Below, piece after piece: positions 1 to 64,000 of a DNA stretch of 64,000 nt. Origin of the DNA: Brachybacterium sp. SGAir0954 (GTDB taxonomy: Bacteria > Actinomycetota > Actinomycetes > Actinomycetales > Dermabacteraceae). Every line of letters starts with the position of its first letter. Within the stretch, counting starts at the first letter, position 1. Location of the stretch: the NCBI RefSeq assembly GCF_005490785.1, contig NZ_CP027295.1:1984001-2048000 (forward strand), given 5' to 3'. A program made the translations under genes and the position numbers. Under the pieces are notes generated by a model. That model saw only the letters and a list, made by a program, of their open reading frames with translations, did no database searches and was not told the origin of the DNA.

Positions 1-477
1 ACTTAGGCCTGCACTTGGGTGTGAATCGTTGTGCAGAGTGCTCGCCATCGATGTGCTCTGATCGCATCGTGGCTCGCGGGGTGCTGATTGGCGTGGCAGG
101 GACGCAGTTGAGAAGGTCGCGAGCCGGACTGGAGCCGTGGGTCACTACGTTGGCGTACCGATGGTGGCGTCCATCGTCTCGCACTGGTCCTGACGTCGTG
201 TCTGTATGGGTGTCGTGAGCTTGGATCGGCCTGGCGATACGCAGGTGCCTTCGCGGGGGGCAATCGAGGGTGCGAGTGGGATAGAACTTCTGGTTGAGGG
301 AGATGGGGGAGACGGTCGCGGATCTGGCTTCGAGGATGGAGAAGATGCGGGGAGGCCTCGATTCCTGTGGGTCCATGGAGGTTCAAGAGGGCAGGTCGTA
401 GTCCGCGGTAGACCACTGTCGCCGTGTGAGGTCTGTTCCTCATCCCGATGAGGTCCCTGTGGGTGCAATGGGCGCAA

Positions 478-547
478 AGGATCCAATGACTCCAATGGAG
501 GTAATGCCCCCAAAGGATGCAATGTCTCCAATGGTGGCATTGGAGAC
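478..547 (+). repeat. Two 36-nt-spaced CAATG-motif repeats ending in a perfect hairpin
   Basis: A 20-nt motif, AGGATNCAATGNCTCCAATG, occurs at 478-497 and again at 514-533, exactly 36 nt apart; the surrounding CAAAGGAT and GG sequences are also shared. The second copy runs into an inverted repeat: GTCTCCAATG (524-533), loop GTGG, CATTGGAGAC (538-547), a perfect 10-bp stem. There is no poly-T tract, so it does not look like a terminator. Function unknown. Confidence 0.75.
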
Positions 548-808
548 CTCGGGGGTGCCGGTTCCGTCGGATGAACCTTAATTTCCCGGAGGAAGTGCGA
601 GCGGCTGTGCGATGGCGCGGTTTCCTCGCGTTGCACCTGTGAGCACTCGCTGACAGTGCTTTCGCGCCCATCCGGGTGTCCATTAGATCAATCAGTTTTC
701 CAGGGCGAAGCTGTCTTGAGGACCCAGGACTGCGTGACGACGTCGTTCGCGCAGGAGAGCCTATGAGACCTTACTTGATCGAGTGAGGTCGTCACCATCG
801 GGGTACAG

Positions 809-828
809 AGGATTCAATGCCTCCAATG
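809..828 (+). repeat. Third copy of the CAATG motif
   Basis: AGGATTCAATGCCTCCAATG matches the motif at 478-497 and 514-533 apart from the two variable positions, and is followed by AGG. It lies about 280 nt from the pair. Three copies within 350 bp of non-coding DNA are unlikely to be chance. Confidence 0.7.
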
Positions 829-1106
829 AGGTCTACGCCTGGTCCAACGAATGCATCCGTAAGTGGAACGTGCATCTGCGGTAGCGGGCCGGGAGTGGCT
901 GCGCTCGTCGGGTATGGGCGACCCTGGTGCCGCCACGGGAGGACGCTGGCCGTTCATCCTCCCGTGTTCCCTTCTGCGGGCACCTTCTCCGTGGCGCTCG
1001 CAGCTCGGGCATCCTGTTGAGGTAGCGATGTCCACCCACCCCGTCCCCTCGTTCCTTCCCGCACCCATCCCGCACTCGCGATCTCTTGGCGCCTCCAGAG
1101 CGCTCT

Positions 1107-2615
1107 TCAATCGTCCCCGAACACGCGGGAAACTACAGGATCCGGGCATCCAAGGAGGCGCAGTGCATGGGCGCGCACGATCTGCTCAAGCAGGGTGACG
1201 ACTTCGTCGAGATCGTCGGACGGATAGCCACGGTTCCCATGGGCAAGGTCGTTGCGGACGATCCGTAGTGCCGCCGGTGCGGACTCTGCTCGTTCAGAAC
1301 TGAGCAGGCCTTTGACAAGAACGGTCTTCTTGAGGGCGTCCATGCCGTTGACTGGTAGGGAACTTGCCATCGCGCTCAGAGCGCCGTCGAGGTTGCTGAT
1401 CGGTCTCTTCATTAGGAACTTCTTGAGGAACCGGCGATCTGCGTCGGTGAGAATCTCTGTGCCCGTCTCCTCCTCAGTGCTGCTCTCACCGGCCAAAGGC
1501 TGGAGCTTCTCTAGCAAGGCGGTGCGGCGTTGTGTGTGTACTTTGACCTGGTCCTCGTACTGCTCGCGGGTCTCGGCTCCATGCATTCCCTCCAGTGCCT
1601 GAATCAGGAGCAGGAAGCGAGATCGCGGGTGTTGGTCCTCCGCGTGAAGCATTGAGCCGTACGTCTCTGCAAGCGGATGGTGCTTGGCTTCGAGGTCTCG
1701 CCATCGGGAGACGAGCTCCAGCAGTGAGAGGTCATCCTCATATGCACTCACCGCGCTTGATGCGCCTCTGACTGCGTCAGACGATGACTCGTACGGTTCC
1801 TGGGTGATTGCCGTCCCGAAGACTTGGAACCAGCCACTCTCTGCTTCAAGTTCGACGGCAAGGTAAGTCAGATCCTGGGCTTTTCCTGTTGCAATGGCGA
1901 CGAATCGTCGTAGCGGTTCGACGTACTCGTCCACCAAGCCGCGGAGCGTCAGGCTTTCTTCGAGCTGCAAGGTTGCGACAGGGCTGAATCGCAGCCGAAA
2001 CTCGAAGGCATCCGTGGTTCGCATGCGGCCGTCATAGCTCACGCGGAGGGTCGCCGTTTCGGAAGCCCACTCACAGCTTGCCTCGGGATTAGTGCGAGCA
2101 GCCCACTCTCGTATAGTTGATTCAGAAGATGATGGAAAAGACACTTCGTTGATCGGGGCCGTACCGAGGACAGCATCGAGCGCAGTAGTCTGAATGCGTG
2201 CCCCTTTGATCATCGGACGCGACTGATCCGAAGGATCCGTAGTGGGCTTTCCCGGAGCATAGTGGCCATGTCCCCGCCCGAGCAGTGCCGCACTGCCGCT
2301 GATTCTCCCCGCACCAGTGCTCCAGTACGTAATCGTCGCGTCCAGCACGAGGAGGGTGCCGCCGTTCGCTAGAACCGCGCGCAGCACAGGGGCTTCTGTG
2401 CGTTGAGGGAACGCGAAGCGCGCTTGGCCGGGTGTGCTGGAGGTGTTTAGAAGCGGCACCTCGCCATGCACGCGACCTCGAGGAGGCCAATTTGGTTGCA
2501 CGTCTACGCTCCCCGATAACGCTCGCCAGCCGCCCGCGCCGTCGGGGATGCTCCACGTGCACAAGTACTCATCTGGGTCGTAGCTCAGCTCGAGAGCTTT
2601 CTTATCCTTCTTCAT
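1107..2615 (-). CDS. HEPN domain protein, ApeA-like (probable anti-phage)
   Basis: A 502-residue protein. The last ~250 residues are helical and contain RNDLAH (R454-H459), which fits the Rx4H RNase motif of HEPN domains, in a context (helix, motif, then a long C-terminal helix) typical of the ApeA-type HEPN family. The N-terminal ~230 residues are predicted beta-rich and resemble in layout the ApeA N-terminal domain. ApeA proteins are known as single-gene anti-phage factors thought to act by RNA cleavage during infection. The ATG at 2615 has only a weak Shine-Dalgarno sequence. It lies about 170 bp downstream of the type ISP restriction gene on the same strand, so the two may be co-transcribed. 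The HEPN call is firm enough to use; the ApeA assignment is inference from recall of the family, not from an alignment. Confidence 0.6.
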   Translation of the reverse strand: MKKDKKALELSYDPDEYLCTWSIPDGAGGWRALSGSVDVQPNWPPRGRVHGEVPLLNTSSTPGQARFAFPQRTEAPVLRAVLANGGTLLVLDATITYWSTGAGRISGSAALLGRGHGHYAPGKPTTDPSDQSRPMIKGARIQTTALDAVLGTAPINEVSFPSSSESTIREWAARTNPEASCEWASETATLRVSYDGRMRTTDAFEFRLRFSPVATLQLEESLTLRGLVDEYVEPLRRFVAIATGKAQDLTYLAVELEAESGWFQVFGTAITQEPYESSSDAVRGASSAVSAYEDDLSLLELVSRWRDLEAKHHPLAETYGSMLHAEDQHPRSRFLLLIQALEGMHGAETREQYEDQVKVHTQRRTALLEKLQPLAGESSTEEETGTEILTDADRRFLKKFLMKRPISNLDGALSAMASSLPVNGMDALKKTVLVKGLLSSERAESAPAALRIVRNDLAHGNRGYPSDDLDEVVTLLEQIVRAHALRLLGCPDPVVSRVFGDD

Positions 2616-2782
2616 GTGACTCTCGCTTCTGCTACTTCCGCTCGGTTGTCGAGAGGTGAAGGGCGGTGCTGTCTTGTAGGGCGCCGCGCGACAGGGAAAT
2701 GCCCGTTCTTTGCGATGTCGCCGTATAGGTCACCTCCGGCGAGACTTGCGCGTGGACGGATCGACCATGGCCACCCTGCCCT

Positions 2783-5700
2783 TCACTCAGCATCGAGTTT
2801 GGGCAGAGCTTCGACAATCTCTACGGTGCGGATCGCCACGGTGACGACCTTTTGGAGGAGGTCGAGGATGTAACGCGGGTTACCGTGCTCGATACCCCAT
2901 TGATTTGGATCGTTGACGATGCCCGACGTATTGTCGGTGACGACCTGGTACTGACTGATGATCCATTCGATCGCGCTGCGGGAGCCCAGATGGTAGCGGT
3001 ATGCCTCCTCGGGGATGCCGCGCACCGTGATCTGCGGGTTGAGGATCAGAGTGTCGGGGGCGTCGGCAGGTTTCTGACCGGCGGGGAAGCGCATCTTCTG
3101 CACGCGGTAGTACTCCGCTGTCTCCTCGGGGCCGCCGAGCGGCGGCTGTTCCCCGCCGACCACCTCCAGCGGATACCGGTCAGCGTCCTCGTAGTCGGCA
3201 TGCAGGTGGAACAGCTCCCGGCCCGCGGCGGCGAACGCCGGAAACGTTCCCGCGGGAACGTCCGGCACGCGCGGGAGCATCTGCTTCAGCTCCCCGGCGT
3301 AGCGCTCGCGGTACTCGGGGGAGTGCAGCAGACCGTAGAGGAAGAAGAAGACGTCATCCTTGGTGACCTCGTTCCCGTACCGTTCGCGCATCAGCCGGTG
3401 GAACTCGTCAGTGATGTTGTCGACGCGGCGATAGCCGTCGACCGCCTCGCCGTCGACGTCCAGAGAGAGGGTGCCGTCGTCGACGGGCTCCCAGCGGTAA
3501 CGGGGGAAGAACTGGCCGTTTGAGGACCCCCAGAGAGCGAGGTCCGGCACGAGTCGTGAGGCCAGAACGGAAAATGCCTTGTCCGAGCCAACGCCGGTCA
3601 CGTAGAACCCGTAGTTGTCGTGCTTCGCGGTGGGAAAGTAGCGGCGGGCAACGGCGGGGAGGTAGACGAGGCCGTCCGAGTGGTCGATGTGCTGGGCCAT
3701 GAACGGCCGGTAGAGGCTGAGCGTGGTGCGGCCTGGCTGGCGCGTGAGGGGGCGGCCTTTAGCGAGACGGTCTCGGAGCGACCTGTTCCACTTGATGCGG
3801 GTCTCGTCGGTGATGACAACGCCGACGGTGTCCGGCCCCTTGGGCGAAGCGAGCTTGTGGGTTTCGGCGTACTCGGCGAACCGTTCACGCTCGGCGTCGT
3901 AGGTCTCGATGAACCGGGTCAGGTGGCTGTTGAGAGCGGCGCTCGATGAGTTGTAGACCCAGGCATCACGGTTGGTCTCCAGGCCGCGCGAGTAGTCCCC
4001 GAAGGCTCGGAGCTCACCCCCCGCTGTGCCTCCGAGGATGGGGTAGGTCAAGTAGTCCTCGTCGCGCTGGTTGATCCAGTCGTCGTGGCTATTGGGGGTG
4101 ATCTTGCGCCAGGTCACGGAGTCAAGGGTGGAATCCGCGACGATGCGGAGCTTGTCCTCGCGGGTGAGGTAGTCGCCGATGTCGCGGTAGTGGATGGTCG
4201 CGGGTCCCTTGTGGTGCTTCGTGCGGACCAGGAGGAAGATCGCCACAGTGTTGCGGCTGCCGGAGCCGAACACCTTTCCACCCTCCTTGCGGCTCGTCTC
4301 TCCGGCGGTGCGCTGGTTGCCACGGAGGTTGAACACGTAGATGGAGGTGAACTCATCAGCGAGGGTCTTGCGGACTCCTGCGGCGGTGTTCCCCTCGATC
4401 CAGCCGCCGTTGGTGACGAAGCCGATGACGCCTTCGTCGCCGATGCGGTCGCTGGCCCAGCGGATGGCGCGCATGTAGGAGTCGTAGAGGCTGTTCTTGT
4501 TCGTCGCATCCGTCCGTGCGGCGAACGTGTCTCGCACGCGAGCGTCGAGAGTGGGGTACTTGACGTTGGCGTTGTCGTCGTTGCCGGAGGTTTGGCCGAC
4601 GGAGTAGGGCGGGTTGCCGACGATCACGCGGATGTCGAGCTTCTTCTGGGCTTCTGCGCGGGAGTTGTTCGCGGGGAAGACAGTCTCGTCGATGAGGTCG
4701 CCGTCTTCGGTGAGCTGGAACGTGTCCGTCAGGACGATGCCGTCGAACGGCTCGTAGTCCTCCACCGACGGGTTCACCCCGTGGGCCTGGGCTTGGAGGT
4801 CGTGGAAGGTGGTCTCGATGTTGATTGCGGCGATGTAGTAGGCGAGCAGCAGGATCTCGTTCGCGTGCAGCTCTGAGGCGTACTTGCGTGCCAGATCGGC
4901 GGGGTCGATGAGCTCGGACTGGAGCAGGCGCACGATGAAGGTGCCGGTGCCGGTGAAGGGGTCGAGCACGTGGACGCCTTCGTCGCTGATCGAGCGGCCG
5001 AACTCCTGCTTCAGGACGTCGCCCACGGAGCGGAGGATGAAGTCGACGATCTCGATGGGGGTGTAGACGACACCCATGGCGTCGGCTGCGCGGGGGAAGG
5101 CGTTCTTGAAGAAGCTCTCGTAGAGCTCGGTGATGATCTTCTGCTTGCCCTCGGCGTTGTCGATCCCGGCCGCCCGCAGCCGCACAGAGTCGTAGAACTT
5201 CTCCAGGGACTCCGCCTCAGCGTCCACATGCATCGCCGTCAGTGCATCGACCATGCGGTCCATGACCTGGGAGACGGGGTTGTGTTCTGTGAAGGCGTAG
5301 CCCTCGAAGAGGGCATCGAACACCGGCTTGGTGATCATGTGCTGGGCGAGCATCTCGATCGCCCCGTCCCGGGTGATCGACTCGTTCAGGTTCCGTCGCA
5401 GCGCATCGAGGAACACCCCGAACTGCTGGGAGGCCGCGGTGTCAGGATCGTCCACGAGTGCGGTGATGCGGGCGATGTGGGCCTGGGCGATCTGGGCGAT
5501 GTCCTTGGCCCACTGGTCCCAGTAGGTGCGGGATCCGACCTTCTTCACCATCCGCGCGTAGATCGCGTTGCGCAGCTCATCCATCTGCGAGAGCCGCAGC
5601 GCCAGCGCGCCCTGGGCGTTGCCTGCGGAGGGGTCGTCGGAACCGGGGCCGTCACCGGATTCGTTGCCTGGATCGTCTGCGCCCCCGTCGGACCCGTAGC

Positions 5701-7678
5701 CGACGCCCATGACGTTGATCTTCTCGTCGCGCTTCGTGTTCAGCTCGACCTTGTTGACCATCGCGTCGAACCGCTCGTCGTGGGCGCGCAGGGCCTGCAG
5801 GACGTCCCAGACGACTTGGAAGTTGCGGTTGTCGTCCAGCGCCTTCTCTGGCGCGACACCCGCGGGGACCACCACAGGAAGGATGATGTAGCCGTACCGC
5901 TTGCCCTTCGCCAGGCGCATGACGCGGCCCACGGACTGCACCACGTCAACGACCGAGCGGCGAGGGTTCAGGAACATCACCGCATCCAGCGAGGGCACGT
6001 CCACGCCCTCCGACAGGCAGCGGGCGTTGGACAGCACTCGGCAGGTGTCCTCCCCAGCGTCCTCCTTCAGCCAGTCCAGGAGTTCGGCGCGCTCCATCGC
6101 GTTCATCGTGCCGTCCACGTGGCGCGCCCGGACGGCGAGGAGGTCTTCGGGATTCTCGTCCTCGTGGTTTTCGATGTAGGTGGAGACGACGTCGGTGAAC
6201 TGCTCGGCGATCTGCTTCGAGGATTTGATGTCCTTCGCGAACGCGACCGCGCGGTGCATCGGCTGGGGGTCCAGTCCGAAGGCGTGCTCGGCGTCTCCGC
6301 GCTTGGCCAGGCCGTTCCAGCAGCCGATCAGTCGCGTGGCATCGTCGAGGGTCAGCTCGCCGTTCTGGGCGAAGGCCTCTTGCATCGACTCGTTGACGGC
6401 TTCTTGATTCACCGTGAGGATCAGAACCTTGTAGTCGGTGAGCATCCCCAGGCCCGCTGCTTCACCGAAGCCCAGACGGTAGAACTCCGGGCCGAACACG
6501 TCCTCGTCGTCCATCGACGCCAGGACAGCCTGCGCCTTCCCAGCTTTCGCCTTCGAGGCATCGTCGTAGATGCGCGGAGTCGCCGTCATGTACAGGCGCT
6601 TGGACGCCTTGAGGTACTTAGGATCGTGGACCCGCACGAACGCGGACTCCTCCGTGCCCGCGAGCGTCGCGCCTGTGGTTCGGTGCGCCTCATCGCAGAT
6701 CACCAGGTCGAACGGTTCGAGCCCGGCGATCTTCTGCGCCTGCGCGACGACGTCGATCGACTGGTATGTCGCGAACACGACCCGCATGCCCTCGCCGTTC
6801 GTGCGGGCGTCCTTCATCCGCTGCGCCAGGCGCTCCGGGTCCGTGGTCGCAGGCAGCGCAAGGTCCACGACCGAGATCTCCGCGGTGTCCTGTGAGGACT
6901 TCCGCCCCTGGGAGGCCTTCGCGTCCGAGCACACGGCCATCGACGTGATACCCAGCTCCGTGTTGTTCGACCACTCGCGCAGGGCCTGGGAGAGCAGGGC
7001 GATCGACGGCACCAGGAACAGGACGCTGCCCGCAGCGCCCACGTACTCCTCTGCCAGGCGCAGCGACGTGAACGTCTTGCCGGTCCCGCATGCCATGATC
7101 AGCCGGCCACGGTCATGCTCCGAAAACCCATCGGTCACGTCCTCGATCGCCGTGCGCTGATACGGACGCAGGTCCGACGCGCCCGCGAGGGAGAGAACTG
7201 TGGGGGTTGCCGGGTCAAAGAATGCCCAGTCGACTCGGGAGTCCTCGAAGTCTTCCAGCCCCAGGCGCCGTACCGGGATCGCCTGCTCGCGGATCGTCTC
7301 CTCGGCGTTCGCTCCCCACTGCGTGGTCGTCGAGACCACGAGACGCTCCGAGAACCCACCACGACCCGAGGCCGCGAGGAACTTGTCCAGGTCTCCCTTC
7401 GAGATCCGATGCGTGGGCGCGTAGAACTTGCACTGGATCGCCGTCAGCCCGCCATCGCGCCGCTCGGCCACCAGGTCGATGCCCGTGTCGTGCCCCCACT
7501 TGCCCGGCCACTGGTCCCACATCCACACCGTCGAGAACTGACTCGCCCACAGCGGATCCGTCTGCAGGAACGACTTGGTGAACTGCTCGAACCGCGTTCC
7601 CTGATCGGCCGTCGACGTGGCCTCGTTGTACATGCGGTCGAAGAGCTTCAGCGCGGTGAGCGCCGTGGGAGCAGACAT
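2783..7678 (-). CDS. Type ISP (single-polypeptide) restriction-modification enzyme
   Basis: A 1631-residue multidomain enzyme. An Mrr-like PD-(D/E)xK nuclease lies at about residues 25-150 (GID at 66-68, QCK at 82-84). It is followed by an SF2 DNA translocase with Walker A ACGTGKT (196-202), DEAH (329-332), a TATP motif and the QSVGRVMRLAKG motif VI. A helical coupler leads to an N6-adenine methyltransferase with the SAM site DPFTGTGTF (from D906) and catalytic NPPY (1022-1025). The last ~350 residues would be the target recognition domain. Order and size match the LlaGI/LlaBIII type ISP family, which methylates one strand of an asymmetric site and cleaves after translocation and head-to-head collision. 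All motifs needed for modification and restriction are intact. No separate specificity subunit is expected or seen. The recognition sequence cannot be read from the protein. Confidence 0.9.
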   Translation of the reverse strand: MSAPTALTALKLFDRMYNEATSTADQGTRFEQFTKSFLQTDPLWASQFSTVWMWDQWPGKWGHDTGIDLVAERRDGGLTAIQCKFYAPTHRISKGDLDKFLAASGRGGFSERLVVSTTTQWGANAEETIREQAIPVRRLGLEDFEDSRVDWAFFDPATPTVLSLAGASDLRPYQRTAIEDVTDGFSEHDRGRLIMACGTGKTFTSLRLAEEYVGAAGSVLFLVPSIALLSQALREWSNNTELGITSMAVCSDAKASQGRKSSQDTAEISVVDLALPATTDPERLAQRMKDARTNGEGMRVVFATYQSIDVVAQAQKIAGLEPFDLVICDEAHRTTGATLAGTEESAFVRVHDPKYLKASKRLYMTATPRIYDDASKAKAGKAQAVLASMDDEDVFGPEFYRLGFGEAAGLGMLTDYKVLILTVNQEAVNESMQEAFAQNGELTLDDATRLIGCWNGLAKRGDAEHAFGLDPQPMHRAVAFAKDIKSSKQIAEQFTDVVSTYIENHEDENPEDLLAVRARHVDGTMNAMERAELLDWLKEDAGEDTCRVLSNARCLSEGVDVPSLDAVMFLNPRRSVVDVVQSVGRVMRLAKGKRYGYIILPVVVPAGVAPEKALDDNRNFQVVWDVLQALRAHDERFDAMVNKVELNTKRDEKINVMGVGYGSDGGADDPGNESGDGPGSDDPSAGNAQGALALRLSQMDELRNAIYARMVKKVGSRTYWDQWAKDIAQIAQAHIARITALVDDPDTAASQQFGVFLDALRRNLNESITRDGAIEMLAQHMITKPVFDALFEGYAFTEHNPVSQVMDRMVDALTAMHVDAEAESLEKFYDSVRLRAAGIDNAEGKQKIITELYESFFKNAFPRAADAMGVVYTPIEIVDFILRSVGDVLKQEFGRSISDEGVHVLDPFTGTGTFIVRLLQSELIDPADLARKYASELHANEILLLAYYIAAINIETTFHDLQAQAHGVNPSVEDYEPFDGIVLTDTFQLTEDGDLIDETVFPANNSRAEAQKKLDIRVIVGNPPYSVGQTSGNDDNANVKYPTLDARVRDTFAARTDATNKNSLYDSYMRAIRWASDRIGDEGVIGFVTNGGWIEGNTAAGVRKTLADEFTSIYVFNLRGNQRTAGETSRKEGGKVFGSGSRNTVAIFLLVRTKHHKGPATIHYRDIGDYLTREDKLRIVADSTLDSVTWRKITPNSHDDWINQRDEDYLTYPILGGTAGGELRAFGDYSRGLETNRDAWVYNSSSAALNSHLTRFIETYDAERERFAEYAETHKLASPKGPDTVGVVITDETRIKWNRSLRDRLAKGRPLTRQPGRTTLSLYRPFMAQHIDHSDGLVYLPAVARRYFPTAKHDNYGFYVTGVGSDKAFSVLASRLVPDLALWGSSNGQFFPRYRWEPVDDGTLSLDVDGEAVDGYRRVDNITDEFHRLMRERYGNEVTKDDVFFFLYGLLHSPEYRERYAGELKQMLPRVPDVPAGTFPAFAAAGRELFHLHADYEDADRYPLEVVGGEQPPLGGPEETAEYYRVQKMRFPAGQKPADAPDTLILNPQITVRGIPEEAYRYHLGSRSAIEWIISQYQVVTDNTSGIVNDPNQWGIEHGNPRYILDLLQKVVTVAIRTVEIVEALPKLDAE

Positions 7679-7789
7679 GTGCCCCAGTATCTCTCAGGTG
7701 TGCTGGTGTAGGCCGCGACGTGCGAGAAGTACGGCTTCCGCGCGTGCGGTCGACTTGCAGTCAAGGACGTGGGGTTTCGTCCGAGAGGG

Positions 7790-8056
7790 TCATGGCCGAT
7801 GGGCGGCTTGCGGTCGATCGCCGCACAGGGACTCCGCGAGGTCGCCGATCGGGGTGCCGAGCGCGTGCGCGACATTGTGCAGCACCCGAACGCTCACGGC
7901 GTGGTCGCCCGCTTCGAGCCTCATCAAGGTCGTGCGATCGATTCCCGCAGCCCCGGCAACCGCGTCGATGCTGAAGCCACGGGCAGAACGCGCCTTTGCG
8001 ACCTCCATCCCGAGCGCTCGCAGATCTGCGTCGGGAGAGGGGGTGGGTTGGGTCAC
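7790..8056 (-). CDS. XRE-family helix-turn-helix regulator
   Basis: An 88-residue protein made almost entirely of one lambda-Cro/XRE DNA-binding domain: the helix-turn-helix lies at about residues 29-52 (SIDAVAGAAG, IDRTTLMRLEAG), followed by the VLHNVAHALG helix usual in this family. The start is a GTG at 8056. It is transcribed toward the restriction gene, 111 bp upstream of it, and away from the lipoprotein gene. An 18-bp perfect palindrome at 8090-8107, 34 bp upstream of its start, is the obvious candidate binding site. By analogy with C-proteins of restriction systems it may time expression of the type ISP enzyme, but that is inference. Confidence 0.8.
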   Translation of the reverse strand: MTQPTPSPDADLRALGMEVAKARSARGFSIDAVAGAAGIDRTTLMRLEAGDHAVSVRVLHNVAHALGTPIGDLAESLCGDRPQAAHRP

Positions 8057-8089
8057 CTCGCAAGGCTGGGCACTTCAGAGCACCAGTAC

Positions 8090-8107
8090 AGTCGCAAATT
8101 TGCGACT
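8090..8107. promoter_or_regulatory. 18-bp perfect palindrome, putative XRE operator
   Basis: AGTCGCAAATTTGCGACT is identical to its own reverse complement. It sits in the 103-bp divergent gap between the XRE regulator (start 8056) and the lipoprotein (start 8160), so it could control both. Binding by the neighbouring XRE protein is inferred from position. Confidence 0.65.
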
Positions 8108-8159
8108 ATCGTTGTCTACGACATCACACCTCGGCGTCGCCTACAAGGAGGAGAGGCAC

Positions 8160-8675
8160 ATGGCTCGGAGAGGGCGCACGCACGCTGCAGGCGCGACGGC
8201 AGGACTGGTAGCCGTCGGCCTCGCTCTGGCGGGATGCGGCAGCACGAGCGAGTACGAAGGGGAGTTCACCGTGGCGAACGGGGACTCCTCCTTCTATGTC
8301 GGGAACCTGCACCGCTCCGACACCGTGACCGTCACGTGCAGTGAGAAGGGCGGGACCATCACCGCCACGATCACCGCGAGCGACGACGGGGCCGAGTTCA
8401 CGACCACCCAGCCCGACGAGGGCAGTGGACTCGCGGGCGGAACCCTGACCATGGACGGCGAGGAGTTCACCTGGGAGGTCCGCGACGGCGCGACCGCCGA
8501 CGACGAGAAGCCCTTCGTGGACGAGATGCAGACCGGGGAGCCTGTCTCGTGGTCCGACACCGGCATCCTGGAGTTCGGCTCCGGTCTGCGCCAGGCGACC
8601 ACCAAGAGCGACGAGGGCGAGGTCCGCGTCCAGATTCCCGGGCAGGTGGACTGCTCAGGCGGTTCTGGGGGCTGA
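8160..8675 (+). CDS. Small secreted lipoprotein, unknown function
   Basis: A 171-residue protein. The N-terminus has an Arg-rich n-region, a hydrophobic core and a lipobox ending LALAGC, so Cys26 should be lipidated and the mature protein exported and anchored to the membrane. The mature part is acidic and rich in Thr, Gly and Ser, with alternating patterns that suggest beta strands and two later Cys residues (in VTCSE and VDCSG) that could form a disulfide. I chose the ATG at 8160 because AAGGAGGAG lies just upstream and the signal peptide begins there. A longer in-frame reading to 7617 is not supported. No family recognised. The gene is followed after 84 bp by a membrane protein gene. Confidence 0.75.
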   Translation: MARRGRTHAAGATAGLVAVGLALAGCGSTSEYEGEFTVANGDSSFYVGNLHRSDTVTVTCSEKGGTITATITASDDGAEFTTTQPDEGSGLAGGTLTMDGEEFTWEVRDGATADDEKPFVDEMQTGEPVSWSDTGILEFGSGLRQATTKSDEGEVRVQIPGQVDCSGGSGG

Positions 8676-8759
8676 CTCACCCCTGGGTGGCGCGCCGCCG
8701 GGCTCAAAGGTTTTCCCTCCTTGCCTTAGACCATCTTCTCTTCCTCCGAAAGGAAGCAC

Positions 8760-9479
8760 ATGGCCAAGCTCTGGACATCCCCAAGATCGGGGTACACGTA
8801 CGACGTCACGAGCAGGGATAACCATGGGTACTGGAAGGTGGTGGACGCGCCGACCTTCGTGACCTTCGGTGCGGTGATGTCGCAGTTCGCGGTGCTCGGA
8901 GGTGTCACCCTGGTTGCGGGTCTGTTCGCTGCTTTCGGTGTCGCCTTCCTGTTCGTGGGCATCACCATGGGGATCGCCCGATGGTTCGTCACGCCTATCG
9001 TCCTGGCGGTGGTGTGCCTGACTCTGCTGGCACTGCCCGAGGGGCGGCGCCGTTGGCCGCTTCTGGTGGGAGCCTGCGCGTTCTGCATCGTCATACTCCT
9101 CCCGGCGACATTCGTGTCCATGTATCTGCTCGCGCACAGCCGCGACACCATGGGGCTCGGCTACGCGTGGGCGGCGAGCCTCCCCTTAGTGCCCTTGATG
9201 TTCCTGGTCATGAGCGTATGGCTCGCAATCCGTCGGTCCTGGTGGGTCATGGCGCTCGCGCTCTTCGTGTTCGTGATGACGGCACTCATGTCGGTTCTGC
9301 CATGGATCGATGCCCTGTTCTCTGTCAACGAGATGACGGGACTCGTCCCGCCGGCCGCAGGATCCATGGCGATGGACAACATCCTGAGCGTCCTCACCTA
9401 CCTCGTCGTGGCGGCGATCCTTTCAGTGGTGTCGGGGCAGGTGGCTCTGTACCTGGAGCGCAGGAGCGTCGGTGCCTGA
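8760..9479 (+). CDS. Multi-pass membrane protein, unknown function
   Basis: A 239-residue protein with about six hydrophobic segments (roughly residues 43-68, 75-93, 101-122, 133-153, 157-177 and 206-228) after a 36-residue polar N-terminus. The start ATG at 8760 follows GAAAGGAAG at suitable distance. No catalytic motif or known family recognised. It follows the lipoprotein gene in the same direction and ends about 100 bp before the likely start of the 5'-nucleotidase, so the three may form one transcription unit. Confidence 0.7.
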   Translation: MAKLWTSPRSGYTYDVTSRDNHGYWKVVDAPTFVTFGAVMSQFAVLGGVTLVAGLFAAFGVAFLFVGITMGIARWFVTPIVLAVVCLTLLALPEGRRRWPLLVGACAFCIVILLPATFVSMYLLAHSRDTMGLGYAWAASLPLVPLMFLVMSVWLAIRRSWWVMALALFVFVMTALMSVLPWIDALFSVNEMTGLVPPAAGSMAMDNILSVLTYLVVAAILSVVSGQVALYLERRSVGA

Positions 9480-9576
9480 CACCACGACAGTCGCCTCAGT
9501 CCCTACGTCCTGCCTAAGTGCCGTGGGTAAGCTAGCCGCAGAAGCGACCGTAGGCGTCGCGCTTGAAGGAGGTAAA

Positions 9577-10512
9577 GTGCCTTACCGACTTGATGATCTG
9601 CTAGTGGTGGGGGTGGCTTCAAGCGCCCTATTCAATCTTAATGAGTCCGATAGGTTTTTCCGAGAGCATGGCGAAGATGCGTATCGCAAGTATCAGGACG
9701 ATCGAATAGATGACACCCTGGAGCCCGGAGTTGCCTTTTCTTTCATAAAGCGCCTCCTGGGTCTTAATGACCTCGTTGAGGGTGGCGGCAAGCTCGTTGA
9801 GGTTATTGTCATGTCCAGGAATGACCCCGACACTGGGTTGCGAGTCATGAAATCTATTCAGGCACATGGGTTGGATATTACTCGAGCGATTTTTATGCAA
9901 GGCCGCTCTCCCTATCGCTTCGGGAAAGCATTGTCGATGTCCCTATTTTTATCGGGTGATGCAGAGGACGTCAAGGATGCGATTAAGCAGGGGGTTGCTG
10001 CCGGCCAGGTGGTCGGGGACCCGCAGGCTTCTCCGGAGAGTGGGGATCTTAGAATTGCCTTCGACTTTGACGGAGTGATCGCTGGGGATGAATCGGAGCA
10101 GGTTATGCAGGAGAGCGGTCTCGAGGCATTTCATGAGCATGAGACTGAGCGTGTGGCGGAGCCGATGATGGAGGGGCCGCTATCAGATTTTCTTCGAGGC
10201 ATCAATCGCGTACAGGACGTAGAAGATGCATTAGTTCGCGAGGCGAAGACGGACGGGGCCGTCTATAATAGGCGTCTACATGTAGCTATCGTGACTGCTC
10301 GAAATGCTCCTTCTCATGAGAGGGCGATCAAGCACCTGCGTTCAGTCGGATTGCGGGTGAATGATGCATTTTTCCTTGGCGGGGTAGACAAGGCCGGGGT
10401 CCTTGAGGTGCTGAAGCCTCATATTTTCTTCGACGACCAACGGGGGCATTTGGAAGGGGCGCAGAAGGTTGTGCCTAGCGTTCACGTTCCTTTCGGCGTA
10501 ACGAACGTGTAG
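9577..10512 (+). CDS. Cytosolic-type 5'-nucleotidase (cN-I/PF06189-like), foreign composition
   Basis: A 311-residue protein. The N-terminal VVGVASSALFNL, the AFDFDGVIAGDESE block (HAD-like acidic motif), IVTARNAP and the final FFDDQRGH together fit the cytosolic 5'-nucleotidase family that hydrolyses nucleoside 5'-monophosphates. I place the start at the GTG at 9577 because it is preceded by AAGGAGGT and the conserved N-terminus begins there; a longer frame opens at 9472, overlapping the previous gene by 8 nt, but has no such site. The gene uses many A/T-ending codons (for example AAT, GAT, TTT, ATA) unlike its neighbours, a sign of recent transfer. Such enzymes are usually housekeeping; inside an island it could act on the nucleotide pool during infection, but that is speculation. 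Confidence 0.75.
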   Translation: MPYRLDDLLVVGVASSALFNLNESDRFFREHGEDAYRKYQDDRIDDTLEPGVAFSFIKRLLGLNDLVEGGGKLVEVIVMSRNDPDTGLRVMKSIQAHGLDITRAIFMQGRSPYRFGKALSMSLFLSGDAEDVKDAIKQGVAAGQVVGDPQASPESGDLRIAFDFDGVIAGDESEQVMQESGLEAFHEHETERVAEPMMEGPLSDFLRGINRVQDVEDALVREAKTDGAVYNRRLHVAIVTARNAPSHERAIKHLRSVGLRVNDAFFLGGVDKAGVLEVLKPHIFFDDQRGHLEGAQKVVPSVHVPFGVTNV

Positions 10513-10845
10513 TCCGACTCTTGCTAGGTGCCGGGATTGCACGGCACCTGCTCGTAATACTCGATAGCTTTGACCAACGCGACCGCGGGGTGACGGGGGT
10601 GCGTGGTTTCTAGGAGAGTATTATCCATCTTGTGCTCTATCTGCCTGTTCCAGTCAGATCGATTGCTTTTCGATCGGATCATTAGGCGCCTCGATTGTCA
10701 CTTTGCGGCAAAACGGGGCCCTGCTGGTCCTCGCGACTGAGAGGCGGGCGCGGCACCGCAGCGAAGAGATGGGTCCGGTCTTCGATCGGACCCATCTCGC
10801 TAAGTGGCTGTCCCTAACCCGCGGGCGGGACGTGGATTTCTGGGG
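10513..10845. other. 333-bp intergenic region between converging genes
   Basis: No gene seen. It contains a small hairpin just after the nucleotidase stop (AGGTGCCG 10526-10533 with CGGCACCT 10542-10549) and the stronger hairpin listed separately. The first half shares the AT-richer composition of the nucleotidase gene. Confidence 0.6.
10766..10798. terminator. Hairpin between convergent genes, possible bidirectional terminator
   Basis: GAGATGGGTCCG (10766-10777) pairs perfectly with CGGACCCATCTC (10787-10798) around a 9-nt loop. It lies between the ends of the nucleotidase (+) and the unknown gene (-). There is no clear T-run, so termination strength is uncertain. Confidence 0.5.
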
Positions 10846-11553
10846 TCAGATGCTCATTTCGAGCTTGGTGTCGACAGCAGTGGCTCCGGCCTCGAACCCG
10901 GCGACGGCCCCCCGCTGTACGGAGATCCACAGATGCTCCCGCTCTCGATCCAAGCGGTCCTTCCCGAACACGGCCGAGCGGGCGGAGGGAGAAAGGGGCT
11001 GCGTCTCGAACCAGCGCCGCCGAGTCGTCAGGTCGAGTGAGTAGCCGGTCACGTGGCGGACCAGGGAGCCGTCCACGAACCCCTTGATCGAGGGTGCGAA
11101 GATCGCCCCTACTGCCTTCGCGCGCTGGGCGTTCTCCTCTGACATGGGCCACACTCCCGAGATCCCGGCCCACTCCTCGGCCTTGGACAGGCCTGCCAGG
11201 TTGGCAAAGTCCCAGCCCGCCCAACGCCGGGGCTGGAGACTGGGGTGGAGGGGGTCGCAGGGGCCGCTTGGGCGGAGCGGGCCGATCGAGACCCGTAGCA
11301 CGCTCAGGCCAACGCCGTTGATGACGCGGGTGCGGGAGAACAGATTCTCCACTTCCTCGGAGTTGACCATGGCGGGGGTGGTGGAGGTGGTGAGGCGATG
11401 CATCGTGACGAGGTCCGCGATGCAGGCGGGAGTCACGGTCGGAAGCTCCTGGGCGTGAAGCTGATATGCGCCCCTGAGGTGCAGCACGTTCGCGCCCCGC
11501 AAAGCCTCGGTGGCTCGGCGTGCGGCCTGCTCGATGGTGATGATCTCGGACAT
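10846..11553 (-). CDS. Hypothetical protein, no family recognised
   Basis: A 235-residue soluble protein. I use the ATG at 11553 (MSEIITIEQ) because GAGGT lies upstream; a frame 35 codons longer opens at 11658 but its N-terminus looks like translated leader. The protein has no signal peptide or membrane segment. Its C-terminal half carries several Trp, Arg and Phe residues (WAGWDF, RRRWFE) and ends in a short acidic/hydrophobic strand. It is divergent from the recombinase gene at 11721 with a 167-bp shared regulatory region. Function unknown. Confidence 0.6.
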   Translation of the reverse strand: MSEIITIEQAARRATEALRGANVLHLRGAYQLHAQELPTVTPACIADLVTMHRLTTSTTPAMVNSEEVENLFSRTRVINGVGLSVLRVSIGPLRPSGPCDPLHPSLQPRRWAGWDFANLAGLSKAEEWAGISGVWPMSEENAQRAKAVGAIFAPSIKGFVDGSLVRHVTGYSLDLTTRRRWFETQPLSPSARSAVFGKDRLDREREHLWISVQRGAVAGFEAGATAVDTKLEMSI

Positions 11554-11708
11554 GGGTAGTACCTCGTTTCTATTTCCAGAGCCTTGGTCGTCTCGCGGGA
11601 TCGACCGCAGCCCCGATGGGTAAATGCAACGGTAGCAGATGTTGGGGGAGGGGGACATCTGCGATGACGTCGAGGAACTGTGCCTAGCCGATAACTATTC
11701 TTTTCGGA

Positions 11709-11714
11709 TAGACT
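11709..11714 (+). promoter_or_regulatory. Possible -10 element giving a leaderless recombinase mRNA
   Basis: TAGACT ends 6 nt before the ATG at 11721, where no Shine-Dalgarno sequence is visible. Transcription from this box would start at or next to the ATG, a common arrangement in actinobacteria. No good -35 match is seen at the expected distance. The region just upstream (11690-11707) is AT-rich. Confidence 0.35.
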
Positions 11715-11720
11715 CGAAGC

Positions 11721-12635
11721 ATGTCTTCCACCGGCGCGCTCGTGCCTCAGATGCAGGTACCTGTCGACCTCGACACCCTCACTTCGCGATGGCTTGGTGC
11801 GCTCGCTCCAGCGACTCGCACCGGCTATGCCGCAGACGCACGTGCCTGGCTCTCGTATGCGTCATCGAGCGGCATCGACCCCAAGGCCGCGACCGGGCGT
11901 GATCTGGCCGGCTGGGTTGCGACCCTCGACGCGCTCGCGCCGAGCACGCGGGCGAGACGTGTCGCCGGGGTGCGGAGCTTCTACGCGTGGCTTCGGGATG
12001 AGGGGATAGTGACGGCGGTGCCGGAACTGCCGCGTGGCGCCCGCCCGCGCGTTCGAGGGCAAGACGACGCGCGGCTCGTTGGGCTCAGTTCTAGTGAAGC
12101 GTCTCGACTTATGTCGGCAGCTGATGTGCATTCGCCGAGGATGGCTGCGCTGGTCTCCGTCCTCCTCACAACCGGCCTGCGGATCCATGAGGCGCTCGCT
12201 CTGACGGTGGGGGACCTCCGTGTCGGTGGCGGTGGTCGCGTGACGGCAACGATCACTGGCAAAGGGGAGCGAGTGAGGACAGTCGTTGTCCCGCCGCTTG
12301 CTGTCGAGCGCCTGGATGTGATTCGACCGGCAGACGAAGGCGTCTACTTCCGAACCCGTACTGGGCGGCCGTGGGATCAGCGAGAGGCTCGCGACTCACT
12401 GAGCCGTGTCGGTCGGAAGCTCGGTATGGATCTGCATCCGCATGTCCTCCGGCACACTGCCGCGAGTCTGGCGCTGGCGGGTGGGGCGAACGTCGAGGCG
12501 GTTCGGGCGATGCTTGGGCACAGCAGCCTGACGACGACCCAGCGGTATGTGCGCGCGGCGGGCAACCTCGACGCCAGTCCTGCCTATGCGCTTGCGGCCA
12601 CGATCGCGCCTACGTCTTCCGGCGACGGCCGCTGA
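11721..12635 (+). CDS. Tyrosine recombinase (integrase) 1
   Basis: A 304-residue XerC/D-like site-specific recombinase. An N-terminal SAM-like DNA-binding domain (about 15-105) is followed by the catalytic domain with a complete active-site set: R154 in TGLRIHE, K181 in TGKGER, H241 and R244 in HVLRHT, H267 in LGHSS and nucleophile Y276 in TTTQRYV. It is therefore likely active. It overlaps the second recombinase gene by one base (TGATG), indicating coupled translation. Its position near the tRNA-Arg 3' end fits a role in integration and excision of the island. Confidence 0.9.
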   Translation: MSSTGALVPQMQVPVDLDTLTSRWLGALAPATRTGYAADARAWLSYASSSGIDPKAATGRDLAGWVATLDALAPSTRARRVAGVRSFYAWLRDEGIVTAVPELPRGARPRVRGQDDARLVGLSSSEASRLMSAADVHSPRMAALVSVLLTTGLRIHEALALTVGDLRVGGGGRVTATITGKGERVRTVVVPPLAVERLDVIRPADEGVYFRTRTGRPWDQREARDSLSRVGRKLGMDLHPHVLRHTAASLALAGGANVEAVRAMLGHSSLTTTQRYVRAAGNLDASPAYALAATIAPTSSGDGR

Positions 12636-13939
12636 TGGGGCGCCCTTCGATACCCCGCGGCGAGACTGGTGAACTGCGCTATCAGGTGCGCCAGGCGCCC
12701 ACTGAGCCATGGCGAGCTGTCCTGTTGGACGATGCACGTAAGAAGGGGTGGACCCGCGCCAGGGTGGGTCGCGCCTGGCGCGTGCTCCAGAGCGTGGGCA
12801 CGACGGACGGTTCGCGGGTCGTCAGCCGAATCGCACCGACGCACTCCGAGGCCGCTGATGCGACGCGGGCCGCTGTCCAGGTGCTCGTGGACTCACTGTC
12901 CGTGGATCCGAAGGCGCCGACTCTTGGCAGCATGCTCGAATGGGTCCGCGCGCGTATCGATGCTGGTGATGACCCGAACGTCACCTCGCCTCGTTCGCGG
13001 GGCCAGTACCTCGCGGTCCTGGCCACCTGGTGCGGGCTCGGTCCCCAGGAGGGCGAGCGAACTCACCACTACCGTACGGACATCATCACGACCCCCATCG
13101 CTGACCTCACGCCCGGTGACCTGCAAGACGAACTCGTGGCCATCGCCGCAGCGGGCGGCGCCTCGGCAATGCGGCACGTCCGCGCGATGTGGCGGAAGTC
13201 GACGGCGCGCGCCCTCGCCCTTCGGCTGATCGTTGTCGACCCGGCTTCCGGGCTCACCTTGCCTCCGGCGCCACCTCGCGGCACCAAGGTCTATGCGAAC
13301 GGGGCACCTCGCTTCGTCGACAATGCGCTGACTCCTGAGCAGGAGAAGGATCTGCGCGAGTTCCTTGCGTCGGACGACAGAGCGAAGACGGAGGGCATCG
13401 CAGACCCACTCGCCCTCGCTCTGGAAACGGGCGCGCGCATCAGTGAGCTCATCAGCATTCGTTGGGACGACGTGTCCGACGAGACCCTGACGCTTGCGGG
13501 ACAGATCGTCCGCATCAAGGGGGAGGGGCTGCAGTGGCGAGCGGGGTTGAAGACCGGCCCGGAGACTCGGGTGGTCCCCCTGACGAAAGGTGCTCGAACG
13601 CTCCTCGACCGGCGTCGGGCGCGACGTCCTGAGGAGTCGGAAGCGGCAGGGTCCTGGTTGGTCTTCACCTCTCCGCGTGGGATGCGTCCCGACCCGGACA
13701 ACATGGCCGCTGCTGTGCGGCGAGCCCTGGATCGTGCTGGCCTGCCCTGGGCGACGGTGCACACCCTCAGACGTACGGTCGAGAACCGGCTGATCAGCAG
13801 CGGCACGGATCCTCGATTGATCGAGCGGGTGATGGGGCACACGAGCGTCACCGCGCACAGGGCCTACTGGAACCGCGGACTTGATCCGGTGGGGGCTCTG
13901 AGCGGCCTGGAAGGAAGTACACACGTACAGCCCGAGTAA
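12635..13939 (+). CDS. Tyrosine recombinase (integrase) 2
   Basis: A 434-residue second recombinase read from the ATG at 12635, which overlaps the stop of recombinase 1; an upstream in-frame start at 12371 would lie inside that gene and is not used. The N-terminal ~95 residues are a basic extension, then a core-binding domain (about 96-205) and a catalytic domain with R268 (ETGARISEL), K306 (LKTGPETR), H376 and R379 (HTLRRT), H402 (MGHTS) and Y411 (HRAYW). All catalytic residues are present. Its stop lies 52 bp from the tRNA-Arg 3' end. Which of the two enzymes integrates the island, or whether they act together, cannot be read from the sequence. Confidence 0.88.
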   Translation: MGRPSIPRGETGELRYQVRQAPTEPWRAVLLDDARKKGWTRARVGRAWRVLQSVGTTDGSRVVSRIAPTHSEAADATRAAVQVLVDSLSVDPKAPTLGSMLEWVRARIDAGDDPNVTSPRSRGQYLAVLATWCGLGPQEGERTHHYRTDIITTPIADLTPGDLQDELVAIAAAGGASAMRHVRAMWRKSTARALALRLIVVDPASGLTLPPAPPRGTKVYANGAPRFVDNALTPEQEKDLREFLASDDRAKTEGIADPLALALETGARISELISIRWDDVSDETLTLAGQIVRIKGEGLQWRAGLKTGPETRVVPLTKGARTLLDRRRARRPEESEAAGSWLVFTSPRGMRPDPDNMAAAVRRALDRAGLPWATVHTLRRTVENRLISSGTDPRLIERVMGHTSVTAHRAYWNRGLDPVGALSGLEGSTHVQPE

Positions 13940-13991
13940 CCTCGTCGTTTCGCCGTTGCTTGGGGCACTCCACGACGTTTGTGCTGGCCAG

Positions 13992-14064
13992 TGCCCCCAC
14001 CCGGACTCGAACCGGGAACCGACGGATTAGAAGGCCGTTGCTCTATCCATTGAGCTATGGAGGC
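13992..14064 (-). tRNA. tRNA-Arg (anticodon TCT)
   Basis: Read on the minus strand: acceptor GCCTCCA pairs with TGGGGGC, D-arm GCTC/GAGC, anticodon loop CTTCTAA giving TCT, T-arm CCCGG-TTCGAGT-CCGGG and discriminator A. The CCA end is not encoded. The last anticodon-stem pair is a C-T mismatch. The 3' end faces the recombinase genes and is the presumed attachment site of the island to the left. Confidence 0.95.
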
Positions 14065-14110
14065 GCGGCGCGGTGGGCCGGAGCTGGTCCGGATCGGCGC
14101 CGCACAGAGT

Positions 14111-15049
14111 CTAACGACCGGTGCGACCCCGCGGTCCGCGCCCCGCGTGCGGTGACCAGGCCCGGGCCCCGGTCGACGTGCCGCGCGGGTCCTCGCCCTG
14201 GCAGCGCGGGCAGGTCCAGAACACCCGGCCCTCGGTCCCCTCGAGGCGCGGCTCGGCGATCTCGGAGCGCAGGATCCGGGCGCGGCAGCGGCGGCACTGC
14301 TGCCCGCCCCTCCCGTACACCCAGAGGTCGCCGTCCCGCCCCAGCATGCCGCCGGTGGTGACCCGCACCTCCCGCTCGGCGTTCAGCAGGAGCAGGCGGC
14401 GGGCGAGGTCCACGAGCGTGCCGAGGTCCCCGACCTGCGCGACGGTCGCCGCGGGATGCACCCGGCGCAGGAAGCACAGCTCGCTGCGATAGATGTTGCC
14501 CACCCCTGCCAGGAGGTGCTGGTCCAGGAGGGCGAGGCCGATCGACCGGTCGGGCTCCGTGGCGAGGTTCGCGATCGCGCGCTCCCGGTGCCCCTCGGAC
14601 CAACCGGGGTCCAGGAGATCCGGTCCGAGCGTTCCCACGAGCTCGGCCTCGTCGGCCGTGCGCAGGAGCCGCACCTGCTGGACCTCGTAGGCGATCGCCC
14701 GCACCTCGCGGCCGTCGTCGTGCCGTGCCGTGAGCCGGATCCGGATCGTCGCGGGGTCGCGCGGGCCGGCGCTCGTGTCGCTCGAGCGGAGGGCGCGGCC
14801 GTCCACGCGCCAGATGCCGTCCATCATCAGATGGGAGTGCAGGGTCATCGGCGGCGCCCCGGAGCCCTCCGGCGGGACGAGACGGATCAGCAGATGCTTG
14901 CCGCGTGGGCGCACCTCGCGCACCCTCCAGCCCGTGAGATCCGCGGTCGCGTGCCGGGGGACGCGCAGCTCGCTCGACGTGAGCGTCGCGCCCGCGAGCG
15001 CCTCGTGAAGGATCCGGCACTGCCGGAAGACGGTGTCCCCTTCCGGCAT
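14111..15049 (-). CDS. Fpg/Nei-family DNA glycosylase/AP lyase (Nei2-like)
   Basis: A 312-residue base-excision repair enzyme. It starts MPEGDT: Pro2 would be the nucleophile and Glu3 the proton donor, as in endonuclease VIII (MPEGPE in classical Nei). A helix-two-turn-helix region (LLAGVGNIYRSE, about 170-200) and a C-terminal zinc finger with CRRC and CPRC pairs follow. It should remove oxidised bases and cut the abasic site. Its ATG overlaps the stop of the upstream lhr gene by one base, so the two are translationally coupled; this pairing is common in actinobacteria and suggests a joint repair role. Confidence 0.9.
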   Translation of the reverse strand: MPEGDTVFRQCRILHEALAGATLTSSELRVPRHATADLTGWRVREVRPRGKHLLIRLVPPEGSGAPPMTLHSHLMMDGIWRVDGRALRSSDTSAGPRDPATIRIRLTARHDDGREVRAIAYEVQQVRLLRTADEAELVGTLGPDLLDPGWSEGHRERAIANLATEPDRSIGLALLDQHLLAGVGNIYRSELCFLRRVHPAATVAQVGDLGTLVDLARRLLLLNAEREVRVTTGGMLGRDGDLWVYGRGGQQCRRCRARILRSEIAEPRLEGTEGRVFWTCPRCQGEDPRGTSTGARAWSPHAGRGPRGRTGR

Positions 15050-18000
15050 CAGCGGCCTCCTGCCCGCACGCGCAGCGACTTCGGAGAGCGGTAGCAGCCG
15101 GCGTCCACGAGCGCCTGCGCGATCCCCGTGACGGCCTCGGCTCCGATCGCATGGCCGTTGATCCGCTCGATCTGCAGCTGGGGGAGGCGGGAGTCCTCGA
15201 CGACGGCACGCACCAGCTGCTCCGCGGCCGGGGTGATCAGCTCGCCGTCTGCCCACCACAGCAGGCTCCGGGCGCCCTTGTCGACGACCGCGAGGGGATG
15301 GCCGTCCACGAGCATCACGAGGGCGCCCGCGCGGCGGGCCGGTCGGACGGTCGCTCCCTCCGGTGGGGCAGGGGCGAGAGGCGGCCAGGGCAGCGACGCA
15401 CCGTAGGGGTTCGCGGGGTCCGTCGCGGCGAGCGCCACGGCGCCCGCCTCCGGCGACGGCCCGGAGTGCTCCTCCGCCTCCCGCTCGCGGTCCCGCAGCA
15501 GGTCCACGGCCTCGACCGGTGCGAACTGGGAGGCGCCGAGGCCGTCCACGAAGTAGCCGCGGCGGCAGCTGCCGTTCTCCTCGAGCACCGACAGCACCCG
15601 GTACACGCCCGCGAAGCCGCCCGGCAGGTCCTCGACGTCCATCGCGCCGCGGGTGACGACCCCGTGCCGGTCCAGCAGCAGCGTCGCGAGCGCACCGGCC
15701 CGTGCGGCCGGGTCCACCGGCTCCACCCTCACGGCCGACCATCGGCCGGCGCCCGTCGGCCCGGTGACCAGCTCCGACGGGCTCGACGCGCCCTGCCGCA
15801 TCATCGCCGCGGAGAGCCGGGCGGCGCCGCGACGGCTGAGCTGCCGGGAGCGTCCGGGCGTGCGCGAGCGGGCGGAGCGTGGGGCGCTGCCGCGGGTGAG
15901 CACGCGCAGCGCCTCGAAGGAGTCGTTCGTGACGAGGGAGGCGAGCGCGAGCTCCCACAGCGCCTCCTGCAGCTCCTCCGGCGGGACCGCCGCTCCGTCC
16001 TCCGCGAGGGCGGTGAGGAGCTCCCCGGTCCGGAGCGCACCGGGCGTGCCGCGCAGCAGGGCCAGCAGCCGCGCCGCGGTGGAGCCCTCCGGGAGCGCGG
16101 CGGCCGAGGACTCGAGCTCCGCGGCGTCCAGGCCGAGCGGCAGGGCGTCCGCGAGGTGCAGGCGCACCCAGGCGTCGTCGGCGCCGAGCCGGCCGTGCCC
16201 GGTCCACACGAGCTCGCCGGCGGCGAAGGCGGAGTCCACGAGCGCCGGCGTGATCTCCGGCAGTCGCGCCGGGAGCACCTGCGACTCCCAGGCGGAGGCC
16301 GGCAGGGACACCCCGGTGAGCTGGTCGATCACCGAGAGCAGCCCGTCCCGGCCGTGCCAGTCGGGGCGGGCGCGGCGGCCGTCGGCCCGGCGCGGCACCA
16401 GGTGCTGCCAGGTGCCGAGGAAGCGCGCGTACACGGGGCCGGGCACGGGAGCGATGTCGCGCCGGGACGCGGCGAGGCTCGCCCGACGGATCCGGCGCAG
16501 CACCTCCGCGTCCACCCACTCCTCCCCGGTGCGGCCGGGGGTGAACTCGCCGGTCTGGAGGACACGCTCGGAGGCGAGCTGCTCGAGCGCGGCCCGGGCC
16601 ACGCCGGGGGCGAGACCGAGCGCCTCGACCACGTGCTCCGCGGGGAAGGGGCCGCGGGAGCGCGCCCAGCGCTGCAGAAGCTGGGGGACGGCGCGGTCCA
16701 CGGGAGCGAGCAGGGACTCGGGGAGACCGGGCGGCAGAGCCACGCCGAGGGCGTCCCGCAGCAGCGCGGCGTCCTCGATCCCGGCCACGTGCTCGGCCCC
16801 CGCGAAGCGCACGATGATCACGCGCCGCGCCCGCTCGAGCTCCTCGATCGCCGCGTCGACGTCGAGCTCGCCGGCGGCGCGATGGGCGAGCTCGGCGCGG
16901 GTGAGCGGTCCCAGCCGGCGCAGGGCGTCCGCCACGTTCTCCGCAGTGCGCAGCGCGCGCTCCTCGGTGAGACCCTGCAGGCGCTGCTCGACCTCCGCGA
17001 TCACCTCCGCGTCCAGCAGCTCGCGCAGGCTCACCGATCCCAGCAGCTCCGCGAGCAGCGACTGGTCCAGGGCGAGCGCGGCCGTGCGGCGCTCCGCGAG
17101 CGGAGCGTCGGTGTCGTAGATGAACTGGGCGAGGTAGCCGAACAGCAGCGAGCGGGCGAAGGGGGACGGCGCCTCCGTCTCGACCTCGCGCACCTGCACC
17201 GTCCGCCGTGTCACCTGGGACATCAGGTCCACGAGGGAGGGGAGGTCGTAGACGTCCTGCAGGCACTCGCGCGCGGCCTCGAGCATGATCGGGAAGTCCG
17301 GGTACGGGCGCGCCACCTCGAGCAGGTGGGCGGAGCGCTGGCGCTGCTGCCACAGCGGTGCCCGCTGGTTCGGGTCACGGCGCGGCAGCAGCAGCGCCCG
17401 CGCCGCGCACTCGCGGAAGCGGGAGGCGAAGAGGGCGGAGGAGCCCACGAGCCGCCGCACCTCCTCCTCGATCTCCTCCGGGGTGAAGACGAAGAGGTCC
17501 GCGCCGGGCGGCTGCTCGCCGTGCGGGATCCGCAGGACGATGCCGTCGTCCGCGGCCATGACCTGGCCGTCGAGCCCGTAGCGCTCCTCGACGCGGGCGC
17601 CGACGGCGAGGGCCCAGGGGCCCGTGATCCGCTGGCCGAGCGCGCAGTGCAGGACCACCCGCCAGTCGCCGAGCTCGTCGAGGAAGCGCTCCACGACGAG
17701 CTGCCTCGGGCCGGGCACCGCCCCCGTGACCTGCTGCTGCTCGGCGAGCTGGTCGAGCAGCACGGTGCGGGCGTTGCCGTCGAGCCCCAGCGCTTCGAGC
17801 CGGCTCTCCGCTTCCTCGCGGGGGAGGGCGGCGAGCTCCGCCTGCGCGGCCTGCAGGGCACGGCCCAGGCTCGCGGGGCGGCCGTCGCCGTCACCGTGCC
17901 AGAAGGGGATCCGGCCCGTCAGGCCGAAGGCGGGGGAGACCGTGACCCTGGAGGCGGTGATCTCCTCGATCCGCCAGCTCGTGGTGCCCAGCGTGATGAC

Positions 18001-19791
18001 GTCGCCGCGGCGGGACTCGTAGACCATCTCCTCGTCGAGCTCTCCCACGCGCCGTTGCTGCGTGTCGTCGTCCCCGGTGACCAGGTGCACGGGGTAGAGG
18101 CCGCGGTCCGGGATCGTGCCGCCGCTGGTCACCGCGAGGCGCTGGGCACCCGGGCGCCCGGAGAGCGTTCCCGCCTCGTGGTCGTGGACGAGCCGGGGCC
18201 GCAGCTCGGTGAAGGCGGTCGAGGGGTAGCGGCCGGCGAGCAGGTCGATCGTCTGGTCGAAGGCCGCGCGGGGCAGGGCGCGATAGGGGTGCGCGCTGCG
18301 CACGAGCTCGAACCACTCCTCGACCTGGAGGTCCTCCATCGCGGCGGCGGAGACGGTGTGCTGGGCGAGCACGTCCAGGGCGTTGCGCGGGACGGAGAGC
18401 GGCTCGATGCGGCCCGCGAACGCCTCCTGCACGGCGACGGCGGAGCGCAGCACGTCCATCGCGTGCAGCGGGTGCAGCACGCCTCTCGAGACGGCGCCGA
18501 CGTCGTGCCCGGCACGCCCCACGCGTTGCAGCAGGCTCGAGACGCTCATCGGCGCGGCGACCTGCAGCACGAGGTCGACGGCGCCCATGTCGATGCCGAG
18601 CTCGAGGGAGGAGGTCGCGACGACGCAGCGGAGGCTGCCGGATTTCAGCTGGTCCTCGATCTGGGCACGGATCTCCTTGGACATGGAGCCGTGGTGGGCG
18701 CGGGCGATGTCCTCCAGCTCGGTGCCGTCGGGGCTCTCGACCCGCTCCGCCCCGTCGGACAGCGGCGAGGGATCGGCGGCCATGCGGCGGGCGTGGAGCC
18801 GGTTGAGCTTGCCGGTCAGCCGCTCCGCCTGGCTGCGGGAGTTCGTGAACACGATCGTCGAGCGGTGGGCGAGGACCTCCGCGAGCACCGCCCGCTCTAC
18901 GTGCGGCCAGATGGTGCCGGAGACGTCCTCGTCGTCGACCGCGTCGACCGGCGGCTCGATCGCCTGGAGATCGGGGACGGGCATCGTGATCGTGAGGTCC
19001 CAGCGCTTCGTCGAGGGCGGTCGCACCACGGTCACGTCCCGATGCCGGCCCGCGCCGGAGAGGAAGGCGGCGACCTCGTCCACCGGCTCCACCGTCGCGG
19101 AGAGCCCGATCCGCTGCGCGGGCCGCTCGAGAAAGGCGTCGAGGCGGGCGAGCGACAGCGCGAGGTGCACGCCGCGCTTGGTGCCGGCGACCGCGTGGAC
19201 CTCGTCGATGATCACCGTGTCCACGGAGGTGAGCGTCTCCCGCGCCTGGGAGCTGAGCATGAGGAAAAGCGACTCAGGGGTCGTGATGAGCACGTCCGGG
19301 GGATGCGCCACGAGCCGGCGGCGCTCCGCGGCCGGAGTGTCCCCAGTGCGCACGCCGACGCTGATCTCCCGGCGCGGCAGGCCGAGCCGCTCGGCGGCGC
19401 GGGCGGTGCCGACGAGCGGCGAGGTGAGGTTCCGCTCCACGTCCACCCCGAGCGCCTTGAGCGGCGAGATGTAGAGGACGGAGGTGCGCCGTCGCTCCCG
19501 GGGACCGCGCGCGGAGCGAGCACCGCGGGGCGGCGACGGAGTCTCCTCCGGCGCCGCCATGGTGAGGCGGTCGATCGCGGTGAGGAAGGCGGCGAGGGTC
19601 TTGCCGGAGCCGGTGGGGGCGACGACGAGGGTGTCCTCCCCGCGCTCGATCGCGGCCCAGGCGCTGCGCTGCGCCGGGGTGGGGCCCGCGAAGGACTCGG
19701 CGAACCAGGCGGTCGTCGCGGGGGAGAAGGAGGCGGGCAGGCCGGTGCCCTCCCCGGAGGCGGGGTCAGGGTCCTGCGGGCCGGTGCGCAT
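15049..19791 (-). CDS. lhr: Lhr family ATP-dependent DNA helicase
   Basis: A 1580-residue large SF2 helicase. The core has Walker A APTGSGKT (58-65), DEVH in IIDEVHAVAG, SAT in LSATVEP and motif VI QRVGRAGHD, followed by the long winged-helix and Lhr C-terminal region typical of the full-length bacterial form. Lhr is an ATP-dependent 3'-5' translocase linked to the DNA damage response. I start at the ATG at 19791 (MRTGPQDP); the same frame stays open to 20832, opposite sodA, which is shadow coding. It is followed directly by the nei2-like gene with a one-base overlap. Confidence 0.92.
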   Translation of the reverse strand: MRTGPQDPDPASGEGTGLPASFSPATTAWFAESFAGPTPAQRSAWAAIERGEDTLVVAPTGSGKTLAAFLTAIDRLTMAAPEETPSPPRGARSARGPRERRRTSVLYISPLKALGVDVERNLTSPLVGTARAAERLGLPRREISVGVRTGDTPAAERRRLVAHPPDVLITTPESLFLMLSSQARETLTSVDTVIIDEVHAVAGTKRGVHLALSLARLDAFLERPAQRIGLSATVEPVDEVAAFLSGAGRHRDVTVVRPPSTKRWDLTITMPVPDLQAIEPPVDAVDDEDVSGTIWPHVERAVLAEVLAHRSTIVFTNSRSQAERLTGKLNRLHARRMAADPSPLSDGAERVESPDGTELEDIARAHHGSMSKEIRAQIEDQLKSGSLRCVVATSSLELGIDMGAVDLVLQVAAPMSVSSLLQRVGRAGHDVGAVSRGVLHPLHAMDVLRSAVAVQEAFAGRIEPLSVPRNALDVLAQHTVSAAAMEDLQVEEWFELVRSAHPYRALPRAAFDQTIDLLAGRYPSTAFTELRPRLVHDHEAGTLSGRPGAQRLAVTSGGTIPDRGLYPVHLVTGDDDTQQRRVGELDEEMVYESRRGDVITLGTTSWRIEEITASRVTVSPAFGLTGRIPFWHGDGDGRPASLGRALQAAQAELAALPREEAESRLEALGLDGNARTVLLDQLAEQQQVTGAVPGPRQLVVERFLDELGDWRVVLHCALGQRITGPWALAVGARVEERYGLDGQVMAADDGIVLRIPHGEQPPGADLFVFTPEEIEEEVRRLVGSSALFASRFRECAARALLLPRRDPNQRAPLWQQRQRSAHLLEVARPYPDFPIMLEAARECLQDVYDLPSLVDLMSQVTRRTVQVREVETEAPSPFARSLLFGYLAQFIYDTDAPLAERRTAALALDQSLLAELLGSVSLRELLDAEVIAEVEQRLQGLTEERALRTAENVADALRRLGPLTRAELAHRAAGELDVDAAIEELERARRVIIVRFAGAEHVAGIEDAALLRDALGVALPPGLPESLLAPVDRAVPQLLQRWARSRGPFPAEHVVEALGLAPGVARAALEQLASERVLQTGEFTPGRTGEEWVDAEVLRRIRRASLAASRRDIAPVPGPVYARFLGTWQHLVPRRADGRRARPDWHGRDGLLSVIDQLTGVSLPASAWESQVLPARLPEITPALVDSAFAAGELVWTGHGRLGADDAWVRLHLADALPLGLDAAELESSAAALPEGSTAARLLALLRGTPGALRTGELLTALAEDGAAVPPEELQEALWELALASLVTNDSFEALRVLTRGSAPRSARSRTPGRSRQLSRRGAARLSAAMMRQGASSPSELVTGPTGAGRWSAVRVEPVDPAARAGALATLLLDRHGVVTRGAMDVEDLPGGFAGVYRVLSVLEENGSCRRGYFVDGLGASQFAPVEAVDLLRDREREAEEHSGPSPEAGAVALAATDPANPYGASLPWPPLAPAPPEGATVRPARRAGALVMLVDGHPLAVVDKGARSLLWWADGELITPAAEQLVRAVVEDSRLPQLQIERINGHAIGAEAVTGIAQALVDAGCYRSPKSLRVRAGGR

Positions 19792-19980
19792 CCGCCCATT
19801 GTGGCGCGCAGGGACGACGATCGTGCGGCGCGCCGGCCCCGGACGGCTCAGGAGGAGGCCGGGAGTGTTCGCTCCCTGTGAACTGCCCGGACCATTCGAG
19901 GAGCGCACGTGGCAGGATGAATCCACGGCGGGACCCGCACCTGCGGCTCCCGCGCACGACACCTCGAAGGGATGATCCGA

Positions 19981-20616
19981 ATGGCTGCGTCCACGTACAC
20001 GCTTCCCGATCTCGACTACGACTACGGCGCTCTCGATCCGTCGATCTCCGGCAAGATCATGGAGCTGCACCACTCCAAGCACCACGCGACCTACGTCAAG
20101 GGTGCGAACACGGCGCTCGAGAAGCTCGCCGCGGCCCGCGAGGCCGAGGACTTCGGCACCGTGAACCAGCTGTCGAAGGATCTCGCCTTCAACCTCGGTG
20201 GTCACACCAACCACTCGATCTTCTGGAAGAACCTCTCGCCGGAGGGCGGCGACAAGCCGACCGGCGAGCTCGCCGCCGCGATCGACGACCAGTTCGGCTC
20301 CTTCGACGCATTCCGCGCGCACTTCTCCGCCGCGGCGCTGGGCATCCAGGGCTCCGGCTGGGCGATCCTCGCCTACGAGCCCGTGGGCGGGAATCTCGTC
20401 ATCGAGCAGTTCTACGACCAGCAGAACGGCGTGCCCGTCGCGACGATCCCGCTGTTCCAGCTGGACATGTGGGAGCACGCCTTCTACCTCGACTACCAGA
20501 ACGTCAAGGCGGACTACGTCAAGGCGATCTGGAACATCGTGAACTGGGCCGACGTCCAGAAGCGCTTCGAGGCCGCCACCTCGACCGCCTCCGGCCTGGT
20601 CGTGCCGCAGGCCTGA
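19981..20616 (+). CDS. sodA: Superoxide dismutase (Mn/Fe family)
   Basis: A 211-residue cytoplasmic dismutase converting superoxide to oxygen and peroxide. The metal ligands are visible: His in MELHHSKHH (30), His in [10 protein letters not shown], and Asp and His in [18 protein letters not shown] and QNGVPV are usual for the family; a Gln in the QGSGW block favours Mn use, but metal choice is not certain. The ATG at 19981 is preferred over one 9 nt upstream because AAGGGA is better placed. Confidence 0.95.
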
Positions 20617-20650
20617 TCGACCCCGCCCGGCAGGTCCCGGGCAGCCGACG

Positions 20651-20682
20651 GACGGCCGGTCCCCGCGAGGGGGCCGGCCGTC
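20651..20682 (+). terminator. Hairpin downstream of sodA
   Basis: GACGGCCGG and CCCC (with one bulged T) pair with GGGG and CCGGCCGTC across a short GCGA-type loop. It lies 35 bp after the sodA stop. It is GC-rich without a long T-run, as is common in this kind of genome. Confidence 0.6.
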
Positions 20683-20837
20683 CTCGCGCGTCCGGGGACC
20701 GATCGTTCCTCCCCAGCGGGGGTCCGTCCACAGCCCCGCCGGGGGCATGGCTCCGACGGGCGGGCCGACGGGACAGTGAGGGCAGTCGGCACGGTGCCGG
20801 CGCCGGGAGCCTCCCGGCACAGGGAAGGACATCCCCC

Positions 20838-21293
20838 ATGAAGGACGCCACCGTCATCACCATCCGCGGGAACCTCACCGAGGACCCCCAGCCCAAGACC
20901 CAGGGCAACGGCGCCAAGCTGCGGGTCGCGGTCACCGACAGCTATTTCGACCGTGAGTCGCAGACCTGGAAGGACCTCAGGTCCGAGTTCTACACCGTCT
21001 TCACTGGCCCCGCGCTGGGCGCCAACGTGCTCTCCTCGGTCCGCAAGGGCAACCCGGTCGTGGTCACCGGGCGGCTGAGCACGAACACCTGGCAGGACGA
21101 CGCCGGAACGGACCGCACGGACCTCCAGATCAACGCCGATAGCGTCGCCGTGGACCTCGTCTGGGGCAGCGCCACCTACAAGGGACGCCTGCGCCTGGAC
21201 ACCATCCCCGAGCACGATCCGAGCACCGGGGAGGTCCTCACCCCCGGCGAGGAGGAGGTCACGATCCCCGAGGAGGCCGTCGCCGTCGCGTGA
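20838..21293 (+). CDS. ssb: Single-stranded DNA-binding protein (short SSB paralogue)
   Basis: A 151-residue OB-fold protein. The N-terminal ~105 residues match SSB (TIRGNLTEDPQPK, FYTVFTGPALGANVLSSVRKGNPVVVTGRL). The tail is short and acidic (GEEEVTIPEE) and lacks the DDDIPF-type tip used by replicative SSB to recruit partners. It is therefore more likely an accessory SSB than the main replication protein, which is normally encoded next to rpsF. The ATG at 20838 follows GAAGGA. Confidence 0.85.
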   Translation: MKDATVITIRGNLTEDPQPKTQGNGAKLRVAVTDSYFDRESQTWKDLRSEFYTVFTGPALGANVLSSVRKGNPVVVTGRLSTNTWQDDAGTDRTDLQINADSVAVDLVWGSATYKGRLRLDTIPEHDPSTGEVLTPGEEEVTIPEEAVAVA

Positions 21294-21378
21294 GCGCAGG
21301 CCCATCCACCGGGGCCGGGGTGATGCAGGATCGTCCCGGCCCCGAGCGGGAGGAGCGCCCCGAGCACGAGGGCGGGGT

Positions 21379-21927
21379 TCAGCCGTCCTCGCGCAGGGAC
21401 TGCAGGAGGGCGGAGGACAGCTCGGGCACGAGGGCCTCGCCCAGCACGAATCCGTCCCCGCCGGGCCTGCGCACGGCGGACCACGTGGTGCCGTCCTCGA
21501 GAGCGGCGACGACGATCCGGAGCGTCGAGCCGGCCGGCAGGGTCTCCTGGCCCTCCTCGACGCGCACCGTCCAGGCGGAGGCGGCGAGATCGCAGACCAG
21601 CGCCCCGCCCACGGCGAGATCGGGCCAGGCGATGCTCGCGAGGCCCTCGAGCGGGTCCGTGGGCGCGGTGCCCGGCCCGGCGGCCGCGGCGTCGTCGAGC
21701 TCGACGGGGGTCAAGGCGTGCTCGTCCGCGGCGCTCTCCCCGGCGGCGGCCTCCTCGACCCCCAGCAGCGAGGCGAGCGAGGGCGAGGCGGCGAGCAGCT
21801 CGGAGACCCGCGCGAGCGCGAACCAGCGCGGCGCGGGGAGCGGCTCCTCGGCCACGTGACGGGCGACCTCGAGCACGGCGGCCGCGAGCGCGGCGGTGGG
21901 GGCGTCCAGAGGGTCCGGAGTCGTCAT
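21379..21927 (-). CDS. PPA1309 family protein
   Basis: A 182-residue acidic, Ala/Leu-rich protein of unknown function. The pattern RWFALARVSELL near the start, the IAWPDLAVGGALVCDL block and the closing EALVPELSSALL correspond to the actinobacterial PPA1309 family, usually found beside the UPF0182 gene, as here (divergent, 141 bp apart). It has no signal peptide or membrane segment. I start at the ATG at 21927 (MTTPDPL) rather than 54 nt upstream because the family begins there. Confidence 0.8.
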   Translation of the reverse strand: MTTPDPLDAPTAALAAAVLEVARHVAEEPLPAPRWFALARVSELLAASPSLASLLGVEEAAAGESAADEHALTPVELDDAAAAGPGTAPTDPLEGLASIAWPDLAVGGALVCDLAASAWTVRVEEGQETLPAGSTLRIVVAALEDGTTWSAVRRPGGDGFVLGEALVPELSSALLQSLREDG

Positions 21928-22068
21928 CGAATCGTGAGCCGCCCTTCGCGGTCGACCTGACAGAATGGTGGGGACCACCACTGCCGGTGGTCACTCCCCA
22001 CTGTATCCGGGGCCCGCGGTCCGTCGTTCGCACGTCGGGGTCCCCAGCTGCACGACCCGAGGACATCT

Positions 22069-25000
22069 GTGAGCTTCTCCGCGCCCTTCGGCGACACCCC
22101 CCGACCCCGACCTGCGCCGGAGGGAGGCGCCCCGAGCCGGCGGCGGATCTCCCCGTTGGCGATCACCCTCGGCGTGCTCGCCCTCGTCGTGCTCGTGCTG
22201 CTGCTGGCCTCCGAGGTCTGGACCAAGTACCTCTGGTTCGACCAGCTGGCCGTCACCGAGGTGCTCGTGGTGCGCTGGGGCACGGAGGCGGTGCTCTTCG
22301 TGCTCGGCTTCCTGCTGTTCGCGGCCCCGCTCTTCCTCAGCCTCCGCCTGTCCTACCTGCGCCGCCCGGTGTACCCGCCGGTCACGCGCGAGCAGGAGGC
22401 GCTCGAGCAGTTCCGCACCGCCGTGGAGCCGCTGCGGCGCGGGCTGACCATCGCCGCGCCGATCGTGATCGGCGCCTTCGGCGGTCTCGCGGCCGCGCGA
22501 CGCTGGCAGGACGTGCAGCTCTTCCTGCACCCGCAGCAGTTCGGCGAGACCGATCCGATCTTCGCCAAGGACATCTCCTTCTACGTCTTCCAGCTGCCGC
22601 TGATCGACCTCGTGATCTCCTTCGGGCAGTTCGTCCTCCTCGTGGCGATCGTCGGCGCGCTCATCGGCCACTTCGTCTACGGCGGCGTCGCCTGGGGCCA
22701 GGAGAGCGGCCTCGAGGTCACCCGATCGGCCCGTCGCCACCTCGGCGTGCTCGCTGCGATCTACGTGGTGCTGCTCGGCGCGGGCCACTGGTTCCGCCGC
22801 TACGACCTCCTCGTGGGCACGCACAGCCGCTTCGACGGCGCCTCCTACACTGATGTCAACGCGATCCTCCCGGCGCAGACGATCCTCGCGATCTCGGCGA
22901 TCGTGGTGGCCGCGCTGTTCGTCCTGTGGATCTTCCGGTCGGACTGGCGGATCCCGGCCGTGGGCGCCGGGCTGATGATCCTCGCGACCCTCGTGGTCGG
23001 CAACATCTACCCCTGGGCCGTGCAGCGGTTCCAGGTGAGCCCGAACGAGCGCACCCTCGAGCAGCCGTACATCCAGCGCAACATCGACGCGACCCGTGCG
23101 GCCTTCGGCATCGACGACGTCGAGGAGGTCCCCTACACCGCGACGACGGACGCCGAGCCCGGCGCCCTGCGCGAGGACGCGGCGACCACCGCCCAGATCC
23201 GCCTCATGGATCCCAACGTCATCGCGCCGACCTTCCAGCAGCGTGAGGCGAACCGTCGCTACTGGGGCTTCGACGACGTGCTCTCCGTGGACCGCTACGA
23301 GATCGACGGGCAGCAGCAGGACACCGTGATCGGCGTGCGCGAGCTGCGCCCGGACCGGTTCCAGCTGGACACCCAGGGCTGGGTCAACCAGCACATCGTC
23401 TACACCCACGGCTACGGCACCGCCGCGGCCTACGGCAACCAGCGCAGTAGCGACGGCGAGCCCACCTTCCTCGAGTCGGGTGTGCCGGGCTCCGGCGCGT
23501 TCGGGGACTACGAGGAGCGGGTCTACTTCGGTCGGCACTCCCCGGACTACTCGATCGTCGGCGCCCCGGAGGGCTCGGAGCTCGAGGAGTTCGACTACCA
23601 GTCCGGCGGCACCGACGACGAGGGCGGCGACCAGGTCAACTACACCTTCACCGGGGACGGCGGCCCGTCCGTGGGCAGCTTCGTGAACCGGCTGCTGTAC
23701 GCGATCAAGTTCCGCGATCCCAACATCCTCATCTCCAGCTACGTCAACGACGAGTCGCAGATCCTCTACGACCGCGACCCGCAGGAGCGTGTTCGCGAGG
23801 TCGCCCCGTTCCTCTCGCTGGATTCGCAGATGTACCCGGCGGTCGTGGACGGCTCGCTCGTGTGGGTGGTCGACGGCTACACCACGTCGGACCGCTACCC
23901 GTACTCGACGTCCTTGGACCTCGACACCGTCGTCACGGACTCGCAGACCTCGGCGGGGGACACCTCGCGGAACCGGGTGCCGAACGCGAACTACATGCGC
24001 AACGCGGTCAAGGCCACGGTCAACGCGTACGACGGCTCGGTGACCCTCTACGCGTGGGACACCGAGGACCCGATTCTCAAGGCGTGGAACGAGGTGTTCC
24101 CGAAGTCCCTGCACGACCACACCGAGATCAGCAGCGAGCTCATGAGCCACCTGCGCTACCCGGCGGACTACTTCAAGGCCCAGCGCGAGCAGCTCTCGAA
24201 GTACCACGTGACGGATGCCGGGGAGTTCTTCGGTCAGCAGGACTTCTGGCAGGTCACGCCCGATCCCACGAAGCCGGCCCCGGAGAACCCGGACGGCACC
24301 GCGGGGGAGCAGGCGGCGCAGCCCCCGACCTACCTCACGATGCAGGTGCCGGGAGCGGACGAACCACGCTTCACCGTGTCCTCGACCTACCGCCCGGCGC
24401 AGGGCCAGAACGTCCTCACCGGCTATCTCGCCGTGGACTCGGAGACCGGCAGCGAGAAGGGCAACCCTGCGGAGAGCTACGGCCAGATGCGCCTGCTCGT
24501 GCTGCCGGCGTCTAACCCGGTCAACGGCCCGGGGCAGGTGCAGGCGACGTTCAACTCGGAGCCGAACGTCTCGCGGGCGCTGAACCTGCTGAAGTCCGGC
24601 AACTCCGAGGTCATCAACGGCAACCTGCTCACGCTGCCGGTCGGCGGCGGTCTGCTCTACGTGCAGCCGGTGTACCTGCAGTCCTCCTCCGCGGGCGGCG
24701 GCACGCAGTACCCGCTGCTGCAGATGGTGCTGGTCTCCTTCGGCGACAAGATCGGCTTCGCGCCCACGCTGGACGAGGCGCTCGACCTCGTCTTCGGCGG
24801 TGACTCCGGCGCCAATGCCGGTGACGCCTCCGTGAGCGACACCGGCGGTGCGAGCGGCGCCGTCGACGCCGAGACCGGTGACGCCACGACCACGGAGCCT
24901 CCCGCAGGGGACGAGGGCACGCAGACCGAGGCCCCGGCGAGCGGAGACCAGGGCTCCGCCGAGGAGCGCCTGAACCAGGCGCTCGCGGACATGGACCAGG

Positions 25001-25161
25001 CCGTCAAGGACGCGGATGCGGCGATGGAGAAGGGGGACTGGGCCGCCTACGGCGAGGCCCAGGACCGCGTCTCCGATGCGCTGAACCGCGCGATCGCGGC
25101 GCAGGAGGAGATGGGGCAGAGCGTTCCCACCGGGTCGCCGTCCGACGGCGGCGAGGGCTGA
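22069..25161 (+). CDS. UPF0182 family membrane protein
   Basis: A 1030-residue membrane protein with about seven transmembrane segments in the first ~330 residues (the first at about 28-47), then a large extracytoplasmic region with the family blocks NATR-type IQRNIDATRAAFGI, YGTAAAYGNQ and DKIGFAPTLDEAL. The last ~110 residues are an acidic Thr/Gly/Ala linker followed by a predicted coiled coil (RLNQALADMDQAVKDA). Function is unknown although the family is nearly universal in actinobacteria. Starts at GTG 22069, divergent from the PPA1309 gene. Confidence 0.92.
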   Translation: MSFSAPFGDTPRPRPAPEGGAPSRRRISPLAITLGVLALVVLVLLLASEVWTKYLWFDQLAVTEVLVVRWGTEAVLFVLGFLLFAAPLFLSLRLSYLRRPVYPPVTREQEALEQFRTAVEPLRRGLTIAAPIVIGAFGGLAAARRWQDVQLFLHPQQFGETDPIFAKDISFYVFQLPLIDLVISFGQFVLLVAIVGALIGHFVYGGVAWGQESGLEVTRSARRHLGVLAAIYVVLLGAGHWFRRYDLLVGTHSRFDGASYTDVNAILPAQTILAISAIVVAALFVLWIFRSDWRIPAVGAGLMILATLVVGNIYPWAVQRFQVSPNERTLEQPYIQRNIDATRAAFGIDDVEEVPYTATTDAEPGALREDAATTAQIRLMDPNVIAPTFQQREANRRYWGFDDVLSVDRYEIDGQQQDTVIGVRELRPDRFQLDTQGWVNQHIVYTHGYGTAAAYGNQRSSDGEPTFLESGVPGSGAFGDYEERVYFGRHSPDYSIVGAPEGSELEEFDYQSGGTDDEGGDQVNYTFTGDGGPSVGSFVNRLLYAIKFRDPNILISSYVNDESQILYDRDPQERVREVAPFLSLDSQMYPAVVDGSLVWVVDGYTTSDRYPYSTSLDLDTVVTDSQTSAGDTSRNRVPNANYMRNAVKATVNAYDGSVTLYAWDTEDPILKAWNEVFPKSLHDHTEISSELMSHLRYPADYFKAQREQLSKYHVTDAGEFFGQQDFWQVTPDPTKPAPENPDGTAGEQAAQPPTYLTMQVPGADEPRFTVSSTYRPAQGQNVLTGYLAVDSETGSEKGNPAESYGQMRLLVLPASNPVNGPGQVQATFNSEPNVSRALNLLKSGNSEVINGNLLTLPVGGGLLYVQPVYLQSSSAGGGTQYPLLQMVLVSFGDKIGFAPTLDEALDLVFGGDSGANAGDASVSDTGGASGAVDAETGDATTTEPPAGDEGTQTEAPASGDQGSAEERLNQALADMDQAVKDADAAMEKGDWAAYGEAQDRVSDALNRAIAAQEEMGQSVPTGSPSDGGEG

Positions 25162-25177
25162 CCGACCCGATCCTCGC

Positions 25178-25215
25178 GGCCTGCCCGCCCGTCGATCACG
25201 GCGGGCGGGCAGGCC
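25178..25215 (+). terminator. Terminator hairpin after UPF0182 gene
   Basis: GGCCTGCCCGCCCG (25178-25191) pairs perfectly with CGGGCGGGCAGGCC (25202-25215), a 14-bp stem beginning 17 bp after the stop codon. A second inverted repeat, GAACGTGG/CCACGTTC, lies shortly downstream near 25248-25269 and is not explained. Confidence 0.75.
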
Positions 25216-25324
25216 GCTCGGGCACGGGAACGCGCGCGAACAGCGCGTGAACGTGGCTTGGCCCACGTTCGACCCCTATGGATTGGACCTGCGGGTTCGG
25301 TCGTCGTAGAGTTACTCATGTCGC

Positions 25325-25399
<75 letters not shown>

Positions 25400-25404
25400 G
25401 AAGA

Positions 25405-25442
25405 AGGGCCCGTGTCCAGCAGAAATGCTGGACACGGGCCCT
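25405..25442 (+). terminator. Strong Rho-independent terminator after tRNA-fMet
   Basis: A 17-bp perfect stem (25405-25421 with 25426-25442) closed by a GAAA tetraloop and followed by TTCCCTTT. It begins 6 nt after the tRNA. Confidence 0.9.
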
Positions 25443-25555
25443 TTCCCTTTGTCTTTCACGTCGTCTTGCTGCCGCGGTCTCGCGCTTTCGGCCCGGTCCT
25501 GAACGGAGCTCGCGCCGCGCGGGGGAGGATGCCCCTGCTCTGGCAGGATGTGCGC

Positions 25556-26212
25556 ATGACCATGACGTCCGCGCCCGCGCCCCGCACCTTCGTGTTCATC
25601 GGCGACTCGATCACCGACTGCAGCCGTACCGAGGATCCCGAGGGCCTCGGCTTCGGGTACGTGCGCCTGCTCGCCGAGCACTTCGCCGCCCACGAGCCCA
25701 CCGCGACCGTGATCAACCGCGGCATCAGCGGGAACAAGGTCCTGGACCTGCGTGAGCGCTTCGACGCGGACTGCCTGGACCTGCGCCCGGACGTCGTGAC
25801 GATCTACGTGGGCGTCAACGACGTGTGGCACGGCTTCACCCGCGGTGAGCACGTCACCGACGAGGACTTCGAGGCGGACTACCGCTTCCTGCTCGACCAG
25901 CTCTCCGCGTCCCGCCCGGGCCTGCCGGTGCTGCTCGTGCTGCCCTTCGTGGCGGACGTCGACGAGGAGAAGGCCGGGTATCACGGGGAGCTGGATCGCA
26001 AGATCGCGATCATTCGCGCGCTCGGCAAGGAGTTCGGTTCCGCGATCGTCGACCTCGAGGCCGTGCTCGAGGACGCCTGGGCCGTCGGGCACACGCCCGC
26101 GAGCATCGCCCAGGACGGTGTGCACCCCACGATCGCCGGACACCGACTCGTGGCGGACGCCTGGCTGGACGTCTTCGGCACGCTCGACCACACGGTCGCC
26201 CGCCGCTCCTGA
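25556..26212 (+). CDS. SGNH/GDSL hydrolase (esterase)
   Basis: A 218-residue soluble hydrolase. Block I GDSITD carries the catalytic Ser, block II has NRGISGNK, block III YVGVNDVW carries the GxND oxyanion Asn, and block V DGVHPTIAGH carries Asp and His. All four SGNH residues are present, so it should be an active esterase or deacylase; the close match to rhamnogalacturonan acetylesterase-type proteins suggests a carbohydrate ester as substrate (inference). There is no signal peptide. The ATG at 25556 is preceded by AGGAT; an alternative ATG lies 27 nt upstream. Confidence 0.88.
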   Translation: MTMTSAPAPRTFVFIGDSITDCSRTEDPEGLGFGYVRLLAEHFAAHEPTATVINRGISGNKVLDLRERFDADCLDLRPDVVTIYVGVNDVWHGFTRGEHVTDEDFEADYRFLLDQLSASRPGLPVLLVLPFVADVDEEKAGYHGELDRKIAIIRALGKEFGSAIVDLEAVLEDAWAVGHTPASIAQDGVHPTIAGHRLVADAWLDVFGTLDHTVARRS

Positions 26213-26275
26213 GCCCGGAGCGCCCGTGCCGGGCCCCTGGTGCGGCGCGGCCCCGTCGGCCGCGGGGAGGCGCGC

Positions 26276-26995
26276 TCAGCGCAGGGGAGCGGTGACGTCC
26301 ACGGCGAGGAAGCCGCGGCGGAAGCTGCGGGCGTCGACCCGCAGCAGCGCGGCGGGGCGCACGGGGTTGCGCAGCTGCACGTGCCCGGTGCGCGGATCGG
26401 CGTCGACCACGGCGAACACGTGGTCGGGTGGCAGCGGCCCGTGCTCGGTCCTGACGCGCGGGCTCAGCGGATGCGTCGACGCGGTGATCGCGCGGTGCTC
26501 CGCGCGCCAGCGGCGGATCGTCCCGGCGTCGGGGGAGCGCAGCAGCATCCGCCCGCGGCCGCCGGTGAGGATCTGGAGCCCGTAGCGGGCGAACCCCCGC
26601 TGCAGGAAGCCGTACCCGCCGGCGACGTGCTCGGCGATCGCCTTCTCGAGCACGCCCGCCCAGCCGGGGCCGCGCCCGTCGATCCGTCCGTAGAGGAAGC
26701 GGCCGTGCTCGTCGACCGGCAGTGAGCGCTCCACGCGTATGGGCGCCGCCCCGGGGAGGGTGACGAGCACGGCGCCGTCGGCCTGCTCGGCGAGCAGGGC
26801 GCGCAGGCGCTCCGGCGCGGTCTCGTGGACCGCGAGCATCGAGGCCATCACCCAGCAGTCGCCGAGCATGCCCTGCCGGGGCCGGCCGGGCGCCCATAGG
26901 GGCGAGTCGTCCACCCGGGAGACGACGGCGCGCGCCCCTCCGGGACGGAGGAGCGCGCGCAGGCCGCGGCGCCAGGTGAGGATCCGCGGCGCCAT
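26276..26995 (-). CDS. Calpain-like (C2 family) cysteine peptidase domain protein
   Basis: A 239-residue protein that looks like a minimal calpain protease core. GMLGDCWVMASM contains the catalytic Cys47, DHVFAVVDAD the His192 and LRNPV the Asn210, in the order and spacing of the papain-fold C2 family; GWAGVLEKAIAEH is the conserved helix between them. There is no calcium-binding C2-like or EF-hand part, no signal peptide and no membrane segment. It would be an intracellular protease or transamidase-like enzyme. It starts 24 bp after the stop of pfp on the same strand and is probably co-transcribed with it, an unusual partner. The domain call is from motif recognition; the substrate is unknown. 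Confidence 0.75.
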   Translation of the reverse strand: MAPRILTWRRGLRALLRPGGARAVVSRVDDSPLWAPGRPRQGMLGDCWVMASMLAVHETAPERLRALLAEQADGAVLVTLPGAAPIRVERSLPVDEHGRFLYGRIDGRGPGWAGVLEKAIAEHVAGGYGFLQRGFARYGLQILTGGRGRMLLRSPDAGTIRRWRAEHRAITASTHPLSPRVRTEHGPLPPDHVFAVVDADPRTGHVQLRNPVRPAALLRVDARSFRRGFLAVDVTAPLR

Positions 26996-27019
26996 CTCAG
27001 CGGCTCGGGGTGGCCGGGC

Positions 27020-28240
27020 TCAGTGCTTCTCGGCGGGGACGACGCCCTGGCCGGTGCGCTCCATGACCTCGTGGAACCACGGCTGGGAGACGTCGAAGGC
27101 CTTGTGGCCGGCGACGCGGGAGAACTCGATCGCGCGCAGCACGTCGCCCTGCTCCTCGTCGTGGCCCACCAGGCCGGAGCCGCCCTCGAGGGCGACCTGC
27201 ACGGCGAGATCGGTCATCGACTTGATCAGGCGCAGGTCGTCGGCGTTCGCCTTCGCGGAGCGCGAGAAGTAGCCGGACTTCTGGACCATGACCTTCTCCG
27301 CGCCGAGCTTCTCCGCGAACTGCTTCGCGAACCACTGGCCGGGGTTGATCGTGTCGAGCTTGACGTGGCCGAAGGGGTCCTTCTCGGGCTCCTCGCCGCG
27401 GGCCTGCATCTCGGCGACGATCTCGGGGATGCCGGCGCCCTCCGAGAGGAAGATGTTGACGTTGCCGACCTCGTCCATGACGGTGCGCAGGCGCGCGGCC
27501 TCGGCGTCGATGTCGAGCTTCAGCTCCGGCAGGAACACGGCGTGGACATCCCACTTCTCGGCGGAGAGGCCGATCTGGGGGAGCCACTGCTGGCGCGAGT
27601 GCCACTGCTGGTAGTAGCGGGCGGCCTCCGCGGTGAGGTAGCCGCAGGCGCGGCCCATGACCTCGTGGATGATGAGCATCCGCGGGTTCGAGCCGTGCTC
27701 GGCGAGCACGTTCTGCGCGAAGAGGCTGGACTGCTCCGCGGCGGTGCGCGCGCCGAGGGACTGCTTGACGGGGACGATGTCGTTGTCGATCGTCTTGGGC
27801 AGCCCGACGACCTGCAGCGGGTAGTCGTTGTCCGCGAGGTACTTCGCGAGATCCGCGGCGGTGGTGTTCGTGTCGTCGCCGCCGATCGTGTGCAGCACGT
27901 CCACACCGTCCGCCTGCAGCTTCTTCGCGGCGACCTCGAGGGCGTCCTCGCCCTCGGCGATGAGGCCGCGCTTGACGAGGTCGGCGGTGTTGGTGAGCTT
28001 CACGCGGGAGTTGCCGATCGGCGAGCCGCCGAAGTCGTGCAGCACGTGGGCGCTGGCGCGCACCGTCTCGTCGATGACGATCTTCTCGTCGGAGAGCAGG
28101 CCCCAGTAGCCGTGCTTGTAGGCGATGATCTCGACGTCCGGCACCAGCTCGGTGTAGCGCTCGATGAGACCGCCGACGGCGGAGGAGAGGCACGGGGCGT
28201 AGCCCCCGGCGGTGAGCAGTGCGACGCGCTTGACGGTCAT
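27020..28240 (-). CDS. pfp: Pyrophosphate-dependent 6-phosphofructokinase
   Basis: A 406-residue glycolytic enzyme interconverting fructose 6-phosphate and fructose 1,6-bisphosphate. GGDDT (120-124) and PKTIDND (148-154) carry the Asp and Lys that block ATP use and specify pyrophosphate as phosphoryl donor; ATP enzymes have Gly at both places. MGRACGYL is the substrate-binding block. A frame 32 codons longer opens at 28336, but MTVKRVALLT at 28240 is the family N-terminus and follows AGGA. Use of PPi makes the step reversible and saves ATP. Confidence 0.92.
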   Translation of the reverse strand: MTVKRVALLTAGGYAPCLSSAVGGLIERYTELVPDVEIIAYKHGYWGLLSDEKIVIDETVRASAHVLHDFGGSPIGNSRVKLTNTADLVKRGLIAEGEDALEVAAKKLQADGVDVLHTIGGDDTNTTAADLAKYLADNDYPLQVVGLPKTIDNDIVPVKQSLGARTAAEQSSLFAQNVLAEHGSNPRMLIIHEVMGRACGYLTAEAARYYQQWHSRQQWLPQIGLSAEKWDVHAVFLPELKLDIDAEAARLRTVMDEVGNVNIFLSEGAGIPEIVAEMQARGEEPEKDPFGHVKLDTINPGQWFAKQFAEKLGAEKVMVQKSGYFSRSAKANADDLRLIKSMTDLAVQVALEGGSGLVGHDEEQGDVLRAIEFSRVAGHKAFDVSQPWFHEVMERTGQGVVPAEKH

Positions 28241-28408
28241 GAGGCAGGTCCTCCGAGGGTCCGATGGCAGGCGCGCGGCGGACCCTCCCGGGTCCCGGCG
28301 CGCAGGTCGCTCACATCGTAGCGGGGGCCGCTCCACGGATCCCGTCCGTCCGAGCGGCGTCGGTGCACGGCCGTCGCGCGTCGCTCAGTTCCTTCGGCGG
28401 CGACGGGC

Positions 28409-29200
28409 TCAGCCGCGTGCCGCGAGCGCCTCGAGGACCTCCTCGTGGAGCAGGCCGTTGGTCGCCACGGCGTTGCCGCCGAACGGGCCGGGCTCGCCGT
28501 CGAGCGAGGTGAAGCGGCCGCCGGCCTGCGTGATGATCGGGACGAGGGCGGCCATGTCGTGGAGCTTCAGCTCGGGCTCGGTGGCGACGTCGACGGCGCC
28601 CTCGGCGAGCAGCATGTAGGACCAGAAGTCGCCGTAGGCGCGGGTGCGCCAGAAGCGCTGCATGAGGTTCAGCATCTGGGGGAGGCGGTCGATGTCCGCC
28701 CAGCCGTGCAGGGAGGAGTAGGACAGCGACGCCTCCTCGATGCTGTCCACCGAGGAGACCTGGAGCCGGCTCGCCGAGCTCAGCCGCGGCCCCGTCCAGG
28801 CGCCGGCTCCCTCTCCGCCCCACCAGCGCCGCGACAGCGCCGGCGCGGAGACGAGACCCACCACCGGCTCGCCGTCCTCGACGAGGCCGATCAGGGTGCC
28901 CCACACGGGGACCCCGCGCACGAAGTTGCTCGTGCCGTCGATCGGGTCGATGACCCACTGCCGCGGCGAGGAGCCGCTCGAGCCGAACTCCTCGCCGATC
29001 ACCTGGTCCCGGGAGCGGGAGCGGGAGAGCTGCGCGCGCACCATCTCCTCCGCGGAGCGATCGGCGTCGGTGACCTCGGTGAGGTCCGGCTTGGTGGAGA
29101 CCTCGAGGTCCTGCGCCTTGAAGCGGGACATCGTCAGCTGGTCCACGGCATCGGCGAGCACGTGGGCGAGGCGCAGGTCATCGGCGAATCGGCTGGACAT
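28409..29200 (-). CDS. hisN: Histidinol-phosphatase (inositol monophosphatase family)
   Basis: A 263-residue metal-dependent phosphatase. GEEFG, WVIDPIDGTSNF and the late KLHDMAA (variant of the WDxAA box) are the three metal/phosphate motifs. The sequence fits the actinobacterial HisN subgroup, which removes phosphate from histidinol phosphate in histidine synthesis; other members hydrolyse inositol phosphate, so specificity is inferred. It lies 74 bp downstream of rsgA on the same strand. Confidence 0.85.
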   Translation of the reverse strand: MSSRFADDLRLAHVLADAVDQLTMSRFKAQDLEVSTKPDLTEVTDADRSAEEMVRAQLSRSRSRDQVIGEEFGSSGSSPRQWVIDPIDGTSNFVRGVPVWGTLIGLVEDGEPVVGLVSAPALSRRWWGGEGAGAWTGPRLSSASRLQVSSVDSIEEASLSYSSLHGWADIDRLPQMLNLMQRFWRTRAYGDFWSYMLLAEGAVDVATEPELKLHDMAALVPIITQAGGRFTSLDGEPGPFGGNAVATNGLLHEEVLEALAARG

Positions 29201-29274
29201 GCGTCACACCCTAGGCGGTCGCGACCCACCGGGCCCGCAGCGACGCGAGGACCCGGCCTTGCACGTCGCCGCGC

Positions 29275-30315
29275 TCAGACGTCCCAAGGATCGTTCTTGC
29301 GCAGCGTGACCGCGAGGCGCCGGTACGAGGCGAGGCGGGCGGGCCCGGCGGTGCCGGCCTCCCCGGCCTCCACGAGCGCGTCGAGCGCACAGTCCGGGGC
29401 GTCCTCGAGATGCGTGCACCCGCGGGGGCACTGCTCGGCGAGCTCCGCGAGATCGGCGAAGGCGTCCAGCAGCTGCTCGGGCGCGACATGCCCCAGGCCG
29501 AAGGAGCGCACCCCGGGGGTGTCGATGACCCAGCCGCCGCCGGGGAGCTGCTCGGCCAGCGCGGAGGAGGAGGTGTGGCGGCCGCGGCCGGTGACATCGT
29601 TGACGGCTCCGGTGGCCCGCCCCACGCCCGGCACGAGGGCGTTCAGCAGCGTGGACTTCCCGACGCCGGAGTGGCCCACGAGGACGCTCACCTTCCCCTC
29701 GAGCCGCTCCCGCAGCGCGTCCAGCCCCACGATCGTCCCGTCGGCCTCCTGATGGGTGACGACGTGGTCCAGCCCGAGCGGCGCGTAGGTGCGCAGGAAC
29801 TCCTCGGGGGCGCGCAGATCCGCCTTCGTGAGCACGAGCAGGGCGGGGATCCCGGCGACGAACGCCGCGACCAGGCAGCGGTCGATCATGCCGCCGCGGG
29901 GCTCCGGGTCCGCGAGCGCGGTGACCATCACCATGAGGTCGACGTTCGCGACGAGCGGCCGCTCGGTCGAGTCGTCGTCGTCCGCGCTGCGGCGCAGGAA
30001 AGAGCTGCGCTCCTCGATGCGGACGATCCGCGCGAGCGAGCCGTCGCGGCCGGAGGTGTCGCCGACGAGACCCACGAGGTCCCCGGGGACCACGGGGGAG
30101 CGGCCCAGCTCCCGGGCGCGCATCGCCGTGACGATCCGCTGTCCCTCGCCACCGGCGTCGACCACCGTGCGCCACCGGCCGCGGTCCACGGCGATCACGC
30201 GCGCCTGCACGGCATCCGCGTGGGCGGGGCGGTCCTTCGTGCGCGGACGGGACCCGCGACGGTTGGGACGGACGCGGACGTCCGACTCGTCGAGGTCCCG
30301 CGCACCCCTCCTCAC
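29275..30315 (-). CDS. rsgA: Ribosome small-subunit-dependent GTPase RsgA
   Basis: A 346-residue 30S maturation GTPase. The G motifs are circularly permuted as required: TKAD (G4) precedes GHSGVGKST (G1), then DTPGVRSFGL (G3). An OB-fold lies N-terminal, and a C-terminal zinc-binding segment CPRGCTHLEDAPDC completes the fold. I start at GTG 30315, which overlaps the aroA stop by 4 nt (GTGA); the same frame continues inside aroA to 30360. The overlap indicates coupling with aroA. Confidence 0.92.
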   Translation of the reverse strand: MRRGARDLDESDVRVRPNRRGSRPRTKDRPAHADAVQARVIAVDRGRWRTVVDAGGEGQRIVTAMRARELGRSPVVPGDLVGLVGDTSGRDGSLARIVRIEERSSFLRRSADDDDSTERPLVANVDLMVMVTALADPEPRGGMIDRCLVAAFVAGIPALLVLTKADLRAPEEFLRTYAPLGLDHVVTHQEADGTIVGLDALRERLEGKVSVLVGHSGVGKSTLLNALVPGVGRATGAVNDVTGRGRHTSSSALAEQLPGGGWVIDTPGVRSFGLGHVAPEQLLDAFADLAELAEQCPRGCTHLEDAPDCALDALVEAGEAGTAGPARLASYRRLAVTLRKNDPWDV

Positions 30316-31640
30316 GGGGTGCCGCCCTCCGGGGCCTCCGTGTGCAGCATCGACAGCCACATCCCCACGAAGTCCGGGAGCGTCTTGGAGGTGCAGGCCA
30401 CGTCCACGACGCGGACGTCGGGCACCTGCAGCCCGATGATCGCCGCGGCCGTCGCCATGCGGTGGTCCGCGTAGGTCTCGAAGACCGTCCCGCGCAGGGG
30501 ACCGGGGACGATCTCGAGGCCGTCCTCGAGCTCCGTGGTGCGCGCGCCGAGCTTGGTGAGCTCCGCGGCGAGGGCCTGGAGACGGTCGGTCTCGTGGCCG
30601 CGCAGGTGCGCGACGCCCGTGAGCCGGCTGGGGGAGTCCGCGAGCGCGCAGAGCGCCGCGATGGTGGGGGTGAGCTCGCCGACGGCGGAGAGGTCCGCAT
30701 CGATCCCGTGGAGGCTGCCGTCGCCGCGGAAGAGCATCTCGTCCTCCTCGCGCCAGACCTCCGCCCCCATGCGGGTGAGCAACTCGCGGTATCCGTCCCC
30801 GGGCTGCGTCGTCGTCTCCGGCCAGTCGGAGACGGCGATCGTGCCCTGGGTGACGAGCGCGGCCGCGATGAACGGACCGGCGTTGGAGAGGTCCGGCTCG
30901 ACGGTGATCTCGTCCAGGTGGAGGGAGCCGCGGGCCACGCGCCAGCGGTGGCGGCCGTCCGGATCGACGTCGTGCGAGGCGGTGACACCGGCCTGCGCGA
31001 GGGTCTCGAGCGTCATGTCGATGTGGGGGAGCGAGGGGAGCGTCGCCCCCACGTGGACGAGCTCGAGGTCCTCCTCGCCGCGCGCGCCGGTGAGGAGCAC
31101 GTTGGAGACGAACTGGCTCGAGGCGGAGGCGTCGACCTCGATGCGGCCGCCGCGCAGGCTCCCGCGGCCGTGGACCGTGAAGGGCAGGCGATCGGGCTCG
31201 CCGTGCTCGGTGACCTCGATGCCCTGCGCACGCAGGGCCTGGAGTACCGCGCCCATGGGCCGCACGAGGGCGCCCTCGTCACCGGTGAAGCGGACGTCGC
31301 CGTGGTGGAGCGCCGCGAGCATCGGCACGAAGCGCATGACCGTGCCCGCGAGGCCGCAGTGGATCTCGATCGGCTCCGCCGGGTGCTCGCCCGGCGGCGG
31401 GATCGGCACCACCGAGAGCGCGCCGTCCTCGACGGAGAACAGGGCGCCGAGCCGCTCGAGCGCATCGCGCATGAGGCGGGTGTCCCGGGAGACGAGCGCG
31501 CCCGTGAGCCGCGAGGGCTCGTCCGCGATCGCGGCGAGCAGCATCCAGCGGGCCGTGAGCGACTTCGAGCCCGGCACCCTCACGAGGGCGTCGACCGGCC
31601 CCTGTGCGACCGGGGCGGTCCACAGGACGTCGGTGGTCAC
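30312..31640 (-). CDS. aroA: 3-phosphoshikimate 1-carboxyvinyltransferase (EPSP synthase)
   Basis: A 442-residue shikimate pathway enzyme joining PEP to shikimate 3-phosphate. PGSKSLTAR near the start and DHRMATAAAI near the end are the substrate-binding signatures. The usual GNAGTAMRP loop reads GLAGTVMRF here, so the residues around the glyphosate-contact Gly/Pro differ from the E. coli enzyme. The start is GTG at 31640, 4 bp after the DoxX gene stop. Confidence 0.93.
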   Translation of the reverse strand: MTTDVLWTAPVAQGPVDALVRVPGSKSLTARWMLLAAIADEPSRLTGALVSRDTRLMRDALERLGALFSVEDGALSVVPIPPPGEHPAEPIEIHCGLAGTVMRFVPMLAALHHGDVRFTGDEGALVRPMGAVLQALRAQGIEVTEHGEPDRLPFTVHGRGSLRGGRIEVDASASSQFVSNVLLTGARGEEDLELVHVGATLPSLPHIDMTLETLAQAGVTASHDVDPDGRHRWRVARGSLHLDEITVEPDLSNAGPFIAAALVTQGTIAVSDWPETTTQPGDGYRELLTRMGAEVWREEDEMLFRGDGSLHGIDADLSAVGELTPTIAALCALADSPSRLTGVAHLRGHETDRLQALAAELTKLGARTTELEDGLEIVPGPLRGTVFETYADHRMATAAAIIGLQVPDVRVVDVACTSKTLPDFVGMWLSMLHTEAPEGGTP

Positions 31641-31644
31641 GCGC

Positions 31645-32223
31645 TCAGCCCTGGACCGCGGCGAGCTTCTTCTCGGCCGTGCCCTTCGCGTCCCTCACGG
31701 ACTTCCCGACCTTCTTCTCCGCCTTGGCGGCGTTCTTCCCGAGCTCGCGCTGCTTCGCGGCGGCGGCCTTCTGCGAGCGCTCGACCAGACGGTCCATGCG
31801 GTAGCCCAGGGAGGGACGGCCGTCGTGGTCGACGGTCGCGAGCAGCAGCCCGCCGAGGAGACCGGCGTCGACGAGGATCGACTGCACCTCGCGGAGGCGC
31901 TCCTCACCGCGGAGCTCCCAGACCTTCTTGCGGCCGACCCAGCCGACGGAGGTCGTGGCGAGCAGGGCCACGGCCGCGGCGCGCGGCGCCCGGTTGGTGG
32001 CGTAGAGCAGGCCGGCGCCCGCGGCGACGACGCCGGTCGCGCGGACCACGGTGCGCACGTCGACGAAGCCCGGGGCCGAGGACTGCGCGAGCTTGGCGTC
32101 CGCGGACTCGAAGGCCTTCGGGTACACCTCCGTCTCCCGCTCGGGGTGCAGCGCGGTGCGCACGCCCTCGAGGATGAAGGGGGCGGCGAGCAGGGGGCGG
32201 GCGATGCGACGGACCAGTGCCAT
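31645..32223 (-). CDS. DoxX family membrane protein
   Basis: A 192-residue protein with four hydrophobic segments in the first ~135 residues, matching DoxX. The last ~50 residues are a Lys/Ala-rich, probably helical basic tail ([10 protein letters not shown]) not part of the domain. DoxX proteins are membrane partners in thiol/redox systems. Here it is first in the unit with aroA and rsgA, and divergent from sigH. Confidence 0.82.
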
Positions 32224-32345
32224 GGTGTCCTCGGTGTCCTCACGATGTCGACGGCTGCGGCGGTGCGACGGGGTCGCGCCCGGTTCCCGGACCGGCCGGG
32301 GGCGGACGGGGAGATCCCTGTCACCGGCGCCAGCCTACCGCGCGG

Positions 32346-32371
32346 GGAACACCCGGGCCGTCCGGGGCGTT
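32346..32371 (+). promoter_or_regulatory. SigH/SigR-type promoter upstream of sigH
   Basis: GGAAC (32346-32350), then exactly 18 nt, then GTT (32369-32371): this is the consensus of actinobacterial SigH/SigR promoters. It lies about 140 bp before the sigH start and implies the autoregulation known for this sigma factor. Confidence 0.7.
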
Positions 32372-32509
32372 GCACCGGGGGGTGGTGCGCACGACGCGCC
32401 GCCCAGGGACCGATCGGACGGGACGGACGGAGAGCGGATGACGGCGACAGCCCTCGCGGGCGGCGGCCGGGGCGCGTGCCCCGGTGATGCTGGCGTAAGT
32501 TGGGACACG

Positions 32510-33175
32510 ATGAGCTCGAGCGACCCCGCACCCCTCGCCGTGACCCCGGACCCGGCCCCGGAGAACGCCTTCGACTTCGAGACCGAGGCGCTCTCGCACC
32601 TCGACGCGCTCTACGGCGGTGCCCTGCGCATGACCCGCAACCCGCAGGACGCGGAGGACCTCGTCCAGGAGACCTTCATGAAGGCCTTCCGCGCGGCGGA
32701 CCGCTTCACCCCCGGCACGAACATGCGCGCATGGCTCTACAGGATCATGACCAACACCTACATCTCGACCTACCGGCAGAAGCAGCGCCGTCCCAAGGAG
32801 TCCTGGAGCGACTCCGTCGAGGACTGGCAGCTCGCCGAGGTCGAGTCCCACACCAGCCGCGGGCTGCGCTCCGCGGAGACCGAGGCCCTCGAGAGCCTCC
32901 CGGACTCCGCGGTGAAGGACGCCCTCGCCGAGCTGCGCGAGGACTACCGCATGGCGGTGTACCTCGCGGACGTCGAGGGCTTCGCCTACAAGGAGATCGC
33001 CGAGATCATGGACACCCCCATCGGGACGGTCATGTCGCGGCTCCACCGGGGACGTCGCCAGCTGCGCGACCTGCTCTCCGACCATGCCCGCTCGCTCGGC
33101 TACCTGCGCCGCGCCGAGGCGGGCACCACCGATCAGCACACGACCGACCACGAGGCCGGGGAGGAGGAACGATGA
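32510..33175 (+). CDS. sigH: ECF RNA polymerase sigma factor SigH/SigR
   Basis: A 221-residue group 4 sigma factor. Region 2 ([26 protein letters not shown], split here as [14 protein letters not shown] and following) and region 4 ([27 protein letters not shown], with the SRLHRGR recognition helix end) are clear. In relatives it directs the response to thiol-oxidative and heat stress and is held by a zinc anti-sigma factor, here encoded next with a 4-nt overlap (ATGA). I use the ATG at 32510; an upstream in-frame start would overlap the promoter. Confidence 0.93.
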
Positions 33176-33486
33176 GCACGCGGAACACGCCGGAGGTGGA
33201 TCCCCGTCGCGACCTGCGCTACGGGCTCGAGGAGGCCCTCGACGGCGAGGTGCCCCAGGAGCTCGCGGAGAGGATGTCCGCGCACACGGCGGACTGCCCG
33301 GAGTGCGCGGACGAGGTCGAGCGGCTGAGGCGTCTGAAGGAGCTCGTGCGACGCAGCTGCTGCGACACCCCGGCCCCCTCGGAGCTGCGCGACCGGATCG
33401 CGCTGCAGTGCCGCACCGTCACCGTCACCTCCACCGATGCCGACGGCACGACCGTGCGGGTGACGCGCACCAGCTGGAGCTCCTGA
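33172..33486 (+). CDS. rsrA: Zinc-binding redox anti-sigma factor RsrA
   Basis: A 104-residue ZAS-family protein. The HTADCPEC segment supplies the Hx3Cx2C motif, and RRSCC upstream of position 65 gives further cysteines. Family members bind SigH when reduced and release it when a disulfide forms and zinc is lost. It is coupled to sigH by an ATGA overlap. Confidence 0.9.
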
Positions 33487-33552
33487 CCGCTCGGGTCCCG
33501 GGGCGGTCCCCGGGGCCCTGCGGGCCGGGGTGCCCGCTCCCGGGACCGGACG

Positions 33553-33594
33553 ACGACGAGGGCCTCCATCCGTCAGGATGGAGGCCCTCGTCGT
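33553..33594. terminator. Bidirectional terminator between rsrA and bL37
   Basis: A perfect 19-bp stem (33553-33571 with 33576-33594) with loop GTCA, located between the converging rsrA and bL37 genes. Confidence 0.85.
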
Positions 33595-33624
33595 GCGTCG
33601 GCCGGCGGGCCGACGCCTCACGGA

Positions 33625-33699
33625 TCAGGCGTTGGGGCGCTTGCCGTGATTGGCGCCGCTCTTGCGGCGGCTCTTGCGCTTGCGTCCACGCTTGCTCAT
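33625..33699 (-). CDS. Ribosomal protein bL37 (24 residues)
   Basis: A tiny, highly basic protein, MSKRGRKRKSRRK at the start and NHGKRPNA at the end. This matches the actinobacterial 50S protein bL37 first seen in mycobacterial ribosomes, which is often encoded beside sigH and its anti-sigma gene, as here. GGAAGGAG is well placed before the ATG. The gene is shorter than most ORF cutoffs and easily missed. Confidence 0.88.
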   Translation of the reverse strand: MSKRGRKRKSRRKSGANHGKRPNA

Positions 33700-33796
33700 C
33701 ACGCTCTCCTTCCTTCGCCCGGGCAACCCCGCAATTCTGCCACAGGTCGCGCCGGTCCCCGTCAGGTGCCCGCACCTGAGGCGCGAGTCACTGCCC

Positions 33797-34441
33797 TCAG
33801 GCGCGGCCCGAGACCCAGTCCTCGAAGCCGCTGTGCAGCACGAGCCAGGCCATGAGGCCGTAGCCCGTCTGCCCGGGGTGGTCGCCGTCGGTGCGCGCGA
33901 GGTCGCCCTCCCACTGCTCGTGGCCCTCGAGACCGGCCACCATGTCCACGAACGGGACCCGTCGCCGCGAGCAGACGTCCGCGTACGCGTCGGAGAGCTC
34001 GCGCACGGCCGCGCTGCGACCCCGGTCGCGGCTCGGCGGCGGTCCCACCACGAAGGCGGGGACCCGCAGGCGCTCGAGCCCGTCGAGGATCTTCGCGAGG
34101 TTCAGCCGTGCGCGGGCCATGGAGACCCCGTGCTCGACGTCGGCCCGGCCCGGGGCGATGACCACGCGGTGCTCGATCGAGCCGTCGGCCTGCGCCTCGG
34201 GATCCATCCGGCGCCGCACCGCGTCGTCCCAGCGCTCCGCGAGCTCCGCGGAGGTCTCGCCGGGCAGCGCCGAGGTGAACACGTCGATCCGGGCGGAGGG
34301 GTCCTGCGCGCTCGCGACCGCACGACCGAGCCAGCCCAGGGCACGCGCGTCACCGACCCCGGCGAGCAGCTCGTCGCCGAGCGCGATGACCCGCACCCGG
34401 GGAGTGGTGGGCGTGACGGGGCTGGTGGACGGTGCGGGCAC
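33797..34441 (-). CDS. SGNH/GDSL-like protein with altered catalytic Ser
   Basis: A 214-residue protein with the SGNH layout: block I reads VIALGDELLAGVGD and block V reads DGDHPGQTGY. The catalytic Ser of GDSL is Glu here (GDEL), and the block III GxND reads APGRAD. This GDEL form is, to my knowledge, frequent in Micrococcales relatives. The His and Asp of block V remain. It may be non-hydrolytic or use another nucleophile. GTG start at 34441. It lies 49 bp after the kgd stop on the same strand, so it may share its transcript. Confidence 0.75.
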   Translation of the reverse strand: MPAPSTSPVTPTTPRVRVIALGDELLAGVGDARALGWLGRAVASAQDPSARIDVFTSALPGETSAELAERWDDAVRRRMDPEAQADGSIEHRVVIAPGRADVEHGVSMARARLNLAKILDGLERLRVPAFVVGPPPSRDRGRSAAVRELSDAYADVCSRRRVPFVDMVAGLEGHEQWEGDLARTDGDHPGQTGYGLMAWLVLHSGFEDWVSGRA

Positions 34442-34490
34442 CGGGACCTCCTGGAGGGTCAGGGGACAGGACGGGACACTCTACCGGCGC

Positions 34491-37400
34491 TCAGGAGTGC
34501 AGCGCGCGCTGCACCAGGTCCTCCTGCTCCGCCTTGTGGGCGCTGTTGGAGCCGGTCGCGGGCGAGGCGGAGGCGGGGCGGGCGACCACGCGGAGCGTGC
34601 GGCCCACCTCGACGGGGAAGTTCATCGCCATGTAGGACCAGGAGCCCTGGTTGCTCGGCTCGTCCTGGACCCAGGTGAGCTCAGCATCCGGGTAGGCCCC
34701 GAGCACCTCGACGAGCTCCGCGGTGGGCAGCGGGTAGAGCTGCTCGAGACGGACGATCGCGGTGTCGGTGACACCGTCCTTCTCGCGGCGTGCCACGAGG
34801 TCCCAGTAGACCTTGCCGGAGGTGAGGATCACGCGGCGCACCTGCTGCGGGTCCACGGTCGTGTCGGGCAGGACCGGGCGGAAGCCGCCGCTCGTGAAGT
34901 CCTCGACGGCGCTCACCGCGGCCTTGTTGCGCAGCATCGACTTCGGGGTGAAGACGATGAGCGGCCGGCGCGGCTCGAGCTTCGCCTGGCGGCGCAGCAG
35001 GTGGAAGTAGCTGGCCGGGGTGGACGGCATCGCGACGCGCATGTTGTCCTCCGCGCACAGCTGGAGGAAGCGCTCGATGCGGGCGGAGGAGTGGTCCGGC
35101 CCCTGGCCCTCGTAGCCGTGGGGGAGGAGCATGACCACACCCGAGTTCTGGCCCCACTTCTGCTCCGAGGCCGAGATGAACTCGTCGATGATCGTCTGCG
35201 CGCCGTTGGCGAAGTCGCCGAACTGCGCCTCCCACAGCACCAGGGCGTCCGTGTCCTCGACGGAGTAGCCGTACTCAAAGCCGAGCGCGGCGAACTCCGA
35301 GAGCGAGGAGTCGTAGACGTTGAAGCGGCCCTGGCCCTCGCCGAGGTGGTGCAGCGGGGTCCAGGACTCGCCGTCCGTGTGGTCCATGAGCACGCTGTGG
35401 CGCTGCACGAAGGTGCCGCGTCGGGAGTCCTGCCCGGCGAGACGCACACGGCGCCCCTCGAGGAGCAGCGAGCCGAAGGCGAGCAGCTCGCCGTAGGCCC
35501 AGTCGATCCCGCCCTCGGCGGACATCTGCGTGCGCTTCTTCAGCAGCGAAGCGAGCTTGGGGTGCACGGTGAAGCCCTCGGGCACCTCGGAGTGCGCCTG
35601 CCCGATCCGGGTGATGACCTCGGCGTCGACGGCCGTGTCCTCGTCGCCCGAGGACTCGCCGCCGCGCTGGGCGACGGGCTTCTCGAGCCCCTGCACGGAG
35701 CGCTCGGTCTCGCCCGCACCCGAGCCCGAGTCCTTGCGGGTCGAGGCGAAGGCCTCGTCGAGGTGGTCCTGGAAGTTCTTCACGAGCTTCCCGGTCTCCT
35801 CCTCGGTGAGCTCGCCGCGCTCGATGAGGGAGTCCATGTAGACCTTGCGGGTCGTGGGCTTGTCCCCGATCAGGCTGTACATCTGCGGCTGCGTCATCGA
35901 GGGGTCGTCGCCCTCGTTGTGCCCGCGGCGGCGGTAGCAGACCATGTCGATGACGACGTCGCGGTGGAACTTCTGGCGGTACCGGAAGGCGATCTCCGCG
36001 ACGCGCACGCACGCCTCGGGATCGTCGCCGTTCACATGGAAGATCGGCAGCTGCGTCGACTTCGCGACGTCCGTGGAGTAGTAGGACGAGCGCGAGGAGT
36101 CCGGGAGCGTCGTGAACCCGATCTGGTTGTTGATGACCACGTGGATCGTGCCGCCCGTGCGGTAGCCGCGCAGCTCGGAGAGGTTGAGGGTCTCCGTCAC
36201 GACGCCCTGGCCGGCGAAGGCCGCGTCGCCGTGCACCAGGATCGGCAGCACGGGGAACTCGGTGGGCTTCTCGAGGCGGTCCTGCTTGGCGCGGACGATG
36301 CCCTCGAGCACAGGGTTCACGGCCTCGAGGTGCGAGGGGTTCGCCGCGAGGTACACCTTGGTGGTGGAGCCGTCGACCGCGGTGAAGGTGCCCTCGGTGC
36401 CCAGGTGGTACTTCACGTCGCCGGAGCCCAGGTTCTGCCCGAAGTTGCCCTCGAACTCCTGGAAGATCTGCCCGTAGCTCTTGCCCGCGAGGTTCGAGAG
36501 GACGTTCAGGCGACCGCGGTGGGACATGCCGATGCCCACCTCCTCGATGCCCTCGTGCGCGGAGCCCTCGAGGATCGCGTCGAGCATCGGGATGACCGAC
36601 TCGCCGCCCTCGAGCGAGAAGCGCTTCTGGCCCACGAACTTGGTCTGCAGGAAGGTCTCGAACGCCTCCGCGGCGTTGAGGCGGTCCATGATGTGCGCGA
36701 GCTCCTCCTTGGCGAAGGGGCGTCGCGGCGTCTCCATCTCCCGCTGGAGCCAGGCGCGCTCGTCGGTGTCCGTGATGTGCATGTACTCGATGCCGATGGT
36801 GCGGCAGTACGCATCCCGGAGCACCCCGAGGATGTCGCGCAGCGGCATCTCCTCCTTGCCGCCCAGCCCGCGCGTGGGGAAGGTGCGGTCGAGGTCCCAC
36901 AGCGTGAGGCCGTAGGTCTCGACGTCGAGGTCGGGATGGTGGCGCACGCGGTACTGCAGCGGGTCGGTGTCCGCCATGAGGTGGCCGCGCACGCGGAAGG
37001 AGTGGATGAGGTCCATGACGCGCGCGAGGCGCTCGGACTTCGAGTCCTTGAAGGGGTTGTCCGCGACCCAGCGCACGGGCTTGTAGGGGATCCGCAGCGA
37101 GGCGAAGACCCGGTCGTAGAAGCCGTCCTTGCCCAGGAGCTTGTCGCCGATGGCCTTGAGGAACTCGCCCGAGGCCGCGCCCTGGATGATCCGGTGGTCG
37201 TAGGTCGAGGTCATGGTCATGACCTTCGAGACCGCGAGATCGGCGAGGGTCTGGGGGCTCGCGCCCTGGAACTGCGCCGGGTAGTCCATGGCGCCGACGC
37301 CGACGATGACGCCCTGGCCCTTCATGAGCCGGGGGATCGAGTGGACGGTGCCGATGCCGCCGGGGTTCGTGAGCGACACGGTGGTGCCGGTGAAGTCGTC

Positions 37401-38396
37401 CATCGTGAGCTTGCCCGCGCGGGCCTTCCTCACGACCTCCTCGTAGGCGCGCCAGAAGCCGCGGAAGTCGAAGCGCTGCGCGGCCTTGATGTTGGGGACC
37501 ACGAGGCCGCGGGAGCCGTCCGGGCGGGGCATGTCGATGGCGAGGCCGAAGTTCACGTCCTCGCGGACGAGCATGACGGGCTTGCCCTTCTCGTCGACGT
37601 CGAAGCCGTTGTTGAGGTCGCCGATCTCGGAGACCGCCTCGACCATCGCCCAGCCGATGAGGTGGGTGAAGGACACCTTGCCGGCGCGGTGGCGCTTGAG
37701 GTGGTTGTTGATGACGATGCGGTTGTCGAAGAGCAGCTTGACCGGGACGTCGCGGACCGAGGTCGCGGTGGGGACGGTGAGCGACTCGTCCATATTCCGC
37801 ACGACGGCGGCCGCGGGGCCGCGCAGCTTGGCGACCACGGGCTCGCGCAGCTCCACCGCGGGGATCTGCGCGGTCGTGGTGGGGACCTTCGCGGGGCGGT
37901 CCGAGGTGGTCGAGACGGCGGCGCTCCGCGTCTCCTTCGCGGGCTGGTCGGTCACGGCGGCAGGTTCCTTCGCGGCGGGAGGGGAGTCGGGGGCGGCGTC
38001 CGGGGTGCGGTCCCCGGAGGCGGTGGTGCGGGGGATGCCGGTCCCGGCGGGCTCCGGGGCGGGGACCTGCGCGGCGGGCGCGGGCGCCGCGGCGGGCTCC
38101 TGCTCCGTCACGGGCTCCGCGGGCTCGGTTGCCGGGTCCGGTGCGCTCACCGTCGCGGGCCCGGGGGCATCGTCGCCCTCCTTGCCCGACGTGGGGGCGT
38201 CGGTCGATGCGGATGATGCGGGGGCGGCGGGGGAGTCCTCGGCGGAGCGGGCGAAGTACTCCGCCCAGCTCGGGTCGACGCTCGCGGGATCCTGCTGCCA
38301 CTGCTCGCGGAGCGCGTCCACGAGCCACTGATTGGGTCCGAAGTCCGGGGTCTCCGGAACGGGGGAGGTGTCCGGGCCCTGTGTCGTCTGTGACAC
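34491..38396 (-). CDS. kgd: Multifunctional 2-oxoglutarate decarboxylase/dehydrogenase E1-E2 (Kgd)
   Basis: A 1301-residue TCA cycle enzyme. The N-terminal FGPNQWLVDALREQW segment is the E1 tail, followed by a low-complexity Pro/Ala/Glu linker (about 50-170), an E2-like succinyltransferase domain with DHRIIQGAASGEFL near residue 400, and the ThDP-dependent E1 with HRGRLNVL, GDAAFAGQGVV and the C-terminal pyrimidine-binding HGYEGQGPDHSSARIERFL. This E2-E1 fusion is the actinobacterial form, which works with DlaT and Lpd and is restrained by GarA. I start at GTG 38396 because MSQTTQGP then leads into the conserved N-terminus; an ATG lies 69 nt further up. Confidence 0.92.
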   Translation of the reverse strand: MSQTTQGPDTSPVPETPDFGPNQWLVDALREQWQQDPASVDPSWAEYFARSAEDSPAAPASSASTDAPTSGKEGDDAPGPATVSAPDPATEPAEPVTEQEPAAAPAPAAQVPAPEPAGTGIPRTTASGDRTPDAAPDSPPAAKEPAAVTDQPAKETRSAAVSTTSDRPAKVPTTTAQIPAVELREPVVAKLRGPAAAVVRNMDESLTVPTATSVRDVPVKLLFDNRIVINNHLKRHRAGKVSFTHLIGWAMVEAVSEIGDLNNGFDVDEKGKPVMLVREDVNFGLAIDMPRPDGSRGLVVPNIKAAQRFDFRGFWRAYEEVVRKARAGKLTMDDFTGTTVSLTNPGGIGTVHSIPRLMKGQGVIVGVGAMDYPAQFQGASPQTLADLAVSKVMTMTSTYDHRIIQGAASGEFLKAIGDKLLGKDGFYDRVFASLRIPYKPVRWVADNPFKDSKSERLARVMDLIHSFRVRGHLMADTDPLQYRVRHHPDLDVETYGLTLWDLDRTFPTRGLGGKEEMPLRDILGVLRDAYCRTIGIEYMHITDTDERAWLQREMETPRRPFAKEELAHIMDRLNAAEAFETFLQTKFVGQKRFSLEGGESVIPMLDAILEGSAHEGIEEVGIGMSHRGRLNVLSNLAGKSYGQIFQEFEGNFGQNLGSGDVKYHLGTEGTFTAVDGSTTKVYLAANPSHLEAVNPVLEGIVRAKQDRLEKPTEFPVLPILVHGDAAFAGQGVVTETLNLSELRGYRTGGTIHVVINNQIGFTTLPDSSRSSYYSTDVAKSTQLPIFHVNGDDPEACVRVAEIAFRYRQKFHRDVVIDMVCYRRRGHNEGDDPSMTQPQMYSLIGDKPTTRKVYMDSLIERGELTEEETGKLVKNFQDHLDEAFASTRKDSGSGAGETERSVQGLEKPVAQRGGESSGDEDTAVDAEVITRIGQAHSEVPEGFTVHPKLASLLKKRTQMSAEGGIDWAYGELLAFGSLLLEGRRVRLAGQDSRRGTFVQRHSVLMDHTDGESWTPLHHLGEGQGRFNVYDSSLSEFAALGFEYGYSVEDTDALVLWEAQFGDFANGAQTIIDEFISASEQKWGQNSGVVMLLPHGYEGQGPDHSSARIERFLQLCAEDNMRVAMPSTPASYFHLLRRQAKLEPRRPLIVFTPKSMLRNKAAVSAVEDFTSGGFRPVLPDTTVDPQQVRRVILTSGKVYWDLVARREKDGVTDTAIVRLEQLYPLPTAELVEVLGAYPDAELTWVQDEPSNQGSWSYMAMNFPVEVGRTLRVVARPASASPATGSNSAHKAEQEDLVQRALHS

Positions 38397-38540
38397 TCTG
38401 AGATCGCCAGCCTTCTCACGGTCGGGTGATGCGGATGGCACCACCCTAACGGAGGCGGGGAGCACCGACGTCGCTTGTGCGCAGGTCCTTCACAGACAGG
38501 GCCGTCCAGGTGGGAGAGGTCACCCCGCGCCGGGTGGTCG

Positions 38541-38594
38541 GAGGCCTCCCGCGGCCCGTGCACCGGACCGCGCGGGGCTCCTCCGGGAGGCCTC
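38541..38594 (-). terminator. Possible terminator hairpin at the end of the histidine kinase gene
   Basis: GAGGCCTCCCG (38541-38551) pairs with CGGGAGGCCTC (38584-38594), with a nested CCGCG/CGCGG pairing in between. It overlaps the kinase stop codon by 2 nt and precedes nothing else on that strand before the kgd start region. Confidence 0.4.
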
Positions 38595-39687
38595 AGCGGA
38601 GGGACGGCGGCTCCTGCGGGAGCGTCACCCGGATGAGGGAGGAGCGCCCCGAGCGCGCCTGCTCGGTGCGGGGGTCGTCGAGGACCTCGATGCTGCCGCC
38701 GTGCAGCCCCACGGCCCAGCGGGCGATCGCGAGCCCCAGCCCGGTGCCGCCCGAGGAGTCCGGTGCACCGCCGCGCTGGAAGCGCTCGAAGACGCGGGAG
38801 CGGTCCTCGCGGGCGATCCCGGGCCCCTCGTCGTGCACGTCGATGCTCACGGTGCCGCGCGCAGCGTCGCCGCGCGCCATGATCCGGATCCGCCCGCGCG
38901 CGGGGGAATGGCGGGCCGCGTTGTCGAGCAGGTTGTGGATGACCTGGTGCAGGCGCGCGGCGTCGGCCGTGACGGCGAGGTCCGGCGGCTCGACCTCGAC
39001 GATCCAGCGGACGTCCCGCTGGCCGGCGGCGAGATCGGCCGCGTCCGCGACCTCGTGGAGGAAGGGGGTGAGCTCGACCCTCTCGAGGTCCAGCTCGACC
39101 ACCCCGGCGTCCAGGCGGGAGAGGTCCAGCAGATGGTCGACGAGGAGGGAGAGCCGCTCCGTCTCCCCGAGGGCGACCTCGAGCGCGGCGGGATCGGGCT
39201 CGGTGACGCCGTCCACGAGGTTCTCGAGCTGCGCCCGCAGGCCGGCGACCGGTGTGCGCAGCTCGTGGGACACGTTCGCGACGAGGTCGCGGCGCAGCTG
39301 ATCGGTGTGCTCGAGCTCGGCGGCCATCGTCGAGAAGGCCGCCGCGAGCTCGCCCACCTCGTCGCGGCTGCTCGCACGGATCCGCTGGGAGTAGTCGCCC
39401 CGGGACATGGCCACCGCGGCACGGGTCATCTCCCGCAGCGGCGAGGTCATGCCGCGGGCGAGCAGCTGCGTGACGACGAGCGCGAGGACCACGACGATCG
39501 GGATCGTCAGCAGCGGCTGCAGGCCCGCGTAGAAGCCGGCCCAGGCGAGCAGCGAGGCGACCGTGACGACGACCGCCACGAGCACGCCGAGCTTGACCTT
39601 GAAGGAGCTCACACGGTCCAGGGGACGCACGTCGAAGCGCTCCTCGACGCGGTGCAGGGCGGTGGCCCGGCGCTCGGCCGGGATCAC
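38593..39687 (-). CDS. Two-component sensor histidine kinase
   Basis: A 364-residue kinase. Two close transmembrane segments lie at about 25-65 with little extracytoplasmic sequence between them, then HAMP (about 65-118), the H-box ANVSHELRTPVAG with the phospho-His, N-box HNLLDNAARHS, DEGPGIA (G1) and GGTGLGLAIA (G2). The short input region suggests it senses a signal in or near the membrane. GTG start at 39687 overlaps the response regulator stop by 4 nt. Confidence 0.9.
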   Translation of the reverse strand: MIPAERRATALHRVEERFDVRPLDRVSSFKVKLGVLVAVVVTVASLLAWAGFYAGLQPLLTIPIVVVLALVVTQLLARGMTSPLREMTRAAVAMSRGDYSQRIRASSRDEVGELAAAFSTMAAELEHTDQLRRDLVANVSHELRTPVAGLRAQLENLVDGVTEPDPAALEVALGETERLSLLVDHLLDLSRLDAGVVELDLERVELTPFLHEVADAADLAAGQRDVRWIVEVEPPDLAVTADAARLHQVIHNLLDNAARHSPARGRIRIMARGDAARGTVSIDVHDEGPGIAREDRSRVFERFQRGGAPDSSGGTGLGLAIARWAVGLHGGSIEVLDDPRTEQARSGRSSLIRVTLPQEPPSLR

Positions 39688-40550
39688 GGTGCGGTGGAGG
39701 GTCCGGAGGGATCCCGGGGCTGCTCGAGGTCGGGGATGCCCGTGCCGGTGCCCGCGTCGGCGGGGAGGCCGCTCCCGCCGCCCTCGCCGCCGTCGGCGTC
39801 CTCCGGGGCCTCGAGTGCGTAGCCCACGCCGTGCACCGTGCGCACGAGGTCCGCGCCGAGCTTGCGGCGCAGCGCCTTGACGTGGGAGTCGACGGTGCGG
39901 GTGCCCGTCGCGTCGACCCAGTCCCAGACGTCGGCAAGGAGCTGCTCGCGCGTGAGCACGGTCCCGGGCGCCGTCGCGAGGCACAGCAGGAGGTCGAACT
40001 CCGTGGGGGTGAGGTGCGCCGGGACCCCGGCGCGCATGACACGGCGCCCGGCCCGGTCGATGACGAGGTCGCCGATCTGGAGGGCGAGCTGCGGCTCGGC
40101 GGGTGAGCCGCCCGCAGGGGCCGGGGCGGGCGCGCGGCGCACCCGGCGCAGCAGAGCCTTGAGCCGGGCGACCAGCTCGCGCATCGAGAACGGCTTGGTC
40201 ATGTAGTCGTCGGCGCCGACGCCGAGCCCTACGAGCATGTCCGTCTCGTCGTCGCGGGCGGTGAGCATGAGGACGGGGACCGGGTCCGCGGCCTGGATCC
40301 GGCGGCACACCTCGAGCCCGTCGAAGCCGGGGAGCATGACGTCGAGGACCACCAGGTCCGGGTGGACCTCGAGCACCGTGCGCACCCCCGAGGGGCCGTC
40401 CGGTGCGGTCGTCACCTCCCAGCCCTCCGCGGTGAGACGGTCCGCGATCGCGCGCGTGATCGTCGGCTCGTCCTCGACGACCACCACGCGCACGGGGTCC
40501 GCGCCGGGGGCCGAGGAGCTGCTGGGGGCAGGGAGATCCGGGGTCGGCAT
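39684..40550 (-). CDS. OmpR/PhoB-family response regulator
   Basis: A 288-residue regulator. The receiver domain (about 20-135) has VVVEDEP, phospho-acceptor Asp in VVLDVMLPGFDG, LMLTARD and MTKPF. A winged-helix DNA-binding domain follows (about 155-245; LTPTEFDLLLCLA, VDSHVKALRRKLG, VRTVHGVGY). The last ~35 residues are a Gly/Asp/Glu-rich tail. The start is ATG 40550. It precedes and overlaps the sensor kinase. Confidence 0.92.
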   Translation of the reverse strand: MPTPDLPAPSSSSAPGADPVRVVVVEDEPTITRAIADRLTAEGWEVTTAPDGPSGVRTVLEVHPDLVVLDVMLPGFDGLEVCRRIQAADPVPVLMLTARDDETDMLVGLGVGADDYMTKPFSMRELVARLKALLRRVRRAPAPAPAGGSPAEPQLALQIGDLVIDRAGRRVMRAGVPAHLTPTEFDLLLCLATAPGTVLTREQLLADVWDWVDATGTRTVDSHVKALRRKLGADLVRTVHGVGYALEAPEDADGGEGGGSGLPADAGTGTGIPDLEQPRDPSGPSTAP

Positions 40551-40832
40551 GGCGTCACTGTAGACCGCGGCCCGGGACACGTCCTGGGTGTCGGACGGTC
40601 GCGGGAGTGGTGTCCGGGTATCGGGAGGGTCGGCTCGCGGGGCGGCACGTCAAGAGCCCTTCCCCCTTTTCACCAAGACCGCAAAAAGTCGGCAAAGGCC
40701 GCTGGCCCGGGCTCGAACCCCTCCGTGCGGGCCCCTAGGTTGGTACGCGTTGTTCGGAGACGCTCCTTCCCCCCAGTCCGGCGTCGATCTCGGACCGATG
40801 CCCAGAACTGACGTAGGAAGCAGGCTGATCTC

Positions 40833-41684
40833 TTGGCGAATCATCGCGCCACCGGGCGGGCGAACGTCCGCAAAAGCCGGGTCACCGGCGGCACCCACCG
40901 CGACTCCACGCTGACCGCCGGAGTCGTCAAGGTCGGGGTGCTCGGAGCGCTCGCCACGGCGACCATCGCCGCCCCTCTCGCCGCTGCCGCCGCCGGGGTG
41001 GACGAGTCCCAGGCCGTCGCCGAGGTCGCGACCCCGGCCTCGGACGCCGTCCCCGCCCTCGCGGAGTCCGCCACCGCCCCCGTCGCGCTGCCCGTCGCCG
41101 ACGTCGCCTCCGCGACCGCGACCCGGGGCGGCGACGCCGCGGACCGCAGCCAGGAGCGCACCTCCACGGACAGCGCGGACGTCGCCGACGACGCGGCCGC
41201 CGTGGACCCGGCGACCGCCTCGACGGGCATCGAGGTCGAGGCCCCCGCCCCCGAGATCGTCGACGAGGCCACCGGCGAGGAGCTCACCGCGAGCGCCGAG
41301 GGCTTCATCCGCCCCGTGAGCGGCCCCATCACCTCGGGCTACGGCTACCGCATCCACCCCGTGCTCGGCTACGGCAAGGGACACGACGGCGTGGACTTCG
41401 GCTCCGCGTGCGGCACCCCGGTCCACGCCTCCGCGGCGGGCACCGTCGTCGCCGTCGAGAACCACCCCGCCTCCGGCAACCGGGTGAAGATCGATCACGG
41501 CGACGGCGTCGTCACCGGCTACTACCACCTGCAGGGCTTCAACACCGAGGTGGGCGCGAAGGTCGAGCAGGGCGACGTCATCGGCTACGTCGGCTCCACC
41601 GGCCGCTCCACCGGCTGCCACCTCCACTTCGCGAAGATGGACGAGTCCGGCACCTACTCCGACCCGATGGCGCTGCTGAGGTGA
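40833..41684 (+). CDS. Secreted M23 (LytM-type) peptidoglycan endopeptidase
   Basis: A 283-residue cell-wall hydrolase. A basic N-terminus leads to a hydrophobic segment (about 31-55, a signal peptide or anchor), an acidic Ala/Thr-rich linker and a C-terminal M23 domain (about 165-283). Its zinc ligands are visible in HDGVD (HxxxD) and GCHLHF (HxH). The start is a TTG at 40833 with GGAAG upstream. The 282-bp gap to the divergent response regulator holds no gene. Its stop overlaps the tsaD start (GTGA). Confidence 0.88.
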   Translation: MANHRATGRANVRKSRVTGGTHRDSTLTAGVVKVGVLGALATATIAAPLAAAAAGVDESQAVAEVATPASDAVPALAESATAPVALPVADVASATATRGGDAADRSQERTSTDSADVADDAAAVDPATASTGIEVEAPAPEIVDEATGEELTASAEGFIRPVSGPITSGYGYRIHPVLGYGKGHDGVDFGSACGTPVHASAAGTVVAVENHPASGNRVKIDHGDGVVTGYYHLQGFNTEVGAKVEQGDVIGYVGSTGRSTGCHLHFAKMDESGTYSDPMALLR

Positions 41685-42733
41685 CGCGCACCCCCGTCGT
41701 CCTCGGCGTCGAGTCCTCGTGCGACGAGACCGGCTTCGGGATAGTCTCCGAGGGGGTCCTGCTGGGCCAGGGCCTCGCCTCGAGCGCGGCCCAGCACGCC
41801 GACTTCGGCGGCGTGGTCCCCGAGATCGCCGCCCGCGCCCACCTCGACGCGGCGGTGCCGACCCTCCGCCTGGCCCTCGCCGACGCCGGCGTCGAGCTCG
41901 GCGACATCACGCACGTCGCCGCCACCTCCGGTCCCGGCCTCGCCACCGCCGTCCACGTGGGCCTCGCCGCGGCGAAGTCCGTGGCCTGGTCGCTCGACGT
42001 CCCGCTCTACGGCGTGCACCACCTCGCCGGCCACGCGGCCGCGGACACCCTCGAGCACGGCCCGCTGCCGGAGCGCTCGATCGTCCTCATCGTCTCCGGC
42101 GGGCACACCTCGATCCTCGCCGTCGGCGACCTCGTGCGCGACCCGATCGAGCACCTCGGCGACACCCTCGACGACGCGGCCGGCGAGGCCTTCGACAAGG
42201 TCTCCCGCCTCCTGGGCCTCGGCTACCCCGGTGGCCCCGCGATCTCCCGCGCCGCGGCGGGCGGCGACCCCACCGCCTTCTCCTTCCCGCGCGCCATGCT
42301 GCGCCAGGGCGATGCGCCCTACACCTTCTCCTTCTCCGGGCTCAAGACCGCCGTCGCCCGCACCGTCGAGACCATCGAGCGCGCCGGCGAGGCCGTGCCC
42401 GTGGCCGACGTGGCCGCGAGCTTCGAGCAGGCCGTCGTCGACGTGCTCGTCACGAAGGCCGTGCGCGCCGTGCGCGACCGGGGCCTGGACACGCTCGTCA
42501 TCGTGGGCGGCGTCGCCGCGAACGCCCGGCTGCGCGAGGCGGCGCGGCAGCGCTGCGAGTCCCTCGGCATCACGCTGCGGATCCCGCCGATCCGCCTGTG
42601 CACCGACAACGGCGCGATGATCGCTGCGATCGGGGACCTGCTCGTGCGCTCCGGCGCGGAGCCGAGCGGCCTCGGCATCCCCGCGGATCCCTCCGCCGTC
42701 CTCCACGGGGCCCAGCTGCCGCTCCTGCGATGA
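41681..42733 (+). CDS. tsaD: tRNA N6-adenosine threonylcarbamoyltransferase TsaD
   Basis: A 350-residue enzyme forming t6A37 on ANN-decoding tRNAs. GVESSCDETG starts the ASKHA fold, HHLAGHAA holds the iron-binding His pair, and VSGGHTSI, GEAFDKVSRLLGLGYPGGP and VVGGVAAN follow. GTG start at 41681, 4-nt overlap with the M23 gene. It is not next to tsaB/tsaE here, which are more usual neighbours. Confidence 0.95.
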   Translation: MTRTPVVLGVESSCDETGFGIVSEGVLLGQGLASSAAQHADFGGVVPEIAARAHLDAAVPTLRLALADAGVELGDITHVAATSGPGLATAVHVGLAAAKSVAWSLDVPLYGVHHLAGHAAADTLEHGPLPERSIVLIVSGGHTSILAVGDLVRDPIEHLGDTLDDAAGEAFDKVSRLLGLGYPGGPAISRAAAGGDPTAFSFPRAMLRQGDAPYTFSFSGLKTAVARTVETIERAGEAVPVADVAASFEQAVVDVLVTKAVRAVRDRGLDTLVIVGGVAANARLREAARQRCESLGITLRIPPIRLCTDNGAMIAAIGDLLVRSGAEPSGLGIPADPSAVLHGAQLPLLR

Positions 42734-42811
42734 GGCCTGCCTCACTCCCGCGGCCCTGCAGGGCCCGCGCGGTCCGCTCGGGCCGCACGGCTTGCTAGGA
42801 TGCCGAAGTCG

Positions 42812-42884
42812 GCCCGCGTAGCTCAGTGGATAGAGCGTCTGCCTCCGGAGCAGAAGGTCGTAGGTTCGAATCCTGTCGCGGGCA
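42812..42884 (+). tRNA. tRNA-Arg (anticodon CCG)
   Basis: Acceptor GCCCGCG pairs with CGCGGGC, anticodon stem TCTGC/GCAGA with loop CTCCGGA gives CCG, T-arm GTAGG-TTCGAAT-CCTGT (last pair a G-T wobble), discriminator A. CCA is not encoded. Confidence 0.95.
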
Positions 42885-42889
42885 CCCCT

Positions 42890-42928
42890 GACCCCGTCCG
42901 CCGGCCCACGTGGCCGGAGGGCGGGGTC
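42890..42928 (+). terminator. Terminator hairpin after tRNA-Arg(CCG)
   Basis: A 17-bp stem with one mismatch and one G-T pair (42890-42906 with 42912-42928) starts 6 nt after the tRNA. Confidence 0.7.
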
Positions 42929-43149
42929 CTCTGGTCCCCGGGCGCCCGCCCCTCCGCCGGACCGGTCGGGCGGCGGCGCCCCCCCGGAGGCGATCCGCGT
43001 CGACGTGATCACCCCCGTCCTCACGGCGGTGAACGTCTCCTCAGGGGGCAGGCGTGACCCCGACGCGGAGGATCCCGCCACCGGGACCTGCTTTAGGGTG
43101 GGCGCGGCGCCCCTCCCCGGCGCCCCCCTGACCGCACCCTGGAGGCCCC

Positions 43150-45024
43150 GTGCACCCCGCCGCACCTCGTGCCCGCTTCGAGGACCCGGGGACCGGGGAG
43201 GTGCTGCAGCTGAGCCGGGTGCAGGAGGAGATCGTCGCCCGCACCCCGGACCAGGTGCTCCCCGCCCTGCACGCCGTGCAGGCGCGGGTCGACGCCGGGG
43301 CCTGGGCGGCCGGCATGATCGCCTACGAGGCCGCGCCCGGGCTGGACCCGGCGCTGACGGTCGCGCCCGCCCCGGCCCCGCTGCCGCTCGTGTGGTTCGT
43401 CATCGCCGACGCCCCTGATCAGCAGGACGTGGCCCACGCTCCCCGCCCGCACGGTGACTACCGCACCGGGCCGTGGACGCCGCGGTGGAGCGCGGCCGAG
43501 CACGCCCGGGCCGTCGGCGCCGTGCGCGAGGCGATCGCCGAGGGGACCACCTACCAGGCGAATCTCACGACCCGCCTCGACGGCCGGATCGAGGGGGACC
43601 TGCTCGCCTGCCACCGCGATCTCCTCGACCGCCAGCGCACGCGCCACGGCGCCTACCTGGACCTGGGGAGCCATGTCGTGCTCGGGGCCAGTCCCGAGCT
43701 GTTCGTGCGGCGCGAGGGGGACCGGCTCACGACCCGGCCGATGAAGGGCACGGCGCCCCGGGGGAGCGGCCCCGCCGCGGACGCCGCCGCCCGCGCGCAC
43801 CTGCTGCGCAGCCCCAAGGAGCGGGCGGAGAACATCATGATCGTCGACCTGCTGCGCAACGACCTGGCCCGCTGCGCCGAGCCCGGCACCGTCGCGGTGC
43901 CCGCGCTGCTGGACGCCGAGCCCTATCCCACGCTGTGGCAGATGACGAGCACCGTCACCGCCCGTGCCGCCGCCGGGACCGGGCTCGCCGAGGCCATGAC
44001 GGCGCTGTTCCCGTGCGGCTCGATCACGGGCGCGCCGAAGGCCGCGACGACGGCGCTGCTCGCCCGGCTCGAGGACGGCCCGCGCGGCGCCTACTGCGGC
44101 GCGGTCGGCTGGATGGCGCCGGCGCGCGACACCCCGGGTGGTCGGCGGCCGGCGAGCAGCTCCTTCTCCGTCGCGATCCGCACGATCGTCGTGGACCGGG
44201 CCGACGGCGCCGCGACCTACGGCGTGGGCAGCGGGATCACGTGGGCCTCGGAGGCGGCCGCGGAATGGGAGGAGCTGCAGGTGAAGGCCCGGGTGCTCGA
44301 GGCGATCACGCCGCGCCCGGCGCACCGGCCCCGTCCCGGGACGACGTCCGCTCCCGTCGTGCCGGTCGCCGACGGGGGTGCGGCGCCGGATCCCGCGGGC
44401 TTCGCGCTCCTGGAGACCCTCGCGGCGCGCGGGGGACGGCTCCAGGACCTCGAGGTGCACCTGGACCGGCTGGAGTCCTCCGCGGCGGAGCTCATGATCC
44501 CCTGCGACCGGCCCGCCCTCGCGGAGCAGCTGCGGGAGCGCGCCCTCGCGGCGGGGGAGCAGGGGGCCGTGCTCCGGCTCGCGCTCGGCCTCGACGGCGC
44601 GGCCACGCTCACCGAGCGCCCGCTGCCCGCACCGTCCGAGGGCCCGGTGCTGCTCGTGCTCGACGACGAGGTCCAGGACCCGGACTCCCCGGCGCTCCGG
44701 CACAAGAGCACCGACCGGGCGCATCTGGAGCGGGCGCTCGAGCGGGCGCGGCGGCGCTCACCGGCGGTGCAGGACGTGCTCCTGCGCGGGCGGGACGGAC
44801 GGGTCACCGAGTCCACCATCGCGACGCTGATCGTCCGGCTCGGCGGGAGCTGGTGGACCCCGCCGCTCGAGGACGGCTGCCTCCCCGGGGTGGGGAGGCG
44901 GCTCGCCCTCGAGGCGGGGGAGATCCGCGAGCGTCCCCTCACCGAGGCGGATCTGCGCGCGGCGGAGGGGATCGCCCTGCTCAGCAGCGTCCGCGGTCGA
45001 CGACCCGCACGGCTCCTGGGCTGA
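43150..45024 (+). CDS. pabB: Fused aminodeoxychorismate synthase I (PabB) and aminodeoxychorismate lyase (PabC)
   Basis: A 624-residue bifunctional folate enzyme. Residues 1 to ~395 are the chorismate-utilising domain; RPMKGTAPRG has the Lys characteristic of PabB (anthranilate synthase has Ala), with DLLRNDLAR and ITGAPK. Residues ~415-624 are the PLP-dependent lyase, whose Lys lies in RHKSTDR, followed by TESTIATLI. Together with a PabA glutaminase encoded elsewhere it would make p-aminobenzoate from chorismate. GTG start at 43150 with GGAGG upstream. It converges with otsAB, 10 bp apart. Confidence 0.9.
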   Translation: MHPAAPRARFEDPGTGEVLQLSRVQEEIVARTPDQVLPALHAVQARVDAGAWAAGMIAYEAAPGLDPALTVAPAPAPLPLVWFVIADAPDQQDVAHAPRPHGDYRTGPWTPRWSAAEHARAVGAVREAIAEGTTYQANLTTRLDGRIEGDLLACHRDLLDRQRTRHGAYLDLGSHVVLGASPELFVRREGDRLTTRPMKGTAPRGSGPAADAAARAHLLRSPKERAENIMIVDLLRNDLARCAEPGTVAVPALLDAEPYPTLWQMTSTVTARAAAGTGLAEAMTALFPCGSITGAPKAATTALLARLEDGPRGAYCGAVGWMAPARDTPGGRRPASSSFSVAIRTIVVDRADGAATYGVGSGITWASEAAAEWEELQVKARVLEAITPRPAHRPRPGTTSAPVVPVADGGAAPDPAGFALLETLAARGGRLQDLEVHLDRLESSAAELMIPCDRPALAEQLRERALAAGEQGAVLRLALGLDGAATLTERPLPAPSEGPVLLVLDDEVQDPDSPALRHKSTDRAHLERALERARRRSPAVQDVLLRGRDGRVTESTIATLIVRLGGSWWTPPLEDGCLPGVGRRLALEAGEIRERPLTEADLRAAEGIALLSSVRGRRPARLLG

Positions 45025-45034
45025 GCCGGCCCGC

Positions 45035-47326
45035 TCAGCCGCGGGCGCGGCGCAGCGCGGCGAGGTGGGTGAGCAGCTCGCGCACCTGCGCGGTGCCCTC
45101 CACGCGCAGCCCGGCGCCCGTGTCCCCGGGACCCACCTTGATGCCGAGGTCGTCGTCGCCGAGCTGGTCGAAGACCGTCTCGTCGGTGACGTCGTCGCCC
45201 AGGTAGAGCCAGGCGTCCGCCGCGCTCGCGCGGGCGAGGGCCTCGATCGCCACGCCCTTGTTCGCGTCCACGACGGAGAACTCGACGACCTCCTTGCCGG
45301 GGGTCACGGTGACGTCCGGGAGGCTCAGGGCGTACTCGAGCGCTGCCTCGGTCGCGTTCCCGGCGCCGCGGCCCCGGGCGCGGCGGGTGTGCAGCACGGC
45401 CGCCGCGGGCTTCGTCTCCACCTCCGCGCCCGGGTTCGCGCTCGCGATCCGGTGCAGGGTGTGGGTGATCGACTCGAGCAGCTGCTCCTTCTGCGGCGAC
45501 ATGGTCAGCGCGAAGGAGTCCAGCACCTCCGCGTGCATCCACGGCGGGAGCGCGCCGACCTCCGCGCCGTGCGAGCCCACGAGCACGACCGAGCTCGGCA
45601 TGCGTGTGTGGTGGTCGAGGTTCGTCAGCGAGCGCCCGGAGACGAGCGCCACCGAGACACCCGGCATCTCCGAGAGCTCGCGGAGGGCGACGATCGCCTC
45701 GGGATCGGGCTGCACGGCGTCCCGCTCGGCGACGATCGGCGCGAGGACGCCGTCGAAGTCGCTCGCGACGAGGATGCGGGGGACCTCCGCGAAGGTCCGC
45801 AGGCTCGCCTCGAGCTCGGCCTCGGGGGTGGGCGTCTCCCCGGTGAGACGGATCCGGCGGGTGGTGATCTCGTCCCGGCCCACGCTCTCGAGCTCGTCGA
45901 GGAAGGCGTGGGCCCAGGCCTGCACGTCGTGGTCCATGACCTGGCGGCGCAGGGAGGTCATCGCCTCGCGCTGCTCGTCCTCGCCCATCGCGAGGGCCCG
46001 CAGGATCGAGGACTTCAGCTCGTCGATGTCGTGGGGGTTCACGCGCAGCGCCGCCCGCAGCTCGTCCGCGGCGCCCGCGAACTCGGAGAGCACGAGCACG
46101 CCCTGCTCGTCGGTACGTGAGGCGACGTACTCCTTCGCCACGAGGTTCATGCCGTCGCGCAGGGCGGTCACGAGGACGACGTCGGCCGCCATGTAGAGGG
46201 CGGTCATGTCGCGGCGGTCGAAGGAGCGGTGCTGGTAGGAGATCGCGGGCCGGCCGATCGGCGCATGGTCGCCGTTGATCCGCCCGACGGTCAGCTCGAC
46301 CTCGTCGCGCAGCTGCCGGTACGCGTCCACCCGCTCGCGGGACGGCGTCGCGACCTGGATCATGACGGCGTCGTGGGGGTCGATCGCACCGTCGGCCAGG
46401 AGCTCGCCCCAGGCCTTCAGCCGGTGCCGGATGCCCTTGGTGTAGTCCAGGCGGTCCACGCCGAGGACGATCTTGGCGGGGTCGCCCATGTCCGCGCGCA
46501 GCTGCCGCGCGCGCTCCTGGATGTCCGGGTCCTCGGTGAGGTCGGAGACGGACTGCGAGTCGATCGAGATCGGGAACGTGCGCGCCTGGACCTCACGGGA
46601 GGGGGCGGTGCCGAGCCCGGGCACCGTGATCGTCTGGCCGTCGGTGTGGTAGCCGAGGAGCTTGCGCACCGCGGCCACGAAGTTCAGCGTGTCCCCCTCG
46701 CGCTGGAAGCCGAGGACGTCCGCGCCGAGCAGCCCGCGCAGGATCTGGTTGCGCTTGGGGAGCTGGCTGAACAGCTCGACCGGGGGGAAGGGGATGTGGT
46801 TGAAGAACCCGATGCGCGCATCGGGCCGGGTCTCGCGGATCATCGCGGGCACGAGCTGCAGCTGGTAGTCGTGCACCCAGACGATGCCGCCCGGGGCGGC
46901 GACCTCCGCGGCCGCGCGGGCGAAGCGGCGGTTGACGCGCTGGTAGTCGTCCCACCAGGTGCGGTGGAACTCGGGGTCGACGATCACGTCGTGGTACAGC
47001 GGCCACAGGGTCGCGTTGGAGAAGCCCTCGTAGTAGCGCTCGACCTCGTGGCCGTCGAGCGGCACGGGGTACAGGTGCATGCCGTCCGCGACGAAGGGGG
47101 AGGGGGCCTCGCCCGTGCCGCCGGCCCAGCCCACCCAGGCGCCCGAGTCCACCGTGCGCATGACCGACTCCATCGCGGTGACCAGGCCGCCGGGGCTCGT
47201 CACCCACTCGGTCGCGCCGTCGGGGAGGGTCCGGGAGTCGACGGGGAGGCGGTTGGCGACGACGACGAGCTCGTGGCCCGCCTCCGGCCGCTGCGCGTCC
47301 TCGGGGCCGGTCTGGGGATCAGGCAT
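45035..47326 (-). CDS. Fused trehalose-6-phosphate synthase/phosphatase (OtsA-OtsB)
   Basis: A 763-residue trehalose enzyme. Residues ~18-475 are a GT20 synthase (VVVANRLPVD, WVGWAGG, HDYQLQLVP, GVDRLDYTKGI, GMNLVAKEYVA), which makes trehalose 6-phosphate from UDP- or ADP-glucose. Residues ~505-763 are a HAD phosphatase with DFDGVLAPI (nucleophile Asp), SGRS and LGDDVTDE. Both halves look intact, so one chain would carry out the whole OtsAB route. This order in one protein differs from the separate genes of many actinobacteria. Confidence 0.92.
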   Translation of the reverse strand: MPDPQTGPEDAQRPEAGHELVVVANRLPVDSRTLPDGATEWVTSPGGLVTAMESVMRTVDSGAWVGWAGGTGEAPSPFVADGMHLYPVPLDGHEVERYYEGFSNATLWPLYHDVIVDPEFHRTWWDDYQRVNRRFARAAAEVAAPGGIVWVHDYQLQLVPAMIRETRPDARIGFFNHIPFPPVELFSQLPKRNQILRGLLGADVLGFQREGDTLNFVAAVRKLLGYHTDGQTITVPGLGTAPSREVQARTFPISIDSQSVSDLTEDPDIQERARQLRADMGDPAKIVLGVDRLDYTKGIRHRLKAWGELLADGAIDPHDAVMIQVATPSRERVDAYRQLRDEVELTVGRINGDHAPIGRPAISYQHRSFDRRDMTALYMAADVVLVTALRDGMNLVAKEYVASRTDEQGVLVLSEFAGAADELRAALRVNPHDIDELKSSILRALAMGEDEQREAMTSLRRQVMDHDVQAWAHAFLDELESVGRDEITTRRIRLTGETPTPEAELEASLRTFAEVPRILVASDFDGVLAPIVAERDAVQPDPEAIVALRELSEMPGVSVALVSGRSLTNLDHHTRMPSSVVLVGSHGAEVGALPPWMHAEVLDSFALTMSPQKEQLLESITHTLHRIASANPGAEVETKPAAAVLHTRRARGRGAGNATEAALEYALSLPDVTVTPGKEVVEFSVVDANKGVAIEALARASAADAWLYLGDDVTDETVFDQLGDDDLGIKVGPGDTGAGLRVEGTAQVRELLTHLAALRRARG

Positions 47327-47611
47327 GGGAGCTCCTCCGTGTCGGGCCGGTGCGTGCGGGTCCAGGCTATCAAGTGCGATGCCTCACTCGGACCGTGGGG
47401 GTGCCGTGCCGGGGCCGCGCCATCAGCGTCATGACCTGCGCGGACGGGCGGCGATGCGCGGGGCTCTGCGGGGCCGGGAGCAGCCGGGCGGACCGTCGGC
47501 CGGACGGTCGGGGCGCGCCGGCGACGCCGCCGTCTAGGGTCGTGGCGTCGCCCCCGGTGACCCCGCCCCACACCGCGATCCCCGCCCCCGCAGACATCAA
47601 GGAGCAGCCCC

Positions 47612-49024
47612 ATGCGCGCCCACGAAGCCGGAGCCCTCCACGGCAACGACGCCGCCCCCACCTGGCTCCCGTTCCCCACCGACGTCAACGCGCTGATCCC
47701 CGGGCTGTGGTCGCGCACCACCGTGCGTGGGGCCGACGGCGCCCTCGAGGTGGGCGGCGTGAGCGTCACCCGGATCGCCGAGGAGGTGGGCACCCCCGCC
47801 TTCATCCTGGACGAGGACGACTTCCGCGAGCGCGCCCGCGGCTTCCGTGACGCCTTCGCGGAGGCGTTCCGCCCCCACGCCGGCGCCCAGGTCTACTACG
47901 CGGGCAAGGCGTTCCTGTGCGGCGCCGTCGCCCGCTGGGTGCAGGAGGACGGCCTCGGCCTGGACGTCTGCACCGGCGGCGAGCTCGCCGTGGCGCTGCG
48001 CGCGGGCTTCCCCGCCGAGCGGATCGCCCTGCACGGCAACAACAAGTCCGACGCCGAGCTGCGCCGTGCGATCGAGGTCGGGGTGGGCCGCATCGTCGCC
48101 GACTCCCTCGACGAGATCGCCCGCATCGACGCGCTCTCCGCCGAGGCGGGGACCACGACCGCCGTCATGCTCCGCGTGACCACAGGCGTCGAGGCGCACA
48201 CCCACGAGTTCATCGCGACCGCGCACGAGGACCAGAAGTTCGGCCTCTCCCTGAGCGGCGGCCGGGCCTTCGAGGGCGTGCGGGACGTGCTCGCGGCGGA
48301 GCACCTCGAGCTCGTGGGCCTGCACTCGCACATCGGCTCCCAGATCTTCGACACGGGTGGCTTCGAGGTCGCGGCGCGGCGTGTGCTGGACCTCGTCGCG
48401 CAGGTGCGCGACGAGCTCGGGCACACGATCACCCAGCTCGACCTCGGCGGCGGCTTCGGCGTCATGTACAACACCCAGCACACCCCCTCGACGCCCGAGG
48501 CGCTCGCCGCGGGCATCGCGGGCATCGTCGAGAAGCAGTGCCACGAGCTCGAGCTCGACGTGCCGCACGTGTCCTTCGAGCCGGGGCGCGCGATCGCCGG
48601 CCCCTCCACGCAGACCCTCTACGGCGTGGGCACCGTGAAGGACGTGAGCCTCGGCGGCCCGCACCACCGCGTCTACGTCTCCGTCGACGGCGGGATGAGC
48701 GACAACATCCGCACCGCGCTCTACGACGCGGACTACTCGTGTCTGCTCGCCTCCCGCGTCTCGGGGGAGCGGCCCGAGGTGGTGCGCGTGGTCGGCAAGC
48801 ACTGCGAGAGCGGGGACATCGTCGTCAAGGACGAGTACATGCCGGCGGACGTCCATCGCGGGGACCTCGTCTCGGTGCCCGTGACCGGCGCCTACTGCTA
48901 CTCCCTCGCCTCGAACTACAACCACGTGCCGCGCCCCCCGGTGGTCGCGGTCAAGGACGGCGAGCTGCGCACCCTCGTGCGCCGCGAGACGGAGGACGAC
49001 CTCCTCGCCCTCGACATCGGCTGA
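47612..49024 (+). CDS. lysA: Diaminopimelate decarboxylase
   Basis: A 470-residue PLP enzyme making lysine from meso-diaminopimelate. YYAGKAFLCG carries the PLP Lys, HSHIGSQI, GGGFG and FEPGR bind the cofactor phosphate, HCES the catalytic Cys and GAYCYSLASNYN the second subunit site. It starts at ATG 47612 after AAGGAG. It begins the aspartate-family block lysA-hom-thrC-thrB; in many relatives argS lies just upstream, here otsAB does. Confidence 0.95.
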   Translation: MRAHEAGALHGNDAAPTWLPFPTDVNALIPGLWSRTTVRGADGALEVGGVSVTRIAEEVGTPAFILDEDDFRERARGFRDAFAEAFRPHAGAQVYYAGKAFLCGAVARWVQEDGLGLDVCTGGELAVALRAGFPAERIALHGNNKSDAELRRAIEVGVGRIVADSLDEIARIDALSAEAGTTTAVMLRVTTGVEAHTHEFIATAHEDQKFGLSLSGGRAFEGVRDVLAAEHLELVGLHSHIGSQIFDTGGFEVAARRVLDLVAQVRDELGHTITQLDLGGGFGVMYNTQHTPSTPEALAAGIAGIVEKQCHELELDVPHVSFEPGRAIAGPSTQTLYGVGTVKDVSLGGPHHRVYVSVDGGMSDNIRTALYDADYSCLLASRVSGERPEVVRVVGKHCESGDIVVKDEYMPADVHRGDLVSVPVTGAYCYSLASNYNHVPRPPVVAVKDGELRTLVRRETEDDLLALDIG

Positions 49025-49148
49025 GGCGGCGTGCGTCCGGGGAGCGCGTCTCATGCGTTCATCCCCGGACATCCGCCCGGCACCTGCTCGGATACAGTGC
49101 CGTGTGCCTCCCAGGCCGCCCCTGGACCCCGCGGAAGGACTTCACCCC

Positions 49149-50486
49149 ATGGTCTCCACGACCCCCTCGCCCTCCGATCAGCTCCCCGCCCTGCGCGTCG
49201 CCGTGCTCGGCGCCGGGACCGTCGGGACCGAGGTCATCCGCCTGATCACGCAGCAGGGCGAGGACCTCGCCCAGCGCATCGGCGCCCGCCTCGAGCTGAT
49301 CGGCGTCGCCGTGCGGGACGCCGAGCGCGACCGCGGCCCGCACGTGGACGCCGCCCTGCTCACCACGGAGCCGAGCGCCCTCGTGCGCGAGGCCGATCTG
49401 GTCATCGAGGTGATGGGCGGCATCGAGCCCGCCCGCGGGCTGCTGCTCGAGGCGATGGCGCACGGCGCGAGCGTCGTGACCGCGAACAAGGCGCTGCTCG
49501 CGCAGGACGCCGCCTCCCTCTACGAGGCGGCGGACGAGCACGGGGTGGACATCTACTTCGAGGCCGCCGTGGCCGGGGCGATCCCGATCGTCCGTCCGGT
49601 GCGTGAGTCCCTCGCGGGCGACCGCGTCCAGCGTGTGCTCGGCATCGTCAACGGCACCACGAACTACATCCTCGACGCGATGGCGAGCACCGGCGCGGGC
49701 TTCGACGACGCGCTCGCCTCCGCCCAGGAGCTCGGCTACGCCGAGGCGGATCCGACGGCCGACGTCGAGGGCCACGACGCCGCCGCGAAGGCCTCGATCC
49801 TCGCCTCCCTCGCCTTCCACACGCGCGTCGGCATCGGCGACGTGCACTGCGAGGGCATCACCGCGGTCTCCGCCCAGGACATCGCCGCGGCCGCCCGCAT
49901 GGGCCGCACCATCAAGCTGCTCTCGATCGTCGAGCGCATCGAGGACGGCACCGAGGAGCGGGTCTCCGCCCGCGTCTACCCGGCCCTCATCCCGGACTCC
50001 CACCCCCTCGCCTCCGTCGCCGAGGCGTACAACGCGGTCTTCGTCGAGGCGGAGGCCGCCGGCTCCCTCATGTTCTACGGCCAGGGCGCGGGCGGTGCGC
50101 CCACGGCCTCCGCGGTCATGGGCGACGTCGTCTCCGCCGCCCGCCACCGGGTCTCCGGGGGAGTGGGGCCCCGCGAGTCGAACTACGCGGACCTCCCGGT
50201 CGCCTCGATCGACGAGCTGCGCAGCGCCTTCTACGTCTCCCTCACGGTGCAGGACCGGCCCGGCGTGCTCGCCGAGATCGCCGGCACCCTCTCCCGCCAC
50301 GGCATCTCGATCTCCACGATCCACCAGGAGCTCCTCGCGGCCGATGAGGACGCCCCGGGTCGCGCGCACATCGGCATCACCTCGCACCGGGCGCTCGAGT
50401 CCGCGATGACCGCCGCGCTCGACGACTTCTCCTCCACCTCCACCGTCCTGTCCATCGACTCCGTCCTGCGCATCGAAGGAGAATGA
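49149..50486 (+). CDS. hom: Homoserine dehydrogenase
   Basis: A 445-residue enzyme reducing aspartate semialdehyde to homoserine. The Rossmann motif is [11 protein letters not shown], the catalytic core has [19 protein letters not shown] and [11 protein letters not shown], and a C-terminal ACT domain (about 365-445, [17 protein letters not shown]) suggests threonine feedback inhibition. ATG 49149 follows AAGGA; the in-frame start at 49053 lacks support. Its stop lies within the thrC leader. Confidence 0.95.
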
Positions 50487-50491
50487 CCCGC

Positions 50492-51550
50492 ATGGCACAC
50501 CAGTGGCGCGGCGTCCTCGCCGAGTACTCCGATCACCTGCCCTTCTCCTCCACGGACACGCTGCTGAGCCTCGGCGAGGGCGGGACCCCGCTCGTCGCCG
50601 CGCCCGCGCTGTCGGCGAAGGTCGGGGCCGAGGTCCACATCAAGGTCGAGGGCCAGAACCCGACGGGCTCCTTCAAGGACCGCGGCATGGTCTCCGCGAT
50701 GTCGAAGGCGCTCAACGACGGGGCGACCACCGTCGTCTGCGCGTCGACGGGCAACACCTCCGCCTCCGCTGCGGCCTACGCGGCCGCCGCCGGCCTCACC
50801 TGCGTGGTGCTGCTGCCCGAGGGCAAGATCGCCGCGGGCAAGCTCGCCCAGGCCGTCGTCCACGGGGCGAAGCTCGTGCAGGTGCAGGGCAACTTCGACG
50901 ACTGCCTCGAGATCGCGCGCAAGCTCGACGCCGAGCATCCCGTCGAGCTCGTGAACTCGGTGAACCCCTACCGCCTGCAGGGGCAGAAGACGGCCGCCTT
51001 CGAGATCGTCGACGCGCTCGGCGCGGCGCCCGACCTCCACCTGCTGCCGGTGGGCAATGCGGGCAACATCTCCGCCTACTGGATGGGCTACCAGGAGTAC
51101 CGCGAGAAGGGGATCTCGGACTCCGTGCCGCGCATGTGGGGCTTCCAGGCCGCGGGCGCGGCGCCGTTCGTCGCGGGCCGCCCGATCCTCGACCCGGAGA
51201 CGGTCGCGACCGCGATCCGGATCGGCGCCCCCGCGTCGTGGGACCTCGCCGTCGCCGCGCGCGACGACTCCGGCGGCAGCATCGACGCCGTGACCGACGA
51301 GCAGATCCTCGCCGCGCAGGCCCTCCTCGCCGCCGAGGTCGGGATCTTCGTCGAGCCGGCCTCCGCGGCGGGCGTCGCGGGGCTGCTGCAGAAAGCCGAG
51401 CAGGGCCTGGTCCCCGCCGGCGCGCGGATCGTCATCACCGTGACCGGCAACGGGCTCAAGGACGTGGACACCGCGCTCAGCGGCCGTGACCTCACGCCGA
51501 CCGTCATCCCCGTGGACATCTCCGCGGCCGCGGAGGCCATGGGGCTGTGA
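50492..51550 (+). CDS. thrC: Threonine synthase
   Basis: A 352-residue PLP enzyme converting phosphohomoserine to threonine. GSFKDRGM contains the PLP Lys, [15 protein letters not shown] and [11 protein letters not shown] bind substrate and cofactor. Two starts compete: ATG 50483 overlaps the hom stop but sits only 1 nt after the AAGGAG site, while ATG 50492 (MAHQWRG) has it at proper distance and gives the family N-terminus. I use 50492. Confidence 0.95.
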
Positions 51551-52473
51551 GGATCGAGCACTCCCGCGTGCGGGTGCAGGTCCCGGCGACCTCCGCGAAC
51601 CTGGGGCCGGGCTTCGACGCGCTGGGCCTGGCCCTCGATCTCGTCGACGACCTCGAGCTCGAGGCGACCACGGGCGGCGTGGAGGTCCTCGCCGAGGGCG
51701 AGGGCGCCGGCTCCGTGCCGACGGGGGAGGAGCACCTGGTGGTGCGCGCCCTGCGACGCGGTCTCGACCATGCGGGCGCCCCGCAGGTGGGCGTGCGCCT
51801 GCGCACCCGCAACCGCATCCCGCACGGCCGCGGCCTCGGCTCGAGCGCCGCGGCGACGGTCGCGGGCCTGCTGCTCGCCCGCGGGCTGCTCGCGGATCCC
51901 GCGGCGCTCGACGACGACGCGGTGCTCCAGCTCGCGACCGCCTTCGAGGGCCATCCCGACAACGCCGCGCCCGCGCTGCTCGGCGGGGCGGTGCTCTCCT
52001 GGACGGAGGCCTCGCGCGGCGAGGAGCGGGCCCGCGCCGTGAACCTGGCGCTGCACAGGGAGGCGCTGCGACCGCTCGTGCTGCTTCCCCGCACCACCCT
52101 CGCGACGCACCAGGCCCGCGGCCTGCTGCCCGAGGAGGTCCCGCACGGCGACGCGGCCTTCAACGCCTCGCGCGCGGCGCTGCTCGTGCATGCCCTGGCC
52201 ACGGATCCGTCGCTGCTGCTCACGGCGACCGAGGACCGTCTGCACCAGGAGCAGCGGGCGCCCGGCATGCCGGAGAGCGTCGAGCTGCTGCGGGTGCTGC
52301 GCCAGGAGGGGCATCCCGCGGTGATCTCCGGGGCCGGCCCCTCGCTGCTCGTGCTGCGCGGTGACCGCGCGGAGGTCGCGCAGCTCGTGCGGCGCGTGGT
52401 CGCCGAGACCGCCGCCTGGCGCATCGCGGCCGTGCCGCTGCGCGAGGACGGCGCCCGCTGTGTGGTAGATTGA
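51547..52473 (+). CDS. thrB: Homoserine kinase
   Basis: A 308-residue GHMP kinase phosphorylating homoserine. Motif 1 is [15 protein letters not shown], the ATP loop is [12 protein letters not shown] and motif 3 is [12 protein letters not shown] start at 51547 overlaps the thrC stop by 4 nt, so the two are coupled. Confidence 0.95.
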
Positions 52474-52817
52474 CCGCGCGTCCAGGCGGCGAAGACCGCG
52501 GGCGGGCTGGCACCACACCCCGTACCCGACGTCTCCGATGCTCCCGTCAGCTCACTGAGAGTTCAGTTTCCTGACTGCACCGCCTGCCCCGTCCCCCGCA
52601 GGATCTCGCGCATCGCATCTTCGCGCGCACCCCTGCGCTCCGGCGCCGGCGCACCCCCAGAACCATCCGGCAGGCCGGTCCCCGATGCCCCGCACCGCTG
52701 ATCAGGCACCTGCCCGCCGAGTCCCGGCCCCTCTGCCGGCGCACGCCCCAGCCCCGGGCCTCGGCCCATGCTGATCCACACGGGACCGCACGACGGTCCG
52801 ACGAGGAAGGACATCGG
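52474..52817 (+). promoter_or_regulatory. 344-bp rho leader region, C-rich and G-poor
   Basis: No gene. TAGATT within the end of thrB (GTGTGGTAGATTG, around 52460-52472) is a possible -10 element for rho. From about 52540 the coding strand shows runs such as CTGCCCCGTCCCCC and GCACCCCC with few G's, in contrast to the rest of the window. C-rich, G-poor unstructured RNA is what Rho loads on, so this leader may mediate autoregulation by premature termination. That is inference. Confidence 0.5.
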
Positions 52818-54893
52818 GTGAACGACACCACCCCCACCGCAGGCGGATCCTCGGATCTCGCCGCGAAGAAGCTCCCCGAGCTGCGAGCTCTCGCCGCCGA
52901 GCGCGGTATCCGCGGCGCCGGCCGCCTCCGCAAGGGCGAGCTCGTCGAGGCCATCCGCACGGGCCGTGTGCCCGCGGCGACCACCGAGGCCGCGGCGCAG
53001 CAGTCCGCGCCGCGCGAGCAGCGCGCCCCGCGCGAGGAGCGACCCGCCCGTGAGGAGCGCGGCGCCTCCCAGCAGTCGGCGCCCGAGCTCGCGATCCGCC
53101 TGCCCGAGGGCGGCGAGCGTCGTGAGGAGCAGGGTGCCCGCGAGGGTCGTCGCTCCCGCGGCGGCCGCTCCGGCGGTGAGAACCAGGACCGCGGCGCGCA
53201 GTCCGCGGAGTCGACGTCGGCCCCCGCCGATGCGCCCTCCGGCGAGTCCGCCCCCTCCGGTCGCGGAGACCGCTCCGGCTCGCGCGGTGAGCGTCAGGAC
53301 CGTGGCGACCGCCAGGACCGCGGTGACCGTCAGGACCGCAACGATCGTCAGGACCGGGGCGACCGTCAGGATCGAAACGACCGGGGCGACCGCAACGATC
53401 GTCAGGACCGCGGCGACCGTGGCCAGCAGCGCGGCGACCGCCCTGCGCGCGTCGAGGACATCGAGCTCCCGGACCGCTCCGGCGAGTCCGACGACCGCGA
53501 CCGCGGCGGCCAGGACGACGACGACCGCCGTTCCCGCGGCCGCAGCCGCACCCGCTCGCGCGACCGCAAGCGTCGCGGCCGCGGCCAGAACGACCAGGGC
53601 GGCTACGGCAACCAGGGAAGCCAGGGCAACCAGGGCGGTCAGCGCGGCGACGACCGCCAGGACGACCAGGTGCGCGACGGCGAGGAGCTTGTCTCCGTGG
53701 CCGGCATCCTCGACATCCGTGACAACAACGCCTACGTGCGCACCACCGGCTACCTCCCCGGTCCGAGCGACGTGCACGTGAGCATCAACCAGGTGCGCAA
53801 GTACGGCCTGCGCAAGGGCGATGCGCTCACCGGTCTCGTCAAGGCCCCCCGCGACGGCGAGGAGCAGCAGCACGTCGAGCAGCAGTACTCCGGCGGCCGC
53901 AACCGCCGCGGCAAGGGCGGCAACCAGGGCAAGGGCAACTACTCCTCGCTCGTCCAGGTCGACGCGATCAACGGCATGACCCCCGAGCGGGCCCGCCAGC
54001 GCGTGGACTTCGGCAAGCTCACCCCGCTCTACCCGGACTCCCGGCTGCGCCTGGAGACCACGGGCACCTCCGTCGCCCCGCGGATCATCGATCTCGTCTC
54101 GCCGATCGGCAAGGGCCAGCGCGGCCTCATCGTCGCGCCGCCGAAGGCGGGCAAGACGATCATCATGCAGCAGATCGCGAACGCGATCACCCAGAACAAC
54201 CCGGAGGTCCACCTCATGGTGGTGCTCGTCGACGAGCGCCCCGAGGAGGTCACCGACATGCAGCGCACGGTCAAGGGTGAGGTCATCGCCTCGACCTTCG
54301 ACCGTCCCGCCTCGGACCACACGATCGTCGCCGAGCTCGCCATCGAGCGGGCCAAGCGTCTCGTGGAGATGGGCCGCGACGTCGTCGTGCTGCTGGACTC
54401 CCTCACCCGCCTGTCGCGCGCCTACAACCTCGCGGCGCCCGCCTCGGGCCGCATCCTCTCCGGCGGTGTCGACGCCTCGGCGCTCTACCCGCCCAAGCGG
54501 TTCTTCGGCGCGGCGCGCAACATCGAGAACGGCGGCTCGCTGACCATTCTCGCCTCGGCGCTCGTCGAGACGGGCTCGAAGATGGACGAGGTGATCTTCG
54601 AGGAGTTCAAGGGCACTGGCAACATGGAGTTGCGGCTGTCCCGCCACCTCGCGGACAAGCGCATCTTCCCGGCCGTGGACGTCAACGGCTCCGGCACCCG
54701 CCGCGAGGAGGAGCTCATGGGCAAGGAGGAGCTCGCGATCATGTGGAAGCTCCGCCGTGTGCTCGGGTCCCTCGAGCAGCAGCAGGCGCTCGAGCTGCTC
54801 CTGGAGCGGGTCAAGAAGACCCAGTCCAACACCGAGTTCCTCATGACGGTCCAGAAGAACACGCCGAGCGTCGGCCAGCGCGCCGCAGACTGA
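52818..54893 (+). CDS. rho: Transcription termination factor Rho
   Basis: A 691-residue hexameric RNA helicase. A Rho_N domain (about 16-49) is followed by a long disordered insertion (about 55-285) rich in Arg, Asp, Gly and Gln, including QDRGDRQDR-type repeats encoded at 53285-53425. The RNA-binding cold-shock-like domain (from about 290) and ATPase with APPKAGKT (440-447), VDERPEEV and the C-terminal [10 protein letters not shown] follow. The large Arg-rich N-terminal insertion is typical of high-GC actinobacteria and raises RNA affinity. GTG start at 52818 with AAGGA upstream. Confidence 0.96.
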
Positions 54894-54907
54894 CCTCGCC
54901 CCGCACA

Positions 54908-54959
54908 GCCGACGGGCCGTCCCGCACCACCGCTAGGTGGTCCGGGACGGCCCGTCGGC
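54908..54959. terminator. Bidirectional terminator between rho and ABC permease gene
   Basis: GCCGACGGGCCGTCCCG (54908-54924) pairs perfectly with its complement at 54943-54959 (17 bp); the loop holds a further ACCACC/GGTGGT pairing. It serves the converging rho and sugar-transport operon. Confidence 0.88.
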
Positions 54960-54996
54960 CGTACTGCCGGGGTGCGGGGATCCGGTCCCCGGTCCC

Positions 54997-55902
54997 TCAG
55001 CCCTTGAGGGCGCCAGCGGCGATGTTCGCGATGAAGTGCCGCGAGCCGATGATGAACACACCGATCAGCGGGAGCACGCTGACGAGCGCTCCCGCCATCA
55101 CCATCCCGTAGTCGGTGAGGTAGAGGGAGTTGAGGTTCTGCAGGGCGGTCTGCAGGGTCTGCCTGCCCGGGTTCACGAGCACGATGAGCGGCCACACGTA
55201 GTCGTTCCAGGCGGTGATGAAGGTGAAGATGCCGAGGAACGCGAGACCGCCGCGCATCATCGGCACGCCGATCCGCCAGTACGTGGTGAAGAACCCGGCC
55301 CCGTCGATGCGCGCGGACTCGACGAGCTCGTGGGGGATCGACCCCGCCGCCATCTGACGCAGCAGGAAGATGCCGAAGGCGTTTGCGGCGCCCGGCACGA
55401 TGAGCGCCTGCAGCGTGCCCACCCAGCCGATCGAGGACATGAGCATGAAGCTCGGCACGAGCGAGAGGCTGCCCGGGATGAGGAACGTCGCGAGCATGAG
55501 CACGAACAGCACGTTGCGGCCCGGGAAGTCGTACTTCGCGAACGCGAAGGCGGCGAGCGAGTCGAAGAACATCACGAGCACGGCGCACAGCGTCGAGACG
55601 ATGATCGTGTTCAGCAGGGCGCCGAGGATGTCGACGCTCGAGAACAGGTTCTGCAGGTTCGTCACGAGCGAGTCGCTGGGCCACAGCCGGGGCGGGTAGC
55701 CGAAGATCTCCCCGGTCGTCGAGGTCGACATGACCGCGAGCCAGTAGAACGGGAAGACGGACAGCAGCACGCCCACGAGGATCAGCACGTGGGTGAGCAC
55801 CTTCTCGACGCGGTCCGCGAGGATCGCGCGGCGGTCGCCCGCGGTGCGGCGCGCGGCGGGGGCGGGGCCCGCGGCGGTGCGGGTGGGGTCGGCGGTGGTC
55901 AT
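54997..55902 (-). CDS. Carbohydrate ABC transporter permease (MalG type)
   Basis: A 301-residue inner-membrane permease with six membrane segments. The EAA-type loop [21 protein letters not shown] contacts the ATPase. Last gene of the three-gene import operon; its ATG overlaps the previous permease stop (ATGA). No ATP-binding subunit is encoded nearby, so a shared MsiK-like ATPase elsewhere is likely, as in other actinobacterial sugar importers. Confidence 0.92.
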
Positions 55903-56894
55903 GAGCGCGCTCCCTTCGAGCGGCGGGCGGCGCGCGGCGTGCGGTCACGCTCGCTGAGCAGGCGCCAGTTGATGATCGCGAAGATCGAGGCCATGACGAA
56001 CAGGGCCCACGCGATCGCGGAGCCGTAGCCGAAGTCGAACTGGGTGAAGGCCTGGTTGTACTGGTAGAGCACGATCGTCATGCCGGCCTCGCCCACGCCG
56101 CCCTCGTTGCCGAGCAGCACCTGCGGCTCCGTGAACAGGCTCAGGCCGCCCACGGTTGAGGTGATGACGGTGAAGAGGATGACCGGTCGCAGCATCGGCA
56201 CGGTGACCCGGGTGAAGATCTGCCAGGTCGAGGCGCCGTCCATCTTCGCGGCGTCGTAGAGGTCCGTGGGGATCGACTGTAGGCCGGCGAGGTAGATGAT
56301 CGCGTTGTAGCCGGTGAAGCGCCAGATCACCATGACGGCGATCGTCACCTTGATGCCCCAGCTGCTCGAGAGCCACGGGATCGAGTCCGCGCCGATCGCC
56401 GTGAGCGCGGAGTTCACGAGGCCGAAGGAGTCGGAGAAGACCGAGCCGAACACGATCGCCATGGCGACCATGGAGGTGACGTTCGGGAGGAAGAACGCGA
56501 CGCGGTAGATGCCGCGCAGGCGGATGTTCTGGTGGAGCAGGAAGGCGATCCCGAGCGCGAGCGCGAGCATCGGCACCGTGGAGAGGAGCCAGATGATGAA
56601 GGTGTTCCCCACGGCGTTCCAGAAGCGGCTGTCCTGGATCAGGTAGGCGTACTGGGCGAGCCCGGCGAACTCGATCTTCCCCATGCCGTCCCAGTTCGTG
56701 AAGGACAGGACGATGGAGAAGAGGATCGGGAACAGGCCGAAGACCAGGAACAGCACGTAGAAGGGGCTGATCGCGAGGTACTGGGGCCAGTGGGCGCGCA
56801 GGGCGCGCCAGCCCTTCTCGTGGCTGCGGGGGACGGCCGCGTCAGTGCGACGGGCTCCGGCGGCGGAGGGGGCGATGGGCGTGGTGGCGCTCAT
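55899..56894 (-). CDS. Carbohydrate ABC transporter permease (MalF type)
   Basis: A 331-residue permease. A basic N-terminal stretch precedes six to seven membrane segments (the first at about 43-64, [20 protein letters not shown]) and the EAA loop [24 protein letters not shown] 56894 overlaps the stop of the binding-protein gene (ATGA). The same frame stays open far upstream to 59756 on the strand opposite other genes, which is shadow. Confidence 0.92.
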
Positions 56895-58177
56895 GAGAGC
56901 ACTCCTCTCTTGGTGAGGACCTTCTTCGCCGCGGCGACGGCGTCGTCCCATGCGGCGTCGGGGTCCTTGCCGGAGGACTCGACGTTGTCGAGCTCGAGGG
57001 CGAAGCTCCCGGAGACGAGGGACTCCCAGGTGGAGATGAAGGAGCTGGGCACGGACTCCGCGGCCTTCGAGAAGAAGGCGAGCGGATCCTGGTCGCCGAA
57101 GAAGTCCCCGGAGTAGCTCAGGGAGTCGAAGGAGGCGGGGCAGGAGGGGAAGAGCTGGACGTCCTCGTAGGCGCGGGCCTGGTTCTCGGGGGTGTTGATC
57201 CAGCGGATGAAGGCCATGGCGGCCTCGGGGTCCTTGCAGGTGCGGGGGATCGCGGCGAAGGAGCCGCCGGAGTTGCCGGGGCGCACGGGCTGCTCGGCGA
57301 GGCGCCACAGACCGGCGGTGTCCGGGGCGGACTCCTGGAGGATCTGCGCCCACCAGGCGGCGTTGATGTGGCCGGCGGTGGACCCGTTGGACCAGGCGGC
57401 GTTCTGGTCGGGGCCGCGGGCGTCGGGGATGCCGGCGGTGATGCCGGCCTCGATCGCGGCGACGGCCGTCGTCCAGGCCTCGCGCACGGCCGAGCCGTCC
57501 TCGAGGTAGAGCGGGGCATCGTCCTCGTCGAGGTAGCGCTCGGGGCTCGCGTTGAGGAACTGGTCGTAGACGTGGCGGCCGGTGTTCACGAGCCTCGCCT
57601 TCGTCGCGCCGAGCAGCTCGGTGCCGAGCGCGATCCAGTCCTCCCACGTGGTGGCCGCGGCGGAGACCTCGTCCGGGGAGGTGGGGAGTCCGGCCTCCTC
57701 GAAGACGTCCTGGCGGTAGAAGAAGCCGGTGGGACCGATGTCGAGCGGGAAGAAGCAGAAGCGTCCCTCCGGGGTGGTGCCGAGGTCCCACTTCCAGGGG
57801 TAGTAGTCGTCCTTGACCTCGTCGGCCCCGAGCTCGGCCATGTCGAGGAACTGGTCCTCGTTGCGGAAGTAGAGGGCGTTGTTGGAGTTGATGTACGTGA
57901 TGTCCGGGATGTAGGCGCCACCGGCGAGGCTCGTGCGCAGCTTCGTGTCGAAGGTGGTGCCGATGACGTCCGCCCGCACGTGGGAGTCCGATCCGGGGAT
58001 GGAGGTCGCGGCCTCCTCGAGCAGCTCGGGGCTCGCCGAGCGGTTCCAGTACCAGAGCACGAGCTCGTGGGGGTCGTCCGAGATCGACGCGTTCGAGCCG
58101 CAGGCGGAGAGGCCTGCGGCGCCGAGGCCCGCGAGTCCTGCGGCCTGCAGCAGCCGTCGTCGTGTGGGTGGTGTCAT
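56891..58177 (-). CDS. Sugar ABC transporter substrate-binding lipoprotein
   Basis: A 428-residue extracellular solute-binding protein (family 1). The N-terminus RRRLLQAAGLAGLGAAGLSAC has a Tat-like start followed by a lipobox with Cys at about 26, so it is anchored outside the membrane. ELVLWYWNR begins the mature lobe; ITYINSN and NTPENQARAYEDV are usual in the family. First gene of the import operon; an operator-like palindrome lies 27 bp upstream. The ATG at 58177 gives the proper signal peptide. Which sugar it binds cannot be told from sequence. Confidence 0.9.
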   Translation of the reverse strand: MTPPTRRRLLQAAGLAGLGAAGLSACGSNASISDDPHELVLWYWNRSASPELLEEAATSIPGSDSHVRADVIGTTFDTKLRTSLAGGAYIPDITYINSNNALYFRNEDQFLDMAELGADEVKDDYYPWKWDLGTTPEGRFCFFPLDIGPTGFFYRQDVFEEAGLPTSPDEVSAAATTWEDWIALGTELLGATKARLVNTGRHVYDQFLNASPERYLDEDDAPLYLEDGSAVREAWTTAVAAIEAGITAGIPDARGPDQNAAWSNGSTAGHINAAWWAQILQESAPDTAGLWRLAEQPVRPGNSGGSFAAIPRTCKDPEAAMAFIRWINTPENQARAYEDVQLFPSCPASFDSLSYSGDFFGDQDPLAFFSKAAESVPSSFISTWESLVSGSFALELDNVESSGKDPDAAWDDAVAAAKKVLTKRGVLS

Positions 58178-58204
58178 GGGTGCCCCTCGTCCTTGAGGTC
58201 CTGC

Positions 58205-58222
58205 GCCGTGAGCGTTCACGGC
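58205..58222. promoter_or_regulatory. LacI-type operator before the ABC operon
   Basis: GCCGTGAGCGTTCACGGC is palindromic except for one central pair. It lies 27 bp before the binding-protein start and shares GTGA-CGTTCAC with the perfect site at 58389-58406. Confidence 0.75.
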
Positions 58223-58388
58223 TGGGAGGACAGTGGCACCGGGGAGGCCGTGTGTCAAGCATCACGTCGCGGATCGACGGGTGTCGGCCGCCCCGGGGGA
58301 GTCGTGGTGAGCGAGAGCGGCCAGGTGAGGCGGGGCCATGGTGGGAAGCGCGTTGCCCCGCCGGCGCATGGCGTGTAGCGTCGTACAA

Positions 58389-58406
58389 GGCGTGAACGTT
58401 CACGCC
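58389..58406. promoter_or_regulatory. LacI-type operator before the fusion dehydrogenase gene
   Basis: GGCGTGAACGTTCACGCC is a perfect 18-bp palindrome with the central CG typical of LacI-family operators. It lies 27 bp before the start of the Gfo/Idh-AKR gene. Confidence 0.85.
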
Positions 58407-58433
58407 CCGACTCCGAAAGACAGTGAGGTCTCC

Positions 58434-60434
58434 ATGAGCACCCGTCTGCGCTGGGCCGTTCTCGGCCCGGGCTCGATCGCCCGCCGCTTCGCCACCCATC
58501 TCCCGCACAGCGAGCTCGGCGAGCTCGCCGGCGTCGGCAGCCGCGACGCCGGCCGTGCCCGCGCCTTCGCGGAGGAGTTCGACCTGGGCGCCGACGCCGT
58601 CATCGGCGACTACGACGAGGTCCTCGCCTCCGACGCGATCGACGCCGTCTACGTCTCGACCGTGCACACCGGCCACGCCCAGCTCGCGATCGCCGCGCTC
58701 CGCGCCGGCAAGCACGTGCTGTGCGAGAAGCCGCTCGCCCCCAACTCCGGCACCGTCATGGCGATCACCGACGCCGCGCGCCGCAGCGGGAAGGTCCTCC
58801 TCGAGGGCTTCATGTACCGCTTCCACCCGCAGACCCTGCGCGTTCTCGAGATCGTCGCCTCCGGCGAGCTCGGCGAGATCACCCACGTGGACGCCTCCTT
58901 CTCCTTCGACACCGGTCGCCGCGAGGGCCGCCTCTTCGGGACCGACGTCGCCGGCGGCGGCATCCTCGACGTGGGCTGCTACCCGCTCTCCCTCGCCCGC
59001 CTCGTGGCCGGCGCCGCCGCCGGGACCCTCGCCGTGGAGCCCAGCTCGCTCACAGGCTCCGGCACCCTCGGCCCGACGGGCGTCGACGAGTGGGCCACCG
59101 CCGAGCTCGTCTTCCCCTCCGGCACCACCGCCTCGCTCCGCACCGGTGTGCGCCTGGCGGACCCGCAGTCCGCGACGATCACCGGCACGCGCGGCGTGCT
59201 GCGCCTCGAGGACCCGTGGGCGCTCACCGATCGGCAGATCATCCGGGTCGACGTGGTGGGGGAGGAGGGCCGCGAGATCGAGATCGAGCCCGCTCACGCC
59301 TACGCGCTCGAGGCCGACGCCCTCGCCCGCGCCGTCGCCGCCGGGCAGAGCGAGGTCCCCGAGCTCACGCTCGCCTTCAGCCACGCCCAGGCGAAGTCGC
59401 TGGACGCCTGGCGCGCACAGCTGGGCCTGCGCTACCCCTTCGAGGCGGACACCGCCGCGATCCCCACCGTCTCCGGTGACCCGCTGCGCGTGCGCGACGG
59501 CGCCGCGATGCCCTACGGGGAGATCCCCGGGGTCGGCAAGAAGGTGTCCCGCCTCGTCATGGGCTGCGACAACCAGGGCGACCTCGCCCACGCCTCCGCG
59601 CTCTTCGACGCCTTCTTCGAGGAGGGCGGCACGACCTTCGACTCCGCGTACATCTACGGCGGCGGGCACCACGAGGTGCTCCTGGGCCAGTGGGTCGCCA
59701 ACCGCGGGGTCCGCGAGGACGTCGTGGTGATCATGAAGGGCGCCCACACCCCGCACTGCGATCCCGAGTCGATCACCCGCCAGCTCGGCGAGTCACTCGA
59801 GCGCCAGCAGACGGACTACGCGGATCTCTACATGATGCACCGCGACAACCTCGACATCCCCGTCGGGGAGTTCGTCGACGTGCTCGACGAGCACGTGCGC
59901 GCCGGTCGCATCCGCGCCTTCGGCGGCTCGAACTGGACCCCCGAGCGCGTCGACGAGGCCAACGCCTACGCCGCCGCGAACGGCAAGCAGGGCTTCAGCC
60001 TCCTGAGCAACCACTTCGGTCTCGCCGAGGCGCTCGACGTGCCGTGGGCCGGCTGCGTGCACGCGACCGACCCGGCGTCCAAGGCCTGGCTCGAGGAGCG
60101 GAGGATCCCGCTGTTCCCGTGGTCCTCGCAGGCCCGCGGGTTCTTCACGGGGCGCGCCCGCAAGGACGACCTCTCCGACGCGGAGCTCGTGCGCTGCTAC
60201 TACTCCGACGAGAACTTCGAGCGCCTCGACCGCGCCGGGTCCCTCGCCGCCGAGCTCGGCGTGCCGACCACCGCGGTCGCCCTCGCCTACGTGCTCGCGC
60301 AGCCCTTCCCCACCTTCCCGCTGTTCGGGCCCCGCTCGATCGAGGAGATGCGCTCCTCGATGACAGGCCTGTCGATCTCGCTCACCCCCGAGCAGACGGC
60401 ATGGCTGGACCTGCGCTCCGACCGGCCGGCGTGA
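58434..60434 (+). CDS. Gfo/Idh/MocA oxidoreductase fused to aldo/keto reductase
   Basis: A 666-residue two-domain protein. Residues 1 to ~340 are an NAD(P)-dependent sugar oxidoreductase: GPGSIA (11-16) binds the nucleotide, EKP (98-100) carries the catalytic Lys, and DVGCYPLSLAR is the second-domain motif. After a short linker (AAIPTVSGDPLRV), residues ~360-666 are an aldo/keto reductase with the full tetrad D403, Y408, K435 and H469. Both halves appear active. The chain could oxidise and reduce successive intermediates of an imported sugar, without release. ATG 58434 follows GAGG; the frame upstream to 58338 crosses the operator and is not used. The gene is under an operator and 13 bp before lacI. 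Confidence 0.88.
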   Translation: MSTRLRWAVLGPGSIARRFATHLPHSELGELAGVGSRDAGRARAFAEEFDLGADAVIGDYDEVLASDAIDAVYVSTVHTGHAQLAIAALRAGKHVLCEKPLAPNSGTVMAITDAARRSGKVLLEGFMYRFHPQTLRVLEIVASGELGEITHVDASFSFDTGRREGRLFGTDVAGGGILDVGCYPLSLARLVAGAAAGTLAVEPSSLTGSGTLGPTGVDEWATAELVFPSGTTASLRTGVRLADPQSATITGTRGVLRLEDPWALTDRQIIRVDVVGEEGREIEIEPAHAYALEADALARAVAAGQSEVPELTLAFSHAQAKSLDAWRAQLGLRYPFEADTAAIPTVSGDPLRVRDGAAMPYGEIPGVGKKVSRLVMGCDNQGDLAHASALFDAFFEEGGTTFDSAYIYGGGHHEVLLGQWVANRGVREDVVVIMKGAHTPHCDPESITRQLGESLERQQTDYADLYMMHRDNLDIPVGEFVDVLDEHVRAGRIRAFGGSNWTPERVDEANAYAAANGKQGFSLLSNHFGLAEALDVPWAGCVHATDPASKAWLEERRIPLFPWSSQARGFFTGRARKDDLSDAELVRCYYSDENFERLDRAGSLAAELGVPTTAVALAYVLAQPFPTFPLFGPRSIEEMRSSMTGLSISLTPEQTAWLDLRSDRPA

Positions 60435-60447
60435 CAGACTCCCGCGC

Positions 60448-61434
60448 ATGACGCAGCAGGACAGCAGCCCCGGCGCGCGCCGGGCGACGATCATCGACGT
60501 CGCGGCGCGCGCCGGGGTCTCCCGGCAGACGGTCTCCCGGGCCATCAACGACATGCCGGGGATCTCCACGAGCACCCGGGAGCGCGTGCTCGCGGCCGCC
60601 GAGGAGCTCCACTACCGCCCCTCGCGGTTCGGCCGGGGTCTGGTGAGCGCGGGACCGCCCACGCTCGGCCTGCTCGTGGACGACCTCGCCAACGCCTTCT
60701 TCCCGGAGATGGCCCGCGCGATGATCCGCGCCGCCTCCGAGCGCGGCTGGACCGTGCTCGTCGCCGAGACCGGCGGCGCCGAGGACCCGGAGGAGGTGGG
60801 CCGCGACCTCGCACGCCGTGTCGACGCGCTCGTGGGCTACGGCCTGCCGCAGCGCACGGGGGACGCCGTCCCGGAGCGGATGCCGATCCTCCAGCTCGAT
60901 GGGCCGCGCGCGGGTGATCGTCCGGGCGTGCTCTTCACGCTGGACCCCGCGCTCGAGGAGCTCGCCGCGCACCTGCGCTCCCAGGGGGTGCGCCGCGCCG
61001 CCCTCCTGGACAACGACCTCACCGGCCCCTCCGATCGCGCGCGCCGCGTCCGGGAGGGGCTCGCCGGGGTGCTCGAGGAGCTCGAGGTCGTGCCGATGGT
61101 GCCGGACGGTGTCCGGGCGCAGGTCGACGCTGCGATGGCCGGGTCCCCGGACCTCCTCATCGGATGGAACGACGCGCACGCCCTCGCGGCGCTCAAGGAG
61201 CTCCGGTCGCGCGGCGTCGCCGTCCCCGAGCAGGTGCGTGTCATGGGCATCGACGGCCTCGGGATCGGCACGCTCGTCACCCCGGAGCTGACGAGCCTCG
61301 GCGTGGACCTCGAGGCCATGGCCCGCGAGGCGGTGGACCTCGTGGACGGCATGTTCTCCGGGGCGCTGCCGCTGCAGGGCGAGCGGTCCCGGCGCGAGCT
61401 GCCCTACCGGCTCATCCGCCGCGGCTCCGCCTGA
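60448..61434 (+). CDS. LacI-family transcriptional regulator
   Basis: A 328-residue regulator. The N-terminal helix-turn-helix IIDVAARAGVSRQTVSRAIN and hinge helix HYRPSRFGRGL lead to a periplasmic-binding-like effector domain (about 68-328; TLGLLVDDLANAFFPEM). It follows the fusion gene after 13 bp, so it is probably co-transcribed with it and autoregulated. It is the natural ligand of the two palindromes upstream. The effector is probably the imported sugar or its first metabolite. Confidence 0.92.
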   Translation: MTQQDSSPGARRATIIDVAARAGVSRQTVSRAINDMPGISTSTRERVLAAAEELHYRPSRFGRGLVSAGPPTLGLLVDDLANAFFPEMARAMIRAASERGWTVLVAETGGAEDPEEVGRDLARRVDALVGYGLPQRTGDAVPERMPILQLDGPRAGDRPGVLFTLDPALEELAAHLRSQGVRRAALLDNDLTGPSDRARRVREGLAGVLEELEVVPMVPDGVRAQVDAAMAGSPDLLIGWNDAHALAALKELRSRGVAVPEQVRVMGIDGLGIGTLVTPELTSLGVDLEAMAREAVDLVDGMFSGALPLQGERSRRELPYRLIRRGSA

Positions 61435-61596
61435 GCACGGCGGGCGAGAGCGCCGGCGCCCGGGGCCTGCGATGTTGCCCACGCCGCATCGCCCGCTCTC
61501 GCGCCGGTGGCCGCGCTCGTGGCAGGATGGTGCGTCGGTTCTGGTTCACGGCGCCCGCCGGGCGACGACCCAGCGACCCGGACGAAGGAGACTCTC

Positions 61597-61809
61597 ATGA
61601 AGGCTGACATCCACCCCGCATACGTGGAGACCACGGTGACCTGCACCTGTGGCAACACGTTCACCACCCGCAGCACCAAGACCGACGGCGAGATGCGCGC
61701 CGAGGTGTGCTCCGAGTGCCACCCGTTCTACACCGGCAAGCAGAAGATCCTCGACACCGGCGGCCGCGTGGCCCGCTTCGAGGCCCGCTACGGCAAGAAG
61801 AAGGCCTGA
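61597..61809 (+). CDS. rpmE: 50S ribosomal protein bL31 (zinc-binding form)
   Basis: A 70-residue ribosomal protein. Cys16, Cys18 and the CSEC pair form the zinc site of the C+ form, which is replaced by a Cys-free paralogue under zinc shortage in organisms that have both. ATG 61597 follows AAGGAG. The stop codon lies inside the first copy of the 43-bp repeat. Confidence 0.95.
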
Positions 61810-61847
61810 TCGACGTACTGCGAGGTACGAGCGGTAGGAGATCAGGC
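61805..61847 (+). repeat. 43-bp direct repeat, copy 1, foldable
   Basis: This unit is identical to 61860-61902. It starts CCTGATCGACGTACTGCGAG and ends GAGATCAGGC. It contains an outer inverted repeat (CCTGATC with GATCAGG) and an inner one (CGTAC with GTACG), so each copy can form a hairpin. It begins at the last codons of rpmE and includes its stop. Confidence 0.85.
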
Positions 61848-61859
61848 GGGCAAGCTTCA

Positions 61860-61902
61860 CCTGATCGACGTACTGCGAGGTACGAGCGGTAGGAGATCAG
61901 GC
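61860..61902 (+). repeat. 43-bp direct repeat, copy 2, foldable
   Basis: An exact second copy of 61805-61847, with a period of 55 bp. A truncated third copy of the left end (CCTGATCGAC) follows at 61914-61923. The rest of the 237-bp rpmE-prfA gap has no gene. Confidence 0.85.
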
Positions 61903-62046
61903 AGAGAGCACAGCCTGATCGACAGGTCGATCTGCGCCAGGTCAGCCTGAGGCAGGTCTCCGACGCCGGCGTCCGCCCCTGGGGCGGCGCCGGCGTCGTC
62001 GTGTCCGGGGCCGCGAGGCCCGATCCGGAGAGAGGGGGGAGCGAGG

Positions 62047-63165
62047 ATGAGCAGCACCGACGCGCAGAGGGCGGGGCTCGACGCCCTGCGCCGTGAGCAC
62101 GCCCGCCTCGAGCAGGCGATGGGTGATCCCTCCCTCCACGAGGATGCCTCACGAGCGCGCTCCGTGGGCCGCCGCTATGCCGAGGTGCGCCAGATCGTCA
62201 CTGCGGCGGACGCCCGTGACGCCGTCCTCGAGGACCTGGCCACCGCCCGGGAGCTCGCCGAGGAGGACCCGGAGTTCGCCGCCGAGGCGCAGCTCCTCGC
62301 CGCACGCGCCGAGGAGCTCGAGGCGGAGCTCGAGGAGCTGCTCGCCCCCCGTGACCCCGACGACGGGCGCGACGTGCTGCTCGAGATCAAGGCCGGGGCG
62401 GGCGGCGAGGAGTCGGCGCTGTTCGCCGCGGAGATGCTGCGCATGTACCGCGCCTACGCCGAGTCGAAGGGCTGGACCGTCGAGGTCATGAGCTCCTCGC
62501 CCTCCGATCTGGGCGGGCTGCGGGACGTCACGGTCGCGATCGGCGCCCGGTCCGCTGCGGCCCCGGCGGACGGCGTCTACGCGCACCTCAAGCACGAGGC
62601 CGGGGTGCACCGGGTGCAGCGCGTCCCCGTCACCGAGTCCGCGGGCCGCATCCACACCTCCGCCGTCGGCGTGCTCGTGCTCCCTGAGGCGGACACCACC
62701 GACGAGGCGGAGCTGCTCGCGGAGGAGATGGCGCCCGCGAACCTGCGCATCGACGTCTTCCGCTCGAGCGGTCCCGGTGGGCAGAGCGTCAACACGACGG
62801 ACTCCGCCGTGCGGATCACGCACCTCCCCTCGGGCATCGTCGTCTCCTGCCAGGACCAGAAGAGCCAGCTGCAGAACCGCGAGCAGGCGCTGCGGATCCT
62901 GCGCACGCGGCTGCTCGACGTGCGCCGCCAGGAGCAGGACGCCCAGGCCTCGGCCGCGCGCCGCTCGCAGGTGCGCACGGTGGACCGCTCCGAGCGCATC
63001 CGCACCTACAACTTCCCCGAGTCGCGCGTCGCGGACCACCGCACGGGCTACAAGGCCGGGAACCTCGCGCAGGTGCTCGCCGGGGACCTCGACGCGCTGA
63101 TCGGCTCCTCCCGCGAGGCCGAGCGCGCCGCCCGCCTCGCCGAGAGCGCGGAGGGCGCGGAATGA
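62047..63165 (+). CDS. prfA: Peptide chain release factor 1
   Basis: A 372-residue RF1 recognising UAA and UAG. PVT in [15 protein letters not shown] is the RF1-type PxT stop-codon reader, and [10 protein letters not shown] carries the GGQ that triggers peptide release. A coiled-coil-like N-terminal domain precedes them. Its stop overlaps the prmC start (ATGA); PrmC methylates the Gln of this GGQ, so the pair is functionally linked. Confidence 0.96.
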
Positions 63166-64000
63166 TCGGGGAGGACCGCACCCGGCTGCGGGCGGCCCTC
63201 GCCGCGAGCACGGAGACCCTGGGCCGCGCCGGGGTGCCGTCCCCGAGCGTCGACGCCCGCGCGCTGATCGTCGCCGCGGCGCGCCACGAGGGACCGCTGG
63301 TCCTCCTCGACGACCTGCCCGCCGATTTCGAGGAGCGGCTCGAGCAGCTGGTCTCCCGGCGCGCCTCCCGCGAGCCCCTGCAGATCATCCTGGGCCGCGC
63401 ACCCTTCCGCCGGCTCGAGCTCACGGTGCGGCCGGGGGTCTTCGTCCCGCGCCCGGAGACGGAGCTCGCCGTGGACCTCATGACGCAGGAGCTCGGCGGG
63501 GTCCCGTCGCGCGTCGTGGACCTCTGCACGGGCAGCGGGGCACTCGCCGCGGCCGTCCTCGACGAGATGCCCCGGGCGACCGCCACGGCCGTGGACGTGG
63601 ATCCCGCCGCGGTGGCGCTCGCGACGGAGAACATCGACGCCGCCGGCTCGGGCCGTGGCCGGGTGCTGCAGCTGGACCTCTCCGTCGACGTCGACGACCC
63701 GGCCGCCGCCGTGCTGCGCGAGCTCGCCGGGGCCGAGGCCGTCGACGGTGCGGGCGGGGTGGACGCGGTGCTCTCGAACCCGCCCTACGTCCCGCCGGGC
63801 GCCGTGCCGCGCGAGCCGGAGGTGCGTGACCACGATCCCGAGCGCGCCCTCTACGGCGGGGGAGCGGACGGCCTCGCCCTCCCCGCCCATGTGCTCCGCT
63901 GGGCGCACGCCCTGCTGCGCCCCGGGGGTGTGCTCGTCATGGAGCACGCGGACGTCCAGGGCCCCGCCGCCCGGGAGCTCGCCGCCCGCCACGGCGGCTT
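63162..64000 (+). CDS. prmC: Release factor glutamine methyltransferase (3' end cut by window)
   Basis: The first 279 codons of PrmC/HemK. An N-terminal helical domain is followed by the SAM-binding [22 protein letters not shown] and the catalytic SNPPYVPP. It transfers a methyl group to the GGQ glutamine of RF1 and RF2. No stop codon occurs before 64000. A poorly conserved insert ([19 protein letters not shown]) precedes the NPPY motif. Confidence 0.92.

Follow-up and report, generated by a model that had tools for sequence, protein, structure and literature searches.

The window, i.e. the whole analysed stretch of 64,000 nucleotides from Brachybacterium sp. SGAir0954, contains at 58434-60434 of the plus strand a single frame, from ATG to TGA and without internal stop, in which a Gfo/Idh/MocA-type oxidoreductase is joined to an aldo/keto reductase (AKR). 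This gene was originally predicted to lie in a sugar operon; it does lie in a sugar locus, but the layout is that of a divergon instead of a single operon, with the importer genes on the minus strand and the fusion and lacI on the plus strand. No catabolic enzyme other than the fusion was seen in the divergon. The features are given below; genes were called with a codon-usage method made for this analysis, and their starts are approximate.

54997..55902, minus strand, ABC permease B (Pfam and ORF calling)
55899..56894, minus strand, ABC permease A (Pfam and ORF calling)
56891..58177 (start inferred), minus strand, sugar ABC solute-binding protein (Pfam)
58207..58220, no strand, second predicted operator CGTGAGCGTTCACG, which has one mismatch and lies about 30 bp upstream of the gene for the solute-binding protein (start inferred)
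58389..58406, no strand, perfect 18-bp palindrome containing the predicted operator CGTGAACGTTCACG (58391-58404), before the fusion (sequence)
58434..60434, plus strand, fused Gfo/Idh/MocA - AKR protein, 666 aa (ORF calling)
58446..58808, plus strand, Gfo/Idh NAD(P)-binding domain, residues 5-125 (Pfam)
58728-58730, plus strand, K99 codon (residue conservation)
58839..59201, plus strand, Gfo/Idh C-terminal domain (Pfam C3), residues 136-256 (Pfam)
58968-58970, plus strand, D179 codon (residue conservation)
58980-58982, plus strand, Y183 codon (residue conservation)
59439..59504, plus strand, linker as measured, residues 336-357, 22 residues (alignment)
59508..60431, plus strand, AKR half, residues 359-666 (Pfam Aldo_ket_red at 383-658 and start of unfused AKR genes)
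60448..61434, plus strand, LacI-family regulator, 13 bp after the fusion

Integrity of the fused protein

Three Pfam profiles match the chain: GFO_IDH_MocA (PF01408) at residues 5-125 with 82.6 bits (cut-off 24), GFO_IDH_MocA_C3 (PF22725) at residues 136-256 with 63.6 bits (cut-off 27) and Aldo_ket_red (PF00248) at residues 383-658 with 154.2 bits (cut-off 24). The AlphaFold2 model of the whole chain is confident (pLDDT 92.7, pTM 0.91). The Rossmann and C-terminal alpha/beta domains, recognized by Pfam and by fold (Z 43.1 to 2o48), place the first half in the Gfo/Idh/MocA superfamily, and the profile score together with the barrel fold (Z 34.1 to 8hwn) places the second in the AKR superfamily. 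Conservation was counted in 68 distinct proteins, which come from 80 fused loci of the 89 examined. E98-K99-P100 is found in 68/68, and from the EKP motif we take K99 to be an active-site residue; D179 and Y183 are presumably the usual residues of Gfo/Idh enzymes, as are D403, K435 and H469, which with Y408 make up the Asp-Tyr-Lys-His tetrad, of AKRs. These catalytic residues (K99, D179, Y183, D403, Y408, K435 and H469) are all kept in 68/68, so neither half appears inactive, and K99 and Y408 had been correctly placed beforehand as active-site residues. Profiles, residue conservation and model agree with the claim that two oxidoreductases of unrelated fold, both with intact active sites, share one chain. 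In L193, a distant member, three of the four AKR residues are gone. After strand 2 there is no acidic residue (G35-S36-R37, with S36 in 65/68 fused proteins) and R634 is present in 66/68, which is consistent with both halves being of NADP(H) type by a motif rule that we assume to hold here.

No frameshift was found in the window's genome and the halves lie in one frame in 80/89 loci. The loci left out are one Phytoactinopolyspora frame break viewed three times (L011, L013, L097), a frame break near residue 100 in Arenivirga (L078), the frame-broken L086 (Brachybacterium Z12) and L092 (a Curtobacterium), a lone Gfo/Idh (L012), a locus at a contig edge (L094) and L072, which failed the end rule alone. 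The intact frames and the confident whole-chain model rule out an assembly artefact. The likeliest candidate for an internal start is M359, the start position of unfused AKR genes, which is present in 68/68; a Shine-Dalgarno core lies ahead of it in 1/68, compared with 2.7 expected from random codons, and its absence in 67/68 together with the model rules such a start out. Separate production or action of the two halves, through an internal start or a frameshift, is extremely improbable: M359 matches the ancestral AKR start and frames are broken in a few relatives, but this residue is I or V in 7/7 plasmid copies of rhizobia and Phyllobacterium and I in 5/42 proteins of a wider set, and one confident model spans the whole chain.

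Distribution and evolution of the fusion

A survey of fused and unfused homologues was proposed with the original prediction; both tandem unfused pairs and fusions in distant phyla were found. Outside actinobacteria fused copies are present in Verrucomicrobiota, Kiritimatiellota and rhizobia; active sites are intact in 7/7 plasmid copies inspected (rhizobia, Phyllobacterium), and pSymA of the laboratory strain Sinorhizobium meliloti 1021 carries a full-length copy at about 1289.1-1291.1 kb. Plasmid records name the chain by one half only, as 'aldo/keto reductase', 'Gfo/Idh/MocA family oxidoreductase' or 'oxidoreductase protein', and thereby conceal a two-headed enzyme that is conserved in many bacteria of the soil, in plant associates and in rhizobia. 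The AKR half has a median identity of 0.74, compared with 0.57 for the Gfo/Idh half, and is the more similar one in 2243/2278 pairs; judged from these identities it is under stronger constraint. Among the close pairs listed, dN is well below dS for both halves. The linker has 22 residues in 29/42 proteins, with a range of 19-38.

Unfused Gfo/Idh and AKR tandem pairs (L131, L132, L133, L199) have the gene order of the fusion's domains, and their AKR start aligns with M359; in L132 the two genes overlap by GTGA. Unlike the fusion these are two genes, and L131-L133, which are 34-35% identical to it in Gfo/Idh and 38-45% in AKR, sit not in importer divergons but in keto-sugar-type clusters holding ThuA, AP_endonuc_2 and several Gfo/Idh genes (most named by eye, a sample by Pfam). 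In trees of hand-chosen sequences (52 rows for Gfo/Idh, 47 for AKR), whose backbone support is weak (46/64 and 48/36) and where L193 is a long branch, lone Gfo/Idh proteins branch within fused Gfo/Idh clades (beside L066, L182 and L190). A lone Gfo/Idh was seen in 28 genomes, in part by a scan that scored five candidates per genome; in the 13 of them that were searched, no AKR exceeds 35% identity to that of the fusion. This looks like loss of the AKR half on several occasions; repeated fusion may have taken place instead. Such losses suggest that coupling of the halves is not obligatory everywhere and, together with the searched genomes and the degenerate AKR of L193, that the Gfo/Idh reaction can do without the AKR.

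Operator, importer and substrate

The lacI gene adjoins the fusion in 46/56 loci, and the operator (at least 13/14) precedes the fusion in 43/46 loci with lacI and in 0/10 loci without it. The sequences thus show that in most actinobacterial loci lacI and the fusion form a conserved unit whose operator is conserved too; new here is the fusion in a divergon with a conserved predicted operator. The divergent importer cassette is common to Brachybacterium, Curtobacterium and Microlunatus, and in several Brachybacterium loci the fusion lacks a neighbouring importer. In 12/12 Curtobacterium genomes there are exactly two sites, close variants of CGTGAACGTTCACG, both just before the fusion and nowhere else, and two of these 12 loci (L056 and L061) have no importer beside it. 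Humibacter has an importer 55-70% identical to that of the window at another place in its genome, accompanied by an exact operator and a paralogue of lacI. The fusion ends the importer operon or is its last transporter-linked gene in all six annotated plasmid records that were viewed, in rhizobia it closes importer operons under regulators other than the window-type LacI, and most verrucomicrobial copies have neither importer nor lacI alongside. The nearest solved relatives of the window's solute-binding protein are a cellobiose-binding protein (8bfy) and 5ixp.

Allowing at most one mismatch, the window genome has three operator matches: the divergon holds two of them, and the third lies about 36 bp upstream of a LacZ-type GH2 gene, so that a beta-galactosidase gene, too, has the putative operator of the divergon's LacI in front of it. 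In Brachybacterium the operator was found before the GH2 gene in 24/25 fusion-positive genomes (the window genome included) compared with 1/5 fusion-negative ones (Fisher p 0.0009, uncorrected for relatedness), these being the 30 of 36 matching genomes which yielded a locus, assigned by hand. Fusion-negative G301 keeps the lacZ operator and fusion-positive G314 lacks it; G327 is 84% complete and absence of the fusion there is unsure. The lacZ gene is unlinked to the divergon in Brachybacterium and joined to it by the operator alone, and this predicted link is limited to that genus. The eight extra one-mismatch sites that were inspected in Kineococcus, Microlunatus, Microbacterium and Phytoactinopolyspora, five inside ORFs and three beside unrelated genes, looked like background. 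The motif is not private to the window's LacI: it also occurs, exactly or nearly so, at one arabinose locus (L226), one GH51 locus (L229) and two further importer loci (L231, L232), and the LacI proteins of these loci, if present, share only about 28-31% identity with that of the window.

With the predicted LacI operator standing ahead of a beta-galactosidase gene as well, the leading candidate substrate is a galactoside and not inositol, and a galactoside or galactose-derived substrate is somewhat favoured in Brachybacterium. Outside this genus a fusion-linked beta-galactosidase was found only in Aureimonas, in the order importer-fusion-GH42 beta-galactosidase and with no LacI. GH4 genes lie near the fusion in Humibacter, Microbacterium STN6 and two Phyllobacterium plasmids, and that of STN6 scores above the NCBIfam alpha-galactosidase cut-off. 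Inositol was rejected as lead substrate: the IolG profile (TIGR04380, inositol 2-dehydrogenase) gives 86 bits against an equivalog cut-off of 355, and neither the divergon nor any of the inspected operator sites showed an inositol gene. Scores are likewise below the cut-offs for levoglucosan dehydrogenase NF052479 (63 vs 650 bits) and glycoside 3-dehydrogenase BT_2158 (NF058561, 35.4 vs 750 bits). A Leloir bypass (galactose to glucose at C4) is weakened by galK-type domains in 37/38 Brachybacterium genomes, due to which free galactose probably already has a Leloir entry. As importer, regulator and readable operator often accompany the fusion, its substrate should be findable by induction tests.

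Proposed function and alternatives

Conservation of the fusion, its linkage to importers and the operator pattern point to a catabolic module, usually with an importer and probably for a galactoside. The protein is almost certainly a real dedicated sugar-catabolic enzyme; that it serves an imported galactoside-type sugar is the best explanation as a whole, and one that we put forward tentatively. As predicted from sequence, the fusion looks like a real, undescribed route for eating a galactose-containing sugar. In line with the earlier statement that no biochemical description is known, none of a Gfo/Idh-AKR fusion was found in the literature, largely open-access, where the family name was approached by alternative wordings. 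In the presence of the sugar, or of a derivative, LacI would let go of the divergon, and the importer would carry the sugar into the cell; in Brachybacterium the LacZ-type beta-galactosidase under the same operator would cleave it before or after the redox step. Less surely, the Gfo/Idh half could use NADP+ to oxidise a hydroxyl at C1 or on the ring, and a carbonyl of the product, or of a partner sugar, could be reduced by the AKR half with the NADPH formed; the outcome would be an epimer or isomer usable by ordinary kinases with no net redox cost. Such redox-neutral coupling is plausible because both halves look NADP(H)-type and the fusion is the sole catabolic enzyme seen in the importer locus; we regard it as possible, with the balance slightly against it. 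A bolder and doubtful proposal is a single-chain free-sugar epimerase or isomerase, with oxidation in one domain, reduction in the other and NADP(H), perhaps also a keto intermediate, passed between the Gfo/Idh and AKR sites; alone with an importer it would make a common sugar out of some unusual galactoside or derivative of galactose, as a hydrolase- and kinase-independent entry step in actinobacteria, Verrucomicrobiota and rhizobia. If the halves do pass NADP(H), the fusion would be a natural self-recycling sugar converter, practical for rare-sugar synthesis.

Among the best 50 matches, the closest folds to the Gfo/Idh half are dimeric dihydrodiol dehydrogenase (2o48), aldose-aldose oxidoreductase (AAOR, 5a02), the sugar 3-ketoreductase KijD10 (3rc1) and glucose-fructose oxidoreductase (GFOR, 1h6d), which resemble it over about residues 1-337 (Z 43.1 to 38.5, rmsd 1.6-2.1 A) and share the Lys-Tyr pair and, by sequence, an NADP-type site; unlike the fusion they were solved as single-domain enzymes without AKR, and their identity is 22-29%. 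Residues 357-663 have the barrel fold of DepB (8hwn), 7utf and Tas (1lqa) (Z 33.1-34.1), and the best sequence match of the AKR half is AKRtyl (8jwk); all of them presumably share the DYKH tetrad but are stand-alone, 25-30% identical, and none is joined to a Gfo/Idh. The best 50 matches per search each span one half and none both, with an aligner that covers long models poorly.

Both halves could instead be reductases in keto-sugar salvage, where the importer takes up an oxidised galactoside (e.g. 3'-ketolactose from neighbouring bacteria), one half acts on the ring ketone and the other on a second carbonyl, and the beta-galactosidase then cleaves the restored sugar, which would not be redox-neutral. 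This agrees with the nearness in fold to KijD10, where the Lys-Tyr spacing of 84 residues is the same (K102/Y186, from PDB titles, and K99/Y183 in the fusion), with the lactose-type enzyme in the predicted regulon, and with the clusters of the unfused pairs, whose gene mix is that of 3-keto-sugar pathways, such as the levoglucosan one, in excerpts of PMC7676230 and PMC10066097. According to an excerpt of PMC9007349 it is unknown what becomes of 3-ketogalactose when bacteria use lactose, reduction to a hexose being one possibility. However, two reductases demand two different carbonyls or two stereochemical outcomes, and no keto-sugar-forming enzyme was found in the divergon, so we consider salvage unlikely. 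It is rather unlikely, too, that joint expression and assembly are the main reason for the fusion, with the Gfo/Idh as the catabolic enzyme and the AKR as a side enzyme (NADPH recycling or reactive-carbonyl removal) without a shared intermediate: the apparent repeated AKR losses, the degenerate AKR of L193 and an ancestral state resembling the coupled neighbouring genes of L132 would fit, but the AKR is the more conserved half of fused proteins, its catalytic residues are kept in 68/68 and the linker has 22 residues in 29/42. Quite improbable is a GFOR/AAOR-like disproportionation in which oxidation of one sugar and reduction of another both take place in the Gfo/Idh half, on a tightly held NADP, the AKR being an added aldose reductase. 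GFOR and AAOR are among the closest folds and Tyr183 stands where, we assume, inositol-type enzymes have His, but the N-terminal arm or secretion signal which precedes the Rossmann domain in the GFOR precursor is absent here (the chain begins MSTRLRW and strand 1 spans residues 5-10 of the AlphaFold2 model), and the addition of the AKR is left unexplained.

The preferred reading, a catabolic enzyme for a galactoside-type sugar, has partial parallels in known systems. Lac systems with beta-galactosidase presumably combine an importer, LacI-type control and a LacZ-type enzyme, as does the predicted regulon here; they differ in that the core here is an oxidoreductase and lacZ is unlinked, operator-joined in Brachybacterium only. 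The levoglucosan route of Bacillus smithii (LgdA-LgdC), as outlined in an excerpt of PMC7676230, resembles the proposed one in Gfo/Idh oxidation followed by a later reduction with no net redox change; unlike the fusion it is there described with four separate enzymes, elimination and hydration in between, and no AKR. LgdC is also a Gfo/Idh, according to an excerpt of PMC10066097.

The fused protein and its conservation

The features of the locus, in coordinates of the window taken from this 3.41 Mb genome, are:

58434-60434, + strand: the fusion, a 666-residue protein in a single open frame
ahead of the fusion, - strand: a solute-binding protein and two permeases (sequence profiles)
after the fusion, + strand: lacI (sequence profiles)
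58389-58406, intergenic DNA of the importer-fusion gap: a perfect 18-bp palindrome
58207-58220, intergenic DNA of the same gap: a second operator site with one mismatch

Three Pfam domains score over their cut-offs in the fusion: GFO_IDH_MocA (residues 5-125), GFO_IDH_MocA_C3 (136-256) and Aldo_ket_red (383-658). Scores for the NCBIfam equivalogs of inositol 2-dehydrogenase (86 against a cut-off of 355 bits) and levoglucosan dehydrogenase (63 against 650 bits) lie far under the cut-offs, and therefore the fusion is neither of these named enzymes. The string "aldo" is absent from the accessible text of two papers (PMC10066097, PMC10628242). On the - strand, an open frame of 1285 codons (55899-59756) that extends from permease A through the antisense of the fusion was rejected as a gene and regarded as a high-GC artefact.

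The original prediction of two oxidoreductases with full active sites in one chain proved real, and firmer than could be known from the window by itself: the frame is single in 80 of 89 loci examined, and the catalytic residues of the Gfo/Idh half (K99, D179, Y183) and of the aldo/keto reductase (AKR) half (D403, Y408, K435, H469) are invariant across 68 distinct fused proteins. In a wider set of 42 proteins (14 from the phylum of the Opitutaceae genome, 28 common to the 68) K99, D179, Y183 and D403 are present in 42/42, and Y408, K435 and H469 in 41/42, locus L193 being the sole exception. All seven residues are kept in 7/7 plasmid copies inspected. The linker has 22 residues in 29/42 proteins of the wider set (range 19-38). 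The AKR half, where kept, is the more conserved one, with a median identity of 0.740 against 0.573 for the Gfo/Idh half (2278 pairs). The L193 protein (7031-9031) is fused with intact Gfo/Idh residues, while its AKR Tyr, Lys and His are replaced by C, R and Q; this AKR half is probably dead or changed. Broken frames in Brachybacterium Z12 (L086/L138), Curtobacterium (L092), Phytoactinopolyspora (L011/L097/L136) and Arenivirga (L078) may reflect sequencing error or decay.

With 26 fused proteins as input, AlphaFold2 gave a whole-chain mean pLDDT of 92.7 and pTM of 0.91, and both domains are thus confidently placed. Fold matches of the Gfo/Idh half include dihydrodiol dehydrogenase 2o48 (Z 43.1), aldose-aldose oxidoreductase (40.1), KijD10 3-ketoreductase (39.7) and GFOR (38.9), and those of the AKR half DepB 8hwn (34.1), 7utf (33.9) and Tas 1lqa (33.1). 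The Lys-Tyr spacing of 84 in KijD10 (K102-Y186, from PDB titles) equals that of the fusion. The end of strand 2 in the Gfo/Idh half carries Ser36 and no acid, and the AKR half has R634; we take both as NADP(H) marks, which suggest that both halves use this cofactor. Redox-neutral coupling of the two halves, as originally proposed, is a tentative hypothesis, with somewhat less than an even chance. Keto-sugar salvage and, with a slightly lower chance, loose coupling of the halves are less likely alternatives.

Distribution and origin of the fusion

Matches were found in 32/47 genomes of the family, 31/38 in the genus and 1/9 in other genera. The fusion is rare among relatives beyond the genus, because in the class sample 4/296 genomes match: its own, one fused, one frame-broken and one with a lone Gfo/Idh. 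Among the best 80 loci of the genome contig scan, 55 (L043-L097) belong to the fusion family and 25 match the Gfo/Idh half only; actinobacterial hosts of the 55 are Brachybacterium, Curtobacterium, Microlunatus, Microbacterium, Kineococcus, Humibacter, Occultella and others, and Opitutaceae, Kiritimatiellales and Aureimonas also carry fusion-family loci. Of 240 genomes from the phylum to which the Opitutaceae genome belongs, 46 match, classed by the match ranges listed as 15 full-length fused, two partial across both halves, 27 Gfo/Idh only and two AKR only. Matching plasmid records number 194 of 72,556 (123 Rhizobium, 65 Sinorhizobium). Two full fused copies are present in each of three genomes: G323 (contigs C37, C39), G856 (C12, C160) and G657 (C96, C85).

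Unfused tandem Gfo/Idh and AKR genes, ordered as in the fusion, occur at L131-L133 (three genomes of one family) and on a MAG contig (L199); at L132 they overlap as GTGA, and AKR starts at the position of M359. This residue is Met in 68/68 fused proteins and 37/42 of the wider set. A Shine-Dalgarno sequence precedes it in just 1/68 (2.7 expected), and the position is I or V in 7/7 plasmid copies. Because Met is kept without a Shine-Dalgarno and is I or V on plasmids, M359 is read as a fossil start rather than one in use.

In the AKR tree one branch (98/90) separates fused from unfused rows, and in the Gfo/Idh tree lone proteins fall within fused clades, L130 grouping with Kineococcus (98/82), L194 with L182 (100/100) and L197 with L190 (100/99). 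Among 13 genomes whose Gfo/Idh stands alone, none has an AKR above 35% identity, and 10 lack any hit at 1e-15. The simplest reading, on trees with weak backbones, would be that a gene pair fused, with several later losses of the AKR half; the same weakness leaves repeated fusion as a possible alternative to repeated loss. The L131-L133 clusters hold several Gfo/Idh, AP_endonuc_2, ThuA and a further AKR, with GH38 (Pfam) at L132 and a GH1-like gene (by eye) at L133, and look like uncharacterised keto-sugar pathways.

Importer, operator and a proposed link to beta-galactosidase

The nearest solved relatives of the solute-binding protein are the cellobiose-binding protein 8bfy and 5ixp. LacI is adjacent to the fusion in 46/56 loci and the importer in 27/56, two of these being Aureimonas with another layout. 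The operator (at least 13/14) lies ahead of the fusion in 43/46 loci with lacI versus 0/10 without it; TGAACGTTCA has a single occurrence in the window's genome. The divergent importer-fusion cassette is common to Brachybacterium, Curtobacterium and Microlunatus, standing away from rho and prfA in the latter two; some Brachybacterium loci have no importer beside the fusion (L044, L045, L046, L049, L052, L086). In 12/12 Curtobacterium genomes operator forms are present exactly twice, both directly upstream of the fusion, and the importer is missing there in two (L056, L061). In Humibacter an exact operator lies away from the fusion, flanked by a lacI paralogue with 41% identity and an importer with 55-70% identity to their counterparts in the window. 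The motif is also found at unrelated loci L226, L229, L231 and L232. Since the operator-like sites at L226 (arabinose locus) and L229 (GH51 locus) go with different LacI proteins, the operator word is common to LacI families.

The only other site with at most one mismatch in the window's genome is about 36 bp upstream of a GH2 gene with LacZ domain make-up. A genus relative of its product matched beta-galactosidase structures at 1e-185, and LacZ-type NCBIfam models under their cut-offs. The operator precedes the GH2 gene in 24/25 fusion-positive versus 1/5 fusion-negative genomes of the genus (30 loci; Fisher p 0.0009, relatedness ignored). What is new is a putative regulon of importer, two-headed oxidoreductase and LacI with a readable operator, which in Brachybacterium would also include the beta-galactosidase. 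Aureimonas is an independent case, with importer, fusion, GH42 beta-galactosidase and an AraC-type gene. Near the fusion, GH4 genes are also present in Humibacter and Microbacterium STN6 and on two Phyllobacterium plasmids. Rhizobial plasmid operons viewed read SBP-permease(s)-ATPase-fusion downstream of a helix-turn-helix regulator (the plasmid gene table is incomplete), with a ROK regulator instead in S. meliloti ml21. The fusion therefore recurs beside sugar importers under LacI, AraC-type and ROK regulators.

Against a galactoside as candidate substrate, to which the beta-galactosidase link points, stand galK-type domains in 37/38 genomes of the genus, the operator motif at the four unrelated loci L226, L229, L231 and L232, and verrucomicrobial loci viewed that mostly have neither importer nor lacI at the fusion. 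Other verrucomicrobial contexts are KDPG aldolase, AP_endonuc_2 and Gfo/Idh (L190) and GH94 (L192). In the window's own genome a DUF3375 gene (PF11855; L281:6512-8038, ~1266.5-1268.0 kb), presumably JetA-like, is divergent to the beta-galactosidase, with the operator in their common gap.
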